This document shows positions 1 through 56,406 of a stretch of DNA of 56,406 nt, one piece after another. The notes under the pieces were generated by a model. It did not search any database, was not told where the DNA came from, and saw nothing but the letters and a program-made list of their open reading frames with translations. Origin of the DNA: Acidobacteriota bacterium. GTDB lineage: Bacteria > Acidobacteriota > Terriglobia > 20CM-2-55-15. The stretch lies in contig QHWY01000106.1 in assembly GCA_003223875.1 (NCBI GenBank), positions 1 through 56,406 on the forward strand, given 5' to 3'. Numbering within the stretch: the stretch's first letter is position 1; each line of letters begins with the position of its first letter. Both the position numbers and the translations under genes were made by a program.

Positions 1-739
1 CGGTCTCGGCGAGAGCCTTGCCCTTGGCGACGCTGCCAACGGGTACAAACGCGTTGAAGCCGGCGCCGGGTCGCGGATCGCGTAGCCTGGCCGTCTTGAT
101 ATCCATCGGCAGCATGATGATTCGGTTGCCGATGGGCTCGGTAGACTTGTTGTCGGGATCGATGAACCGCATCCGTCCCTGGCCAAGATAGGTCTTTGGC
201 ACCGTGTTCTGCTCAATGACCTTGATCCAGGGAGTTGGCGGCGGCTTCAGCTTCGCAAACCACTCGGCTGCGGCGGCCACATCCTCATCCGACGTGGCCT
301 GTGCAATGGCCGTCATCCGGATCGGATCTTTTCTCTTTCCACTTTTGAAGTCCTTCATTGTTTGGATGAAGTACTCGGGCGTCAGGCCCTGGATGTCGCC
401 AGATTCCGGGTGCCCGAGACCATTCATGAGATGGCACGAGCCGCACGCAAATCCTTTGTTCACGCCACCGTCGGTCACGACGCGCGGCGCCGACGCATGT
501 TCTGCGGGAAACCAGTCGGGCGGTGCGTTCAGGTCCTCGAGCTGGGACATTGTGAAGCTCTTGCCCGTGCCCGGTATCGTCAGTTGACCTTCGAATTCCT
601 TCTCCGGCATCGGAGGCTTGTTGACGACCATCGCTGCGGTCGGGAATGCCCAACCCAGATCTTTTCCAGCCGGAGCCTGTCCAGTCATGACGGCTACCAA
701 AAACAACGCTAATATCAGTACGCCGATCCAGCCCTTCAT
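1..739 (-). CDS. Secreted c-type cytochrome, 3' end cut by window edge
   Basis: The frame starts with ATG at 739 and stays open to the window edge, so the C-terminus is missing. An AGGAGAGG ribosome-binding site lies just upstream of the start. The first 22 or so residues form a hydrophobic signal peptide ending near TGQAPAG. A single CGSCH haem c motif follows at about residue 98, then a stretch (PEYFIQTMKDFKSGKRK) typical of class I cytochrome c subunits such as those of periplasmic dehydrogenases. It should act as a periplasmic electron carrier. A second haem motif may lie beyond the edge. The partner enzyme is not visible. The family is secure; the exact role is not. Confidence 0.85.
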   Translation of the reverse strand, partial: MKGWIGVLILALFLVAVMTGQAPAGKDLGWAFPTAAMVVNKPPMPEKEFEGQLTIPGTGKSFTMSQLEDLNAPPDWFPAEHASAPRVVTDGGVNKGFACGSCHLMNGLGHPESGDIQGLTPEYFIQTMKDFKSGKRKDPIRMTAIAQATSDEDVAAAAEWFAKLKPPPTPWIKVIEQNTVPKTYLGQGRMRFIDPDNKSTEPIGNRIIMLPMDIKTARLRDPRPGAGFNAFVPVGSVAKGKALAET

Positions 740-911
740 GTGCCTCTCCTGTAGCGCAAAACTGGCGTTACGTTTCCCTGCATTAGAGCATGAGTTGATA
801 CGAGGTTTCAACGCGGCGCCGAGGGTGATACTTGTGGATAAGCTTCCAGATCCCAGTGTTGCGAGCCAATCCTTCACTCACGCCGGTAATACAGGGAATC
901 GTGCAATTCAG

Positions 912-1070
912 TCGAACTCGTCAATCTATCAGGCACCGAGCGGCGCGTGGGTCTTCACCGCCGGAACGATCTCATGGAGCTGGGGGCTGGATTATCCTGG
1001 TGTCGCAGACGCACGCATCCAACGGATTACTGCGAATGTGCTCAATCGATTCCTGGGTATTTCGCCATAA
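912..1070 (+). pseudogene. C-terminal relic of an N,N-dimethylformamidase-like large subunit
   Basis: The last 52 codons before the TGA-type stop at 1070 read like the conserved C-terminus of large secreted proteins related to the dimethylformamidase beta subunit: an SSIYQAPSGAWVF block, an SWSWGLD block and a DARIQRITANVLNRFL tail. The open frame continues upstream to 618 but loses resemblance and runs antisense through the cytochrome gene, so the rest of the parent gene is gone. There is no start codon or ribosome-binding site of its own. The family assignment is from memory of the tail pattern and is the uncertain part. Confidence 0.5.
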
Positions 1071-1211
1071 CGCGGGTGCGGCGGGTGTGGCGGAGACATT
1101 GATTGTCGGTAGCAGTCCTGTGTATGCTGTGAACACCCATTGGATAAAACCAAATCCACAACTGGTGTAAGGTTAGGTAATGGAAGTGCCGAGACCAGTA
1201 GGAGCGTAATA

Positions 1212-1415
1212 ATGCCTCAAAACGGAGAAATCAATACCAAGTTCGACGTTTATCAGAATCTCTGCTGCGGTCAGGAGATCATTATTCGCGAAGGCGCTAG
1301 GTTTCCGAACTGTCCCAACCATCCGCGTTTCACTACGATATGGAAGCGTTTAGAGGCTGACATCGTCGATACGAAAGTCATCGAGAAGAAAAGAACATCT
1401 GATCCTGCCGCGTGA
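1212..1415 (+). CDS. Small Cys-rich (zinc-ribbon-like) protein, 67 aa
   Basis: I chose the ATG at 1212 because GGAG lies 7 nt upstream (1201-1204); an upstream in-frame start at 1140 has no such site. The product has a CC pair near residue 18 (NLCCGQEIII) and a C-P-N-H cluster near residue 34 (FPNCPNHP), together a plausible four-ligand metal site. The C-terminus is lysine/arginine rich. Short proteins with this CCG...FPxCPNH layout recur in soil bacteria but I know of no assigned function. It stands alone, followed by a palindromic repeat. Confidence 0.6.
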   Translation: MPQNGEINTKFDVYQNLCCGQEIIIREGARFPNCPNHPRFTTIWKRLEADIVDTKVIEKKRTSDPAA

Positions 1416-1472
1416 AGTGCCCTCCGCCGCAGCGGCGGCAGCTAGTGTTGCGTTTGAAAATTGCGTTGACGA

Positions 1473-1630
1473 ATTCCCCTCCTCGCAGAGGAGGGGTGGC
1501 GCGAAGCGCCGGGGTGGTCAGTTCGGCGAAATCCAGGACGTGCCGGTCTGACCACCCCGTCTGCGCCGCTTTCGGTGGCTTCGCGCCATCTTATTGGTGG
1601 CGCATTCCCCTCCTCTGCGAGGAGGGGAAT
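1473..1630. repeat. Type A intergenic palindrome, copy 1
   Basis: Both ends carry the hairpin CCCCTCCTC-GCA-GAGGAGGGG. Inside are inverted GGGGTGGTCAG / CTGACCACCCC arms and GCGCGAAGCGCC-type modules. The whole copy forms one large imperfect palindrome between two convergent genes. A further inverted pair, CTAGTGTTGCGTTT at 1442 and its near complement at 1666-1679, brackets it; the right member contains the stop codon of the neighbouring GNAT gene. Confidence 0.9.
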
Positions 1631-1675
1631 GCGGCTCTGCCGAACCATAAGTAACCGTAATTATGAAACGCAACG

Positions 1676-2248
1676 CTAGACGGCGTAAGCGGCGATGCCC
1701 ACGTCTTCGGCGCTCAACTCTTCGCCATTGACCATCATCGTAAGGCCTGCCCGCGATCGCGGCAGCTCTTTGGCGAGTTTTGCACCCAGTCGCTCGTGCT
1801 TGTGAACGACCCAATATCGTTTTTCAGCGAGGAACAAAGGACTGTAGGTGAAGATCATGCCCGACGGCGAGTGGAACTTGTGTCGAGCGTAGAATGTTAT
1901 AGCCTCGAAAAGTCCTGTGCCGTGATGGTTCGGAGCGATCGTGAGATCGACGAGCATGACCGTGTCACCTGAGTCTCTGTGCGTTTTCCACGTGCCGTCG
2001 GCAGTCAGTTCACCAAATGTGCCCGGCACTCGCTCGGGATCGCCTCCGCTATCGAAGCGCATCGCCTCGAGCACTCCAGCGATGATGTTGCCGACGTAAG
2101 CAGCAACCACATAGCCGCCGGCGTTTGCGATTCTTTCGCCCCATTGATTGGCGTCCTTCGGAGCGAATGCTTTCCAGTATCTCTGAAGAATGCGCACACC
2201 GGTTTCACGCTGGTCGATGTCTTCGCCGTGACGAAATGTAATGTCCAT
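1676..2248 (-). CDS. GNAT-family N-acetyltransferase
   Basis: I placed the start at ATG 2248 (MDITFRHGED) because AGGGGA lies 6 nt upstream; the frame is open to 2299 but that region overlaps the end of gnd. The 190-residue product has the GNAT pattern: a VMLVDLTIAPNHHGTGLFEAI segment (cut here for length: V-D-L-T-I-A-P then HHGTGL) corresponds to beta-4 and the acetyl-CoA loop, with an aromatic-rich C-terminal half. The loop is a degenerate form of Q/RxxGxG/A. The acetyl acceptor is unknown. Its stop codon lies in the inverted end flanking the type A repeat. Confidence 0.7.
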   Translation of the reverse strand: MDITFRHGEDIDQRETGVRILQRYWKAFAPKDANQWGERIANAGGYVVAAYVGNIIAGVLEAMRFDSGGDPERVPGTFGELTADGTWKTHRDSGDTVMLVDLTIAPNHHGTGLFEAITFYARHKFHSPSGMIFTYSPLFLAEKRYWVVHKHERLGAKLAKELPRSRAGLTMMVNGEELSAEDVGIAAYAV

Positions 2249-2295
2249 GTCTGTCCCCTGGATCGCCGCCAGCTTGGAACACGCTTGGACATACG

Positions 2296-3324
2296 TCAAG
2301 TCTGTTGAGTATTCCCGGACTTCTCTCGGTGTCCACCGAATTCGTAGCGCATCGCGGAGAGGACCTTGTCGGCGAACTCCGCATGGCCTCGAGAGCTGAA
2401 CCGTTCATATAAAGACGTGGTAAGCACTGGTGCCGGTACTGCCTCGTCAATGGCGGCTTTGATCGTCCAGCGGCCTTCACCCGAATCCGAGACTCGCCCC
2501 TCGAACGCCGAAAGCGCAGGGTCCTGAAGCAAGGCGGCGGCCGTGAGGTCCAGCAGCCAAGAGGCGATGACGCTACCGCGCCGCCAGACTTCGGTAATGT
2601 CTTCGAGATTGAAGTCGTACTGATAATGCTCGGGATTACGCAACGGCGTCGTCTCGGCATCGATTCCGCTTTGCCGCTTGCCGACATTTGCGAACTGAAG
2701 AATTCCTAATCCTTCCGCATAAGCTGCCATGATCCCGTACTCGATTCCGTTGTGGACCATCTTGACAAAGTGACCGGCGCCGTTCGGACCGCAGTGCAGA
2801 TACCCTTGTTCTGCCGTGCTAGCTCGCTTTTCCCGCCCTGGCGTACGTGCGATGTCGCCTCGGCCGGGAGCGAGTGCAGAAAAAATCGCGTCGAGGTGTT
2901 TAATCACGGCGGCCTCGCCACCGATCATCAGGCAATAGCCGCGTTCAAGACCTCGAACACCGCCGCTAGTTCCGACGTCCACATAGTGAATTCCTTTCGT
3001 CTCGAGTTCCTTTGACCGCCGGATGTCGTCGACATAATAAGAATTGCCTCCATCAATCAGAACGTCGCCAGCCTCGAGATAAGCCACGAGGTCGGCGATC
3101 GTCTTGTCAACGGCTGCAGCGGGGACCATCAGCCATACTTTACGCGGCTTCTCCAGCTTGCTGACCAAGTCGCTGAGTGACACCGCTCCGCCCGCGCTCT
3201 CCTTGACCAATTCACCCACAACTTTTGGTGACATGTCGAAGACCACACACTCGTGGCCTTTCTGGATGAGGCGCCGCACCATGTTCGCACCCATCCTGCC
3301 AAGACCTACCATTCCCAATTGCAT
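2296..3324 (-). CDS. gnd: 6-phosphogluconate dehydrogenase, short (GndA-like) form
   Basis: This oxidatively decarboxylates 6-phosphogluconate to ribulose 5-phosphate in the cytoplasm. The N-terminal Rossmann motif is GLGRMG at residues 7-12. The substrate signature [19 protein letters not shown] is intact near residue 120, and the catalytic lysine region HFVKMVHNG is near residue 190. At 342 residues it belongs to the short class that is usually NAD-dependent, rather than the 470-residue NADP class. The start at 3324 was chosen because AAGGAGCGAGGA precedes it. It is divergent from zwf, the enzyme two steps earlier in the same pathway; 6-phosphogluconolactonase is not in the window. Confidence 0.93.
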
Positions 3325-3392
3325 GCTGAGTCCTCGCTCCTTTCTTAAACCGAAACTTTCGTCCGCTGTCCACAAACTAAGCTTCTAAGCTT

Positions 3393-3504
3393 ATGCTACT
3401 CGTCGGCGACATAGGCGCCACGAAAACTGATTTGGCGATCTACTCGAGCGAATCGGACGCAAATAGCTTAGGAGAACTTCACGGTTTATTGAGACGGGAG
3501 GAGC
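3393..3504 (+). pseudogene. glk: Relic N-terminus of glucokinase (glk)
   Basis: The frame starts ATG at 3393 and reads MLLVGDIGATKTDLAIYS, the ATP-binding N-terminus of Glk-type glucokinase (DIGxTKT phosphate-1 motif). After about 22 residues the similarity ends, and the frame then runs through a 108-bp mobile element into the zwf leader. Only the first strand and turn of a protein of roughly 330 residues survive. A glk next to zwf and gnd makes pathway sense, so this is probably the deletion scar of a former pentose-phosphate cluster. Confidence 0.7.
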
Positions 3505-3612
3505 GGCTTTGCACAAAAAATACATCGTGGGCGCTCATAGAGCGCCCCTACAGTTGCGCACCCCAAGCTGTAGGGGCGGTCTATGACCGCCCAGGATTTT
3601 TTGTGCAAAGCC
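3505..3612. mobile_element. 108-bp MITE, copy 1
   Basis: Terminal inverted repeats GGCTTTGCACAAAAAAT / ATTTTTTGTGCAAAGCC enclose an inner hairpin with arms ending CCCCTACAG / CTGTAGGGG. Flanks are GGGAGGAGC (3496-3504) and AGGAGGAGC (3613-3621), a 9-bp target duplication with one mismatch. The element encodes nothing. It sits in the leader of zwf, and the duplicated target is the Shine-Dalgarno sequence. Confidence 0.93.
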
Positions 3613-3627
3613 AGGAGGAGCATTCCC

Positions 3628-5025
3628 ATGAATAGTAACCCCTCTGACGCGCTGGTCTTCTACGGTGTGACGGGTGATCTGGCTTTTAAAAAAATCTTTC
3701 CAGCGTTGCAGGCGATGGTTCGGCGTGGACACGTCGATGTGCCGGTCGTCGGTGTAGCCAGGTCGGCCTGGACAGTCGATCAATTGCGCCAGCGAGTACA
3801 CGATAGTTTGGAAAAACACGGCGGTGTTGATCCTGCGGCATTTGAAAAACTCTCTCGATTATTGCGCTACGTCTCTGTCGACTACACCGATCCCGCGGCT
3901 TGCCGCGCCATTCACAACGAGCTGGAGGGGGCACGCCGGCCCGCGATTTATCTCGCCGTTCCACCGCATCTCTTTGCTCCCGCAATCGAACAACTTGCCA
4001 AATCGGGTTGCGCCAAAGATGCCCGCATAATTATCGAAAAACCCTTCGGACGGGATCTCGCATCAGCAAAGAACCTTAATCGAGTACTCCACGAAGTCTT
4101 CGACGAATCATCGATCTTTCGCATCGATCACTACCTCGGAAAGAGGCCTGTGAACAATATGCTGATCTTCCGGTTCGCGAATAGTTTCGTGGAGTCGTTT
4201 TGGAATCGTAACTATATCGAGAGCGTGCAGATCACCATGGCCGAAGATTTTGGAGTTCAGGGCCGCGGCAGCTTCTACGATGAGACCGGCACGATGCGCG
4301 ATGTGGTCGAGAACCATCTCTTCCAGATAATTTCCAACCTCGCGATGGAACCGCCCGCTCGCAACGACAGCGAATCGCTCCGAGATGAAAAAGTAAAAGT
4401 GCTCAAAGCGATTCCGCCGATCGAGCCAACCGATCTCGTGCGTGGGCAGTTCCGTGGCTACCGTGATGAAAAAGGCGTGGCAAAGGATTCCCGAACGGAA
4501 ACATTTGTCGCATTGAGGTTGAAGATCAATTCCTGGCGCTGGAAAGGTGTTCCGTTCTACGTCCGAGCCGGCAAGTGCCTGCCGATAACTTGTACTGAAA
4601 TTGTTGGGCGGTTCCACAAACCGCCGACGCTGATACCGGAGGCCGTTCTGAAAGAGAACTACCTGCGGCTGCGCCTTAGTCCGGAGGTCTTGATCGCAAT
4701 GGGAATGATGACGCTCGCTCCCGGCGACACGTTCGCAGTGGAAATGAGCGAAATGGTTGCCTCCAGCGCTCCCCGCACCGGTGAAATGGAGGCGTACGAA
4801 AGGCTAATAGGCGCAGCGATGGAAGGGGACGGTTCCCTGTTCGCACGGGAGGATTACGTCGAAGAAGCATGGCGCATCGTCGATCCCGCCTTGGAAAAGG
4901 ACGCGCCGATTTATGAGTATGAACCGAATACGTGGGGGCCAAGAGAGGCCGAGCGAGTGACGCCCGAAGGAGGCTGGCACAATCCAATGGCCGCAACCCT
5001 TTCCCTCCGGGAGAGGGTAGGGTGA
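3628..5025 (+). CDS. zwf: Glucose-6-phosphate 1-dehydrogenase
   Basis: This oxidises glucose 6-phosphate to 6-phosphogluconolactone, the entry to the oxidative pentose phosphate pathway. The coenzyme motif GVTGDL is at residues 13-18, the EKPFG lysine motif near residue 142 and the active-site signature RIDHYLGK near residue 168. The 465 residues fit the family. The ATG at 3628 was preferred over an in-frame one at 3583 because the latter lies inside the mobile element and AGGAGGAG (3613-3620) lies 7 nt before 3628. The last residues (LSLRERVG) are encoded by a CCCTCTCCC-type repeat that also supplies the stop codon. Confidence 0.95.
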   Translation: MNSNPSDALVFYGVTGDLAFKKIFPALQAMVRRGHVDVPVVGVARSAWTVDQLRQRVHDSLEKHGGVDPAAFEKLSRLLRYVSVDYTDPAACRAIHNELEGARRPAIYLAVPPHLFAPAIEQLAKSGCAKDARIIIEKPFGRDLASAKNLNRVLHEVFDESSIFRIDHYLGKRPVNNMLIFRFANSFVESFWNRNYIESVQITMAEDFGVQGRGSFYDETGTMRDVVENHLFQIISNLAMEPPARNDSESLRDEKVKVLKAIPPIEPTDLVRGQFRGYRDEKGVAKDSRTETFVALRLKINSWRWKGVPFYVRAGKCLPITCTEIVGRFHKPPTLIPEAVLKENYLRLRLSPEVLIAMGMMTLAPGDTFAVEMSEMVASSAPRTGEMEAYERLIGAAMEGDGSLFAREDYVEEAWRIVDPALEKDAPIYEYEPNTWGPREAERVTPEGGWHNPMAATLSLRERVG

Positions 5026-5037
5026 GGGGCTCAGACA
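4997..5037. repeat. Type E CCCTCTCC/GGAGAGGG repeat at the 3' end of zwf
   Basis: A short hairpin-forming tract (CCCTTTCCCTCCGGGAGAGGG) is cut here into its two arms: CCCTTTCCC and GGGAGAGGG, followed by TAGGGTGAGGGGCTC. It resembles the larger copy at 53614-53720, which has the same AGGGTGAGGG tail. It overlaps the last codons and stop of zwf and could act as its terminator. Confidence 0.6.
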
Positions 5038-5095
5038 CGCCGCAATTACGTTGTGTACATCAAGCTCTGCAAGAAATCGCAGAGGGTTCGCGATT

Positions 5096-5686
5096 TCACG
5101 AGTGGCAGACCCGCGGCTTCTGAACCTCTTGATAGCGGAAACAGTGGACGAGGTGATCGTTCACCATGCCGATCGCCTGCATATGCGCATACATAACGGT
5201 GGAACCGACGAAGCGGAATCCTCGGCGTTTAAGGTCTTTACTGAACGCGTCGGATTCGGGCGATGTCGCCGGGATCTGCCGCATCAGTTTCCACCGATTC
5301 ACCTTAGGTCGCCCGTCAACGAACCGCCAGCAGTAGGCATCAAAACTTCCGAACTCTTCCTGAACTGACAAAAACTCCCGCGCATTACATACGGCGGCTT
5401 CGATCTTCATGCGGTTTCGAATGATCGCGGAATCCCGTGTGAGCATCTCAATGCGTTTCTCGGTATATCGAGCCACCTTCGCCGCGTCGAAGTCGCTGAA
5501 AGCACGGCGATAGCCTTCGCGTTTCTTCAGCACGATTGACCAGCTCAACCCGGCCTGTGCCGCTTCGAGCACGAGGAATTCAAAATGTTTAGAATCGTCG
5601 TGGACGGGCGTACCCCACTCACGATCGTGATAGTCGATCATCAGGGGGTCCGCGCCGGCCCAAACACATCGTTTCCTGTCTTCCAT
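5096..5686 (-). CDS. tag: DNA-3-methyladenine glycosylase I
   Basis: Tag removes 3-methyladenine from alkylated DNA in base excision repair. The zinc-snap ligands are all present: Cys7 (RCVWAG), His20 (YHDREWG), His178 and Cys182 (H-LVH-C near the C-terminus, spaced as in the E. coli enzyme). The GLSWSIVLKKREGYRRAF block around residue 55 is the helix-hairpin-helix core. The length of 196 residues is normal. The start at 5686 gives the standard N-terminus; an in-frame ATG at 5800 is inside mobile element copy 2 and is an artefact. It is monocistronic. Confidence 0.93.
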   Translation of the reverse strand: MEDRKRCVWAGADPLMIDYHDREWGTPVHDDSKHFEFLVLEAAQAGLSWSIVLKKREGYRRAFSDFDAAKVARYTEKRIEMLTRDSAIIRNRMKIEAAVCNAREFLSVQEEFGSFDAYCWRFVDGRPKVNRWKLMRQIPATSPESDAFSKDLKRRGFRFVGSTVMYAHMQAIGMVNDHLVHCFRYQEVQKPRVCHS

Positions 5687-5770
5687 GAGAAATACAGACG
5701 CGCCTATCCAACTTTTAGCACACACGTCAACTTTCCTCGGTCCTTGGCGTAAGCGCGCTCTCCTCTCGAC

Positions 5771-5878
5771 GGCTTTGCACAAAAAATCCTGGGCGGTCAT
5801 AGACCGCCCCTACAGCTTGGGGTGCGCAACTGTAGGGGCGCTCTATGAGCGCCCGCGATGTATTTTTTGTGCAAAGCC
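5771..5878. mobile_element. 108-bp MITE, copy 2 (inverted)
   Basis: This is the same element as copy 1 in opposite orientation and also exactly 108 bp. It is flanked by a perfect 9-bp duplication, CCTCTCGAC, at 5762-5770 and 5879-5887. It lies upstream of tag, between tag and a relic gene. Confidence 0.95.
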
Positions 5879-5905
5879 CCTCTCGACGAACACAGCTATT
5901 GAAAA

Positions 5906-6083
5906 GAAATTTGATCTTGCCCACCTCGGCGGTACGCGCCATTTCTTTGCCGCCCAGTTCGCGCATGACCAGCGAAACGCCACTGCGCTGCTTGCATCTC
6001 AAGACGGCCAATTCACCGTCTTTGCTTGGTCCTCGCTTAAGAACATGGTGCACGCCCACCGGCTGGACGCATTGCTCATATAG
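5906..6083 (+). pseudogene. Possible C-terminal relic of a diadenylate-cyclase-type (DisA_N) domain
   Basis: About 58 codons ending at TAG 6081-6083 read as an intact domain tail: LGGTRHFFAAQFAHD followed by ATALLASQDGQFTVF and a VHAHRLDALL end. The GTRH motif followed by a hydrophobic strand and an SQDG turn resembles the RHR-type C-terminal part of DisA_N/DAC domains. No start codon or upstream part exists because mobile element copy 2 lies immediately before it. The call rests on a short motif and could be wrong. Confidence 0.3.
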
Positions 6084-6093
6084 TCCTCATTTT

Positions 6094-6164
6094 TTCGCGA
6101 ATCCTTTTCGCGATTTCGCGAACCGTTTCGTGATCTCAGCGGACCGATGGCGTCGTTTCGCAAA
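6094..6164 (+). promoter_or_regulatory. Cluster of TTCGCGAA-like octamers upstream of a sigma-54-like promoter
   Basis: Five related octamers occur in 70 bp: TTCGCGAA at 6094 and 6115, TTCGCGAT at 6107, TTCGTGAT at 6127 and TTCGCAAA at 6157. The first form is a perfect palindrome. They lie about 25-90 bp upstream of the -24 element, where enhancer-binding activators commonly bind. Operator function is inferred from repetition and position only. Confidence 0.4.
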
Positions 6165-6185
6165 TATTTTCAATCATTTAAGGCT

Positions 6186-6201
6186 TGGCACATCTTTTGC
6201 A
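6186..6201 (+). promoter_or_regulatory. Sigma-54 (RpoN)-type -24/-12 promoter
   Basis: TGGCACATCTTTTGCA matches the -24/-12 consensus TGGCACG-N4-TTGCW in all but one position, with GG and GC exactly 12 bp apart. Transcription would begin near 6212, only about a dozen bases before the ATG at 6224, giving a very short leader that starts at the ribosome-binding site. It would drive the 59-residue protein and trxA. Confidence 0.6.
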
Positions 6202-6223
6202 TTCCCTGTGAGCGGAGGATGCG

Positions 6224-6403
6224 ATGATTCGTATCAAAGTTCAATACGACGCACTCAACCGAACATTCAAACTCGTGGATCCGGAGTTCAAGACGATCCT
6301 CGAAGGTGACGGACTCTACGACCTGAACGTTCCAATCATGTACGAAGAGACCGACGTGGAGGAGTTCATTTTGCCGGGAAATGCTTTTGTAGCTCACGCG
6401 TAA
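6224..6403 (+). CDS. Small conserved-looking acidic protein, 59 aa
   Basis: ATG at 6224 is preceded by GCGGAGG with good spacing. The product (MIRIKVQYDALNR... to NAFVAHA) looks like a small beta-rich acidic protein: alternating hydrophobics IRIKVQYD, then FKLVDPEF, LLYDLN-type turn and an acidic EETDVEEF stretch. I do not recognise a named family. It is followed 57 bp later by thioredoxin and shares the sigma-54-like promoter, so a joint stress or redox role is possible but unproven. Confidence 0.65.
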   Translation: MIRIKVQYDALNRTFKLVDPEFKTILEGDGLYDLNVPIMYEETDVEEFILPGNAFVAHA

Positions 6404-6460
6404 TCGAAGGTAAAGAACACCGCATAAGTCTCGTTCGGAAGCGTTCCCAAAGGAGTTCCA

Positions 6461-6796
6461 ATGAACCGCTGTGTGCACGACATAAATGAAGCCGCTCTCG
6501 ATGATGAGTTGCTGCAATCTGAACGACCAATCCTTGTCGATTTTTGGGCACCGTGGTGCGGTCCATGCCGCGCGATGTCGCCGGCGCTCGAAGCAGCTGC
6601 CGAAGAGCTTGAGGGCAATGCCAAGGTGTTCAAGATCAACGTGGATGATAATCCCTCGGTCTCTCCGCGCTTCAATGTGCGAGGAATTCCGACTCTGATC
6701 CTGTTCAAGGATGGCCGGGAAGCGAGTCGGCTGGTTGGCCTCTCCAGCAAAGAGCAAATCGAGGCGCTAGTCATTCAGGGCCAAACCTTGTCATAA
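6461..6796 (+). CDS. trxA: Thioredoxin
   Basis: A 111-residue cytoplasmic thiol-disulfide reductase. The WCGPC active site is at residues 32-36, the cis-proline loop (GIPTL) near residue 77, and the FKDG turn follows. The fold length is standard. The AAGGAG ribosome-binding site precedes ATG 6461. It probably forms an operon with the 59-residue gene upstream under the sigma-54-like promoter. The reductant is presumably thioredoxin reductase, which is not in the window. Confidence 0.95.
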   Translation: MNRCVHDINEAALDDELLQSERPILVDFWAPWCGPCRAMSPALEAAAEELEGNAKVFKINVDDNPSVSPRFNVRGIPTLILFKDGREASRLVGLSSKEQIEALVIQGQTLS

Positions 6797-6843
6797 GCTA
6801 TTTCGGAGCGACAGTGAACACTCTAAAAAAGACGGCAATGAGG

Positions 6844-6951
6844 GGCTTTGCACAAAAAATACATCGTGGGCGCTCATAGAGCGCCCCTACAGTTGCGCAC
6901 CCCAAGCTGTAGGGGCGGTCTATGACCGCCCAGGATTTTTTGTGCAAAGCC
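6844..6951. mobile_element. 108-bp MITE, copy 3
   Basis: Forward orientation like copy 1, with the perfect 9-bp target duplication GCAATGAGG at 6835-6843 and 6952-6960. It lies 47 bp after the trxA stop codon and before a relic gene. Confidence 0.95.
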
Positions 6952-7006
6952 GCAATGAGGACGACAAGGATTGTTCCGAGCATCCAATCTTTTTTCCCGG
7001 TTCGCT

Positions 7007-7162
7007 CTATTTCTGTTTAAGGTGCCCGCGGTCCTTTTCGTTTTCGTTACAGAACATTTCGAAGATGTCGTTATCGGGAACGAGATCGTGGGGGACTTTA
7101 ATCGTAAAGGGCTTCGTGTACATCTCGGGATCGTCAAAGGTCATTTCCACTTCTAATTCAGA
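7007..7162 (-). pseudogene. C-terminal relic of a secreted PDLSGVW-type protein
   Basis: Reading the minus strand down to the TAG at 7007-7009 gives the sequence VEMTFDDPEMYTKPFTIKV, then PDNDIFEMFCNENEKD. This aligns by eye with the C-terminus of the intact gene next door (IVTIDDPKAFVKPWTNTIPL, then LIEAFCDNQ). It therefore looks like the last 50 residues of a paralogue whose front part has been deleted. No start or ribosome-binding site remains. Confidence 0.55.
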
Positions 7163-7248
7163 GGCACATCCGGGTGGCGTTTTTGCATGCGAAATTTCCT
7201 GGGGGGATTTAGCATGTTTCGAAACTACGCTGTGCAGCCAGGAGGCTT

Positions 7249-8085
7249 ATGAGACTACAACGCATCCTTCTAGCGATCACGCTGGCGGGGGTAATCACGC
7301 CAGCGGTGACATATGCCCAATGGCCGGATATGAAAACGTCGGGGATTCCGCGCCTGCCGGATGGCAAGCCGGACCTGGCGGCTCCGCCGGCGCGTACTGC
7401 CGATGGTCATCCGGACCTGTCCGGAGTCTGGGATGTGGGTAACTCGACCTACTTCCACGACCTAGCCAATGGGCTGAAGCCGGACGAGGTACAGTTGACG
7501 CCGTGGGCCGCCGCAATTCAAAAGCAGCGCCGGGACCGCAATCACGTCGATGATCCCTACGGCTACTGCTTGCCACTGGGTGTACCGCGCATCGATACCC
7601 GCAGCCCATTCAGGATCCTTCAAATGCCGGGCTTCACAGTTTTCCTGCACGAATCCTTCGTGGGCATGATGTTCCGGCAGGTCTTTACCGACGGACGGCC
7701 GCTGCCCAAGACGAGCGATGTCGAGCCGACGTGGTTGGGCTATTCCGTCGGCAGGTGGGAAGGCGACACGTTCGTCGTCGAAAGCACGGGGTTCCGCGAT
7801 CGCGGATGGCTCAGCGCCAATATGGCTTATCCGAACAGCGATGCGCTACACGTCATCGAGAGATTCAGGCGGACCAGTGTCGGCCACATGGAACTGATCG
7901 TGACGATCGATGATCCGAAAGCGTTCGTGAAACCCTGGACCAACACGATCCCGCTGAAGCTCAACCCCGACACCGAACTCATCGAAGCGTTCTGCGATAA
8001 CCAGATGTTGAGGCTCGAGCACTGGAGCATCCCTCCAATGCCGCCCGAGCCGCCGAGTCCGGCATTGAAGGAACAGAAACGATAA
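7249..8085 (+). CDS. Secreted PDLSGVW-motif protein of unknown function
   Basis: A 278-residue exported protein. Residues 1-24 are a signal peptide ending TYAQ. The repeated phrases RLPDGKPDLAAP and ADGHPDLSGVWDVG near residues 36-64 are typical of a large family of acidobacterial and proteobacterial secreted proteins without assigned activity. A GRWEGDTFVVESTGF block near residue 165 and the DDPKAFVKPW C-terminal block complete the family pattern. CCAGGAGG precedes the ATG. Such proteins often lie near PQQ or amidohydrolase genes, but here the gene stands alone between two mobile elements. No catalytic residues can be proposed. Confidence 0.8.
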   Translation: MRLQRILLAITLAGVITPAVTYAQWPDMKTSGIPRLPDGKPDLAAPPARTADGHPDLSGVWDVGNSTYFHDLANGLKPDEVQLTPWAAAIQKQRRDRNHVDDPYGYCLPLGVPRIDTRSPFRILQMPGFTVFLHESFVGMMFRQVFTDGRPLPKTSDVEPTWLGYSVGRWEGDTFVVESTGFRDRGWLSANMAYPNSDALHVIERFRRTSVGHMELIVTIDDPKAFVKPWTNTIPLKLNPDTELIEAFCDNQMLRLEHWSIPPMPPEPPSPALKEQKR

Positions 8086-8146
8086 GTCGACGCTGGCTAA
8101 CATAAGCCTACAGGTTAGCATCTCTTGAATGGACTCGGCGAAGGTG

Positions 8147-8254
8147 GGCTTTGCACAAAAAATCCTGGGCGGTCATAGACCGCCCCTACAGCTTGGGGTG
8201 CGCAACTGTAGGGGCGCTCTATGAGCGCCCGCGATGTATTTTTTGTGCAAAGCC
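8147..8254. mobile_element. 108-bp MITE, copy 4 (inverted)
   Basis: Same orientation as copy 2, with the perfect 9-bp target duplication GCGAAGGTG at 8138-8146 and 8255-8263. It lies downstream of the PDLSGVW protein gene. Confidence 0.95.
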
Positions 8255-8345
8255 GCGAAGGTGCAGTAAAGTTATGACGCGCTTATGAAGTAGGGTTGGG
8301 CGCTCCCACGATTCCGTGACATCGTCCCCAACGAGGCGATGAACC

Positions 8346-8591
8346 TCAAGTGGCGTGCGCTTCAGTCAAATTAGGACACCCGTCCTCTTGGTGAATCGCC
8401 GTTCGGACATTCCATGTGCTTCGGTGACATCCGTAGTCGCGGATCTGGAATCGGCGATTAACGGATATGATCGCACTTTTGCTACAGCCCATTCGTTCAG
8501 CGATAGCCGCAGCGGCGAGGTCCGTTTCCGACAAAAGGTACACAATCCTGCGAATTTCCGTTTCAGTTAAGCTCCAACCTTGCCGAGCCAT
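8346..8591 (-). CDS. Small helix-turn-helix protein
   Basis: An 81-residue protein with a strong GGGAGGTGG ribosome-binding site 3 nt before ATG 8591. The segment TETEIRRIVYLLSETDL then IAERMGCSKSAIISVNRRFQIR is a compact helix-turn-helix of the kind seen in short DNA-binding proteins that end shortly after an R-x-Y motif. The region after RSTW (residues 57-81) is atypical and may be non-native read-through. Target and partner are unknown. It probably binds DNA. Confidence 0.6.
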   Translation of the reverse strand: MARQGWSLTETEIRRIVYLLSETDLAAAAIAERMGCSKSAIISVNRRFQIRDYGCHRSTWNVRTAIHQEDGCPNLTEAHAT

Positions 8592-8672
8592 GGTCCACCT
8601 CCCTCAATCAAATAGTTCAGTGGTAGCCGGAGCGAAGGAAAGTATGCTCGATGGCTTATTTTGACCCCGAAT

Positions 8673-10979
8673 TTATCTTGCCAGGGGATCGGGCCGAATT
8701 TGGAAGTGCGCGATCTTCCCTTTCGTGCCTTTGCCGCCCTCGATGTGCCAAACGAAATGCGTCCCGTAATTGGCCCAGAGTCCGCGCCCTTTCCATCCGG
8801 CGTTGGGATCGTCGATGCGTCCATCCATGCCGCGAGAATAGAATCCGAGCGGATAAGGCACGCGCAGCTTGATCCATTCTTTGGTTTGCGTGTTGAGAGC
8901 AAGCAAAGAATCGGAGTTCGAACCGGTGGCGAACGGGGTATTCGCTCCGAAGCCGGATATGTTGTGCTGGTCGACCCAATTGTAATAGTGGAAATCAGCC
9001 GGAACCTGAGTGCCTTTCAATTTTGGTCCGTCGGTTTCATAGAGTGTCCAGCCTTCCCGGCACTGGCTGCCATCGGTCTTCGCGGGGCCGTCCACATCCT
9101 TGCATTTGCGGAAATCGAAGCTTGCCAGATGGCTGCTGGCGGCAAGAGCCGTCCAAACGACGCCATTGCTGTCGACATCGACGCCGCGGGGATCGAAGCC
9201 GGGCTCAGGAACTTTGAAGACGACTGCTTTACAACTCATCGGAGCGTCGTTGCCGCGCTCCAATCGAACCAGGTATCCCGGAAATTCCTCCGACACACCC
9301 CACACTGCCGCATCCACGGGACTCGGGATCACACTATAGAGGTTGTAGCTGACCATCGTGTCCAATTTCGGATCGACAGAGCCGGCGGCCTGAGCGGTGG
9401 CGCCTCGCGCTCCGCGGGCACCGCCTGCGGTGTCGCCCTGATACAAAACGCTCTCCACGGTTCCTCGTCCCTGCCTGACCACATTCCACGGGCGCGTAAT
9501 CTTTCCATCACCGTTGGTGTCGAGTACCTGCCCACACCAGCCGACAGCAGCCTGCTCGGCCTTGATCTCATCCTTGGTTTGACCATAGACCTGATCGTAG
9601 ATCTTCGTATCAACCCAGCCGAACATGGGACCGCTCAGCTCATTGAAGTAAACGGTCTCATTTGGATCGTTATCGAACTGAAGATGGTGGGTCGAGAAAC
9701 ACGTATCGACCAGATTCCACTTTTGCGTCTTCGGATCATAGAAAGACGCCTGCCGGCCGCTGGTACGAAGCGGGTACCAGTCGGCATATTTGTTCGAAGA
9801 ATCGCTGCACCATGCGGGATCTTGATTCGGCCGGATCTTGGAGGTCGTCCATACGCGGCCTTTGCTATCGAGCATCGGGTTATGTGGATCGGCGGGGTTG
9901 TACGGAGGATTCCCCCACAGATGCTCGTTACCCCAGTGCAGCGAAGCCATCACGGGTCTTGGGAAACGGGACGGAACCGTTTCTCTCGGCGCTCTCGTCG
10001 GAATATCGACGGAATACGTGCTGTTCTCTTTTGGATCGAGGACCACCAGTTGGCCGTGTCCCGCGGATACGGCGTAGACAGGCCCCCCGGCGTTCACGGT
10101 TGGATGGTTCTTGTTGGTGGAAATCTCGTCGTGCATAAAGGAGTGATCATCGCCGACATCCCACAGCGTTACGACGACATTGCGCTCCGGTCCCTTTGGA
10201 CGTTCCGGCGCGGGTGGAACTTCACCCTTCGCAATGCGGTCGGTCCAGTCGGCGAAGACTTTCAGGGAAGCATCATGGCCCATCGTGTTCAACGTCGAAT
10301 ACATCGCATCGCCGCGGACGCCGCCGTGGAGCCTGCGATCCCACGCTTCGAACGGGGTCTTCATGTTCACCTCGACTTTGTACACATCGTCAAGCGTCCG
10401 CGTTAGCTTATTTCCGAGCTGGTGACAAAAATTGCAGCCGGATTTGAGCGAGTTGATCCAATGATTCTGAGTCAGCATGCCGACGCCTAGACCATTGCCC
10501 TGAGCGCCCGTGCCGGGAAAGAGATTCGCCGCAGGAGGCTGCATGAGCGACAGCCAGTAATTGCCCGGGTAGACTTGGGCGGCTTCTTGCGGCGTCTTGG
10601 CCGAAATTGCTTTCAGAGCCACGGAATTTGTGCCTGGCTGCATCTGAATCTTCGGTGAGTCTACAAGACCGAATCCGCGCACCCAGACGTTATAGTTCGC
10701 ATTGGGCAATTCGGGCAACATGAAGCGGCCTTGATCGTCGGTAACGACAATCTTGATGAAATTCGTCAGCAGATCTTTCGTCTCGGCAATGACCCAAACG
10801 CCGGCCTCAGGTCCCTTGTCGCTCCGGGCAACACCCGTGATGTAACCCGTCGCAGGCGGAACGTTGCGTCTTGCCTGCAGTACGGCATGTGCTGGACCGG
10901 TGCCGACGGCAGCGATGAACCCGATCAATCCAATGCAAACGAGAGAGATCCTCGCCCGGGAAAAAGGGGACGTCCTCAT
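8673..10979 (-). CDS. Secreted haem protein with carboxypeptidase-regulatory-like domain and beta-propeller
   Basis: A 768-residue exported protein. A signal peptide (residues 1-32, ending AHA) is followed by a carboxypeptidase-regulatory-like fold (TGYITGVARSDKG, GVWVIAETK, TDDQGRFMLPELP) at about residues 43-105. A single haem c motif, CNFCH, lies near residue 182. The long C-terminal part has propeller-like repeats resembling Vgb/SMP-30 proteins (DPKTQKWNLVDTCF, GVDVDSNGVVWTAL). An EF-hand-like DTNGDGKITR segment is near residue 490. It is likely a periplasmic electron-transfer or lyase-like protein. The TAA stop coincides with a 13-bp fragment of a REP arm (AAATTCGGGGTCA). Confidence 0.8.
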   Translation of the reverse strand: MRTSPFSRARISLVCIGLIGFIAAVGTGPAHAVLQARRNVPPATGYITGVARSDKGPEAGVWVIAETKDLLTNFIKIVVTDDQGRFMLPELPNANYNVWVRGFGLVDSPKIQMQPGTNSVALKAISAKTPQEAAQVYPGNYWLSLMQPPAANLFPGTGAQGNGLGVGMLTQNHWINSLKSGCNFCHQLGNKLTRTLDDVYKVEVNMKTPFEAWDRRLHGGVRGDAMYSTLNTMGHDASLKVFADWTDRIAKGEVPPAPERPKGPERNVVVTLWDVGDDHSFMHDEISTNKNHPTVNAGGPVYAVSAGHGQLVVLDPKENSTYSVDIPTRAPRETVPSRFPRPVMASLHWGNEHLWGNPPYNPADPHNPMLDSKGRVWTTSKIRPNQDPAWCSDSSNKYADWYPLRTSGRQASFYDPKTQKWNLVDTCFSTHHLQFDNDPNETVYFNELSGPMFGWVDTKIYDQVYGQTKDEIKAEQAAVGWCGQVLDTNGDGKITRPWNVVRQGRGTVESVLYQGDTAGGARGARGATAQAAGSVDPKLDTMVSYNLYSVIPSPVDAAVWGVSEEFPGYLVRLERGNDAPMSCKAVVFKVPEPGFDPRGVDVDSNGVVWTALAASSHLASFDFRKCKDVDGPAKTDGSQCREGWTLYETDGPKLKGTQVPADFHYYNWVDQHNISGFGANTPFATGSNSDSLLALNTQTKEWIKLRVPYPLGFYSRGMDGRIDDPNAGWKGRGLWANYGTHFVWHIEGGKGTKGKIAHFQIRPDPLAR

Positions 10980-11078
10980 CGAATCCTCCAGTGCTCGTCT
11001 CTATGATGCTGTCAGATGAGCAGTATAGGTGTCGAAGCAGATGCGAAGCAACAGGTCGATATGTCGGTAGGTGGGCTG

Positions 11079-11639
11079 TTAGCCCTTTCGCTCCGGTAGC
11101 GCATAAGACGAAGACTCTTCGTCCCTGTGCTGTTCTTTAAGCGGGCGCCATCTTGTGAAGAAGTCTCTTACGGGACGGCTGCCGGCTTCCGGGCTCACAG
11201 ACGCGTCCTGGATCAGATTGTCCGCGGCGAACCGATGGTAAGCACGATACGAAAAAACGTAGAAGCAGACAGCTCGCTTCAGCGCATGTTCGCCGTTGAC
11301 GAGAACGTCGAACATCAGGTGCATCGCCGCACCGACCCAATAGCCAACAAGCAATGGCCAAGGATGAGCAACGATTACGGCGAAGAGAACCGTCATCAAT
11401 TCCGCAGAGTGCAGTGGAAGCACGAGTTTTCGTGGACGGTTCATAAAGTAGTACCGGAGGAAGCTGACTGGACCCGGCCGGCGCCACTGTCTCTCAAAAA
11501 CGATGTAGTCGAGATAGTGATCCACGTCGATTAAAAAACCGCCGGTAAAACTGCCGGCAGCCGCTTCCGCGGAACCGGTCATGTAGTAAGTAACCGAGCT
11601 GAGGGCAAGTGATGTCGCAAGGTGTCCACCAGGCATCAT
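11079..11639 (-). CDS. YdjM-like membrane-bound metal-dependent hydrolase homologue
   Basis: A 186-residue integral membrane protein. The N-terminus GGHLATSLALSSVTYY and the DVDHYLDYIVFER motif (residues 38-50) match the LexA-regulated YdjM family, whose conserved Asp/His residues are thought to bind metal. Several hydrophobic helices follow (MTVLFAVIVAHPWPLLVGYWVG), then a second His/Asp motif HLMFDVLVNGEHA. The C-terminal 50 residues are polar and cytoplasmic. No substrate is known for the family. It is a lone gene. Confidence 0.65.
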   Translation of the reverse strand: MMPGGHLATSLALSSVTYYMTGSAEAAAGSFTGGFLIDVDHYLDYIVFERQWRRPGPVSFLRYYFMNRPRKLVLPLHSAELMTVLFAVIVAHPWPLLVGYWVGAAMHLMFDVLVNGEHALKRAVCFYVFSYRAYHRFAADNLIQDASVSPEAGSRPVRDFFTRWRPLKEQHRDEESSSYALPERKG

Positions 11640-11679
11640 AAGGTGCCAATTATTGCACGTTGCTCTCCGCGATGGGGAC

Positions 11680-11746
11680 GGTAGCGGCGGTCCGCGCAGC
11701 GCAAGCGCGACAGCGCGCAGCCTTAAGAAATAACCGCCGCTACAGC
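11680..11746. repeat. GTAGCGGCGG palindrome with GCGCAAGCGCG core
   Basis: Inverted arms GGTAGCGGCGGT (11680) and ACCGCCGCTAC (11733) enclose GCGCAGCGCAAGCGCG and CAGCGCGCAGCCTTAAG modules that recur in palindromes at 25.7 and 46.1 kb. The right arm contains the stop codon of the FAD oxidoreductase gene ending at 11740. It could also act as a terminator. Confidence 0.75.
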
Positions 11747-13329
11747 GATTTCAGGTACTTGATCACCTCACGGCTCGCATTCGCCCCTGCCGCGCCCGCG
11801 ATTCCTCCACCCGGATGTGTCCCCGAACCACAAAGATACAGACCGTTGATGGGAGTTCGATATTGAGCGCAGCCGAGAAGCGGGCGGAAGGCAAAGAGTT
11901 GATCCAGTGCATGTTCCCCGTGAAAGATGTGGCCACCGGTTACGCCGTAGAGCCGCTCCAGATCGACGGGCGTCAGAACTTGGCGAGCAACGATGTGGTC
12001 GCAAATTTTCGGTGCATAATCGGAAAGCGTTTTCACAACACCGTCCGCCAGTTCATCACGCCGCGCGCTCCAGTCGCCATGTTTCAATTGATACGGGGCG
12101 TACTGCACGTGAATCGACATGACGTGGGCGCCATTGGGCGCAAGCGACCGGTTCGCCATTGAAGGAACCGTGATATCCAAGTAAGGATGCGGAGAAAAAT
12201 CACCGTATTTGGCCGCATCAAATGCTCGTTCCAGATAGTCTGTGTCCGGACCGATGTGAATTCGCCCGGCCAGATCCCGGGTTTCATTCCGAATCCCGTT
12301 AAACGAAGGAAGTCGCGACAGCGCGAGGTTCACCTTGGCAACCGTCCCTACACACCGGTAAGCGCGAATCTTCCCGAGGAATCCGGGATCCAGATCGGTT
12401 GCATCAACAAGTTTAAGAAACGTCTGCTGCGGATCTGTACTGGACAAAATTGCAGTGGCTGTAATTTCTTCACCATTCTCCAGAACCACGCCTGTCGCCT
12501 TGTTTCCTCTCACCTGTATGCGTGAAACCGGCGCGCCTCTACGAATCTGGGCACCTGCGGCCGCGGCGGATTTTGCCAACGCTTGCATCAGCGCGTCAAT
12601 GCCGCCTCGAAAAACCGAAGCGGCCGACGTTGCCTGACCATCGACGGCGGCCTGTATCAATAATCCCACAGTGGTACCGGCGGACCACGGACCCGCAAAG
12701 ACTCCGAAGATTCCGCGGGCTTCGATCGCCGCGCGCAACAATTCCGTTTCGAACCATTCTCCACTCAAATCCGCAACGGCCATCGGCCCCCACCGCAGAA
12801 GGCGGTAGGCGTCTCGTTTGGGCAACCCGCGAAAATTCGACGCAAGCCTGCCTAGATTGAGGTAATCCTTCATCGCGAGATGATCCGCGCCCGGCGGAGT
12901 CATTGAAAGCAACGGAGCAAGGGCGCGACCTAACTTATTGAAGGTTTCGTGAAACTCCAAATAACTGCGGGAGTCATGCAGCGAGACCTGTTTTAATTCG
13001 AAGGCCGTCGGCTGCGGATCTTCGTAGATGCGCAAGTGCTTCCCGTCCGGATGAAGTATCAGAGTTCGCATGTCGGGTTTGATCACTTCCAGACCTTGCT
13101 TGTCCAGACGCATCTCGCTCGCAAGCGGCGGCAGAAGCGGACCCAGAGCGTGAATAACCGTGGGGCAGCGGAATCCTGGGTGAATTTCCTCTGTAACCGC
13201 CGTTCCCCCAATAACGTCGCGCCGCTCGAGCACGAGTGGCGAATAACCCGCTTTCCCCAAATAAAACGCCGCAGCCAGCCCATTGTGGCCCGCGCCGATA
13301 ATGACGACGCGCTTCGGTTCGCTCGGCAT
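11740..13329 (-). CDS. Phytoene-dehydrogenase-like FAD oxidoreductase (second of pair)
   Basis: A 529-residue COG1233-type flavoprotein. The dinucleotide motif is VVIIGAGHNGLAAAFYLGKAG at residues 8-28 (GAGHNG core), followed by LERRDVIGG. The C-terminus has the typical LYLCGSGTHPGGGIAGAAG FAD-closing block (split here: LYLCGSGTHPGGG). No transmembrane region. The start ATG at 13329 overlaps the upstream stop codon as TGATG, implying translational coupling; MEKL at 13341 is an alternative. The long upstream open frame to 13701 lies inside the paralogue and is spurious. Substrate is unknown; carotenoid or retinol-like desaturation or isomerisation is possible. Confidence 0.85.
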   Translation of the reverse strand: MPSEPKRVVIIGAGHNGLAAAFYLGKAGYSPLVLERRDVIGGTAVTEEIHPGFRCPTVIHALGPLLPPLASEMRLDKQGLEVIKPDMRTLILHPDGKHLRIYEDPQPTAFELKQVSLHDSRSYLEFHETFNKLGRALAPLLSMTPPGADHLAMKDYLNLGRLASNFRGLPKRDAYRLLRWGPMAVADLSGEWFETELLRAAIEARGIFGVFAGPWSAGTTVGLLIQAAVDGQATSAASVFRGGIDALMQALAKSAAAAGAQIRRGAPVSRIQVRGNKATGVVLENGEEITATAILSSTDPQQTFLKLVDATDLDPGFLGKIRAYRCVGTVAKVNLALSRLPSFNGIRNETRDLAGRIHIGPDTDYLERAFDAAKYGDFSPHPYLDITVPSMANRSLAPNGAHVMSIHVQYAPYQLKHGDWSARRDELADGVVKTLSDYAPKICDHIVARQVLTPVDLERLYGVTGGHIFHGEHALDQLFAFRPLLGCAQYRTPINGLYLCGSGTHPGGGIAGAAGANASREVIKYLKSL

Positions 13330-14912
13330 CAGTTTTTCCATTCGCGAAGGATTTTCTTGGCGGCATTCAGTCCGGAAGCCCCCATGATGCCACCCCCAGG
13401 ATGCGTGGCCGAACCGCACATATAAAGGTTGCGAATCGGCGTGCTGTACTGCGCCCATCCCGGCACCGGGCGCAGAAAGAACAATTGCTCCAGCGAGAGT
13501 TCGCCCTGAAAGATGTTGCCTTCCGACAGGCCGAATTGGCGCTCGATGTCCAATGGCGTGAGCACCTGACGATGAACAATGATGTCGCGCAAATTCGGCG
13601 CGTATTCCGCGATGGTATCGATCACCGTATTGCCGAACTCTTCGCGCTTCTCGTCCCAGTTCCCTTCTTTTAAGTGGTACGGCGCGTATTGCACGAAGCA
13701 TGACATAACGTGTTTGCCGGGTGGAGCGACGGAGGGATCGGTAAGGCTTGGGATCACGATGTCAATGTAGGGCCGGCGTGAGAACCGCCCGTACTTGGCC
13801 TCATCGTAAGCGCGCTCCATATATTCCACGCTGGGCGAAATCGAGATGGCCCCGCGCAAGTGCGGGCCGGATCCCGGGAGACAGGTGAAATTGGGCAGAT
13901 CGTCAAGTGCCAGATTCACTTTCCCGGACGATCCGCGAAACTTGTAACGCTTTACGTCGCTGACGAAATCGTCAGGTAGATTTTCGGCGCCCGCCATTTT
14001 GATGAAGGTCAGGCGCGGATCGACGCCTGAGGAAACAACTTTTGTCTGGATCTCATCGCCATTTTCGAGAACCACGCCCCTCGCCTTGCCATTCTGAATG
14101 ATGATCTTGGCCACAGGAGCCTCCGTGCGTATTTCTGCTCCCGCTTCGCGCGCAGCGGAGGCAATCGCGTTGGAAATAGCGCCGGTGCCGCCGCGCACGA
14201 GTCCCCACGACCGGAACGCGCCATCGATTTCGCCCATGTAATGGTGCAGCAGAACGTACGCGGTGCCCGGCGATCGCACTCCAAGAAATGTTCCGATGAT
14301 TCCTGACGCCGCCATCGTCGCCTTAAGAACATCCGTCTCGAACCACTGATCGAGAAATCCGGCGGCGCTCATGGTCATCAGTTGCACCTGGTTGTATTGG
14401 TCTTCGGCGGAAAGCCGTCGAAACCGGCGAGCGATCGACAACAGATCTCTCAAACCACGCAAGGCGAGCGAGGTAGGATCGGGGGCAGTCATCGCCAGAA
14501 TAGGTTTGACGAAGCGTCCCATCTCGACCATGGCTTTGCCGTATTCCTCGTAAGCTTCGGCATCGAGTCGCGAATGCCGGGCGATTTCGCGCCGCGTTTT
14601 GGCGTGATCATTCACACGCCAGAGATAATCGCCATTCGTCATGGGCGTGAATGTTCCGTCCAGCGGTAAAACCTCCATCCCATGCCGCGGAAGATCCAAC
14701 TCCCGGATGATCTCAGGACGTAACAGCGAAACGACGTACGACGCCACCGAAAATTTGAACCCCGGAAAGACTTCTTCCGTGACCGCGGCTCCGCCCAGCA
14801 CGTGTCTTCGCTCGCACACCAGAACTTTCTTGCCGGCGCCAGCGAGATAGGCAGCGTTCACCAGTCCATTATGTCCACCGCCGATGACAACGACGTCGTA
14901 CTTCGAATTCAT
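13329..14912 (-). CDS. Phytoene-dehydrogenase-like FAD oxidoreductase (first of pair)
   Basis: A 527-residue paralogue of the next gene, with which it overlaps by one base. It has GGGHNGLVNAAYLAGAGKKV at residues 11-30, CERRHVLGGAAVTEE and the closing motif LYMCGSATHPGGGIMGASG (LYMCGSATHPGGG). The two proteins align along their length by eye (for example GNIFQGELSLEQLF versus GHIFHGEHALDQLF), so they arose by tandem duplication and may form a heteromer or act on successive steps. No crt or isoprenoid genes are nearby, so carotenoid synthesis is not supported by context. Confidence 0.87.
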   Translation of the reverse strand: MNSKYDVVVIGGGHNGLVNAAYLAGAGKKVLVCERRHVLGGAAVTEEVFPGFKFSVASYVVSLLRPEIIRELDLPRHGMEVLPLDGTFTPMTNGDYLWRVNDHAKTRREIARHSRLDAEAYEEYGKAMVEMGRFVKPILAMTAPDPTSLALRGLRDLLSIARRFRRLSAEDQYNQVQLMTMSAAGFLDQWFETDVLKATMAASGIIGTFLGVRSPGTAYVLLHHYMGEIDGAFRSWGLVRGGTGAISNAIASAAREAGAEIRTEAPVAKIIIQNGKARGVVLENGDEIQTKVVSSGVDPRLTFIKMAGAENLPDDFVSDVKRYKFRGSSGKVNLALDDLPNFTCLPGSGPHLRGAISISPSVEYMERAYDEAKYGRFSRRPYIDIVIPSLTDPSVAPPGKHVMSCFVQYAPYHLKEGNWDEKREEFGNTVIDTIAEYAPNLRDIIVHRQVLTPLDIERQFGLSEGNIFQGELSLEQLFFLRPVPGWAQYSTPIRNLYMCGSATHPGGGIMGASGLNAAKKILREWKN

Positions 14913-14940
14913 GGCTGCCGGATACTATACTTTCCCAATA

Positions 14941-15918
14941 ATGCACAGTCGCAGAACATTTCTGAAGATCGCCGGTCTCGCAGCGGCGCGACAGGCATTG
15001 GGGCAAACAAAGGTGACACCATCTGCCAAATTCGTGAATACTCCGGTGCTCCGCATCGGCTACGAGGAGAGCGGCGGATCACGAGGATTTCCAATTATCC
15101 TTCTCCACGGCTTTCCTGACGACGCCCACGCGTTCGACGATGTTAACTCTCTGCTTGTGAAATCCGGATACCGAACGCTGGTTCCCTATTTACGAGGCTA
15201 CGGACCCACTCGCTTCCTGGACCCAAAGCATCCGCACATGGCCGAACAAGCGGCGCTCGGTCAGGATGTGATCGATTTCGCCGATGCGCTGGGCTTCGGA
15301 CGCTTCGCCGTCGCCGGCTTCGACTGGGGCGGTCGCGCTGCCGCTATTGCGGCCGTACTTCATCCAGACCGGGTGCGCGCCGCCGTTCTCATTGGCGGCT
15401 ACACCATTCAGAACGTCTTCGCACTACCTCCGGCGTCAGCGCCCGCAACAGAGCGTGCAATTTGGTACCAATATTATTTCAACACAGAACGGGGCCGAGC
15501 CGGATTGCAGGAAAACCGGCGGGCGATCTGCCGATTCCTTTGGCAGACGTGGTCTCCAACGTGGCACTTCACCGATGAAACGTTTAACCGAACGGCGCCG
15601 TCATTCGACAACCCGGAATTTGTGGATATCGTCATTCATTCTTATCGGCATCGGATGGGAAACGCGCCGGGCGAGCCACGATTCCTCGATCTCGAACGAC
15701 GGCTTGCAGAGCGGCCCAAAATCAACGTGCCGGTGATCACGTTGTACGGTCAGGATGACGGCATAAGGCGGCCGGCCGCGGAGGCGCCGGATGAACGTAC
15801 CGACCTGCCAGCGCTCGTCGCCCGGCGCGTCATTCCTGGCGCGGGCCATTTTTTGCCGCGAGAAAAACCGGATGTCGTTTCGACGGCGATCCTGGAAGTG
15901 CTGGCCGCCTCGAAGTGA
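14941..15918 (+). CDS. Tat-exported alpha/beta hydrolase, epoxide-hydrolase-like
   Basis: A 325-residue protein starting MHSRRTFLKIAGLAA, a twin-arginine signal. The oxyanion motif HGFPDDAH follows at about residue 55. The nucleophile elbow is GFDWGGRAA near residue 120, with Asp rather than Ser, which points to the epoxide hydrolase or haloalkane dehalogenase branch. The acid is probably in LYGQDDGI and the catalytic His in GAGHFLPREKP. The ATG at 14941 was chosen over 14884 because it begins the Tat signal and clears the divergent gene. Only 28 bp separate the two divergent starts. Confidence 0.8.
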   Translation: MHSRRTFLKIAGLAAARQALGQTKVTPSAKFVNTPVLRIGYEESGGSRGFPIILLHGFPDDAHAFDDVNSLLVKSGYRTLVPYLRGYGPTRFLDPKHPHMAEQAALGQDVIDFADALGFGRFAVAGFDWGGRAAAIAAVLHPDRVRAAVLIGGYTIQNVFALPPASAPATERAIWYQYYFNTERGRAGLQENRRAICRFLWQTWSPTWHFTDETFNRTAPSFDNPEFVDIVIHSYRHRMGNAPGEPRFLDLERRLAERPKINVPVITLYGQDDGIRRPAAEAPDERTDLPALVARRVIPGAGHFLPREKPDVVSTAILEVLAASK

Positions 15919-15927
15919 TAAAATTTA

Positions 15928-15965
15928 CTCCCCTCCTAAGTTAGGATTATCCCTAACTTAGCAGG
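15928..15965. repeat. Truncated type B repeat
   Basis: CTCCCCTCCTAAGTTAGG is followed by a degenerate mirror copy (CCTAACTTAGCAGG) without the inner CCACCCC motifs. It is a shortened type B outer stem and may terminate the hydrolase transcript. Confidence 0.6.
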
Positions 15966-15992
15966 CCGGAAAAACACAGAATTCCGAGTGGT

Positions 15993-16121
15993 ATTCCCCT
16001 CCTCGCAGAGGAGGGGAAGATGCGCCGAAGGCGCAGACGGGGTGGTCAGACCGGCGAAGCACTTCGGCCGAACTGACCACCCCGGCGCTTCGCGCCACCC
16101 CTCCTCTGCGAGGAGGGGAAT
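15993..16121. repeat. Type A intergenic palindrome, copy 2
   Basis: The two outer CCCCTCCTC/GAGGAGGGG hairpins flank inverted GGGGTGGTCAGACC and GAACTGACCACCCC arms. It sits 40 bp upstream of the cytochrome c start, in a tandem gene arrangement, so the cytochrome promoter must lie within or after it. Confidence 0.9.
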
Positions 16122-16160
16122 GCCTCCTGAGTTTTTTCGCACCCTGTTGGGAGGGATTTT

Positions 16161-16946
16161 ATGGGTATGTGGCAATTTAGAATTTTCCCCGCTATATCCA
16201 TGTTGCTGCTCGGTGCGTTGCCGGTACTCGCGCAGCATGAGTACACGGAATCTGAAATTGAGGCCGGCAAGGCGCAGTACGCGATCAATTGCGTTCGATG
16301 TCATGGGCCTGACGGCGACAACATCACCAACGCCGACATCGGGCACGGAAAATCCCGTCGAGCAACGACGGATGCTGAGTTTGTCGCCTTAATCCGCGAA
16401 GGAATCTCTGGAACCAGGATGGTCGCGTTCCCCAATATCAATGAGCAGAATGCGCAAACCATCGTGGCTTATCTTCGATCGATGGCATCAACGGCCAATG
16501 CTGCCGCGAGCCTGCCTCCAGGCGATGTGGCTCGGGGCAAGACTATCTTCGAAGGCAAAGGCGGGTGCCGAACCTGCCATCGCGTCGGCGATCAAGGGTC
16601 GCGCACCGGACCGGATCTCAGCCAGATCGGTGCGCAGCGGCGGGTTGTGGAACTCCACCGGTCGATACTCGAACCGGATGCTGAGATTATTCCAGCCAAT
16701 CGGTTCTTACGAATCGTCACTAAAGACGGCTCCGCACTAACAGGCAAGCTGTTAAATCAAGATTCGTTTACGGTTCAGATTCTCGATGTTAAGGACGAGA
16801 AGCTAAAATCGTTTTCGAAATCCAATTTGCGTGAGTACACGTTTGTTAGCAATTCACCGATGCCATCCTACAAAGACAAGCTGAGCACGCAGGAGCTGTC
16901 GGATCTGATCAGCTACCTCGCTTCGCTGAAAGGGCAGGCCAACTAA
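16161..16946 (+). CDS. Dihaem cytochrome c
   Basis: A 261-residue periplasmic cytochrome with a signal peptide (residues 1-24, ending LAQ). There are two haem motifs, CVRCH at residues 45-49 and CRTCH near residue 137, so two class I domains joined by a short linker. The second domain has an extension (FTVQILDVKDEKLKSFSKSNLREY) seen in haem-binding domains of large dehydrogenases. A TGGGAGGG ribosome-binding site precedes it. Its TAA stop overlaps the ATG of the PQQ dehydrogenase, so it is very likely that enzyme's electron acceptor. Confidence 0.9.
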   Translation: MGMWQFRIFPAISMLLLGALPVLAQHEYTESEIEAGKAQYAINCVRCHGPDGDNITNADIGHGKSRRATTDAEFVALIREGISGTRMVAFPNINEQNAQTIVAYLRSMASTANAAASLPPGDVARGKTIFEGKGGCRTCHRVGDQGSRTGPDLSQIGAQRRVVELHRSILEPDAEIIPANRFLRIVTKDGSALTGKLLNQDSFTVQILDVKDEKLKSFSKSNLREYTFVSNSPMPSYKDKLSTQELSDLISYLASLKGQAN

Positions 16947-18592
16947 TGAGACGCATCAATCTTCGTCACATGCTGTTTGTCGTTCTGACCGCTACCGGCT
17001 CGTTGTACGCACAGGTTTCCAACGACCGCATACTTCGCGCTGCCCAGGAGCCGCAGAACTGGTTGACGCATCACGGCAATTACAACAGCCAGCGTTACAG
17101 CACGCTCTCGCAAATCGCGCCCGATAATGTGAAGAACCTGGAACTGCAGTGGCTCTTCCAGGCTCGATCGCTGGAGAAATTTGAAGCAACTCCTCTTGTC
17201 GTAGACGGCATTATATATACCGTCCAGGCGCCCAACGATATTGTCGCTCTCGATGCAGCGACAGGGCGCCTCTTCTGGACTTACTCGCATACTCCCGATC
17301 CAGCCGCCCGCCCATGCTGCGGACGCGTGAATCGCGGCCTTGCGATCCTCGGCGACACGCTATTCATGGCAACCATCGATGCTCGACTGATCGCTGTTGA
17401 TGCAAAGAGCGGCCGGCCCTTGTGGGATGTCGCTGTTGCAAAGCCGGAGTCGGGTTACGCGATGACGCTTGCTCCCCTGGTCGTGAAAGACAAAGTCATT
17501 GTTGGAACCGCCGGCGGCGAATATGGCATCCGCGGCTTCCTTGCAGCTTATGACGCCAAGACGGGTAAAGAAGTTTGGCGCTTCTACACAATTCCTGGTC
17601 CCGGCGAACCGGGACACGAAACCTGGCCGTCGCAGAACAACGCGTGGGAACACGGCGGCGCTTCGGTTTGGGTTACCGGTTCCTACGATCCGGACCTGAA
17701 CCTCACCTATTGGGGTATTGGAAATCCAGGGCCGGACTGGAATGGCGACGAACGCAATGGCGACAATCTGTATAGCTGCTCGGTGGTCGCGCTCGACGCC
17801 GATACGGGCAAGCTGAAGTGGTACTACCAATTCTCTCCTCACGACGAGTTCGACTACGACTCGACGCAAGTTCCCGTACTCGCGGATATGCAGTGGAAGG
17901 GCAGCCCGCGCAAAGTCATGCTTTGGGCGAATCGCAATGGCTTCTTCTACGTGCTCGATCGCGCAACCGGACAGTTTCTGCTTGGTAAACCTTTTGTCGA
18001 AGTGAACTGGGCAAGCGGCTTCGATGAGAAGGGGCGCCCCCAGAGAGTTCCAGGCATGGTGCCTACTGCACAAGGCACATCGATCTTGCCCGGAAACCAG
18101 GGCGGCACGAATTGGTATAACCCCTCCTATAGTCCGAAGACAGGACTGTTTTACATTCCGACCTGGGCGAATTACTCGAGTCTGTACGTGAAGCAACCCG
18201 AGGACTACGTCGAAGGAAGACCATTTCGTGGCGGCACGCCGCGGCCGACGACGCCGAATGGCATTCGGAGCACGGTGAACAATTACGCGAAGGAAGATGA
18301 AGGTTATGGTGCAATCCGCGCCATTGACCCGCATACCGGTGAAATGAAATGGCAGTTCAAAATGACGGATGTCACCGACGCGGGCGTGCTGACGACTGCA
18401 TCGAATCTGCTGTTCAGCGGAGGCCGTGAGGGTTACTTCTACGCGCTCGATGCGCGTGACGGAAAGCTGCTCTGGAAGTTTCCTGTTGGCGGCCGCGTCG
18501 TGGCCGGACCAATGACTTTTTCAACAGCCGGGCGGCAGTATGTTTCCATAGCAGCCGGGAATTCGCTGTTCACGTTCGCCCTGAAACAATAA
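16946..18592 (+). CDS. PQQ-dependent alcohol-type dehydrogenase
   Basis: A 548-residue periplasmic quinoprotein with signal peptide (residues 1-23). It has the eight-bladed propeller repeats (ALDAATGRLFW, AYDAKTGKEVWRF, ALDADTGKLKWYYQ) and the vicinal Cys-Cys pair PCCGRVNRG near residue 116, characteristic of methanol/ethanol dehydrogenases. The metal/PQQ region GPDWNGDERNGDNLYS and the HDEFDYDSTQVPVL segment with the catalytic Asp are present. It has no haem domain of its own. The start overlaps the cytochrome stop (TAATG), indicating coupled translation. The alcohol or aldehyde substrate is unknown. Confidence 0.92.
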   Translation: MRRINLRHMLFVVLTATGSLYAQVSNDRILRAAQEPQNWLTHHGNYNSQRYSTLSQIAPDNVKNLELQWLFQARSLEKFEATPLVVDGIIYTVQAPNDIVALDAATGRLFWTYSHTPDPAARPCCGRVNRGLAILGDTLFMATIDARLIAVDAKSGRPLWDVAVAKPESGYAMTLAPLVVKDKVIVGTAGGEYGIRGFLAAYDAKTGKEVWRFYTIPGPGEPGHETWPSQNNAWEHGGASVWVTGSYDPDLNLTYWGIGNPGPDWNGDERNGDNLYSCSVVALDADTGKLKWYYQFSPHDEFDYDSTQVPVLADMQWKGSPRKVMLWANRNGFFYVLDRATGQFLLGKPFVEVNWASGFDEKGRPQRVPGMVPTAQGTSILPGNQGGTNWYNPSYSPKTGLFYIPTWANYSSLYVKQPEDYVEGRPFRGGTPRPTTPNGIRSTVNNYAKEDEGYGAIRAIDPHTGEMKWQFKMTDVTDAGVLTTASNLLFSGGREGYFYALDARDGKLLWKFPVGGRVVAGPMTFSTAGRQYVSIAAGNSLFTFALKQ

Positions 18593-18606
18593 CGTGGATA
18601 CGTCCG

Positions 18607-19818
18607 ATGCCCATTGGGACAGCGTTTCACGATCGGACCTTCACGCTCTGTGAGAGCCTGAACTACCGCGAGTGGTCGGGATATTACGCCGTCAGCGCGT
18701 ATGAAACTCATCACCAACACGAATATAACGCAATACGGAATTCGGTCGCGCTAATCGACGTCTCTCCTCTTTTCAAGTACCGCATTACAGGGCATGACGC
18801 GACACGGCTCGTTGATCGTGTCGTCACGCGGGACATGCGAAAAGTTTCCGTAGGGCAAGTGATCTACACGCCATGGTGCGACGAAAGAGGAAAAGTCATC
18901 GATGACGGAACGGTCTCTCGCCTGGGTAAGAACACGTATCGTTGGACGGCGGCGGATCCCAACCTGCGATGGTTTCATCAAAACGCACAGGGCATGGACG
19001 TTCAGATCCGAGATATTTCCGAAAAGGTCGCAGCACTTGCGCTTCAAGGTCCGATGTCAGGAAGATTACTCCAGACGATTGTCGAGGGCGCCGACATTGC
19101 GAACCTCAAATACTTCCACGTCACAAAGGGAACCATCTCCGGAGTGCGCGTCGATATTTCACGCACCGGCTACACAGGAGATCTGGGTTACGAACTCTGG
19201 ATGCCGTGGAAGGAAGGCGTTAGAGTTTGGGACCGTCTCATGACCGCGGGCCGAATATTTGATATTCACGCTGCCGGCATGCTGGCGCTCGATGTCGTTC
19301 GGATTGAAGCCGGACTTCTTCTCATCGATATCGATTTCAACAGCAGTAAGAAGGCGATGACCGAAGCCCAAAAATACTCGCCATTCGAGCTCGGCCTCGG
19401 ACGCCTGGTCCATCTCGACAAGTCCCGCTTCGTCGGCCAGGATGCTCTGATACGGGAACAGAAAGAGGGACACAGCCGGGAGATCGCCGGAATCGAAGTG
19501 GACTGGCCCAGTGTTGAACGGCTCTATGACGAACTTGGTCTGCCGGCCTCGATACCCGCTGTTGCTTCGCGGGTCGCGGTACCGATGTACAAGAATGGTA
19601 TTCAGATCGGTAAAGCAACCTCGACGACGTGGTCTCCCACTCTGAAGAAACTGATCGCCCTAGCAACGTTGAAGCGGGACTACGCCAAGCCCGGAACCAT
19701 CGTGGAAATGGAAATCACCGTTGAAGCCGTGCGTCATCGCGTTCCAGCCACCGTTGTAAAGACTCCGTTTTTCAATCCCAAGCGAAAGACAGGCATGAAT
19801 TCGGGGTCAGACGGGTGA
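18607..19818 (+). CDS. GcvT-like aminomethyltransferase / demethylase family protein
   Basis: A 403-residue cytoplasmic tetrahydrofolate-binding protein of the GcvT family. The N-terminus places substrate-side residues in YYAVSAYETHHQHEYNAIRN; the typical folate region includes SRTGYTGDLGYELWMP near residue 185 and a FVGQDALI motif near residue 278. The substrate is not deducible; demethylation of a methylated amine or ether is usual. The gene follows the PQQ dehydrogenase by 14 bp. The last six codons (NSGSDG) and the stop come from the end of the RAYT element that follows, so the native C-terminus has been replaced. Confidence 0.82.
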   Translation: MPIGTAFHDRTFTLCESLNYREWSGYYAVSAYETHHQHEYNAIRNSVALIDVSPLFKYRITGHDATRLVDRVVTRDMRKVSVGQVIYTPWCDERGKVIDDGTVSRLGKNTYRWTAADPNLRWFHQNAQGMDVQIRDISEKVAALALQGPMSGRLLQTIVEGADIANLKYFHVTKGTISGVRVDISRTGYTGDLGYELWMPWKEGVRVWDRLMTAGRIFDIHAAGMLALDVVRIEAGLLLIDIDFNSSKKAMTEAQKYSPFELGLGRLVHLDKSRFVGQDALIREQKEGHSREIAGIEVDWPSVERLYDELGLPASIPAVASRVAVPMYKNGIQIGKATSTTWSPTLKKLIALATLKRDYAKPGTIVEMEITVEAVRHRVPATVVKTPFFNPKRKTGMNSGSDG

Positions 19819-20405
19819 ATTCCCTATTTATGACAAATCATGTTCACCTCGTCGTGGTTCCAATGCACCAACACAGTATCTCTAAGACGTTGCACGATGC
19901 ACACACGGAGTACTCCACATATTTCAATGCGAAGTACGGTTTCGTAGGACATGTTTGGCAGGGCCGCGCCGACATTTCTCTCATGGACGAAACCTATATG
20001 TGGAATGCCGTGCGTTACGTGGAACGGAATCCAGTTCGGGCCGGGATTGTGCAACGCGCTGAAGACTATCCCTGGTCCAGCGCCGTCGCGCACTGCCAGT
20101 TTAGAGACGATAACCTTCTTTCGGATGATTTTCCGCCGCCCGGAGCCATCAAAAATTGGGCCGAATGGTTAAGGATCGATCATTCCGAGGAGGATAAAAG
20201 AACAATTCGCGCGCATCTCTCTACCGGCAGACCCTGGTGCACTCCTGAGGTGCTTGAAAAACTGGAAGAACTAACGAGACGCAGGCTTAGGCCCCGACAA
20301 CCAGGTCGCCGCAAGAAAATTCGGGCTGAGACAGAGTGAATTCCCTATTTCCATTGACCACTTCCTTTCTCGGAAATAGGGAATTCACCCGTCTGACCCC
20401 GAATT
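19798..20405 (+). mobile_element. RAYT/REP element
   Basis: A 608-bp unit bounded by 32-bp inverted arms (AATTCGGGGTCAGACGG... at 19798-19829 and its complement at 20374-20405). At the right end the inner arm GAATTCCCTATTT recurs (20338-20350), forming a hairpin with the right arm. It carries one transposase gene. The left arm provides the stop for the GcvT-like gene, and the right arm provides the stop for the convergent permease gene. Confidence 0.85.
19815..20339 (+). CDS. REP-associated tyrosine transposase, N-terminally truncated
   Basis: Y1/HUH-family transposase. The metal-binding HUH motif is NHVHLVV near residues 8-14 and the catalytic Tyr lies in the helix around TEYSTYFNAKYG; the GHVWQGR and YVERNPVRAGIV blocks are classic for RAYTs. 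Family members have about 60 residues before the HUH motif; here these are missing, replaced by the repeat arm. A GTG at 19815 overlaps the preceding TGA as GTGA; ATG 19830 (MTNHVH) is the alternative. Loss of the first strands probably makes it inactive, though the rest is intact (about 170 residues). Confidence 0.85.
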   Translation: MNSLFMTNHVHLVVVPMHQHSISKTLHDAHTEYSTYFNAKYGFVGHVWQGRADISLMDETYMWNAVRYVERNPVRAGIVQRAEDYPWSSAVAHCQFRDDNLLSDDFPPPGAIKNWAEWLRIDHSEEDKRTIRAHLSTGRPWCTPEVLEKLEELTRRRLRPRQPGRRKKIRAETE

Positions 20406-21782
20406 TCTCCTGCCAATCCAGTAGATGACGGCGCCAATACCTACCATGAGCCCGCTCGAACCGAGCAGTTTCACGACCGCAAAGAACTTGTTGGGTTCCT
20501 CGGCTGGAGGGACGCAGGCCAGAACACTCGAAATGATTGTGGTAATCAACCCAAGGATGGCGAGCAGAAACGCAACCGGTTTTCCGCCGGGAATGCGCAT
20601 CACGTCAGGCCCGGCGGGCTCTCCTTGCAAGCGGATCACAGAAGAGAACATGTACAAGAACGGCAGAAAGTAAGAGATCACGCCCATGCCGACAAGAAAA
20701 TCGTAAGCGCCTCGCACCGACGTTCCGGCTTGGCCCAAAAAGATGAAGATTCCCGCAAGCGCTGCCTGAACTGCCATTGCCACATACGGCGTATTCCACC
20801 TGGGATGCACGCGCCCGAATGCCGCCGGTAAAAATTTGTCGACACCGGCGACGAACGGCAACCGCGCAGAGGCCGCAAAATATGCGCTGACAGCGCCGAC
20901 GCTGCTCAGGGTCACCAGAAGCGCGACCCAAGGTGCAACTCCCTCCAATCCTATCCGGCTGCCTACCCTGCTGATCGCCTGCATGAAACCCTGCAGGCCC
21001 GTGACGTCTTCCGCCGGCAAAGCGATGAGTACGCTGGTGGTCGCCGCCAAATAAATAAAAGTGATGATCACTCCGGCCACCAGAAGCGCACGTGGGATGT
21101 TACGGCGGGCATTTCGAATCTCGCTGCCCATTGTCGATGCGGCTTCCACGCCTCCAAACGCGAATGCGACGGTGGACCAGAAAAAGACATTTTTCAAATC
21201 CAGTGCTGGAAGGACCGTCGATCGTTCAATGACCGTCGCCGAACCGAATCGCGACCACGCCACCGAACCCATGACGATGAGCATCGTGGCCGGCACCCAG
21301 GTTCCGATCGCGCCGAGATTGTGAAGCCACTTTCCGATATCCAAACCAACAAGATTCAACACGAATCCAAGCGCAAGGCCGAGGATAGCCGTCGCGATGA
21401 AATACAGATTGTTATTGGAAAGGTGCTGCCATCGGTCACCTCCGATGAATAAGGCGTTGCCGGCCGCAAAATACAAGACGCCGGGGTAGTACGGCAGATT
21501 GGCTGTCCAGTACATCCAGCCTGTCATGAAACCTGCGAACTCTCCGAAGGCTTTCTTGCTCCACACATAAATGCCTCCCTCTTCTGGATATCGCGATGAG
21601 AGTTCCAGTACACAAAAGGTCAGGGGAACGAAATACGTGACACAGCCGACGATCCAGATGACGATTGAGCTGGGCCCGGCTGCAGCCGCTGTGGCAATCC
21701 ATCGAAGGCTCAGGGCGGTGACCAGATAGAACAAAACGAGGTCGCCCAGACCCATCGCTTTTCGAAGATGCGCATCGTCCAT
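20385..21782 (-). CDS. APC-superfamily amino-acid/polyamine permease
   Basis: A 465-residue inner-membrane transporter with about 12 hydrophobic helices. The N-terminal GLGDLVLFYLVTALSLRWI with unwound-helix glycine region, ELSSRYPEEGGIYVWSKKAFGE near residue 62-83 and FAFGGVEAASTMGSEIRN near residue 208 are hallmark APC segments. It probably exchanges or imports an amino acid or amine by proton symport; the substrate is unknown. The C-terminus ends RRNSGSDG; NSGSDG and the stop are encoded by the REP arm, exactly as on the gene at the other side. It is divergent from a cytosine deaminase gene 35 bp away. Confidence 0.9.
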   Translation of the reverse strand: MDDAHLRKAMGLGDLVLFYLVTALSLRWIATAAAAGPSSIVIWIVGCVTYFVPLTFCVLELSSRYPEEGGIYVWSKKAFGEFAGFMTGWMYWTANLPYYPGVLYFAAGNALFIGGDRWQHLSNNNLYFIATAILGLALGFVLNLVGLDIGKWLHNLGAIGTWVPATMLIVMGSVAWSRFGSATVIERSTVLPALDLKNVFFWSTVAFAFGGVEAASTMGSEIRNARRNIPRALLVAGVIITFIYLAATTSVLIALPAEDVTGLQGFMQAISRVGSRIGLEGVAPWVALLVTLSSVGAVSAYFAASARLPFVAGVDKFLPAAFGRVHPRWNTPYVAMAVQAALAGIFIFLGQAGTSVRGAYDFLVGMGVISYFLPFLYMFSSVIRLQGEPAGPDVMRIPGGKPVAFLLAILGLITTIISSVLACVPPAEEPNKFFAVVKLLGSSGLMVGIGAVIYWIGRRNSGSDG

Positions 21783-21817
21783 AGCGCCGTAATTGTAGCC
21801 TCGTTAAAATTCTTTTT

Positions 21818-22258
21818 ATGGATGAATTCATGAAAGCGGCGATCGAGGAGGCAGAGACTGGAGTGCGTGAAGGCGGGATTCCAATCGGCTCAGTGCTCGT
21901 TCATCGCACGCGCATCATCGGGCGTGGGCATAACCGGCGGATTCAGAAGAACAGCGTGATCCTGCACGGAGAGATGGATGCGCTCGAAAATGCCGGCAGG
22001 CAGCCGGCTTCAGTTTATCGGGAGTGCGTGATCTATACAACGCTTTCGCCGTGTGCCATGTGCTCCGGCGCCATACTTCTCTATGGAATTCCAAAGCTGG
22101 TGATTGGAGAGAATCAAGCGTTTCGCGGTGAGGAAGATCTTCTCCGGTCGCACGGAGTCTTGGTCGAAGTCGTTCAGGACCCGGCCTGCATTCGAATGAT
22201 GAGCAATTTTATCCGTGCAAATCCAAAGCTCTGGAACGAAGACATCGGCGAGATCTAA
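21818..22258 (+). CDS. Cytosine deaminase of the fungal (Fcy1) type
   Basis: A 146-residue zinc enzyme converting cytosine to uracil. The zinc and proton-transfer motif HGE is at residues 50-52 (HGEMDALENAGR) and PCAMC at 78-82 supplies Cys79 and Cys82. GRGHNRRIQKNS and the C-terminal FIRANPKLWNEDIGE closely resemble yeast Fcy1, whose tail reads in the same way. This family is distinct from bacterial CodA (amidohydrolase fold) and from TadA. It is next to, and divergent from, an APC permease that could import a related substrate; this link is an inference. The stop overlaps a convergent small gene. Confidence 0.85.
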   Translation: MDEFMKAAIEEAETGVREGGIPIGSVLVHRTRIIGRGHNRRIQKNSVILHGEMDALENAGRQPASVYRECVIYTTLSPCAMCSGAILLYGIPKLVIGENQAFRGEEDLLRSHGVLVEVVQDPACIRMMSNFIRANPKLWNEDIGEI

Positions 22259-22560
22259 TTCGCGGAATAAGCCATACCCTGGCGTAGAGTTTGTTCGCTC
22301 ACAAGAAAGCGCAACCGGAGTTTTCCTTCATCCGTGTCGCTGTCGAGGACGGCGTCGAATTGCTGGCCGCTGAATCCGCCCACAACTTTCCACTCATAAT
22401 TGGTATACAAGATACCTTCGAATCCATTACCCGAGACTTCCGTACGTTCTTCACCATTGAGATAGAGTAATGTCGCCTTGGCGACGAGGTCCAACTTGTC
22501 TTCGTTGCTGATGAGGGAATTTCCCATGAGAAACGTGAATCCCCAACGGATGCCGGTCAT
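22255..22560 (-). CDS. Hypothetical protein downstream of truA
   Basis: A 101-residue protein whose ATG overlaps the truA stop (ATGA type, 22557-22560), indicating coupled translation. Composition suggests a small beta-sandwich: LYLNGEERTEVSGNG, ILYTNYEWKVVGGF, KLRLRFLVSEQTLRQGM. No signal peptide, membrane segment or catalytic motif is clear. I do not recognise the family. The coupling and normal codon use make it likely real. A later start at MGNSLISNED is possible. Confidence 0.5.
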   Translation of the reverse strand: MTGIRWGFTFLMGNSLISNEDKLDLVAKATLLYLNGEERTEVSGNGFEGILYTNYEWKVVGGFSGQQFDAVLDSDTDEGKLRLRFLVSEQTLRQGMAYSAN

Positions 22561-23318
22561 CGACCACCATTGTACCGGATTTCCTCGAGGAATAGCCCTG
22601 ACGCGGGAGCCGTCCAGGCGGCGACATCGAATTTTTCATCACAGCGCCCATCGAGCAACTGCCGGAACTTCTCGGTCGTGATTTCGTGTTTTCCCACTTT
22701 CACCAAGGTTCCGACGATTCGGCGGACCATCCGCCAAAGGAAGTGCGATCCCGCAATCCGGAATTGAATGATGTCTTCTTCCGTTTCGAGAGTGGCACCT
22801 TCGATCTCGACGATCGTGGACTCGCCCGGGCGCGAGGGGTCCGAAGCGCGGAAGCAAATAAAATCACGCCGGCCGGCAAGCATCGCCGCCGCTTTGGACA
22901 TTTGCTCGGTATCCAGCTCGTCTTTGACCCACCATACGTGTCGCTTGATGAATGCCTGCTTTCGCCGGGAAATTTGATACAGGTAGACGCGCGCTAGAGC
23001 ATCGTGGCGAGCGTGGAAATTTCGAGGCGCGCGCTTGATGTCGAGAATCGCAATGTCGGCCGGCAACAGATCATTGAAACGGCGTTTGATCAGGTGCGGT
23101 GTCTGCCCCGCCCCGGAATCCACTTTCATGTGCATGACCTGTCCCAGCGCGTGCACTCCGGCATCGGTTCGTCCTGCGCCCTGCATATCGATGTCGCCCG
23201 CAAATATCTGCTCTGCCGCCTTTTGAATCTCGCCCATGATCGTGCGGGCATTCTTCTGCGCTTGCCAGCCGCTGTAGCGAGTGCCGTCGTATTCCAAGGT
23301 GATCTTGAAAGTCGTCAT
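22557..23318 (-). CDS. truA: tRNA pseudouridine(38-40) synthase
   Basis: TruA isomerises U38-U40 in the anticodon arm of many tRNAs. It starts MTTFKITLEYDGTRYSGWQAQ, the family N-terminus, and has the catalytic Asp in GAGRTDAGVHA near residue 52. The RNFHARHDALARVYLYQI and FLWRMVRRIVGTLVKVG blocks are intact. Length 253 residues is normal. The start is 23318. It forms an operon with the small downstream gene. Confidence 0.95.
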   Translation of the reverse strand: MTTFKITLEYDGTRYSGWQAQKNARTIMGEIQKAAEQIFAGDIDMQGAGRTDAGVHALGQVMHMKVDSGAGQTPHLIKRRFNDLLPADIAILDIKRAPRNFHARHDALARVYLYQISRRKQAFIKRHVWWVKDELDTEQMSKAAAMLAGRRDFICFRASDPSRPGESTIVEIEGATLETEEDIIQFRIAGSHFLWRMVRRIVGTLVKVGKHEITTEKFRQLLDGRCDEKFDVAAWTAPASGLFLEEIRYNGGR

Positions 23319-23360
23319 GATGTGAGCGTCTTAAACGTGTTATAAAAACCCATTCCTATT

Positions 23361-25595
23361 ATGCAAGCAACAACCGAAATGGATGTATCCGCCCCCGCCG
23401 AGCACACCCGTCATTTTGTTCTTTTATTTGCTCCGACGATTTTCCTGAGCGCCTTCCTTTTATTTTGCAGCGAGCCGATGGTTGGAAAAATGATGTTGCC
23501 GCTTCTGGGCGGAGCCGCTTCGGTATGGATCACCTGCCTGTTGTTTTTTCAATTGATGCTCCTGGCTGGGTACGGTTATGCACACGCGCTGGAACGGTAT
23601 TTGAAGGTCCGCGCGCAAATGCTCGCACATTTGGGCTTAATGATTGTCGCGCTGCTTTTTCTTCCGATGCATTTTGAAGGAACGCCCGATGCGGCTGCCT
23701 CCAGCCATCCGGCGTTGTGGTTGCTTGGCCATCTCATCCGATCAGTGGGAATACCTTTCGGTGTGGTATCGACGACGGCGCCTCTCTTGCAGAATTGGTT
23801 GTCGAAAACCAGGACGGCGTCAGGCCGAGATCCGTATTTCCTCTATGCCGTCAGTAACGCGGGGAGCTTGCTTGCATTGCTGGCGTATCCACTATTCATT
23901 GAGCCCCGGGTTGGTGTGAGGCTGCAGAGCGAGTCCTGGTTTGCGGCGTACGCGATTCTCCTACTGTTGATATTTGCCGGCGCAATGATCGTCTGGAGAC
24001 ACGTAACGGAAACCATTTCGGAGCACACCGAACCGGCAACAACCCTCTCTTATAAACAAAGGTTCTACTGGTTGGCGGCAGCATTCGTTCCCTCCGCTTT
24101 GATGCTGGCGGCGACCAATCATGTGCTTCTGAATCTCGCATCCGTCCCATTCCTGTGGGTCATACCGCTTGCGACTTATCTGATCACCTTCATGATCGCT
24201 TTCGCGCGAAGGTTTCGGCTGTCGCCGATGACTCTTTCGCGCATTGTCCCGGTGATCTTGCTCGTACTGTTTCCCTTTATCGCTGCAAGCAAGCCGGTTT
24301 CGGCCGACCGACTCTGGTACACCTTGGGATCGCACATGCTCGTGCTGCTTGCGGGAGCCTTGCTTTGCCATACGGCTCTAGCATCGCGGCGGCCCGACAC
24401 GCGCCACTTGACCGAGTTCTACTTCTGGGTCGCCTTCGGCGGCGCGCTCGGGGGAATTTTCACGGCGATCATCGCCCCACTTGTCTTCAGCACCGTTCTG
24501 GAGTATCCGCTGCTCGTTGCGATGATCGCATTCTTTCGCGAAACGCGGGATCCCGAACAAAGAATCAAATCGCTGGATTTTTTATTTCCGGTTCTTCTGG
24601 GCCTGCTCGTCGCCGCGGCCTGGTATGGCTTGAACTGGGCCATGGTCGATATCACCGAAGACTGGAAAACAGCACTGGCAATCGACGCCGCCATCATTCT
24701 AGTGGCTTACTTGTTTCGAAAACGGCGCATCCGGTTCGCGCTTGCAATGGTTGTCTTGATCTTCGGCTATCGTCTTGCGCTTCCGACCTTCCTCGACGCC
24801 GATTATCAACTGCTGTACGCCGCGCGCGATTTTTTTGGTCTCAAGCGAGTCGTGTTCGAGCCGGAGTCCAACATGCGGAAGCTGCTGCATGGGGACACCC
24901 TTCACGGTCTGGAGAGCCAGGATCCCACGCTGAACGGCCAGCCGATCTCCTACTATCACGAAACCGGACCCGTCGGCGATGTTATGAAGATGATTAACGA
25001 CAGGCCGAATCAGCATATCGGCGTCGTGGGGCTTGGCACCGGCTCGATGGCTGGATGGGTGCGGCCGAATCGGCACATCACTTTCTTCGATATTGACCCC
25101 CAGATTCAGGACATCGCGCTGCATTTCTTCACGTTCCTCCGCCGCTGCGGCAAGAATTGTGATGTCATTATCGGTGACGGCCGTCTTGCCATCGAAAAGG
25201 CTCCCGATGGCGAGTTCGATGTCCTGATGCTCGATGCCTTCGCTTCGGACTCTATCCCCGCTCACCTTGTTTCGCGCGAAGCAGTCCAAATCTATCTGAA
25301 AAAACTAAAACCGAACGGGTTGATTCTGTTCCACGTTTCAAACCGCTACATGAGAGTCGAAAGTCTTGTTTCCGCTCTGATCCTGGATGCTTCGCTCGAA
25401 GGACTCGTCCGTTACGACGACGATGAAGAACCCACCGGAAAGACCAGCTCCGATTACGTCGTTGCTGCCCGCGATGCTGAAGATCTGGAAGTACTGGAAC
25501 AAAGCAACGGTTGGACGCCTGTTGAAAAACCCGCCAACATCCAACCCTGGACCGACGATTATTCCAACATGCTGAATATCGTCCGCTGGCAGTAA
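23361..25595 (+). CDS. Membrane protein with C-terminal spermidine-synthase-like domain
   Basis: A 744-residue fusion. Residues about 20-450 form roughly a dozen transmembrane helices that resemble fused-MFS modules (LLFCSEPMVGKMMLPLLGGAASVW). Residues about 500-720 are a spermidine synthase-type methyltransferase fold: GVVGLGTGSMAGW binds nucleotide, FFDIDPQIQDIA provides the ribose acid, and DVLMLDAFASDSIPAHL is the active-site loop. True polyamine synthesis is doubtful because these bacterial fusions are uncharacterised. Only 42 bp separate it from the divergent truA. It ends beside a type A repeat. Confidence 0.8.
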   Translation: MQATTEMDVSAPAEHTRHFVLLFAPTIFLSAFLLFCSEPMVGKMMLPLLGGAASVWITCLLFFQLMLLAGYGYAHALERYLKVRAQMLAHLGLMIVALLFLPMHFEGTPDAAASSHPALWLLGHLIRSVGIPFGVVSTTAPLLQNWLSKTRTASGRDPYFLYAVSNAGSLLALLAYPLFIEPRVGVRLQSESWFAAYAILLLLIFAGAMIVWRHVTETISEHTEPATTLSYKQRFYWLAAAFVPSALMLAATNHVLLNLASVPFLWVIPLATYLITFMIAFARRFRLSPMTLSRIVPVILLVLFPFIAASKPVSADRLWYTLGSHMLVLLAGALLCHTALASRRPDTRHLTEFYFWVAFGGALGGIFTAIIAPLVFSTVLEYPLLVAMIAFFRETRDPEQRIKSLDFLFPVLLGLLVAAAWYGLNWAMVDITEDWKTALAIDAAIILVAYLFRKRRIRFALAMVVLIFGYRLALPTFLDADYQLLYAARDFFGLKRVVFEPESNMRKLLHGDTLHGLESQDPTLNGQPISYYHETGPVGDVMKMINDRPNQHIGVVGLGTGSMAGWVRPNRHITFFDIDPQIQDIALHFFTFLRRCGKNCDVIIGDGRLAIEKAPDGEFDVLMLDAFASDSIPAHLVSREAVQIYLKKLKPNGLILFHVSNRYMRVESLVSALILDASLEGLVRYDDDEEPTGKTSSDYVVAARDAEDLEVLEQSNGWTPVEKPANIQPWTDDYSNMLNIVRWQ

Positions 25596-25607
25596 CCGAG
25601 CGAAAGC

Positions 25608-25874
25608 ATTCCCCTCCTCGCAGAGGAGGGGTGGCGCGACAGCTTAATAGAAGCTGGCACGTTAATAGAAGCTGGCACGCCGGGCGCGAAGCGCGAGCCC
25701 GCGCGAAGCGCAAGCGCGATAGCGCGCAGCCTCAAGCAATAAGGCGAAGCCTCAATTAGTGGTCAGTTCGGTCGAAACGTTTCGCCGGTCTGACCACCCC
25801 GTCTGCGTCGCTCCGGTGGCTTCGCGGCATTTTTCTTAGGGGCGCAGCCTCCCCTCCTCTGCGAGGAGGGGAAT
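25608..25874. repeat. Type A palindrome, copy 3, with inserted modules
   Basis: Longer than the other type A copies. Between the outer hairpin and the inner TGGTCAG arm it has an 18-bp tandem duplication (TTAATAGAAGCTGGCACG, about 25645-25680) and a GCGCGAAGCGCAAGCGCGAT module like those at 11.7 and 46.1 kb. It lies between two convergent genes. Confidence 0.85.
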
Positions 25875-25882
25875 TCGTCGCT

Positions 25883-27223
25883 TTACGCCGCGTTTTGTTT
25901 CAAGGGACGGACGAGAAGCGTTAGTACAAATCCAATGGCAAGCAGCGCTGCCAGCACTTGTAACGGTGTATCGTAGACGTGGATCTTGCTCGCTCCGGCG
26001 CTCAATCCGGCCTTCGCCCGATTTGACAGTTCAGTGATGATGACGGGACCTACGACGGCAGCGGCGCTCCACGAAGTCAGGAGCGCTCCGTGAATCGCTC
26101 CGACATTCTCGGGTCCGAAGATGTCCGCTAAAAATGCCGGAATCGTGGCGAAGCCGCCGCCATACATCGTAAATACGACGAAAAGACTTGCCAGAAACAA
26201 AGGCCAATTACCGTTCGCAGCCAACACCGGGATCAGCAGGAAGAGAAAAAACTGCACCACGAAGAACGTCGTGTAGGTGTGGCGGCGGCCGATGTAGTCC
26301 GAACCGGAAGCCCAGATAAAGCGTCCACCCGCGTTAAAAATACTAATGAGGGAAACGATCACGCCAGCTTCTAAGGGTGTTTTCTGGAATAAGTCCTGCA
26401 TCATCGGGGAGGCTTGCGCGAGAATCCCGATTCCTGCGGTCACATTGATAAACAGAATGCCCCATAACAAATAGAACTGCACCGTCCGGACGGCTTGGTT
26501 CCGATTGACACTTCGGTCGGTGATCATCCGCTGTGTCTTTGTTGAAGGAATCCAACCGGCAGGTTTCCATCCCTCCGGAGGGCGGCGAAGGATGCGCGCG
26601 CCGATCATCATCACGACGAAGTAGGTTCCGCCGAGCGCGTTCATCGTGGTAGCCACACCGAATTGATTCATGAAAAAAACGTTCAGGTAGCCGGCCAGGA
26701 AGGCCCCTCCACCGAAGCCCATAATCGCCATGCCCGTCGCCATACCGCGGCGGTCGGGAAACCACTTCACGAGCGTGCTGACCGGGGAAATATAGCCAAG
26801 TCCGCAGCCGATACCGCCGATGACTCCCATGCCCAGAAACACCAAAATCGATTGTTTGATCGCCAGTCCGACGCCACCGATGATCAGACCGCTTCCGAAG
26901 AATGCGGCCGCAGCCGTGGCTGCAACACGCGGACCACGCCTTTCGACCCACGGACCACCGAAAGCTGCGCTCAGTCCGAGTAGAACGAGCGCTGTCGTGA
27001 AGGTCGTGTATGGAGGACTGAACCACCACGGCTCGTTTGGAAATAGCGCTTGAATGGGTCGATTGAACGTGCTCCACGCGTAAACCGACCCGATACAGAT
27101 ATGCACCGAAACCGCCCCAACCGGAATAAACCACCGATTAAATGCGTGACTCGCTTTTCCGATCTCAGGCGACGAGGCGCGAACCGTAGTGCCGGCGTGT
27201 CGTTGGCCCAGAGCTTCTTTCAT
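25883..27223 (-). CDS. MFS transporter, oxalate/formate antiporter (OFA)-like
   Basis: A 446-residue major-facilitator protein. Its segments follow the OFA pattern: NRWFIPVGAVSVHICIGSVYAWSTFNRP for helix 1, GFGGGAFLAG, FWFPDRRG-type loop (KWFPDRRGMATGMA) between helices 4 and 5, and FNAGGRFIWASGSDYIGRR near residue 295. The start ATG 27223 has GGAGG just upstream; the longer frame to 27328 reads outside the family. It likely carries a small organic anion; oxalate itself would need frc/oxc genes, which are not here. It stands alone. Confidence 0.82.
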   Translation of the reverse strand: MKEALGQRHAGTTVRASSPEIGKASHAFNRWFIPVGAVSVHICIGSVYAWSTFNRPIQALFPNEPWWFSPPYTTFTTALVLLGLSAAFGGPWVERRGPRVAATAAAAFFGSGLIIGGVGLAIKQSILVFLGMGVIGGIGCGLGYISPVSTLVKWFPDRRGMATGMAIMGFGGGAFLAGYLNVFFMNQFGVATTMNALGGTYFVVMMIGARILRRPPEGWKPAGWIPSTKTQRMITDRSVNRNQAVRTVQFYLLWGILFINVTAGIGILAQASPMMQDLFQKTPLEAGVIVSLISIFNAGGRFIWASGSDYIGRRHTYTTFFVVQFFLFLLIPVLAANGNWPLFLASLFVVFTMYGGGFATIPAFLADIFGPENVGAIHGALLTSWSAAAVVGPVIITELSNRAKAGLSAGASKIHVYDTPLQVLAALLAIGFVLTLLVRPLKQNAA

Positions 27224-27373
27224 CGGCCTCCTTGGACGTGCGGCCAATATACCATTACACAATCCACAGCCGTACAGACGCTTATCGGTGGCATCATTAT
27301 GGTGCCGGAACCATCGATCATCCGACAAAGCGCGCTATCAAGTTGGCATTTGACCCCAACGACTGCTGAAAGA

Positions 27374-27448
27374 AATTCGGGGTCAGACGGGTGAATTCCC
27401 TATTCTCGGAGCGGAAAAATAGGGAATTCACCCGTCTGACCCCGAATT
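27374..27448. mobile_element. Non-autonomous REP palindrome (RAYT-type arms)
   Basis: A 75-bp near-perfect palindrome made of the two outer arms of the RAYT element joined around a 13-bp loop (CTCGGAGCGGAAA). The right arm reads GGGAATTCACCCGTCTGACC. It lies between the MFS gene and the CHRD gene, 34 bp upstream of the latter's start codon. Confidence 0.9.
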
Positions 27449-27482
27449 CTTTATGGTATGCTCGCGCCCACCGGGGGAAATA

Positions 27483-27920
27483 ATGCAAGTCTTACATAAG
27501 CGTGCGGTAATAGTTTTGGGCGCATTGATCTTGATGACGATTTCCGCCGGCGCTCAAAGCGAGGAAAAATTTAAAATAAGGATCGCTCCGGTGCCTCTTG
27601 ATGGCAGCATGCGAACAACTGTGGCGGGCTCAGGTTCAGCCATGGCGACGTTATCGGGTAACAAGCTGACGATCACGGGGACCTTCGAGGGCATGCCGAG
27701 TGCTGCTACGACCGCCAGGATTCACCACGGCCTCGCAACCGGTGTCCGCGGATCTCCGTTTCTGGACTTAACCGTGACCAAAGCGCCCAAGGGAACCGTG
27801 TCGGGGTCGTTTGAGTTAACGCCGGAACAACTCCAATACCTAAAGCAGGGCAAGCTCTATATTCAGATTCAAAGCGAAAAAGCTCCGGACGGCACTCTTT
27901 GGGGTTGGATCCTCAAGTAG
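27483..27920 (+). CDS. CHRD-domain secreted protein
   Basis: A 145-residue exported protein. I used ATG 27483 because GGGGGAA precedes it and it begins directly at the signal peptide (QVLHKRAVIVLGALILM, cleavage near GAQSEE). Residues about 45-145 match the CHRD fold by pattern: GSGSAMATLSGNKLTITG, IHHGLATGVRGSPFLDL, GSFELTPEQLQYLKQGKLYIQI and GTLWGWIL. CHRD domains are found in chordin and in bacterial secreted proteins without known enzymatic activity. It is 9 bp upstream of a PQQ enzyme, so the two are probably co-transcribed. Confidence 0.8.
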   Translation: MQVLHKRAVIVLGALILMTISAGAQSEEKFKIRIAPVPLDGSMRTTVAGSGSAMATLSGNKLTITGTFEGMPSAATTARIHHGLATGVRGSPFLDLTVTKAPKGTVSGSFELTPEQLQYLKQGKLYIQIQSEKAPDGTLWGWILK

Positions 27921-27929
27921 GGAGGAACG

Positions 27930-30113
27930 ATGCTTAAGAAATATTTCATCCTAACGGTCCTCGTTGTCATTGCCTCGAGCATCATCATCGCAGCTCAGCA
28001 ACGCGGCGGTGGCGCGGCAGCCGCCGTATATACAGCTCAGCAAGCGGCCTCCGGCCGCGGCGTTTATCAGACGAATTGTGCCATTTGCCATCAGCAGGAT
28101 CTCAGCGGCTCGGGTGATGCGCCGACGTTGCGCGGGTCCGAATTCGTTTCGAATTGGGGGCCGCGCACGACGCGTGAATTATTGTCCTTCTTGCAACTCA
28201 CGATGCCTCCTGCGCGGCAGGGGACTCTGAGTCAAGAGGACTATCTGAACACCGTCGCGTTTGTTCTTCAATCCAATGGCGCCCGTCCCGGAACACAGGC
28301 CCTGACGGCGAATACCGATATTGCGATCAACTCCATCGCCACCGGCCAGCCGCAGACTGCAGCAGTGCAGGCCGCAACGCCCCAGGCGGATCCCGATGGC
28401 GACGGTGGACAGCGAGGAGGACAACGCGGCGGCCGTGGCGGCGCGCCTCGCCAGGCGCGTGGGGTTACGGTCGCCGGCGAGGTGAAGAACTATGTCCGTG
28501 TCACCGATACCATGCTGCGCAATCCGAGTCCTAACGACTGGCTCATGATTCGTCGTGATTATCACGCTTCGAATTACAGTGCTCTCACCCAGATCACCCG
28601 CGACAATGTGAAGGACTTGCGGCTCGAATGGGTCTGGTCGATGGCTGAAGGCGCGAGAACCCAGGCCGCCCCGATCGTTCACAACGGAGTGATGTATCTC
28701 AACAACGCAGGTAACACACTCCAGGCGCTTGATGCGCGCAACGGCGAATTGATCTGGGAAAACAACTACGGCACGAATGTCACAGGCGACGCCATGCGCG
28801 GCATCAGCATTTACGAAGACAAGATCATTCTGGCAACATCCGACGCCCACTTGGTCGCGATCGATGCCCAAAATGGGAAAAAGGTTTGGGAAACCATCAT
28901 CGGTGACCGCACCAAAGGCAATTACGGCACATCGAGCGGACCCATTGTGGCCAAAGGTAAAGTCATCCAGGGCCTCGGCAACTGCTCCACGTACCGTGAA
29001 GAAAAATGCTTCATCAGCGCTTATGACGTCGCTACTGGCAAAGAACTTTGGCGGGTGAACACCATCGCGCGCGAAGGCGAACCCGGAGGAAACACCTGGG
29101 GCAAGCTGCCGAACCTATTCCGCGCCGGCGCGGAAAGCTGGATCACCGGCAGCTATGATCCGGATCTGAATCTCACGTTCTGGGGAACGGCCCAGGCAAA
29201 ACCATGGATGCCGACCAGCCGCGGGATGTCCATCAATGACGACGCGCTATTCAGCAGTTCGACTTTGGCCATCAATGTGGATACCGGAAAGATGGCGTGG
29301 TACTACCAGCACGCTCCCGCCGAATCGCTCGATCTGGATATCGTATTTGAGCGCGTGCTGGTGGACGACGCAGGGCAGAGTTTGCTCTTCACGGTCGGCA
29401 AAGACGGAATTCTGTGGAAGCTCGACCGTAAGACTGGCAAATATCTGGGCCACAAGGAAACCGTCTTTCAAAACGTCTGGGATAAGTTCGATCCTCTAAG
29501 CGGCCGCCCGCATTACCGGCAGGACATCCTTGAGCAGGAACTCGGCCAGTGGATCCAAGGTTGTCCGAGCACCGCCGGCGGCCACAATTGGCCGGCCATG
29601 AGCCATCACATCCCAACAGGCCGACTTATTATTCCGCTCGTCCAGTCTTGCCTGGAAATGAGTGGACAACGGATCGAGCAGAAGGAAGGCGGCGGCAGCG
29701 GTGGCGGAGCAGCCCGGCACTTCTATGAGATGCCGGGGACCGACGGAAAGATTGGAAAACTCGCAGCGTACGACGTGAAAACGATGAAGGAACTGTGGTC
29801 GCTCGAACAGCGGGCTTCGTTCCTCACTGCTGTCGTGTCAACGGCCGGTGGTGTGGCATTTGCGGGAAGTCTGGATCGTCATTTCAAAGCTGTCGATGTG
29901 AACAACGGCAAGGTGCTTTTCGATACGCGACTGGGAACCTCAGTTCAAGGCTTCCCGATCACTTACAGCGTCGATGGCAAGCAGTACGTTGCGGTGCCGA
30001 CAGGCAACGGCGGCGGCAGCCCACGAAACGTACCTGCAACAATTTCCCCGGAAATTCACTCTCCGGCTACCGGTAACGCGATCTACGTTTTCGCGCTGCC
30101 GGATAGGAAGTGA
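27930..30113 (+). CDS. Cytochrome c-fused PQQ-type beta-propeller dehydrogenase
   Basis: A 727-residue periplasmic protein. A signal peptide (residues 1-22) is followed by a haem c domain with CAICH near residue 52, a Gly/Arg-rich linker ([11 protein letters not shown], about residues 160-176), and a quinoprotein propeller from residue 205 ([17 protein letters not shown] to [13 protein letters not shown]). It lacks the vicinal Cys pair of the enzyme at 16946, and the usual catalytic region reads [10 protein letters not shown], so its chemistry may differ. The N-terminal haem makes it a self-contained electron donor. It follows the CHRD gene. Confidence 0.88.
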
Positions 30114-30121
30114 TGCGGCAA

Positions 30122-30366
30122 CTCCCCTCCTAAGTTAGGAGGGGCGCCCGAGCGCCAGCGAGGGCGGGGTGGTTCCCTTAGGTCCTAGTAAACCATGGGA
30201 ACCACCCCGCTTGCTCGGACTTCTTTTGAGGCTTCGCCCTATCCGGCTCGTGCTTCGCGTTTTGAGGCTTCGCCCTATCCGGCTCGCGCTTCGCGTTTTG
30301 AGGCTTTGCCCTACCCGGCTCGCGCTTCGCGGTCCTCGCAGGCACCCCTCCTAACTTAGGAGGGGT
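30122..30366. repeat. Type B intergenic palindrome, copy 1
   Basis: Outer hairpins CTCCTAAGTTAGGAG at both ends, inner arms GGGGTGGTTCCC and GGAACCACCCCG. It is located between convergent genes. The right half contains the tandem 36-bp units described separately. Confidence 0.9.
30224..30331. repeat. Three tandem 36-bp units inside type B palindrome
   Basis: Units start at 30224, 30260 and 30296, each TTTTGAGGCTTCGCCCTAT... ending CGCTTCGCG, with one or a few changes. The same module appears once at about 46099 in another type B copy. Tandem copying within a palindrome, not a CRISPR: there are no unique spacers. Confidence 0.9.
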
Positions 30367-30395
30367 GTTGCCGCACTCCAATTCATTCACAGCGT

Positions 30396-31490
30396 TCATG
30401 CGATGTGTGCCCCTGTTGTTTCGACATAAACCGCATACAGTGATTCGCTGGCGGTCATGAAGAGCCGGTTACGCCTGGCGCCGCCGAAGCAGACATTGGC
30501 GCAGGTTTCCGGAAGGCGAATCAGTCCTATGCGGTCACCGTTTGGCGTAATGACTTGAACGCCGGGACGGGCACCCGCCCAAATGTTGCCGTCCACGTCA
30601 CAGCGAATACCATCCGCGAAGGATGGCTGGCCCGTCCCGGGAATGTCGAGTTGCACAAAACGCTTTCCATTGCGGATCGACTTTCCATCCGTATCCCACA
30701 CGCGGATTTCACGAGGTGCACCAGTGTCAGCCACGTAGACTCTCTTATAGTCCGGTGAAAAGCAGATTCCGTTGGGGCCACCCAGTTCATCGGTCATCTT
30801 TTCGATTTTCCCCGTTTTGCCATCCACACGGTAGACTGCCATCGGCAATTCAGAGTCGGCCTTAAAGCCTTCGTAGTTTCCTCGAATGCCGTAAATCGGG
30901 TCGGTGAACCAAATCCCTCCATCGGGATGAACTGCAAGATCGTTGGGCGAATTCAGCCGTTTTCCTTCGAATTTATCCGCGATAACAGTAATGGTTCCAT
31001 TCGCCTCGTAGCGAGCCACGCGTCGCCCTCCGTGCTCGCAAGAAAGCTGCCGGCCCTCGTAATCGAACGTATTGCCATTGCTAAAGCCGGAGGGATTTCG
31101 GAATACCGTAACGCGTCCATCATCTTCGATCCATCGCATCTGAACGTTATTCGGGATATCACTCCATACCAGATACCGGCCGACACCATTCCAGGCGGGC
31201 CCTTCCGCCCAGAACGTGCCGAAATGAAGACGGCGAATGACTGTATTACCCACGATATATCGCCGGAATCGATCATCGAGCGGGACGATATCCGGATCCG
31301 GATATTGAATCGGATCCAGCCTCGAGTAATCCCGTGGCGATGACGTTGAAGAAACCGACGGCTGTTGGGCCGAGGGCTGTTGGGCCGACTGCTGTTGCCC
31401 GCGCGCCTGAGCGAATGCGGATGCTGCCGTTGCGCCGCCGATTGCGGCTGCAAGGAACGTACGGCGGTCGCAAACTTTGTGCTTACTCAT
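30396..31490 (-). CDS. SMP-30/gluconolactonase family protein, Tat-exported
   Basis: A 364-residue protein. The N-terminus MSKHKVCDRRTFLAAAIGG is a twin-arginine signal. The mature part is a six-bladed propeller: FWAEGPAWNGVGRYLVWSD near residue 110 has the metal-binding Glu, LNSPNDLAVHPDGGIWFTD near residue 185 the Asn/Asp ligands and FADGIRCDVDGNIWAG the final Asp region. It likely hydrolyses a sugar lactone in the periplasm. The start 31490 lies within the last codons of the upstream glycosyltransferase gene (8-bp overlap), so translation is coupled. Confidence 0.87.
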   Translation of the reverse strand: MSKHKVCDRRTFLAAAIGGATAASAFAQARGQQQSAQQPSAQQPSVSSTSSPRDYSRLDPIQYPDPDIVPLDDRFRRYIVGNTVIRRLHFGTFWAEGPAWNGVGRYLVWSDIPNNVQMRWIEDDGRVTVFRNPSGFSNGNTFDYEGRQLSCEHGGRRVARYEANGTITVIADKFEGKRLNSPNDLAVHPDGGIWFTDPIYGIRGNYEGFKADSELPMAVYRVDGKTGKIEKMTDELGGPNGICFSPDYKRVYVADTGAPREIRVWDTDGKSIRNGKRFVQLDIPGTGQPSFADGIRCDVDGNIWAGARPGVQVITPNGDRIGLIRLPETCANVCFGGARRNRLFMTASESLYAVYVETTGAHIA

Positions 31491-32367
31491 ATGTTCCCCT
31501 TTCAGTCGCGGCATGGCTACCGCAGATTCCATACTCCTTCAACTTATCCAGCACGATCGGTTCGACAGCGGACGCGCTGCGCGCGTCGCGTGTCGGGCCG
31601 TGTATAACGTCACGAGTCACGCCATGAAAATGCCGCACAGACCAATACGGAATGTCGGGTCCGACATCGCCGAACAGAAATCCTCTTTGCGTCAGCACTT
31701 GATGGATCTGCGCTCCCGTATCAAAAAAGACATACGACGGTTTGTGGCCCTCGTATTCGCAGCGAAAGGAATCCAATGAGCGCAGCCGTATTTGTCGAAG
31801 TCCGGGAATCCGAAAGCGATGCCACAACAAACGACCAATCGCGGGAATTTGCGGAAAGTCGTTCAGCACCAAGCGGTGCATGAATGAAGCACCCGCAGCC
31901 AAGGTCTCTCGAATGGGTCCTACTCGAAGCAGCGCGAAAGGAATCCACGGCCTCGTCATGTAGAAAGCGATACCGGATTCGGCGCGTTGATCGGTTCCAT
32001 AATGTGTTTTCAACCACTCGCCGCGCTGCAAGTAGCCGGCACCATACACACGCTCGTCCTCGAGCTGCACTCGCATGAATTCAAACATTTCTTTATTGAG
32101 GATTTCGATATCCGAGTCGATAAGAAGAATGCTATCGGCCTCTACGGTCTGGAAAATCCAGTCGAGTACCGCTCCGTGAGGACGTCGTGGAGCAGTGATC
32201 AGACGGAACGGATGCTTGCGTTGTAGGGAACAGAACCAGTTGAAGCTTCCATCCTGCGATTCGCAGTCAATAAGCAAAACCGGAAGGTTAATGTGACGAA
32301 CGGCACTTAAAAGCGCGAGGCTGCTGACGTATTTGGTTTCGACATTGATGATCACCGCCAATGTCAC
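31483..32367 (-). CDS. Glycosyltransferase-like protein (GT-A fold)
   Basis: A 294-residue cytoplasmic protein. The N-terminus MTLAVIINVETKYVSSLALLSAV, then LLIDCESQDGSFNWF, and the DSDIEIL motif near residue 82 (a DxD-type metal and sugar-nucleotide site) indicate a GT-A glycosyltransferase. The C-terminal half contains many aromatic residues and no membrane segment. Donor and acceptor are unknown. It is 9 bp after the SDR gene and overlaps the SMP-30 gene, forming a coupled cluster. Confidence 0.6.
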   Translation of the reverse strand: MTLAVIINVETKYVSSLALLSAVRHINLPVLLIDCESQDGSFNWFCSLQRKHPFRLITAPRRPHGAVLDWIFQTVEADSILLIDSDIEILNKEMFEFMRVQLEDERVYGAGYLQRGEWLKTHYGTDQRAESGIAFYMTRPWIPFALLRVGPIRETLAAGASFMHRLVLNDFPQIPAIGRLLWHRFRIPGLRQIRLRSLDSFRCEYEGHKPSYVFFDTGAQIHQVLTQRGFLFGDVGPDIPYWSVRHFHGVTRDVIHGPTRDARSASAVEPIVLDKLKEYGICGSHAATERGTYE

Positions 32368-32376
32368 AGGTTTTAT

Positions 32377-33132
32377 TCAGCCGCGGCCGACGAAGGGCAT
32401 CTTCGTAGCCATGACCGTCATGAACTGCACATTGGCGTCGACAGGAAGGTTCGCCATATAGAGGATCGCATCGCAAACGTGTTTCAAATCCAGACGAGGT
32501 TCGGGCATAATCGTGCCGTTCGCCTGGACGATTCCGGCAGCCATACGCTCCGTCATCTCCGTTGCCGCGTTTCCGATATCAATTTGCCCGCAAGCGATAT
32601 TGTATTTGCGGCCGTCGAGCGAAATACATTTTGTCAGGCCTGTGACAGCATGCTTCGTCGCGGTATAAGGTGCTGAGTTCGGCCGCGGCGCCTGAGCCGA
32701 GATCGAACCGTTATTGATGATCCGGCCGCCCCGGGGATCCTGCGCCTTCATGATTTTGATCGCTTCCTGCGCGCACAGAAACACGCCCGTGAGGTTGACG
32801 TCCACTGCTGCTGCCCACTGCTCAAACGTGAGGTCTTCCATCGGAACCGGCGGGGCACCGGTGCCTGCGTTGTTGAATAGTAGATCCAAGCGCCCGAATA
32901 CTTCTTGGATTTTGCCGAAAAGCGCTCGGACCGGCTGTGGCTTACTCACATCCGTCGGTACAACAAGCATCCGGCCGTCGGAATGCTTTCTGAGCCCTGC
33001 GGTCTTTTCCAATTCGTGGACACGCCGCCCTGCCAATACAACCGCCCATCCATTTTCGTGCAAAGCCAGACTGACCGCCCGGCCGATACCGCTGCCGGCG
33101 CCTGTCACGACTGCGATTTTTTCTGCCGGCAT
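32377..33132 (-). CDS. Short-chain dehydrogenase/reductase
   Basis: A 251-residue Rossmann oxidoreductase. TGAGSGIG (residues 10-17) binds the coenzyme, NNAG near residue 88 is conserved, and the catalytic YTATK lies near residue 160 with the Ser in SISAQAPR before it. AGRRVHEL after beta-2 suggests NADP preference. Substrate unknown. It begins a three-gene cluster with the glycosyltransferase and SMP-30 protein. Confidence 0.92.
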
Positions 33133-33222
33133 TGTTTATTGTCCTGTTTTCTGATCAGCCTGGAACGGGCGCCCCTTGGTTCGAAGTCGTGCTTCAAGAC
33201 GCGCCGTGCAATCGCAATTGTA

Positions 33223-33768
33223 CTAAACTCCCGTAGACGACGAGCGGACTATGACGTAGATCACGCACGGCACCATGCTGCCGTTCGGGCCTGGGAGTTC
33301 AGTTCTGTTTAGAAACTGGGCTCCTATTTTTTCGAGGGCCTTTCGCGAGCGGAAATTATTTTCTCCGACTTGGAAAATGACACGATCGACAAACCGGAAG
33401 GCATGATCGAGCATGAGGGACTTCAATTCGCCGTTGTATGCTCCGCCCCAAAATGCTCGCTCGACGAACGTAAACCCGACCATCACCTCACGCTGCTCGG
33501 CGCTGTATTCGTAATAACGGGAGCTTCCAATGATCCTTCCCGACTTTCGTTCGATGATCGCAAAAGCACCCTTGGATTCCATCGCGCTATCAAAGAACTG
33601 CTGAAAGACGTCGCGCTTGTAGCGCTCCCGGTCTGGATGCTGCTCCCAGATGAGCGGATCGCTCGCGGCTTCGAACAGAGCCGCGAAATCGGCGGGATGA
33701 AGAGGACGCAGCTCGATTAAGTTGCCGGTCAGCACGGGCTGCCGATCGAATTCGATATCCGGCTTCAC
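33223..33768 (-). CDS. GNAT acetyltransferase, RimJ/RimL-like
   Basis: A 181-residue protein. LIELRPLHPADFAALFEAASDPLIW near residues 16-40 is the standard opening of RimJ/RimL-type GNATs, and SRYYEYSAEQREVMVGFTFVERAFWG, then VDRVIFQVGENNFRSRKALEKIGAQF complete the acetyl-CoA and substrate regions. Substrate unknown. Its start overlaps the stop of the ABM protein gene by 4 bp. Confidence 0.88.
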   Translation of the reverse strand: MKPDIEFDRQPVLTGNLIELRPLHPADFAALFEAASDPLIWEQHPDRERYKRDVFQQFFDSAMESKGAFAIIERKSGRIIGSSRYYEYSAEQREVMVGFTFVERAFWGGAYNGELKSLMLDHAFRFVDRVIFQVGENNFRSRKALEKIGAQFLNRTELPGPNGSMVPCVIYVIVRSSSTGV

Positions 33769-34460
33769 TCCAGAACCTTGAATAAGCGTTGGTCCATAGG
33801 GCTACCGAGGACAGGATTGACGGTATCGCGAAATTGCCGCGTATGCGCTGCCGCGTTATGCGCATCGAACGCCTTCTGGTTTTGCCAGGTCTCGACGATT
33901 GTGAAATGGTTTGGACGCGTCGAACCCTGCAAGACATCAAGGCGAACATTGCCCTCATCCTTTCGGCTGTCTTCCACCATTTTTTTGAGCAGAGCCGGAG
34001 CATCGAGGTCGCGTCCACCAATGTCCACGTGCGTCAAAACAACAATCGCCCGATCGTTCACCGCCGGCGCCGGACCAATCGCCAGAGTCCTGTATGACCG
34101 CTGATCGTAGGGACCCACCCGGATCGCATCGAGTTTCGTCAGCATCTGCTTTGTGTGCATCGCCATTCCATGCGCATCGAAAGCTTTTTGATCAGCCCAC
34201 TTTTCTACCAGCGCAAAGTGTGCCGGCCAGCCAATTTGCTCGAACAGTTCGAGGCTGACGAAACCTTCATCCTTCCTGCTCGCATCGCGGTATTGCTTGA
34301 GCGCCGCAACCCCCGCCGCTCTCGACCCGGGCATCACTTCAACATACGACACCGCGAAGAACGCGGGATCCGTCGTCAACACTCCACGGTTTTGCGCCGC
34401 GACTTTTGAAGAAAGGAGGGTGATGGTTAATAAGAAATAGACGACGTATCGATTTCGCAT
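33765..34460 (-). CDS. Secreted protein with two ABM (dimeric ferredoxin-like) domains
   Basis: A 231-residue exported protein with signal peptide (residues 1-22, ending VAA). Two antibiotic-biosynthesis-monooxygenase-like domains follow: the first around residues 33-120 (FFAVSYVEVMPGSRAAGVAAL, FALVEKWADQKAFDAHGMAMH), the second around 138-225 (AIVVLTHVDIGG, FTIVETWQNQKAFDAHNAAAH). The matching blocks show internal duplication. These domains often bind haem or aromatic substrates. Export makes a cytoplasmic antibiotic role unlikely. It is the first gene of an operon with the GNAT. Confidence 0.83.
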   Translation of the reverse strand: MRNRYVVYFLLTITLLSSKVAAQNRGVLTTDPAFFAVSYVEVMPGSRAAGVAALKQYRDASRKDEGFVSLELFEQIGWPAHFALVEKWADQKAFDAHGMAMHTKQMLTKLDAIRVGPYDQRSYRTLAIGPAPAVNDRAIVVLTHVDIGGRDLDAPALLKKMVEDSRKDEGNVRLDVLQGSTRPNHFTIVETWQNQKAFDAHNAAAHTRQFRDTVNPVLGSPMDQRLFKVLE

Positions 34461-34608
34461 TGTGCCTCACTTGATGCGTACGCGCTACTTTAGTTCTTTC
34501 GGCGTTATCTTAAGCCGAAATGCCGTGGAGAACAATTCTGCAGTTGACGGGGATAGAAGCGGGCGTGGTTGAGGGCTCTGATTGTCGGCGATTTCGGCGA
34601 TAACGCGA

Positions 34609-35928
34609 CTACTCGTGCCGAGCCATAGCGGAATCGCGCAAAGTATCCCGCATACTCACCGATACGATGAGCGAGATCGCTATGACGCCGCTGAGGTAAT
34701 AGTAGAACCAGCTTTCATGGCCGATGGATTTGAACCAGAGCGCGATGGATTCGGCGGGGCCGCCAAAAATTGACACCGTCACGGCGTACGGCAAGCCGAC
34801 ACCGGTAGCGCGTACCAGCGTGGGGAACAGTTCGGCTTTAACAACCGCGTTAATGGATGTGTAACCCGCCACGATCGCCCACGCAGCTGCGATCAAAAGG
34901 AAAGCCGTCCCGGCACTCTTCGTTGATTGCAACGCGTTAAGAAGGGGGATTGTGAACAAAGTGCCCATCGCACCGAACCAAATGAGCAGCCACCGACGGC
35001 CAATTCTGTCGGAAACCGCACCGTAGATCGGCTGCAGGCACAGAGCGAAAACTAGTGACGCTCCGCTGACGAGCGTTGTCTGGTTGTCACTCATACCAAC
35101 AGACAACTTCAGGAACTTTTGCATGTAGGTCGTGTAGGTATAGAAAGCGGTCGTACCTCCGGCAGTGAGTCCCACGACGATCATGACTTCGCGCGGATAG
35201 TCGAAAAGCTTGCGCAGGGAGCTTTCGCGACGCGGCTTCTTCGCCTCGATAAATGCATCCGTCTCGTGCAGGTTGCGGCGCATCATCAGTGCGGTGATGG
35301 CAAGTACGGCTCCGATGACGAACGGTATGCGCCAGCCCCACGCTCTCAACTGAGCAGGAGTGAGCAATAGCTGCTGCAGGACAAGCAGGACCAGAAGCGC
35401 GCACAGCTGCCCGCCGATCAATGTGACGTATTGAAAGCTGGAATAAAACCCGCGATGTTTCTGGTCCGCCATCTCGCTCAGGTATGTGGCGCTGGCTCCG
35501 TACTCACCACCAAGACTCAATCCCTGAATGACGCGTGCAAAACCAAGAAGCGCGGGCGCCGCCGCTCCGATGGAGGCATAGGTCGGTGTGACGGCGATCA
35601 TCAACGACCCGAAACACATGAGCAGTACCGATAGCATGAGCGCATTTCGCCGCCCATAATGATCGGCGAGATGCCCGAAGAACCAGCCGCCGACCGGCCG
35701 CACGATGAAGCCGATCGCAAACAAAATGGCCGCATTCAATTGCTGTATGACGGGATTGTTGCCCGGAAAAAACGAAGCGGCGAAGTAGAGAGCAAATGCC
35801 GTATAGACGTAGAAGTCATACCATTCGACGAGATTGCCGACGGAACCAATGAAGATGGCTTTCAGCCTGCGCTGTACATCAGAAAAACGCAGGCGGTCGT
35901 CTTCTACGCGGATGGAAACCGTAGCCAC
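34609..35928 (-). CDS. MFS transporter, metabolite:H+ symporter (MHS)-like
   Basis: A roughly 440-residue, 12-helix permease. KAIFIGSVGNLVEWYDFYVYTAFALYFAASFF near the N-terminus is diagnostic of the MHS group (alpha-ketoglutarate, proline/betaine, citrate symporters), as are GFIVRPVGGWFFGHLADHYGRRNAL and SLGGEYGASATYLSEMA. The frame is open to 36000, but that overlaps the GlcG-like gene; GTG at 35928, 11 bp after the GlcG stop, gives a normal N-terminus. No clear ribosome-binding site precedes it, so the exact start is uncertain. It is the last gene of the sulfite-oxidase operon. Confidence 0.85.
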   Translation of the reverse strand: MATVSIRVEDDRLRFSDVQRRLKAIFIGSVGNLVEWYDFYVYTAFALYFAASFFPGNNPVIQQLNAAILFAIGFIVRPVGGWFFGHLADHYGRRNALMLSVLLMCFGSLMIAVTPTYASIGAAAPALLGFARVIQGLSLGGEYGASATYLSEMADQKHRGFYSSFQYVTLIGGQLCALLVLLVLQQLLLTPAQLRAWGWRIPFVIGAVLAITALMMRRNLHETDAFIEAKKPRRESSLRKLFDYPREVMIVVGLTAGGTTAFYTYTTYMQKFLKLSVGMSDNQTTLVSGASLVFALCLQPIYGAVSDRIGRRWLLIWFGAMGTLFTIPLLNALQSTKSAGTAFLLIAAAWAIVAGYTSINAVVKAELFPTLVRATGVGLPYAVTVSIFGGPAESIALWFKSIGHESWFYYYLSGVIAISLIVSVSMRDTLRDSAMARHE

Positions 35929-35939
35929 GGGCAAAGAGA

Positions 35940-36446
35940 TCAATTCGGACCGTTTGATTTCAGCAGCTCCGCAACTTTCGCAACCCCGGCTTTCGCGCAC
36001 GCATCGTCCTGTTCTTGCGTCGAGCCGGAACTGCCTACGGCCCCAATGACGTCGTTGCCGATCTGAATCGGTACGCCGCCGCCAAGAGCGAGAATATCGG
36101 CGATGTCGCGTTGTGGGGCATATTTCGGATCCATGGTTCGCTTCTGAAATTCCAATGTGGTCGTCCGGAACATCCGCGCGGTGTAAGCCTTGCGCCGCGC
36201 CATTTCCACTTGTTGCGCGCTCCCGTTTTCGTCACGCATCATGACCAGTACCTGTCCGGCACGATCGACGACGGCGACCGCCGTGTTGTACCCCTTCGAT
36301 TTGCATTCGGCAAGCGTGGCTTCAGCGATAATTTTCGCCATGTTCAACGATATGGTCCGTTGCGTGACAACTCCTTGCGCTCCCGCCCGCACCGGCAACA
36401 TAGCCACGATCCCAACCAGAACAACTGCTCTTAGCGCGTAGTACAT
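35940..36446 (-). CDS. Secreted GlcG/HbpS-type haem-binding protein
   Basis: A 168-residue exported protein with signal peptide (residues 1-23, ending AGA). The mature part is a GlcG/HbpS domain: LNMAKIIAEATLAECKSKGYNTAVAVVDRAGQVLVMMRD, then MARRKAYTARMF and GGGVPIQIGNDVIGAVGSSGSTQEQDDACAKAG. HbpS relatives bind haem and sense redox. It lies 12 bp after the sulfite oxidase gene and 11 bp before the MHS transporter, so all three are probably one operon. A paralogue is encoded at 46596. Confidence 0.88.
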   Translation of the reverse strand: MYYALRAVVLVGIVAMLPVRAGAQGVVTQRTISLNMAKIIAEATLAECKSKGYNTAVAVVDRAGQVLVMMRDENGSAQQVEMARRKAYTARMFRTTTLEFQKRTMDPKYAPQRDIADILALGGGVPIQIGNDVIGAVGSSGSTQEQDDACAKAGVAKVAELLKSNGPN

Positions 36447-36458
36447 TGACCCTCCAAT

Positions 36459-37619
36459 CTAGGAAATCATCACTTTTCGAGGATGCTGCGAATTATCTTC
36501 GAGGAATGACTTCTTGTTCTCCAGATCCTTTTCCGTCGGCTGCACTTTTCCGCTCACATCCGTTACACGGGAGACCAATGTGTGCTCACCAGGAGTGGCG
36601 CCGGTCCACATGTACGTGAACAGCTTCCAGGAGTATTTGCTGTGGGTAGCCGGATCCAGCGTCGCCGCCTGCCATGGTCCCTCGTCGATGCTGACCTCGA
36701 TGGATTTGATCGGAGTGCCATCGTTCAGCACGACTCCGAGCACTTTGTAGCGGCTGCCGTCTCGCGTGACGCGCGCGATGAACGACTTCAGTTGCATATG
36801 CGTGACTGCGGTCTCGTTCCACCTCATTTCGCCATCGATCATCTCGCCTCGAACCGTGCGGTACCAACGCGCCTGATATTTGCCGAGATACTGTTCCTCC
36901 TGGGCATGGATCTGCGATAGCCACTTCACGTTCGATACGCCATACCAGCCCGGGACAATCAGCCGCAGGGGCGAGCCTTGAAAGCGCGTCAGCGCTTCCC
37001 CGCTCAACGCCCACGCCAGAAACGGATCCGAAGACAGCGCTTTTTCGCGCGGCAGGCTGCGGCCGAACTGGTAGTCGAAGTCGTATTTCTGCGTCCGAAA
37101 CTCCACTTCCTCTTTGCCGTGGTCGGCACCGTAGAAGACAAACTCTCGCGCGTTAGACTTCACACCCGCGGAATCCAGAACATTCTTTAAAGGAATGCCG
37201 GTCCATTTTCCGTTGGAAGAGAGACCCTGCAGCGGACGGCGATTGCCCGAGCATTCGAAGCCTGCGATGAGTTCCGTAGTGTGCATTTTCTTAAGGTCGT
37301 CGAGCGACAATGACAACGGACGCTCGACCAACCCCGAAACCTTTAGGCGAAACGTCGCCGGATCGATTTCAGGATGGCCGTAATGCTGAGTCGTGAAGAA
37401 CTTGTCTTTCGGCGTAAATGCTCCGTCGATCGTGCGGATGTCCAGATTCCGCCGGTCCGGTGCCGGTGTGAAATTCGCGTTTGCCGGAATATCCGTGAAT
37501 GGCACGAGCGTCTCACCTTCAGCCAGCGCGGGCAGTGCCCATTCCGGCACGCCGAAAACACTAAGTCCTGCCAGCGCCAAACCTCCCTTCAGAATTTCCC
37601 GGCGCGTCTGATTCGCCAT
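36459..37619 (-). CDS. Sulfite oxidase-family molybdopterin oxidoreductase, Tat-exported
   Basis: A 386-residue enzyme starting MANQTRREILKGGLALAGL, a twin-arginine signal. The catalytic Mo ligand Cys is in GFECSGNRR near residue 137. The molybdopterin domain includes HYGHPEIDPATFRLKVSGLV and GSPLRLIVPGWYGVSNVKWL; the C-terminal dimerisation domain has IKSIEVSIDEGPWQ. It has no haem domain, so an external cytochrome must accept electrons. ATG 37619 is preceded by AAAGGAG; the frame upstream to 37817 lies in a repeat. It may oxidise sulfite or another sulfur or N-oxide compound. Confidence 0.88.
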   Translation of the reverse strand: MANQTRREILKGGLALAGLSVFGVPEWALPALAEGETLVPFTDIPANANFTPAPDRRNLDIRTIDGAFTPKDKFFTTQHYGHPEIDPATFRLKVSGLVERPLSLSLDDLKKMHTTELIAGFECSGNRRPLQGLSSNGKWTGIPLKNVLDSAGVKSNAREFVFYGADHGKEEVEFRTQKYDFDYQFGRSLPREKALSSDPFLAWALSGEALTRFQGSPLRLIVPGWYGVSNVKWLSQIHAQEEQYLGKYQARWYRTVRGEMIDGEMRWNETAVTHMQLKSFIARVTRDGSRYKVLGVVLNDGTPIKSIEVSIDEGPWQAATLDPATHSKYSWKLFTYMWTGATPGEHTLVSRVTDVSGKVQPTEKDLENKKSFLEDNSQHPRKVMIS

Positions 37620-37691
37620 ATTCGGTTCTCCTTTCTTATGAACGTCGATTCTTATCATGAACGGAGTTGTTCTGGCTATTCGAATCAAAAG

Positions 37692-37812
37692 CACCCCTCC
37701 TAAGTTAGGAGGGGTGCCGAGCGGAGCGAGGCGGGGTGGTTCCTCTTCGGAACTGTTTTGCTTCGGAACCACCCCGGCCCTTCGGGCCACCCCTCCTAAC
37801 TTAGGAGGGGAG
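37692..37812. repeat. Type B intergenic palindrome, copy 2
   Basis: CCCCTCCTAAGTTAGGAGGGG-type outer hairpins (21 bp, arms CCCCTCCTAA) with inner GGGGTGGTTCC and GGAACCACCCC arms. It lies 2 bp downstream of the hrpB stop codon and upstream of the sulfite oxidase promoter, so hrpB may end at it. Confidence 0.9.
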
Positions 37813-37813
37813 C

Positions 37814-40360
37814 TCATCTCCAGTCGTGTTTCGGGTACTTGCGCTGCAACTCCGATTTGATCCGTGGGTAATGTTCACGCCAAAAATTGGTGAGGTCCTG
37901 CGTGACTTGTACAGGACGCATACTGGGCGCCAGAATATGAATGCTCAGAGGCACGCGGGCCATGGCGATACGGGGTGTCTCGGTCACGCCGAACAGCTCC
38001 TGAATGCGCAGTGAAATATAAGGGAGTCCGTTCGCTTCGTATGTCACTTTTGGCGAGCGGCCATTGGATAGAGTGACGCGCTCCGGAGCGTACTCTTCAA
38101 CCAACTCTCGTTGACCAGCCGACAGCCACGACTTTACGGCCGACTTGATATCACGGTCTTTAACATCTTTAAAACTGAATGAGCCGAGACAAAGCTGCTC
38201 GACGATGTGGCGCCTGTCATCGTCTCGAATCGGCGGCAGTTCGAATTCCGGGCACCGCTCCGACAACAGATTCAACCTCAATATCCATTGCTCGACGGCG
38301 TGATCCCAATTCGGTAATTGCAGCCGGCCGGCCAGAATCTCCTCCGCAAGCAGCCGCGCCGCGGCGTCGGCCGGCGGCGGTTCGATCCGTTTCGATTCGA
38401 GCACAATATCGCGGAAGAGCACGAGTTCCGCGGCCTGCACTCTTCTTACGGCAGCATCAAACGTCGTTCGCACCTCCGATCGTATATCGTTCGGAAACAG
38501 TTCTCGGAGCCAATCCGCTTCGATTGCCGTAGCGAGCGACAGGACGGTATTCATTTCTCCGGGCCGCCCGCCGATCTCATGAATTTCAGCCGTCACGAGA
38601 AGCGGGTAACCACGCACGACGCTTTCGCGCGCCAGCGTGCCTCGCCGGCCATGCACGAGGTCGCATCGCAGTGTTCCTTCGACCATCCTTGCGATGCGAT
38701 CGCTGAAACCGATCACGATGCACTTTCGCAGTCCTTCATCATCGATGATTCCGCTCGACTTGGGCGGTTTCGCATCGAGACCTTCGCTCCGGGCGATATG
38801 CAAGAACTGGTCGTGCAGCGGCCCGACCTGCCGCGCCGTTACTCCGTGAATGCCGAACTTGCGCAGGACATCGATTCGAAATTCATTCTCCACCGCAAAC
38901 CGCCACGCGCCGATCAGAATCCAAAAATCCGACGTATCTTGGGCGCCAAAGAGTTCATTGCGTGCCTCCAGAACGTCCTTTCCCGGATTGCGCACCAGCA
39001 AGTCGCGGCCTTGCGTCAAAGCCGCGATGAGGCACGCGTGATATACGCAGCCATATTCCTGTGCGGCCAGAAGCATGCGCGCGTACCTGGGATGGACCGG
39101 AAACGCAAGCATCCGGCGGCCGAGGTCCGTAATGCTGGACTGCTTCAGCGCTCCCAAATCCATCAACAAATGCTCGGCATGATCCAGAGCTTTCTCGGGC
39201 GGTGGCTCGAGCCATCGAAAATTTCGCAGGTCTTCTACACCGGCCGCCTTGAGCGTCAGTAGCACTTCGGAAAGATCCAGACGCTGAATCTCAGGGAGTT
39301 CCTGTAATGGCCGCTCGGCATGTTCGGACTTCGACCACAGCCGGAAGCACCTTCCGGGCGCGGTTCGCCCGGCGCGTCCGGCGCGTTGTTCGGCGCTCGA
39401 CTGGCTGATCCGCTCGACGAAGAGAGTATTGATTCCCCGATGCGGGTCGTAGCGCGGGATCCGCGCCAGACCACTATCGATAACGACGCGGATTCCCTCA
39501 ATGGTGATGGACGTCTCCGCGACATTCGTGGCAACAACAATCTTCGAGCGTTCGTATTGCGCGACCGCTTGATCTTGATCGCGCGGCGGCAATTCTCCAT
39601 GCAGCGGAAGGAGAAGGTAACCCTTCGATTCGGGTTTCTGGCGGACTGCCTCGATCGTGCGATGGATTTCGTACGAACCCGGCATGAAGATGAGCACGTC
39701 GGGAGAACCATCACCGAGATGAACACTTTTGGTAAATGCGTCAGCGGCCAAATCCCAGACTGGTGGCGCATTGCTGCCCAACCGGCGCGGCAAGTAATCC
39801 ACATCAACCGGAAACGTCCGCCCTTCCGAACTCACGACAACGCACGGTGCGAGATACTTTTCTAGCGCGCGGGTGTCCAGCGTCGCAGACATCACGATAA
39901 GAAGTAGATCCGGCCGTAGTTGTTCTTGAATATCGACGGCACGGGCCAATGTGATATCGCCATACAAATGGCGTTCATGAAATTCATCGAAGATGATCGC
40001 CCGAATGCCCCTGAACGTCGGGTCGTCGATTAACTGCCGGAGCAAAATCCCTTCGGTTTCAAACTTGATGCGTGTCGCGCTGCTCGTCAGATTCTCGAAT
40101 CGGATTCGATAGCCGACCTCACGCCCCAGCTCGACGCCCAATTCCTTTGCCACCCGCGATGCAAGCAACCGGGCCGCAAGCCGGCGCGGCTGGAGAATCA
40201 CAACCTGGCCACTTCCGAGCAGTCCGTGGTTGAGCAGCATTTGCGGCACCTGTGTCGACTTGCCGGACCCTGTCGGCGCTTGAAGAACCAGTCGTCTGGT
40301 AGATGCGAGACTGGCGATGATCTCATGTTCGACTTCGTAAATGGGGAGCCGGTCACGCAT
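37814..40360 (-). CDS. hrpB: ATP-dependent RNA helicase HrpB
   Basis: An 848-residue DEAH-type helicase. Motif I is GSGKST near residue 33, motif II is DEFH (IIFDEFHERHLYGD) near residue 127, motif III SAT near residue 158 and motif VI QRAGRAGRTAPGRCFRLW near residue 330. The helicase-associated and HrpB C-terminal domains (MARVPLSIHILAPSMRPVQVTQDLTNFW, cut: SMRPVQVTQDL) complete the family. Cellular role in bacteria is uncertain. ATG 40360 (MRDRLP) was chosen; a TTG at 40375 is the alternative. Confidence 0.93.
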   Translation of the reverse strand: MRDRLPIYEVEHEIIASLASTRRLVLQAPTGSGKSTQVPQMLLNHGLLGSGQVVILQPRRLAARLLASRVAKELGVELGREVGYRIRFENLTSSATRIKFETEGILLRQLIDDPTFRGIRAIIFDEFHERHLYGDITLARAVDIQEQLRPDLLLIVMSATLDTRALEKYLAPCVVVSSEGRTFPVDVDYLPRRLGSNAPPVWDLAADAFTKSVHLGDGSPDVLIFMPGSYEIHRTIEAVRQKPESKGYLLLPLHGELPPRDQDQAVAQYERSKIVVATNVAETSITIEGIRVVIDSGLARIPRYDPHRGINTLFVERISQSSAEQRAGRAGRTAPGRCFRLWSKSEHAERPLQELPEIQRLDLSEVLLTLKAAGVEDLRNFRWLEPPPEKALDHAEHLLMDLGALKQSSITDLGRRMLAFPVHPRYARMLLAAQEYGCVYHACLIAALTQGRDLLVRNPGKDVLEARNELFGAQDTSDFWILIGAWRFAVENEFRIDVLRKFGIHGVTARQVGPLHDQFLHIARSEGLDAKPPKSSGIIDDEGLRKCIVIGFSDRIARMVEGTLRCDLVHGRRGTLARESVVRGYPLLVTAEIHEIGGRPGEMNTVLSLATAIEADWLRELFPNDIRSEVRTTFDAAVRRVQAAELVLFRDIVLESKRIEPPPADAAARLLAEEILAGRLQLPNWDHAVEQWILRLNLLSERCPEFELPPIRDDDRRHIVEQLCLGSFSFKDVKDRDIKSAVKSWLSAGQRELVEEYAPERVTLSNGRSPKVTYEANGLPYISLRIQELFGVTETPRIAMARVPLSIHILAPSMRPVQVTQDLTNFWREHYPRIKSELQRKYPKHDWR

Positions 40361-40377
40361 GGGTGTTATTCTCAATA

Positions 40378-40565
40378 CTGTAGCGGCGCTCTATGAGCAC
40401 CGGCAATCTCAACTGAAACACTGTCGGCGTCGGCTTTGCACAAAAAATACATCGTGGGCGCTCATAGAGCGCCCCTACAGTTGCGTACCCCAAGCTGTAG
40501 GGGCGGTCTATCACCGCCCAGGATTTTTTGTGCAAAGCCGTCGGCGTCATAGACCGCCGCTACAG
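40378..40565. repeat. Older CTGTAGCGGCG palindrome split by a MITE
   Basis: Arm CTGTAGCGGCGCTCTATGAG at 40378 pairs with the complement at 40541-40565 (TCATAGACCGCCGCTACAG). Between them is MITE copy 5 with its target duplication. Its arms are related to the MITE's inner arms (CTGTAGGGGCG...) but arranged with CTGTAG on the outside. Confidence 0.75.
40432..40539. mobile_element. 108-bp MITE, copy 5
   Basis: Forward orientation with the perfect 9-bp target duplication GTCGGCGTC at 40423-40431 and 40540-40548. It differs from copies 1 and 3 by at least one C-for-G change in the inner arm (TATCACCGCCC). It lies between hrpB and the relic carboxyltransferase gene. Confidence 0.95.
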
Positions 40566-40579
40566 AACTGGAACATCAC

Positions 40580-41029
40580 ATGAATAAAAAAGCCGTCGGA
40601 ATTACCGAGCTCGTCTTGCGAGACGGAAATCAATCGCTATTGGCCACGCGCATGCGTATTGAAGACATTCTACCGATTTGCGAGAAGCCCGACCGCGTCG
40701 GCTACTGGTCAGCGGAAGTGTGGGGAGGCGCGACCTTCGATGCCTGCATCCGTTATCTCGGCGAAGACCCGTGGGAGCGGCTGCGTCTGATCCGCAAAGC
40801 GATGCCCAATACGCCTCTTCAGATGCTACTCCGCGGCCAGAACATCCTCGGGTACAGACACTACGCCGACGACGTCGTCGAGAGCTTTGTCGAACGCGCT
40901 GCCGCAAACGGTATCGACATTTTTCGCATATTCGACGGGTTGAACGACCTTCGAAACATCGAGTGTGCCGTACGCGCGACGCTCCGCGTCCACAAACATG
41001 CGCAAGGAAACAGCCCTTCCTCGCTATGA
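40580..41029 (+). pseudogene. N-terminal fragment of a carboxyltransferase (oxaloacetate decarboxylase alpha / pyruvate carboxylase B type)
   Basis: About 142 residues match the start of biotin-dependent carboxyltransferase subunits: [18 protein letters not shown] (metal-binding Asp in LRDGNQS), [19 protein letters not shown] and [20 protein letters not shown], then FRIFDGLND. Family members run to roughly 450-600 residues. Here similarity stops after HKHAQG, and the frame ends at 41029 inside the 3' end of the convergent selenoprotein gene. The second half of the barrel is missing, so it cannot be active. Two mutations (EKPDRV instead of EKLDRV, FDGLND instead of FDALND) also fit decay. Confidence 0.8.
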
Positions 41030-41659
41030 ATTGCTCTCAGCATGTTTTGGATGCGCGCCTGCGGCCCGAACCTGTTGGGCAAGCACTTCGTACGGTTGAG
41101 CGCCGACGACTTTTGATCCGCCTGCGATAAAAGTGGGGACACCAGTGATGCCATAGCGGCGTGCCTTCTGCCAATCGGCATCGACGGCGTCTTTGAAAGT
41201 GCGGTTGTCCAGTACCGGCCGCGTTTCTTCCACAGGCAGCCCGAGCGACTGAGCGATCTCGAGAAGCACGTCCTTATTGGCGAGGTTGCGGCCTTCGACA
41301 AAATAAGCCTTGTACAGCGCGTCGTGGATCTTGTCGAAACCGGGTTTTGAATCCGCCCATTTTGCGAGTTCCTGCGCGAGGCGGCTATTGTACGTGTGCG
41401 TGCGCCGGTTATAAGGAAGATGTTCGATATCCATCAAACCTTTCATGCGCGCGTGCATGGCGTCGAGATCCAAGCCGCGGCCGGCGAACAGATCTTTCAA
41501 CGAAAGACCTTCGGCCGGAGTGTCCGGATGGAGGGGAAAGTACACCCACTGAACCTCAATGGTGTAACCCCGCTTGAGCCGCTCAATACGCCCCGTACTG
41601 AGATAGCACCAGGGTCAAACGAAGTCCGTGAATACTTCCAACTTTACAGCTTCGGCCAT
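41024..41659 (-). CDS. DsbA/FrnE-family oxidoreductase, probable selenoprotein (UPWC active site)
   Basis: From ATG 41659 the frame runs [14 protein letters not shown], then TGA at 41617-41615, then [13 protein letters not shown] and on without another stop to 41024 (211 codons). In DsbA/FrnE/HCCA-type proteins this position is the first Cys of CPWC, so the TGA most likely encodes selenocysteine. A hairpin at 41602-41582 begins 12 nt after it and meets the bacterial SECIS geometry. The rest is a complete DsbA-type protein: [30 protein letters not shown] and the cis-Pro loop GVPTF. TAAGG precedes the ATG. The gene lies 8 bp after the HAD gene, so they form an operon. A nonsense mutation is the alternative. 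Conventional calling would begin at a GTG after the active site. Confidence 0.82.
41582..41602 (-). promoter_or_regulatory. Candidate bacterial SECIS element
   Basis: On the minus strand the sequence folds as CTCAGTAC-GGGGC-GTATTGAG: an 8-bp stem (seven Watson-Crick, one G-U) and a five-base loop beginning with G. The loop begins 20 nt after the in-frame TGA, within the range known for bacterial SECIS elements read by SelB. It lies inside the coding sequence, as expected in bacteria. Confidence 0.75.
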
Positions 41660-41667
41660 AGTGTGCC

Positions 41668-42318
41668 TTAAACCCGCCGCGCGTTCTCGGCGGCGACAAG
41701 ACGGATAAAGTCCGGCAACTCGTGAAGCGATACAATTCCTCCCGATGGCCCGTGATCCGCCAAGCGCATGGCTTCGTCTGGATCATTCATCATCAAGATC
41801 GAGTTCAAACGTAAATTGTTCGCCACTAGCAGACCATCTGACGTATCCGTGAGAAACATCGCGTGCTCAGCCTCGAGGCCAGCCATCGTAAGCGCTGTTC
41901 TCAATGGAACGGTTTTCACTTGTTCCGCACGGTCTCGACTCGATACGAACGTGAACAGCCGGGCCAGGGCGGATTTTTCAATGAACCGCGTCACGGCTGC
42001 CTTCGAAAGCGACGATGCCATTACAAGGTTGATGCCCATGTTCTGGAGTTCAGACAATGCCGGTGCTACGTCCTCATAGAGGCTCGCTGTTTCGACCGCT
42101 TGTAGCTCGAGAGCCTCAATCCGTGCTGTGTCGGATTCCGATAACCGCATCCCTGTTGTTTCCAGCAAATTGATCACATACCAGTACGTGCGGCTGGCGG
42201 ACCTGCTCGCCTTGCTCGTTCGGCCGGACACCAGCGCAGCCATTTCATTGAATATCTCTGGCGAAAACTCTGCGAGACAACCGACGGGCTCGAACAAAAT
42301 GCCATGAATAGTCTGCAC
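41668..42318 (-). CDS. HAD-like protein lacking the nucleophile Asp
   Basis: A 216-residue HAD-fold protein. Motif I should begin DxDGT; here it is GILFEPVGCLAEF, with Glu in place of the catalytic Asp and Val in place of the second Asp. Motif II is LVMASSLSKAAV, motif III the Lys in AEQVKTVPL, and motif IV is FLTDTSDGLLVANN. Phosphatase activity is therefore doubtful; a binding or regulatory role is possible. The start is GTG 42318; its AGGAGG ribosome-binding site (42333-42328) belongs to a type B repeat. It is cotranscribed with the selenoprotein gene 8 bp downstream. Confidence 0.72.
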   Translation of the reverse strand: MQTIHGILFEPVGCLAEFSPEIFNEMAALVSGRTSKASRSASRTYWYVINLLETTGMRLSESDTARIEALELQAVETASLYEDVAPALSELQNMGINLVMASSLSKAAVTRFIEKSALARLFTFVSSRDRAEQVKTVPLRTALTMAGLEAEHAMFLTDTSDGLLVANNLRLNSILMMNDPDEAMRLADHGPSGGIVSLHELPDFIRLVAAENARRV

Positions 42319-42323
42319 TTAAA

Positions 42324-42476
42324 CTCCCCTCCTAAGTTAGGAGGGGTGGCTGCGCGATCAAGAAAATACCGCGAAGCCACCTTTGATAGCGCAGACGGGG
42401 TGGTTCTCAAAAGGAACCACCCCGCCTCGCGCTTGAAATGCTCGTGCTCGGCACCCCTCCTAACTTAGGAGGGGAG
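42324..42476. repeat. Type B intergenic palindrome, copy 3
   Basis: Outer CTCCTAAGTTAGGAG hairpins with inner GGGGTGGTTC and GGAACCACCCCG arms. Its left end, read on the minus strand, provides AGGAGG 9 nt upstream of the HAD gene's GTG. The right end lies 9 bp beyond the stop of the xanthine-dehydrogenase-type gene. Confidence 0.9.
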
Positions 42477-42485
42477 CTAATCTGC

Positions 42486-45400
42486 TCAACGTCGCTTCAG
42501 GCCCGCCATAATCTTTTCTCTCGTGATGGGATGTTCCCGAATTCGGACGCCGCACGCGTTGTAAATGGCGTTCGCAATCGCGGCGGGGACGGAACCAATG
42601 CTGGTTTCACTGAAGCTCTTTACTCCGTAGAACCAGCGGGGCTCGAGACTATCGAGATAAAGTTGCGTCACCTTCGGAATGTCCATGATTGTCGGCAGCC
42701 GGTACGACAAATACCCGACGCTGTAATGACGCGTACCTGGAAATTCCCTATCCCACGGAATCGGATCGGTCGCCACCTGCGTACTTTCGACGAGCGATCC
42801 GACCATATCGGCTTCGGCGACAAGTGGATTGATCACGAGCCCAGTGTCGTGCGGATATACGGCACGGATGAATCGCCAATTGCCCGTCCACGTATCCACT
42901 TCTACTTCCACAAAGCAAGCGCCCACGCCCTTGTTCGCTGCTCCCCTTTCACCACCGGCAACTCCACGGCCGAATTGGCGAATAACACCACCGTTGTTGG
43001 CCTTTGCCAATGCAGCAAACGTTGTCGACTTTTTCGGATCGTCGCTCGAAAAGATCGTGCCGTCGCGAATCTGTAGCCTGGCAGCGTCCACTTTCAAGAA
43101 ATTCGCGGCGCGCTCGAGAAGATCTTTCCGTAGCTTATCGGCCGCGCTGCAGGTGGCGGCGCCCTGTAGCGTAATCGTTCGCCCGCCGAACCATTCATCG
43201 CTGGATGGCGCGATATCGGTATCGCCCCAAATCAAACGGACGCGATCCCTGGTCGTAAATCCCAGCATCTCGGCAACAAGATGCGCAAGGGCAGTACAGT
43301 GATTCGATCCGCTATCGGGAAGAGCCACTTTCATTGTTACGTAGCCGTCGGCGCCCAATTCCAGTTCAGTACCGAAGACTGCTGCGCCTCTTGCGGATGC
43401 AAGCCGCTCGAAGGCGTTCTCGCCTTCGTGATAACCCATCAGGCCGCCGTGGTGTTGCGACATGCCGACGCCGAATCCTCGTTTGAATCTTCCTGAGGCG
43501 CCACCGGGAACGGCATTTCTCTTGTCCCAGCCGAACGCTTTGGCTCCCTCGTCTAATATTTCAACCGACGGCAGCGTTTCATATGGATGGCGCGTATCGC
43601 CCGGCTTGAGCCTTGTGACATGCATGAGCCGGAACTGGACGGGATCGATTCCGAGCGTCTCGGCCATTTCGTCCATCATGATTTCCCACGACCACTTCGT
43701 TTCCTGCTGGTAGTAGCTCCGGGAAGGTCCGGGCCGGTTCGTGTTCGTTCTGTACGCGCACCACAACGATCTCCAGTGCGGAACAGTGGACGTATACAAA
43801 TCCATCTGGTTGGTCGCGCTTCCCGGATTCGAAGCATGCCCGCTCCCTTCCAGGTCGCCACAGCTCACGTAAACCTCGTGATCGATGGCGGTAATGCGTC
43901 CGTCCTTTTTCGCCCCTACTTTGAATTTCGTGATCGTCTCCGGTTTGATCAGAAGCTGCGCCAGCTCCTGGTCTTTAGGCAGCATGATCTTCGCCGGCCG
44001 GCCGGTGATCTTTGCAATGTGGGCGATCAATGGATAAAAGCGTTCTGCAGCCAGGCGGGCGGCTCCGAAGGTCGAACCGTTGTACTTATTGATGAATCGG
44101 ATTTTCGCTGGATCCATCCCGAGAGCTGAAGCCAACGCCGATCGGACCGGATAGATGCCTTGGCCCATGCCCCAGAGCGTCAGCCTGTCGCCATCCCACT
44201 TGGCAACACTGCCGCTTGGCTGCATTGGAACGGAGACACCCCCGGAAAATCGATACGTGAACTCCTTAATGATGTCGGCTTCCGCAAAACCTTTCTCGAG
44301 ATCGCCTTGCTCATCCGCCCAAGTTGCATTCGGATAGTTCTGTGGCGCGTTCGGAGGCCGAAGCAGATTCCCTTTACCGCCTCGAAGATCGGGTGCATTG
44401 GGCGCCATGGCGTCTTTGAGCGTCGAAGCAAATGGAAGCACCTCATACTCAACTTGGATGGCCCCGGCGGCATCTTGCGCGAGATTCTCACTTTCGGCGG
44501 CGACAATGGCAACAGGTTCACCTTGAAGATTCAGTTCTTCGCCCAGCGGCTCGGGAACGACGGCGGGCGAACCACCCCTGGAGCCGATTGGGATGTTGCT
44601 CTGCCGTTTGGGTGCATTCTTATACGTAAGGATATACGCAACACCCGGCATCTTTTCCGCGGCCGAGGTGTCGATGTTCTTGATCCTCGCATGCGGGTGC
44701 GGAGACGTTAGAAATGCCGCATATAACATATTCGGAAACCAGACCCGGCTGGCATATTGCGCCTTGCCGGTGAACCTGGGAACGGAGACTTCGGGCAGCG
44801 CCGGAATCGCCTTTCCGACTACATTGAGATTCTCAGGCGGATAACCTTGCCATTTTTTCGTAGGAGTTTTCTGCGGAAGCTCGATGACCTCGTCGCCCGG
44901 GAGGTGTCCCCCACTCGTGGAGTAATCCCGCACGATCGGTGTCTTGACGTGAATGATCGAATCCGGCTCCGGTTCAATCGCCCTTTTTTCGCCGCGCAGA
45001 ACGGCGCCCGAGTCAATAACCGTTCGAATGATGTTCGGATATGCCGCGCATCGGCAAATGTGACCGGCGAGTGCGGCTTTCACCTCATCGACTGACGGAT
45101 TGAGATTCTTGTCGAGAAGACCTTTTGCGGTCACAACCCATCCGGCTGTGCAAAAACCGCAATCTGCGGCAACGCGGGTGTGGCCGATGCGCTGCAGCGG
45201 ATGGAGGTTCTTCTCGTCGCCCACTCCTTCGATGGTGAGAATCTTCTTCCCTGCTGCCTCAGTTGCCAATGTATGGCAGGAGTATAGAGGTACACCGTCA
45301 ACCAGGACACTGCACGCGCCGCAACTGCCCCTGTTGCAGCTTCTGTTCGTTCCTGTCAGACCGAGCTTGACGGCGATCACTTCCCACAGGGTGGTTCGTA

Positions 45401-45578
45401 CGTCATAGTCGGCGGCGTGAAGCTTTCCGTTGATCAGAAACGTTGATTTCTCATTGGTGATTGGCGCCGGAAGCGCCATCGGTGCCGGAGCAGCGGTGAG
45501 GACCGCACCCTCTCCGATCGCTGTCAAAGCGATACCGGATCCTGCGGCTTTCAAAAAATTTCGACGCGAGTAGTTCAT
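42486..45578 (-). CDS. Fused [2Fe-2S]/molybdopterin oxidoreductase (xanthine dehydrogenase family), Tat-exported
   Basis: A 1030-residue protein that fuses the usual small and large subunits. It starts MNYSRRNFLKAAGSG, a twin-arginine signal. Residues about 40-115 form a plant-type ferredoxin domain (CNRGSCGAC, then YSC); residues about 125-200 form the helical second cluster domain (CGFCTAGW, CRCAAYPN). From about residue 265 is the aldehyde oxidase/xanthine dehydrogenase Mo domain, with GGVSVPMQPSGSVAKWDG and the ending GVKSFSETSIGSVPAAIANA, where the catalytic Glu is expected. There is no FAD domain, so electrons go elsewhere, probably to the cytochrome whose stop overlaps this start. Likely substrate is an aldehyde or N-heterocycle. 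Confidence 0.9.
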   Translation of the reverse strand: MNYSRRNFLKAAGSGIALTAIGEGAVLTAAPAPMALPAPITNEKSTFLINGKLHAADYDVRTTLWEVIAVKLGLTGTNRSCNRGSCGACSVLVDGVPLYSCHTLATEAAGKKILTIEGVGDEKNLHPLQRIGHTRVAADCGFCTAGWVVTAKGLLDKNLNPSVDEVKAALAGHICRCAAYPNIIRTVIDSGAVLRGEKRAIEPEPDSIIHVKTPIVRDYSTSGGHLPGDEVIELPQKTPTKKWQGYPPENLNVVGKAIPALPEVSVPRFTGKAQYASRVWFPNMLYAAFLTSPHPHARIKNIDTSAAEKMPGVAYILTYKNAPKRQSNIPIGSRGGSPAVVPEPLGEELNLQGEPVAIVAAESENLAQDAAGAIQVEYEVLPFASTLKDAMAPNAPDLRGGKGNLLRPPNAPQNYPNATWADEQGDLEKGFAEADIIKEFTYRFSGGVSVPMQPSGSVAKWDGDRLTLWGMGQGIYPVRSALASALGMDPAKIRFINKYNGSTFGAARLAAERFYPLIAHIAKITGRPAKIMLPKDQELAQLLIKPETITKFKVGAKKDGRITAIDHEVYVSCGDLEGSGHASNPGSATNQMDLYTSTVPHWRSLWCAYRTNTNRPGPSRSYYQQETKWSWEIMMDEMAETLGIDPVQFRLMHVTRLKPGDTRHPYETLPSVEILDEGAKAFGWDKRNAVPGGASGRFKRGFGVGMSQHHGGLMGYHEGENAFERLASARGAAVFGTELELGADGYVTMKVALPDSGSNHCTALAHLVAEMLGFTTRDRVRLIWGDTDIAPSSDEWFGGRTITLQGAATCSAADKLRKDLLERAANFLKVDAARLQIRDGTIFSSDDPKKSTTFAALAKANNGGVIRQFGRGVAGGERGAANKGVGACFVEVEVDTWTGNWRFIRAVYPHDTGLVINPLVAEADMVGSLVESTQVATDPIPWDREFPGTRHYSVGYLSYRLPTIMDIPKVTQLYLDSLEPRWFYGVKSFSETSIGSVPAAIANAIYNACGVRIREHPITREKIMAGLKRR

Positions 45579-45997
45579 TTCGAATCTCCTGCACGAGGAA
45601 ACACGTTAGGCCGGTACTGTTTGTGGCAAGTCGTACATGATCGATCGAGAGATTCGCTCAAGGCGGCCAGCGCTTTCGCGTCCTTGGCCTCTGCTGCTTT
45701 GTAAGCCGCTGCTCCCACATCTGCCAAAAGCTTTGCGTCCTTCATCCATTCGCCTTGGTCTCGCGCTCGGCCTCGCATCGTGAGCAAGTTTGCGGATTCG
45801 GCCAGGGTAATGGCACTTCGCCGGACACGGTCCCATTCCTTATCGTCTTGCGACGAACCACGAGACACGAATAGCAATATCTCATTCGACGCCGGATGAA
45901 TGATGTCCACCATGAGCTGTTTCATCGTGGCCACGGGCTGAAGAGTTTCCTGCTGGGCCTGCGCGAGCAAAAAGACGAGAAATCCAAGGATACGCAT
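45575..45997 (-). CDS. Secreted cytochrome c with C-terminal haem motif (c'-like)
   Basis: A 140-residue exported protein with a short signal peptide (residues 1-15). The single haem motif CTTCH is near the C-terminus (residues 121-125), which with the predicted helical composition fits a four-helix cytochrome c'/c556. The ATG has GAAGGAG upstream. Its TGA overlaps the ATG of the molybdopterin enzyme (45575-45578), indicating coupled translation. It is the likely electron acceptor for that enzyme. Confidence 0.87.
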   Translation of the reverse strand: MRILGFLVFLLAQAQQETLQPVATMKQLMVDIIHPASNEILLFVSRGSSQDDKEWDRVRRSAITLAESANLLTMRGRARDQGEWMKDAKLLADVGAAAYKAAEAKDAKALAALSESLDRSCTTCHKQYRPNVFPRAGDSK

Positions 45998-46013
45998 CTG
46001 GTCTCCTTCAGAA

Positions 46014-46206
46014 CTCCCCTCCTAAGTTAGGAGGGGCGCCGAGCGAAGCGAAGGCGGGGTGGTTCCCCTTTTGAACCACCCCGCCTTCGCTCACTTCTTT
46101 TGAGGCTTCGCCCTATTTCTTGAGGCTGCGCGCTATCGCGCTTGCGCTTCGCGCGGGCTCGCGCTTCGCGGTTCGCGAAGCCACTCCTCCTAACTTAGGA
46201 GGGGAG
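46014..46206. repeat. Type B intergenic palindrome, copy 4, with internal modules
   Basis: Outer CTCCTAAGTTAGGAG hairpins, inner GGGGTGGTTCCC and GAACCACCCCG arms, plus the TTTTGAGGCTTCGCCCTAT module and a TGAGGCTGCGCGCTATCGCG module shared with the type A copy at 25.7 kb and the palindrome at 11.7 kb. It is upstream of the cytochrome and downstream of the ABM gene. Confidence 0.9.
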
Positions 46207-46233
46207 TTCTTTGTTTGTTGCTGCATTCTACAC

Positions 46234-46518
46234 TCAAACTGGATGAAAGAGTTCGGCCTGACGCTCCTCGACAAAGCGATAGAAGCCGTTGGTCGCATAT
46301 TGGACAAAGTGCGCCGAGGCGCGGTGAGTATCAAGCGCAGCCTGGTCTTTGTACTGCTCATATATAAGGTAGTGCCCCGGATTTTCGAGGCCGCGCTGAA
46401 CGACGTACATAATGCAACCAGGTTCTCGCCGGGTTTCCTCCTGAAGCTTTCTGAACGATTCGATGACCTGATCTTCATGACCGGCTTTGATCGTCAGACG
46501 CACAACCAAAATCAGCAT
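46234..46518 (-). CDS. Small ABM-domain monooxygenase-like protein
   Basis: A 94-residue single ABM domain. MLILVVRLTIKAGHEDQVIESF, CIMYVVQRGLENPGHYLIYEQYKDQAALDTHR and the ASAHFVQ block match the dimeric ferredoxin-like fold, with the usual EQYKDQAALDTH segment. ATG 46518 is preceded by GGAGG; a longer frame to 46578 is not supported. It is cytoplasmic, unlike the double-domain homologue at 33765. Substrate is unknown; quinol oxidation is typical. Confidence 0.85.
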   Translation of the reverse strand: MLILVVRLTIKAGHEDQVIESFRKLQEETRREPGCIMYVVQRGLENPGHYLIYEQYKDQAALDTHRASAHFVQYATNGFYRFVEERQAELFHPV

Positions 46519-46595
46519 GGGACCTCCAATGGGAGTTTCTATCACAACGAACCCAGTTGTAGAATACCGGCATTCCAAATTCGAAGGAGTCAGCG

Positions 46596-47081
46596 ATGAA
46601 GATCACAAAATTCGTTCTTCTCAGTATTGCAATCGCGGCCGTTTCGGTGAACGCGTTTGCGCAACTCCCGGCCACCAAAATTCTCACAATGGATGTCGCA
46701 CAAAGTATCGCACAGGGAGCGATGACCAAGTGTAGAGCGGATGGATACAAGGTCACTGTACTCGTCGTCGATGGTCTCAACGCTCCGAAAGCGCTGATGC
46801 GGGATGACGGCGCTCCGGCGTCGACGACTGAGGTCGCCAGGATGAAGGCTACAGCCACGATGCTCTATAACCGTCCATCAGGTCCCGTCAATCCGCCACC
46901 GGCCGGGCAGGCTGCGCCGCCCGCAACGATTCCCGGCACCATCAACGCTCAAGGCGGACTGCCGATTAAAGTCGGCGAATCGACTATCGGCGCGGTCGCT
47001 GTCAGTGGAGCCCCCGGTGGAGATAAAGACGCTGCATGTGCGCGAGAAGGGATTGCAAAAGCCGCCGACAAGCTGAGGTAA
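46596..47081 (+). CDS. Secreted GlcG/HbpS-type protein, second copy
   Basis: A 161-residue exported protein with signal peptide (residues 1-23, ending AFA). It has the GlcG core: LTMDVAQSIAQGAMTKCRADGYKVTVLVVDG, GGLPIKVGESTIGAVAVSGAPGGDKDAACAREG. A proline-rich insertion (PVNPPPAGQAAPPATIPG) replaces the middle loop seen in the copy at 35940. AAGGAG precedes it. It is divergent from the ABM gene, and its stop is 1 bp from the convergent amidase stop. Confidence 0.85.
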   Translation: MKITKFVLLSIAIAAVSVNAFAQLPATKILTMDVAQSIAQGAMTKCRADGYKVTVLVVDGLNAPKALMRDDGAPASTTEVARMKATATMLYNRPSGPVNPPPAGQAAPPATIPGTINAQGGLPIKVGESTIGAVAVSGAPGGDKDAACAREGIAKAADKLR

Positions 47082-47082
47082 T

Positions 47083-48384
47083 TTATATCGGAGGGTGGCT
47101 GTCGAAGCCAATAACGGTTTCGACAGCCTTGCCCAATTCCAACAACAATCCTTCTCCGAATGGCGGGCCAGATAACTGGACGCCAACCGGCAATCCATTC
47201 GCGCCCAGCGCGTGTGGCAAGGTCATTGTCGGAAAATCCGCAAGAGTCCATGGCCCGTTCATCACGGGATCACCAGTGGTGGACGTGTCGGGGGCTGTTC
47301 CGGGAGCGGCGGGAGTCATTAGAGCATCGAATCTTTCGAACAGCTTTGCCATCTCGCGTTGATATCTCCGCCGTATGCGGCGCGCGCGCACGTAATCACT
47401 CGCGTCGATGAGCATGCCGGTTTCGACGAACGCGCGAATTTTCGGACCATACGTCTCACCCTTCGCCGGGAAGATTTGTGCGTGGACCGCTGCTGTTTCA
47501 GCGCGGATGATCGTCCGCAGCGTTGCAGGAGCGACCTGGAAGACTTCAGGAAGCCGGGCTTCCTCGATCTGAAAACCCGCGGCTGCAAGCTTATTCGCCA
47601 ATACATCGTTTAGCGACCGTGCTTGCTCGGTCGCATGCTTATAGAAGAAATCGCGAATGATGCCGATGCGGTATGTCTTCGGTGCGTTGTGTCTTTCCAC
47701 GAGGGATTCCGACATGGCGTCGAGCATGATCTTCAGGTCCTCAACGCTGCGGCCTAAGATACCGACATGATCTAGCGACCACGCCAGCGGCCAGGTTCGA
47801 CTGAGGCCAATCCTTCGTTGTGTCGGAACAAGCGATGAAACACCGCAAAACGCAGCGGGCCTCCCGACCGATCCTATCGTTTGGCTCCCGATCGCGGCAG
47901 GACACATTCGCGCCGCAACCGCTGCCGCCGATCCGCTGCTGGAGCCTCCTGGCGTGTGCGCCAGATTCCACGGATTTCTGGTCGGCCCTGGATCGAGGTT
48001 CGCGAACATCGTGGTCACCGTTTTGCCCAGGATAATCGCTCCCGCTGTTTTTACCAGTTCGACGGCGCGCGCGTCCTCGTGTGGCACGAAATCTCGGAAA
48101 ACCTCGGAGCCTACTGTTGTGCGCAGTCCTTTGGTGTAGAACAGATCTTTAACGCCGATCGGAATGCCGTGAAGCGGTCCCCGGAACTGTTTCCTGCGCG
48201 CCTCATCTTCAGATCGCCGCGCTTCTGCCAGGACTGCTTCGCGATTGACAGTCACCCACGCCCGAACTCGTTCCTCCACCTGATCCATTCGCGCAAACAA
48301 CGCCTTAACGTATTCCACCGGCGATAAGGATCCGTCACGAATGGCCTGTGCGGCCTCCGTTAAAGTGAGAGTTGGAAGGTCCAT
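47083..48384 (-). CDS. Amidase (amidase signature family)
   Basis: A 433-residue amide hydrolase. The catalytic Lys is in GIPIGVKDLFYTKG near residue 75, the first Ser is in the GGSSSGSAAAVAA loop near residue 145, and the nucleophile lies in GSQTIGSVGRPAAFCG near residue 168. The family acts on diverse amides, so the substrate is not predictable. It shares the family but little detail with the amidase 250 bp upstream on the same strand. It is not the GatA of a GatCAB set, as no gatB or gatC is nearby. Confidence 0.9.
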   Translation of the reverse strand: MDLPTLTLTEAAQAIRDGSLSPVEYVKALFARMDQVEERVRAWVTVNREAVLAEARRSEDEARRKQFRGPLHGIPIGVKDLFYTKGLRTTVGSEVFRDFVPHEDARAVELVKTAGAIILGKTVTTMFANLDPGPTRNPWNLAHTPGGSSSGSAAAVAARMCPAAIGSQTIGSVGRPAAFCGVSSLVPTQRRIGLSRTWPLAWSLDHVGILGRSVEDLKIMLDAMSESLVERHNAPKTYRIGIIRDFFYKHATEQARSLNDVLANKLAAAGFQIEEARLPEVFQVAPATLRTIIRAETAAVHAQIFPAKGETYGPKIRAFVETGMLIDASDYVRARRIRRRYQREMAKLFERFDALMTPAAPGTAPDTSTTGDPVMNGPWTLADFPTMTLPHALGANGLPVGVQLSGPPFGEGLLLELGKAVETVIGFDSHPPI

Positions 48385-48437
48385 TCTGCCGACGGCACCT
48401 CCTAAGTACAGTACTTCGTAATTATGGTGACGTAAAT

Positions 48438-48592
48438 ATTCCCCTCCTCGCAGAGGAGGGGTGGCTGCGCCATCAAGGAATGCCGCGAAGCCACCGAAGC
48501 GGCGCAGACGGGGTGGTCAGACCGGCGCAACCTTTCCGCCGAACTGACCACCCCGGCGCTTCGCGCCACCCCTCCTCTGCGAGGAGGGGAAT
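48438..48592. repeat. Type A intergenic palindrome, copy 4
   Basis: Outer CCCCTCCTC/GAGGAGGGG hairpins with inner GGGGTGGTCAGACC and GAACTGACCACCCC arms. It is between the two amidase genes on the minus strand and may separate their transcripts. Confidence 0.9.
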
Positions 48593-48630
48593 GGACTGCG
48601 TTTATTTGCGAAACTCGCACAGCTAAATTG

Positions 48631-50061
48631 TCAACCCCGCGCCCAGAGCCGATCGATAAGACGGCCCGCACGCTCTTCGACTGCGGCCATGGCGTCGAGA
48701 ATCACGTCCTCTCGGAAGCGGCGTCCGACAAGCTGAACGCCGGCAGGCAGATCTTCGACAAGGTCTATCGGAACCACGCCTGCCGGCAGCCCCAGATAGT
48801 TCACACCGTAGCTGTAGACGGATGCATCGAAGAGATCCTTCGCCTGCATTCGCCCCTGTGCGTCGTAGTTCCACGGGTACGTTGGCCGCATAAGGAAGGG
48901 TGTCAGCACAAGTGGATAGGCATCCAGGAACAGGTTCCACGCACGCATCATGCGCGTTCGGTCCGCAAGCCCGGAGCGATAGCCGTCCAGATCGAGGATC
49001 GTCCCGAGTTCGTAGTACCAGCCAAAGATCCGGCGCACCTCGTCGCTTCCAAACTGCTCGACGGTCGGACCAAGCGTTGCTTTGAGCTCCGTGAGCAGCA
49101 CAGTGAACCAGCCGCGTGCTGGTTCCATGATGGATGGTGGTTCGGTCTCCACCACGTCATATCCCGCGTCACTTAAGTAACCCGCAGTACGATCGATCAG
49201 CCGGCTAATCCCAGGATGGATTGGATATCCGTGACTATTGCGCGTGACCGCAACGCGAATTGGTTTCGCCAGAGGCTCGCCGTCAAATGGCGCTGGCACC
49301 CACCATGGATCGTGCGGATCGCCGGCGGCCATTACACGCGTGGCGAGGCGCAGATCGTCCACGGTACGCGCAATCGCCCCTTGCACCGACGTGAGCTGGG
49401 CAAGAAAGCCGCGCTCGACAGTAACGGAAGGATTGAATGCGGGGATTCGGCCTGGTGTGGGCTTGAGCGTCGTCACGCCGTTGGCAAACGCCGGGAACCG
49501 TAGCGAGCCGCCGATATCATTGCCGTGATGGATCGGACCGAAGCCCGCGGCAGCGGCTGCCCCCGCCCCACCTGAGGATCCGCCCGGAGAAGCGTCCGGA
49601 TGCCACGGATTGCTCGTGCGGCCGTGCAACGGATTCACCGTCGTCACTCGCATCGAGACTTCCGGCGTGTTGGTGCGGCCGACAATAATCGCGCCAGCCT
49701 GGCGCAGGTTGCGTACGAGCGGCGAATCGCCGGGCGCAACGAGGTTGGCGAAGGCTGCGAGTCCGTTCGTTGTTGCCTGACCCTCCACATCGATATTCAC
49801 CTTGATGGTCACCGGGACACCGAATAGCGGTCCCGGCTCGGCAAGGTTCTTGAGCGCGCGATCGGCTGCGGACGCTTCAGAGAGCGCTTGATCGGTGAGG
49901 TCGGTGATGATCGCGTTGAGCTTCGGGTTGAGCGCGCGAATGCGCTCGACGACGGATTTCATCACTTCGGAACACGAAAACTGCTTCCTGCGTATACCAG
50001 TTGCAATCTCGACCGCGCTGGTTTGCCACAATGGTCCAGTCACCGCCTCAGGGCTCGTCAT
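48631..50061 (-). CDS. Amidase (amidase signature family), second
   Basis: A 476-residue enzyme starting MTSPEAVTGPLWQTSAVEIATGIR. Catalytic Lys is in FGVPVTIKVNIDVEG near residue 80, the first Ser in PGGSSGGAGAAAAAG near residue 160 and the nucleophilic Ser in GNDIGGSLRFPA near residue 178. The start was set at 50061 because GGTGG precedes it and a 50-codon gene overlaps the region just upstream; an open frame to 50151 runs through that gene and is spurious. Substrate unknown. Confidence 0.9.
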   Translation of the reverse strand: MTSPEAVTGPLWQTSAVEIATGIRRKQFSCSEVMKSVVERIRALNPKLNAIITDLTDQALSEASAADRALKNLAEPGPLFGVPVTIKVNIDVEGQATTNGLAAFANLVAPGDSPLVRNLRQAGAIIVGRTNTPEVSMRVTTVNPLHGRTSNPWHPDASPGGSSGGAGAAAAAGFGPIHHGNDIGGSLRFPAFANGVTTLKPTPGRIPAFNPSVTVERGFLAQLTSVQGAIARTVDDLRLATRVMAAGDPHDPWWVPAPFDGEPLAKPIRVAVTRNSHGYPIHPGISRLIDRTAGYLSDAGYDVVETEPPSIMEPARGWFTVLLTELKATLGPTVEQFGSDEVRRIFGWYYELGTILDLDGYRSGLADRTRMMRAWNLFLDAYPLVLTPFLMRPTYPWNYDAQGRMQAKDLFDASVYSYGVNYLGLPAGVVPIDLVEDLPAGVQLVGRRFREDVILDAMAAVEERAGRLIDRLWARG

Positions 50062-50200
50062 CGATATCCACCGGTGTCTGCCGAACCTGCTCGATATCCT
50101 GCGCCATCTGTTGGATGTCCGAACGCAACTCGTCGGTCCGTTCCTTGCCAAATTTTTCTTCTGCTCGCGAAGTGAGGATCCTCGCTATTTCGGTTGACAT
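50048..50200 (-). CDS. Small helical protein, 50 aa, coupled to an amidase
   Basis: The frame is MSTEIARILTSRAEEKFG then KERTDELRSDIQQMAQDIEQV and ends DIDDEP, a charged, largely helical peptide. GGGAG lies about 10 nt before the ATG. The gene overlaps the amidase start by 14 bp, a typical arrangement for co-translated subunits or small partners. I recall similar short proteins beside amidases, but no function is known. It resembles GatC in size and position only, and I do not claim homology. Confidence 0.6.
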   Translation of the reverse strand: MSTEIARILTSRAEEKFGKERTDELRSDIQQMAQDIEQVRQTPVDIDDEP

Positions 50201-50355
50201 CGTCGGAAGCTCCCTAGTTTAATCTCGCCATTAATTGCAATAAGGATAACGGATATAACGGAGGTCGTGAATGCGAAAGCGTTGGACGTCGAGACCGGTC
50301 AGGTTATCTGCCAGGAGAACAACCTCCGGCTGAAGAGGCTACTGAAGCAGGTCCC

Positions 50356-51246
50356 ATAGTAAACAAGCGTTTCGTCCAGAATTTTGTCAGAGACTACTCC
50401 CTCGAGACGACCGTCCTGCAAGCACGGCGGATCCCGCGATTCGCTGCCGTTGTGCCCCCCGGCACACGTATTTACATCCCGCACACGCCGCGGACTCAGT
50501 TGCGCGACACTGTCGAACTTGCGACGCGCCTCCGCAACGAAAGCATGGAGCCGGTGCCGCACATCGTGGCCCGACGCGTCGCGAGCCTCTCGGTTCTTGA
50601 TGATTTTCTCGGACGGCTGGCGGGAGAGGCCGGTGTCAATCGAATTCTGGTTGTTGCAGGCGATATCGCCAAACCTTCCGGCCAACTCGGCAATGCGCTG
50701 CAGATTCTTGAATCCGGTCTTCTGGAAAAACACGGTATTCGAACCGTCGGGGTGGCGGGACACCCGGAAGGCCATCGCGAGGTCGGCGACGCTGTCCTTC
50801 GCGATGCTCTGAAGCGAAAAAAGGTCTACGCAGAACAAAGCGGAGCCAGCGTTTATATTGTGACGCAGTTTACATTTTCAGCGGCTCCGATCATCGCGTG
50901 GGAGGCTTCGCACCGTGATGAAATCGGCCGTTTACCGATCACTGCTGGTCTTCCCGGACTGGCCACCGCCCGTACTCTTTTGAAATACGCGGTCGAATGC
51001 GGCATCGGCGCATCGCTCGAGGCATTTTCGAAACGTTACGATAGCCTTACAAAACTCTTGACGATGTCTGCGCCGGACGAAACGATCGTGGAGTTGGTGC
51101 GCTACAAAGAGCGAACACCTCAAAGCCGGATCGCCGGTATCCACTTCTTTACCTTCGGTGGATTTGAGAAAACCGCGGCGTGGGTAAACCAAGTCGCAAG
51201 TGGGAATTTTGAGGTGACCGAAGATGGAAAGCTGGTGTTAATCTAG
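50356..51246 (+). CDS. metF: Methylenetetrahydrofolate reductase-like protein (MetF family)
   Basis: A MetF-type flavoprotein that interconverts methylene- and methyl-tetrahydrofolate. Similarity begins at NKRFVQNFVRDYSLETTVLQA, which holds the catalytic Glu of the family (YSLET), and continues with VVPPGTRIYIPHTP and GHPEGHREV. No ATG or GTG precedes that block in frame; the sole codon in the right place is ATA at 50356, perhaps a mutated ATG. The first conventional start, GTG 50452, would remove the catalytic Glu, so I began at 50356 with reserve. It is 26 bp before the LigM-like gene, matching the known ligM-metF association. Confidence 0.75.
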   Translation: MVNKRFVQNFVRDYSLETTVLQARRIPRFAAVVPPGTRIYIPHTPRTQLRDTVELATRLRNESMEPVPHIVARRVASLSVLDDFLGRLAGEAGVNRILVVAGDIAKPSGQLGNALQILESGLLEKHGIRTVGVAGHPEGHREVGDAVLRDALKRKKVYAEQSGASVYIVTQFTFSAAPIIAWEASHRDEIGRLPITAGLPGLATARTLLKYAVECGIGASLEAFSKRYDSLTKLLTMSAPDETIVELVRYKERTPQSRIAGIHFFTFGGFEKTAAWVNQVASGNFEVTEDGKLVLI

Positions 51247-51272
51247 AACGCTTCTTGGGGAGGTTAACAAGA

Positions 51273-52667
51273 GTGAGTTACAAAAATTTAGAAGAAGCGA
51301 TACAGGCGGCGGGCAATCCAGTGAAGATGTTGCGTAATTCGCAGTTGGGGCCCTATGTGTATCCGGTGGTCCCTTCCGAGTTTTCAAACTGGAGGGATGA
51401 ACAGCGTGCCTGGAAGGAAACCTGCGTTCTCTTCAACCAGTCCTACCACATGGCGGATATGTGGATTAAAGGTCCGGACGCGCTCAAACTTCTCTCCGCA
51501 ACCGGCATTAATAGCTTTGCGAATTTCTCCGTTAACAAAGCCAAACAATTTGTTGCATGTAATTACGACGGATACGTTCTTGGTGACGGGATTCTCTTTT
51601 ATCTCGACAAAGACGAACTGGTGCTCGTCGGCCGGCCCTCGATTCACAATTGGGTTCAGTACCATGGGGAGAAAGATGGATACAAGGTGTCGCTGTCTAG
51701 GGACGAAAGGTCCGTTGCGCGCGACGTGCCCATTGTTCGCAGACTTTACCGATATCAGATCCAGGGCCCTACTGCTCCGCAGGTTCTGAATAAGCTCAAC
51801 GGCGGTCCAGTGCCAGACATTAAATTCTTCAACATGGGGGAAATCACGGTTCGAGGCCGCAAGGTCCGCGCTTTGCGTCATGGAATGTCGGGCGCGGCGG
51901 GATTGGAAATTTGGGGACCCCACGAGGAGCGCGAGGAAATCCGCGCCGCCATTGTCGAGGCCGGCAGGGACTTTGGACTGCGGCAAGTGGGCGCAAGGGC
52001 CTATGCCACCAATACGCTTGAATCGGGGTGGATTCCATCGCCGATGCCGGCGGTGTATTCCGGCGAAAAGATGAGACCTTACAGGCAGTGGCTGTCTGGA
52101 GATGGGTATGAAGCGACGGCGTCGTTAGGCGGAAGTTACTACTCTAATAACGTTGAAGATTACTACCTAACACCGTGGGACCTCGGATATGGCTTTATGG
52201 TCAAATTCGACCATGACTTCACCGGAAGGGAAGCCCTCGAGAAAATAGCCAAAAATCCAAAGCGAACCAAAGTTACTTTGGTCTGGAACGGCGACGATGT
52301 CACGCGCGCGATCGGGTCTTTGTTCCAGAAGGGAATTCCCTACAAGTGTATCGATCTGCCGTTGACGAATTACGCGTCACTCTCATATGACAAGGTCCTG
52401 AAGAATGGCAAAATGGTCGGGTTGTCCACCTTCAGCAGCTATAGCTTCAATGAACGTTCAATGCTCTCCCTGGGTATCCTCGAGAACGAATACAGCGCCG
52501 TCGGCACTGAAGTCACGCTCGTCTGGGGCGAAGAAGACGGCGGATCCACAAAACCTACCGTAGAGCGCCACAAGCAAATTGAAATTCGGACGACAGTGGG
52601 ACCCGTCCCCTACGGGCAGCAAGCGCGAGAGTCTTACGCGGAAGGGTGGCGGACCGGGAAGAAATAA
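51273..52667 (+). CDS. ligM: LigM-like tetrahydrofolate-dependent aromatic O-demethylase
   Basis: A 464-residue GcvT-related protein whose details match LigM of Sphingobium: VKMLRNSQLGPYVYPVVPSEF at the N-terminus, KAKQFVACNYDGYVLGDG, FFNMGEITVRGRKVRALRHG and LESGWIPSPMPAVYSGEK. LigM transfers the methyl group of vanillate or 3-O-methylgallate to tetrahydrofolate. The adjacent MetF-like protein would recycle the methyl-folate. GTG 51273 was chosen because GGGGAGG lies 9 nt upstream; TTG 51255 is within that site. Substrate could be another aryl methyl ether. Confidence 0.85.
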   Translation: MSYKNLEEAIQAAGNPVKMLRNSQLGPYVYPVVPSEFSNWRDEQRAWKETCVLFNQSYHMADMWIKGPDALKLLSATGINSFANFSVNKAKQFVACNYDGYVLGDGILFYLDKDELVLVGRPSIHNWVQYHGEKDGYKVSLSRDERSVARDVPIVRRLYRYQIQGPTAPQVLNKLNGGPVPDIKFFNMGEITVRGRKVRALRHGMSGAAGLEIWGPHEEREEIRAAIVEAGRDFGLRQVGARAYATNTLESGWIPSPMPAVYSGEKMRPYRQWLSGDGYEATASLGGSYYSNNVEDYYLTPWDLGYGFMVKFDHDFTGREALEKIAKNPKRTKVTLVWNGDDVTRAIGSLFQKGIPYKCIDLPLTNYASLSYDKVLKNGKMVGLSTFSSYSFNERSMLSLGILENEYSAVGTEVTLVWGEEDGGSTKPTVERHKQIEIRTTVGPVPYGQQARESYAEGWRTGKK

Positions 52668-52672
52668 ATTTT

Positions 52673-52793
52673 GAAATTGGACGAAGCCTGATCTCAAATC
52701 GGAAATTTCAAGATCTTAAATTGGACAGTCCAGTGCGAGGTCCAATTCGAAATTTCGAAATTTCGGATTCGAGATCGGGCTTCGTCCAATTTC
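52673..52793. repeat. Long AT-rich inverted repeat
   Basis: Arms GAAATTGGACGAAGCCTGAT and its complement (ATCGGGCTTCGTCCAATTTC) bracket further GAAATTTC pairs, forming one long imperfect hairpin. It starts 5 bp after the ligM-like stop and ends 10 bp from the convergent gene stop, so it could act as a bidirectional terminator. It is unrelated to type A/B repeats. Confidence 0.75.
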
Positions 52794-52802
52794 GAAATTT
52801 CC

Positions 52803-53192
52803 TCATCTCTTTGTGATCTTGAAATCCCCTTTGCGATTGTCGTGGTTCCAACTCCCAGCCAGCGTATCCTTACCGAGTTTTCCGTCGATGACATAATGGA
52901 GGATCTGATTCCCGCGGCCTCGTGCGTCAGCTTCTATATGAAGTGTGTTTGTCTTGGCGTCAAAGTTTCCGTTTTTGATCGCGACCGCGTTCGGGCCCGG
53001 ATTCACGTTGCCGGTCACTACTTTCCCATCCCACTTGAGATTCACTGTTACTGGATTGCGATCGAACCGGCTCGGACCCCAATCACCCGACCAGGTGCCG
53101 CTAATCGGATCTGGGTTCTGCTGCGCGGACGCCGGCAAGAGCATCATGAAAGAGGCAGCCAAACAAAAAAGGGCAAAAAATGTGTACCGCAT
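52803..53192 (-). CDS. Small secreted beta-rich protein
   Basis: A 129-residue exported protein with signal peptide (residues 1-23, ending ASAQ). The mature part is a small beta-barrel-like sequence: ISGTWSGDWGPSRFDRNPVTVNLKWDGKVVTGNV, LHIEADARGRGNQILHYVIDGKL, LAGSWNHDNRKGDFKITK. This GTW...GDW opening and SW...GDF ending is seen in lipocalin-like extracytoplasmic proteins of unknown function. No metal or catalytic site is evident. Monocistronic. Confidence 0.75.
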   Translation of the reverse strand: MRYTFFALFCLAASFMMLLPASAQQNPDPISGTWSGDWGPSRFDRNPVTVNLKWDGKVVTGNVNPGPNAVAIKNGNFDAKTNTLHIEADARGRGNQILHYVIDGKLGKDTLAGSWNHDNRKGDFKITKR

Positions 53193-53309
53193 TCAACCTC
53201 CGCTAAGTCTGCTCGGTCTTAGACTTCGAAAAATAGCAAATATTCCATCGTGTTTTACAACAAATTTAACAGCATCCACATGACAGAATCGGTTACAAGA
53301 CTTAACTCA

Positions 53310-53606
53310 AGGATCCTGAAAACACGATCGTCTAGCGTCCTCGCAGTCGACTACGAATGGCGAAACAATGCGCGCGTAACCCTCCATAATTTCCACGAAA
53401 AACCCGTCACCGTCAGTCAGGACCTAAAGGGCAAAGCCGGTGAGCGTCTGATCAATTTGTATTCTACCGACTATAGCCAGGCGGGTCCGGATGGTATACA
53501 GAAGATCGTCTTGGAAGGATACGGCTACCGCTGGTACCGCGTCAGAAGTCTTGGACATATCCTCCAGCGCCAGAAGTACCGAAGTGGTACTTCAGGTGCA
53601 CTGTAA
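53310..53606 (+). pseudogene. C-terminal relic of a GH13 alpha-glucosyltransferase/amylase (TreS-type)
   Basis: In frame up to the TAA at 53606: ILKTRSSSVLAVDYEWRNNARVTLHNFHEKPVTV, then LINLYSTDY and KIVLEGYGYRWYRVRSLGHIL. This is the C-terminal beta domain of GH13 enzymes such as trehalose synthase, where the last strand reads YGYRWYRVGGL. No catalytic barrel is present, and the upstream region to 53250 has no proper start. The last residues run into sequence before a repeat. Confidence 0.65.
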
Positions 53607-53613
53607 TCGCCGG

Positions 53614-53720
53614 CCCTGCCCTCTTCCTCTAGGGGAGGGCAGGGTGAGGGTCTCAAGATTCGGTGAGACTTGCGACCTTCACCCGGCGCTTCGCGCCGCC
53701 CCCTCCCAGAGGGAGAGGGC
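53614..53720. repeat. Type E repeat, long copy
   Basis: Arms CCCTGCCCTCTTCCTC and GAGGGAGAGGGC flank AGGGTGAGGGTCTC and the inner palindrome CCCGGCGCTTCGCGCCG. It shares the AGGGTGAGGG segment with the short copy at the end of zwf. Confidence 0.7.
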
Positions 53721-53746
53721 ATCAACTAGATGGATAGGACACAACA

Positions 53747-53872
53747 ATGATAGCGGTCGTCGAAAGTATTGCGATTAATTTGGTGGTTTTGGTGATTTCC
53801 GGAGCTTCCGCGCTCGGACTGGGGCACCTGTTCCTGAGCGTCGTCGTCAAAGATCGAAGGTCTTCCTCCTGA
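53747..53872 (+). CDS. Possible small membrane protein, 41 aa
   Basis: ATG 53747 opens a 41-codon frame: MIAVVESIAINLVVLVISGAS, then ALGLGHLFLSVVVKDRRSSS. It reads as one transmembrane helix followed by a basic tail. The ribosome-binding site is weak (AGGACAC). It is between a repeat and the S9 peptidase gene. Nothing supports it beyond frame and hydrophobicity. Confidence 0.3.
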   Translation: MIAVVESIAINLVVLVISGASALGLGHLFLSVVVKDRRSSS

Positions 53873-53929
53873 CGCACCCGCTTCCGGTCCGAAGCCGAAT
53901 GAGGCGATAATTCGGAACCGGAGGCCGGC

Positions 53930-56218
53930 ATGCCTTTTCAACGAATCGCACCCGCCATTCTCATCTTTGCTCTCGCGATGCCCTCGATGGCCCAAACGCG
54001 AGCGCTTACTCCCGATGATTACAGACGTGCCGAAACGTTTCTGGGGTACAACGCGAATCCGCTGATTTTGAATGCCCCGAGCCGTCCGGTATGGTTAACC
54101 GATGATCGTTTCTGGTATCGGGTAACGACGGAGAGAGGCACTGAATTCATAGTTGTCGACCCAGCGCGAGGGACACGGACTGCCGCATTCGATCAAACAA
54201 AGCTTGCGGCTGCACTATCTTCCGCATCCGGAACTAATTACGCGCCATTCTCTCTTCCTTTTACGCAGTTCGCTTTCGAAGACGGCGACCGCGCGATCTC
54301 CTTTAACGTTGAAAAGCGCCGTTGGAAGTGCGACAGGGCGGGGACGAAATGTATTTCCGTCAATCGAACTGAAATCGCCGACAGCGTTCTCTCTCCCGAC
54401 AGCAGGCGCGCCGCATTTATCCGCGATTTTAATCTTTGGATTCGCGACATGGCTTCGGGGAAGGAGACTCAACTCACAAAAGATGGGGTAAAAGATTTCG
54501 GCTATGCGACAGACAATGCCGGCTGGACCCGTAGCAATCGTCCGGTGCTGCTGTGGTCGCCGGATTCGAAGAAAATTGCAACATTTCAACATGACGGCCG
54601 CGGTGTCGGTGAAATGTACTTGGTTCACACGGCTGTCGGGCATCCGACGCTCGATGCGTGGAAATATCCGCTACCAGGTGACGACAAGATCTTCCAGATT
54701 GAACGCGTCATTATCGATGTGAACAACGCCCGCGTCATTCGTCTCCGCATGCCTCCAGATCCACACCGCTCGTCGCTTTGCGATCACGTCGAGTGCGATG
54801 GTTCCTTTGCCGATGTCGAATGGAGCGCCGACAGCAAACAACTGGCGTTCATTTCGTCTTCACGCGACCACAAACGCGCCACTTTTCGTGTGGCGGATAC
54901 TGTCAAGGCTAGCGTCCGAGACGTCATCGAGGAAAAAGTCACGACCTATTTCGAGGGCGGGAAGAACCGCCCGAACTGGAGATTTCTTCCAGGCTCTAAT
55001 GAGGTCATTTGGTTCTCGGAGCGCGATAACTGGGGCCAGCTTTACCTCTACGATCTTCAAACCAGGCGCCTGAAGCGTCCGATCACGAGCGGTGAGGGTA
55101 ACGTTTCGCAAACCCTGAGGGTGGACGAGACCAATCGGCTCGTCTATTTTCTCGGGGTTGGAAAGGAGAAAGAGCGCGACCCATACTTCGCTCATCTGTA
55201 CCGTATCGGATTGGATGGGAAAAACCTCACCTTGCTCACACCGGAAGACGCAACGCACGATGTGTCGATGTCTCCTTCGGGACGTTTCTTTGTGGATCGA
55301 TATTCCAAACCGGACATGCCTCCGACGTTGGTCCTCCGAGATAGCAGCGGAAAACTTCTCGAAACGCTCGAAAAGGCCGACGTCTCGCGCCTTCTCGCCA
55401 AAGGGTGGACGCCGGTCACGCCCATTACAGTGAAAGCCCGGGACGGTATGAACGATCTCTACGGCCTTTTGTACAAGCCGGGGAATTTCGATCCTGGAAA
55501 AAAATATCCGATTGTGAATCATATTTACCCCGGACCACAAAGCGGCAGTGTCGGCAGCCGGAACTTCTCCGCAGCTCGTGGTGACTCCCAGGCGCTCGCC
55601 GAACTTGGTTTCATTGTGGTCGAAATCGACGGGATGGGAACGCCCTCGCGGTCAAAACAGTTCCAAGACGCGTATTTCGGCAATATGGGCGACAACACGC
55701 TTCCCGATCAGGTGGCCGCCATGAAGGAGCTCGCGCGGCGCTATTCGTGGATCGATCTCGATCGAGCAGGAATCTGGGGCCATTCCGGCGGCGGTTATGC
55801 GGCGGCCGATGCAATGTTTCGGTACCCAGACTTTTTTAAAGTCGGAATCGCCGAGGCGGGAAATCACGACAATCGCAATTACGAAGACGATTGGGGCGAG
55901 AAGTGGCAGGGATTGCTCATTCGCCGGTCCGACGGCACGACCAACTATGACAATCAAGCCAATCAACTCGTTGCCAAAAATCTAAAAGGCAAATTGCTGC
56001 TCGTTCACGGCACCACCGATTCCAATGTTCCACCCGATAACACGCTGCTCGTGGTGAATGAACTCATCAAGGCCAACAAAGATTTCGATCTGTTGTTCTT
56101 GCCGAATCGCAATCATAGCTTCGGCAACGAACCGTACATGATCCGCCACCGCTGGGACTATTTCGTCAAGAATCTTCTCGGAGCCGAACCGCCGAAAGAA
56201 TACGAATTACGTAAATGA
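53930..56218 (+). CDS. Secreted S9-family prolyl oligopeptidase (DPP-IV-like)
   Basis: A 762-residue exported serine peptidase. Signal peptide at residues 1-21 (SMAQ end). Residues about 45-480 form a DPP-IV N-terminal beta-propeller (LSPDSRRAAFIRDFNLWIRD, LLWSPDSKKIATFQHD). The C-terminal alpha/beta hydrolase domain has the nucleophile Ser619 in GIWGHSGGGYAAADA, the acid Asp in HGTTDSNVPPDN and His in NRNHSFG. It cleaves dipeptides or tripeptides, probably after proline, in the periplasm. GGAGGCCGGC precedes the ATG. It is followed by repeats to the window edge. Confidence 0.92.
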   Translation: MPFQRIAPAILIFALAMPSMAQTRALTPDDYRRAETFLGYNANPLILNAPSRPVWLTDDRFWYRVTTERGTEFIVVDPARGTRTAAFDQTKLAAALSSASGTNYAPFSLPFTQFAFEDGDRAISFNVEKRRWKCDRAGTKCISVNRTEIADSVLSPDSRRAAFIRDFNLWIRDMASGKETQLTKDGVKDFGYATDNAGWTRSNRPVLLWSPDSKKIATFQHDGRGVGEMYLVHTAVGHPTLDAWKYPLPGDDKIFQIERVIIDVNNARVIRLRMPPDPHRSSLCDHVECDGSFADVEWSADSKQLAFISSSRDHKRATFRVADTVKASVRDVIEEKVTTYFEGGKNRPNWRFLPGSNEVIWFSERDNWGQLYLYDLQTRRLKRPITSGEGNVSQTLRVDETNRLVYFLGVGKEKERDPYFAHLYRIGLDGKNLTLLTPEDATHDVSMSPSGRFFVDRYSKPDMPPTLVLRDSSGKLLETLEKADVSRLLAKGWTPVTPITVKARDGMNDLYGLLYKPGNFDPGKKYPIVNHIYPGPQSGSVGSRNFSAARGDSQALAELGFIVVEIDGMGTPSRSKQFQDAYFGNMGDNTLPDQVAAMKELARRYSWIDLDRAGIWGHSGGGYAAADAMFRYPDFFKVGIAEAGNHDNRNYEDDWGEKWQGLLIRRSDGTTNYDNQANQLVAKNLKGKLLLVHGTTDSNVPPDNTLLVVNELIKANKDFDLLFLPNRNHSFGNEPYMIRHRWDYFVKNLLGAEPPKEYELRK

Positions 56219-56260
56219 CTCCCCTCCTAAGCGGGTAGCCGGGGCACGGCCAGTTTCAGG
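56219..56260. repeat. Degenerate type B repeat end
   Basis: CTCCCCTCCTAAGCGGG starts right after the S9 peptidase stop codon and matches the type B outer stem for its first 12 bp before diverging. It is a fragment without inner arms. Confidence 0.4.
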
Positions 56261-56286
56261 AGAGGAACGAGATTTAAACGAGCAAC

Positions 56287-56406
56287 ATTCCCCTCCTTGG
56301 TAAAGGAGGGGTGGCCGCGCCTTCAAGAAAATGGTCCCATTCCTTTGATGGGCGCGGACGGGGTGGTTGGTTCAACATCGAATTATCGGTGGGTTGACCA
56401 ACACCA
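56287..56406. repeat. Third-variant intergenic palindrome, cut by window edge
   Basis: Outer hairpin CCCCTCCTTGG-TAAAGGAGGGG, inner arms GGGGTGGTTGGTTCAAC and GTTGACCAACACCA. It has the layout of types A and B but different outer loop and inner motif. The right outer hairpin lies beyond the edge. Confidence 0.75.

Follow-up and report, generated by a model that had tools for sequence, protein, structure and literature searches.

Why should two unrelated genes that face each other end in the same six residues? This question is raised by a locus in the window, that is, the whole stretch of 56,406 nucleotides analysed here, where a GcvT-like gene of the aminomethyltransferase fold (18607-19818, plus strand; GCV_T 9.1e-60, GCV_T_C 1.7e-14) is convergent to an APC-family amino acid permease gene (20385-21782, minus strand; AA_permease_2 1.4e-54) and a RAYT-type transposase sequence lies between them. 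In this study, we argue that the element between the two genes very probably belongs to a family of mobile palindromic repeats of the RAYT/TIRYT type, as a decayed copy that carries a transposase, and that the arms of this family can terminate the genes that they abut and add a tail to them.

Shared tails and native C-termini

The arms of the element form a 40-nt inverted repeat with 93% complementarity (19798-19837 and 20366-20405). The last six codons and the TGA (19816-19818) of the GcvT-like gene, whose protein ends in ..KRKTGMNSGSDG, lie inside the left arm (19798-19829, plus strand; AATTCGGGGTCAGACGGGTGAATTCCCTATTT), which encodes N-S-G-S-D-G and stop, and the right arm (20372-20405), read on the minus strand, gives the same six residues and stop to the permease, which ends in ..YWIGRRNSGSDG with its TGA at 20387-20385. 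The ends of the open reading frames and the inverted repeat thus agree with the initial annotation, which had placed NSGSDG on both genes, and, each TGA being inside an arm, the element does provide a stop in both directions.

Comparison with orthologues, along the lines that the initial annotation had proposed as a check, showed different native C-termini in species separate from that of the window's genome. In the same genus the GcvT-like proteins end in KTPFFNPKRKTATPA-type sequence (G002), KTPFLNPKRKTATPPV (G005), KTPFFNPKRKIAIPV (G001) or KTPFFNPPRKTAPFIV (G004), the ends of relatives without the element there reading ..KTATPA, ..KTATPPV, ..KIAIPV and ..KTAPFIV, while the permease ends in YWIRKRKNAG in G005 and in other short tails in G002, G004, G001 and G008. 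The NSGSDG end was absent from every same-genus orthologue read, GcvT-like or permease. Because same-genus relatives that lack the element at this place end otherwise, the tail of the element has replaced the native C-termini, and the replaced stretch is the last few native residues only (..KRKTATPA to ..KRKTGMNSGSDG). That the tail is native and merely matched by the arms has next to no probability, being ruled out by the differing ends of all same-genus orthologues and by six further unrelated genes that have the tail only where an arm is present.

A dispersed family of palindromes

The 21-nt arm core, TCGGGGTCAGACGGGTGAATT, has 85 genome-wide occurrences at up to 3 mismatches, and 75 of these arms are identical across the 21 nt. 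The reversed-pattern control gave 0 occurrences, so the arm matches are not due to chance. The 85 arms fall into 44 sites, 41 of which have both arms; 43 sites are without transposase, and only the copy between the GcvT-like and permease genes holds a transposase sequence of this type. With the exception of that copy, the elements measure 66-83 nt from core to core, with near-perfect arms and a variable loop, and where the arm is a variant (GACTGG or GACCAC) the two halves of a copy share the change. A full palindrome copy folds far more stably than its shuffles (z -12 to -14). Most copies thus consist of a short loop between a pair of inverted arms, and copies mainly abut gene 3' ends. Exact 25-nt arm matches among named genomes were confined to Acidobacteria-type MAGs.

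The window holds a second copy of the same palindrome without transposase (27374-27448; fold -60 kcal/mol, z -11.8), towards which the 5' ends of the nearest called genes point. Among the sites L062-L103 the copies fall into two size classes, with core-to-core lengths of about 66-75 or 79-83 nt; the loops vary while the arms are nearly identical, and the loops of the short class resemble those of other families in G003.

The genome is a draft assembly of 489 contigs, about 93% complete, and some contigs terminate inside the repeat (L076, L091), as an assembly artefact at a repeat might lead one to expect. Such an artefact is nevertheless very improbable, because unique transposase sequence stands between the arms in the window and the same tails are found in the independent assemblies G003 and G006.

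The same tail in other genes

Read in one frame, each arm is AAT TCG GGG TCA GAC GGG TGA and gives N-S-G-S-D-G and stop to the gene cut there; the palindromic form of the element means that a convergent gene opposite receives the same tail. A genome survey for further ends of this kind next to the arm, also suggested by the initial annotation, yielded eight genes ending in NSGSDG, NSGSDW or NSGSDH at six of the 44 sites: the window's GcvT-like and permease genes, both genes of L081, and genes at L062, L076, L100 and L103. At L076 a luciferase-like monooxygenase ends in EAWGNSGSDG versus EAWGNS in a relative, and a site in G003, TGGGGAAATTCATAA, resembles an unfilled target for this insertion. 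L081 is a convergent pair, an iron-sulfur/molybdopterin-type protein and an MFS transporter, that both carry the tail, the native ends in relatives being QNRD and QNTAEPKD on the left and LDQAG on the right; the tail is thus present on both convergent genes at two sites, the window's and L081. A class V, cysteine desulfurase-like aminotransferase (L103) ends in YYKGNSGSDH versus YYKKV in relatives, and the protein at L062 ends in NRGNSGSDG versus NRASDHRGAV, NRAADLTKQH or NRNLA, with both insertion and tail shared by G003, the closest relative. The MobA-like protein of L100 ends in NSGSDW, and the MobA gene of G003 ends in RGAHT within a different palindrome family with the core GCGCACACC. Two other candidates, L084 and L099, had been counted by open frame alone and were dropped, because the gene caller puts the gene on the opposite strand there.

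The stop of the arm depends on the frame, and the other two frames lead to longer tails. A thioredoxin-like protein (L086) reads the arm in another frame and ends in IRGQTGEFPILLPRFFDWQIGNSPV, while a MoaD/CysO-like protein (L064, 4024-4350, minus strand) has its diglycine followed by KFGVRRVNSLFFELQK from the arm, again in another frame; both were named from their sequence. The L064 tail comprises 16 residues from the repeat, its relatives ending in AGGG or AGGL, and could block activation of the protein unless it is trimmed.

The stop-bearing frame was used by 8 of the 10 genes that read an arm, versus one third expected (p 0.003), an excess consistent with survival of the frame that does least harm. 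Related repeat families with the cores TCAGAC, TCTGAC, GCGCAC and TCGCAC have a TGA at the same distance and in the same frame from the arm edge. It is conceivable, if rather improbable, that the in-frame stop is an adapted trait and the repeat a soft-landing stop cassette that settles at gene ends from either direction and can be replaced by other families at the same site. The TGA of the arm probably has its origin in the pairing of AATTC with GAATT in the hairpin, and its usefulness would be accidental. Unrelated proteins here share a tail without evident functional reason, and to annotators an NSGSDG tail in this group should suggest a repeat rather than a sorting signal or degradation tag.

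The transposase remnant

The transposase sequence (19830-20339, plus strand) is an open frame in which everything before MTNHVHL is missing. Its open reading frame (19815-20339) begins at the HUH motif and matches Y1_Tnp from 49 to 120 of 121 and REP_Tyr_transpos from 55 to 146 of 146, which bears out the initial annotation's statement that the region before the HUH motif is lacking; the scores are 20.8 bits, under the cut-off of 23, and 45.6 bits versus 80, respectively. Intact relatives have about 52-57 residues ahead of the point where it starts. The HUH motif and tyrosine are kept, H9, H11 and Y68 being invariant with respect to three intact relatives, and from general knowledge of the family we take Y68 to be the catalytic tyrosine. 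With an incomplete catalytic domain, this HUH/Y1 transposase is a remnant and not a working member.

On the left side of the element a single arm is fused directly to the HUH motif, and the right side retains a fuller palindrome. The latter contains a perfect 17-bp inner hairpin (20336-20352 and 20372-20388; RNA fold of 20336-20388 -26 kcal/mol, z -4.3), preceded by a decayed inner half-arm (20317-20332, plus strand; inverted repeat I3, 88%) that overlaps the transposase C-terminus. The TGA of the transposase itself (20337-20339) falls at the beginning of the right-hand palindrome, within its TGAATTC, and in L214 of G004 the stop of the gene likewise lies in the TGAATTC of the right-hand repeat.

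L214 is an intact RAYT with the order arm, gene, inverted arm, and its arm, GGGGGCGCACACCTGAATTC, is related to those described here. In the window's genome (489-contig draft, about 93% complete) no intact transposase with exactly these arms was found, and for that reason we infer, rather than observe, that the arms were once mobilised by a RAYT-type transposase.

A lost Rieske gene at the locus

A Rieske oxygenase gene, named from its sequence and not by family search, lies between the GcvT-like and permease genes directly in G005 and G002, and in G001 as read from two contig ends. No orthologue was found in the window's draft genome (about 93% complete), where the best match has 23% identity. 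As the gene stands between the two in relatives and is missing here, the element is at the site of the lost gene and marks a deletion junction rather than a clean landing between neighbours. The initial annotation had envisaged an element that landed between two convergent genes and replaced both C-termini; replacement is borne out, limited to the last few residues, but the two genes were not originally neighbours. The element thus occupies the former Rieske position, and its arms have taken the place of the final few native codons of each flanking gene.

How this state was reached admits a second history. A repeat at the stop of the GcvT-like gene and a transposase-bearing copy beyond the Rieske gene might have recombined, or the stretch between them been deleted, so that one event took out the Rieske gene together with half a repeat and the 5' part of the transposase. 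We regard this as a serious possibility, although somewhat short of an even chance, and it describes a different history with the same end state. The presence of the Rieske gene in three relatives and its absence here speak for it, as does the contrast between the left single arm fused into the HUH motif and the fuller right palindrome. On the other hand, the intact L214 also begins with one outer arm, well ahead of the gene, and an ordinary internal deletion therefore explains the truncation equally well.

Relation to known systems

It has been described that RAYTs are flanked by inverted REPs (Nunvar et al. 2010, PMC2817692). The portions of Di Nocera et al. (2013, PMC3733652) on these elements describe RAYT-like genes that stand between terminal inverted repeats (TIRs) bearing the motif GGGGWSAS, dispersed TIR repeats, and an Acidobacteria group of TIRYT-type transposases. 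Consistent with those TIRtrons, the transposase gene here stands between inverted repeats that recur dispersed across the genome as dimers, and GGGGWSAS is present in the terminal inverted repeat as GGGGTCAG, in 75 identical arms. In contrast to the TIRtrons, the transposase is truncated, and the arms add a fixed six-residue tail and stop on both sides, a tail not mentioned in those portions of PMC3733652.

The same source, in its part on REPs, reports REPs situated less than 20 bp away from each of two convergent ORFs, and notes that the termini of REPs often supply the stop codon of flanking ORFs. The palindromes described here resemble these GTAG REPs and the REPINs associated with RAYTs (PMC2817692, PMC3733652) in being short and paired, in their position at gene 3' ends, and in providing a stop from the element's terminus. 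They differ in that the GT(A/G)G head is absent, the arm edge being AATTCGGGG at nearly all sites, and in that the TGA lies 18 nt inside the arm, which puts a peptide tail ahead of the stop instead of placing the stop at the outermost edge. Enterobacterial small mobile sequences, in the account of RU-1 given in PMC2759123, likewise remove the native stop and add a C-terminal tail, but the RU-1 tails are longer and that account gives no case in which two convergent genes are tailed symmetrically. Because the RAYT/TIR layout, stop-donating REPs and tail-adding mobile sequences have all been published, the element belongs to a known kind; its distinctive detail is that, at two sites, the two convergent genes symmetrically carry the six-residue tail.

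Position at gene ends

Genes around the copies were called by a simple hexamer gene caller. By these calls, a gene 3' end overlaps, or lies within 20 nt of, 40 of the 85 arms, versus 2.5% of random intergenic sides at the same loci; the binomial probability is about 1e-35, a strength that is overstated because arms were treated as independent. The stop codon overlaps the element in 25 of the 48 gene 3' ends that face an arm, and 13 sites besides the window's fall between convergent genes.

Might the repeats be kept for a role at gene ends, blocking ribosomes or 3' RNA decay, or insulating convergent transcripts? The hairpins are very stable (z about -12 to -14), many arms lie within 15 nt of stops, E. 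coli REPs so near a stop have been reported to stall ribosomes (PMC12306157), and in relatives the same gene end is held by different palindromes. We nevertheless regard such a role as unlikely, since 36 of the 85 arms face gene 5' ends, a search for a hairpin with T run gave no T-run terminator after the hairpin at the window's arms, and purging of harmful insertions predicts the same pattern. Retention at gene ends would then probably result from such purging, aided by the in-frame stop, and not from a selected function. The case also makes it testable, by comparison of insertion frames and sites across species, whether the repeats are directed to gene ends or simply persist there.

Differently occupied sites in relatives and flanks of the copies

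Empty or differently occupied sites were seen in relatives, which together with the filled sites in sister species offers a clean comparative case of small mobile palindromes that rewrite protein C-termini. In G006, which belongs to another genus, one open frame ends in NNSGSDG inside a TCTGACGGG arm, and at the L095 site G003 has a GCGCACCCC palindrome in place of the repeat of the window's genome.

The flanks of 41 copies (L062-L103 and the window) match across the element at positions 4-6 from the core oftener than shuffled pairs, with 35 of 41 matching at position 4 versus 22.5 expected, the pattern that a palindromic target, or extension of the arms by template switching, would give. Neither the flanks nor the empty sites established a target-site duplication, whether of AATT or at a palindromic GGGAAATTTCCC target. 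Different palindrome families were also observed at the same gene ends when L095, L070, L072 and L089 were set against L191, L201, L200 and L196 of G003, and at L196 one palindrome family is nested inside another.
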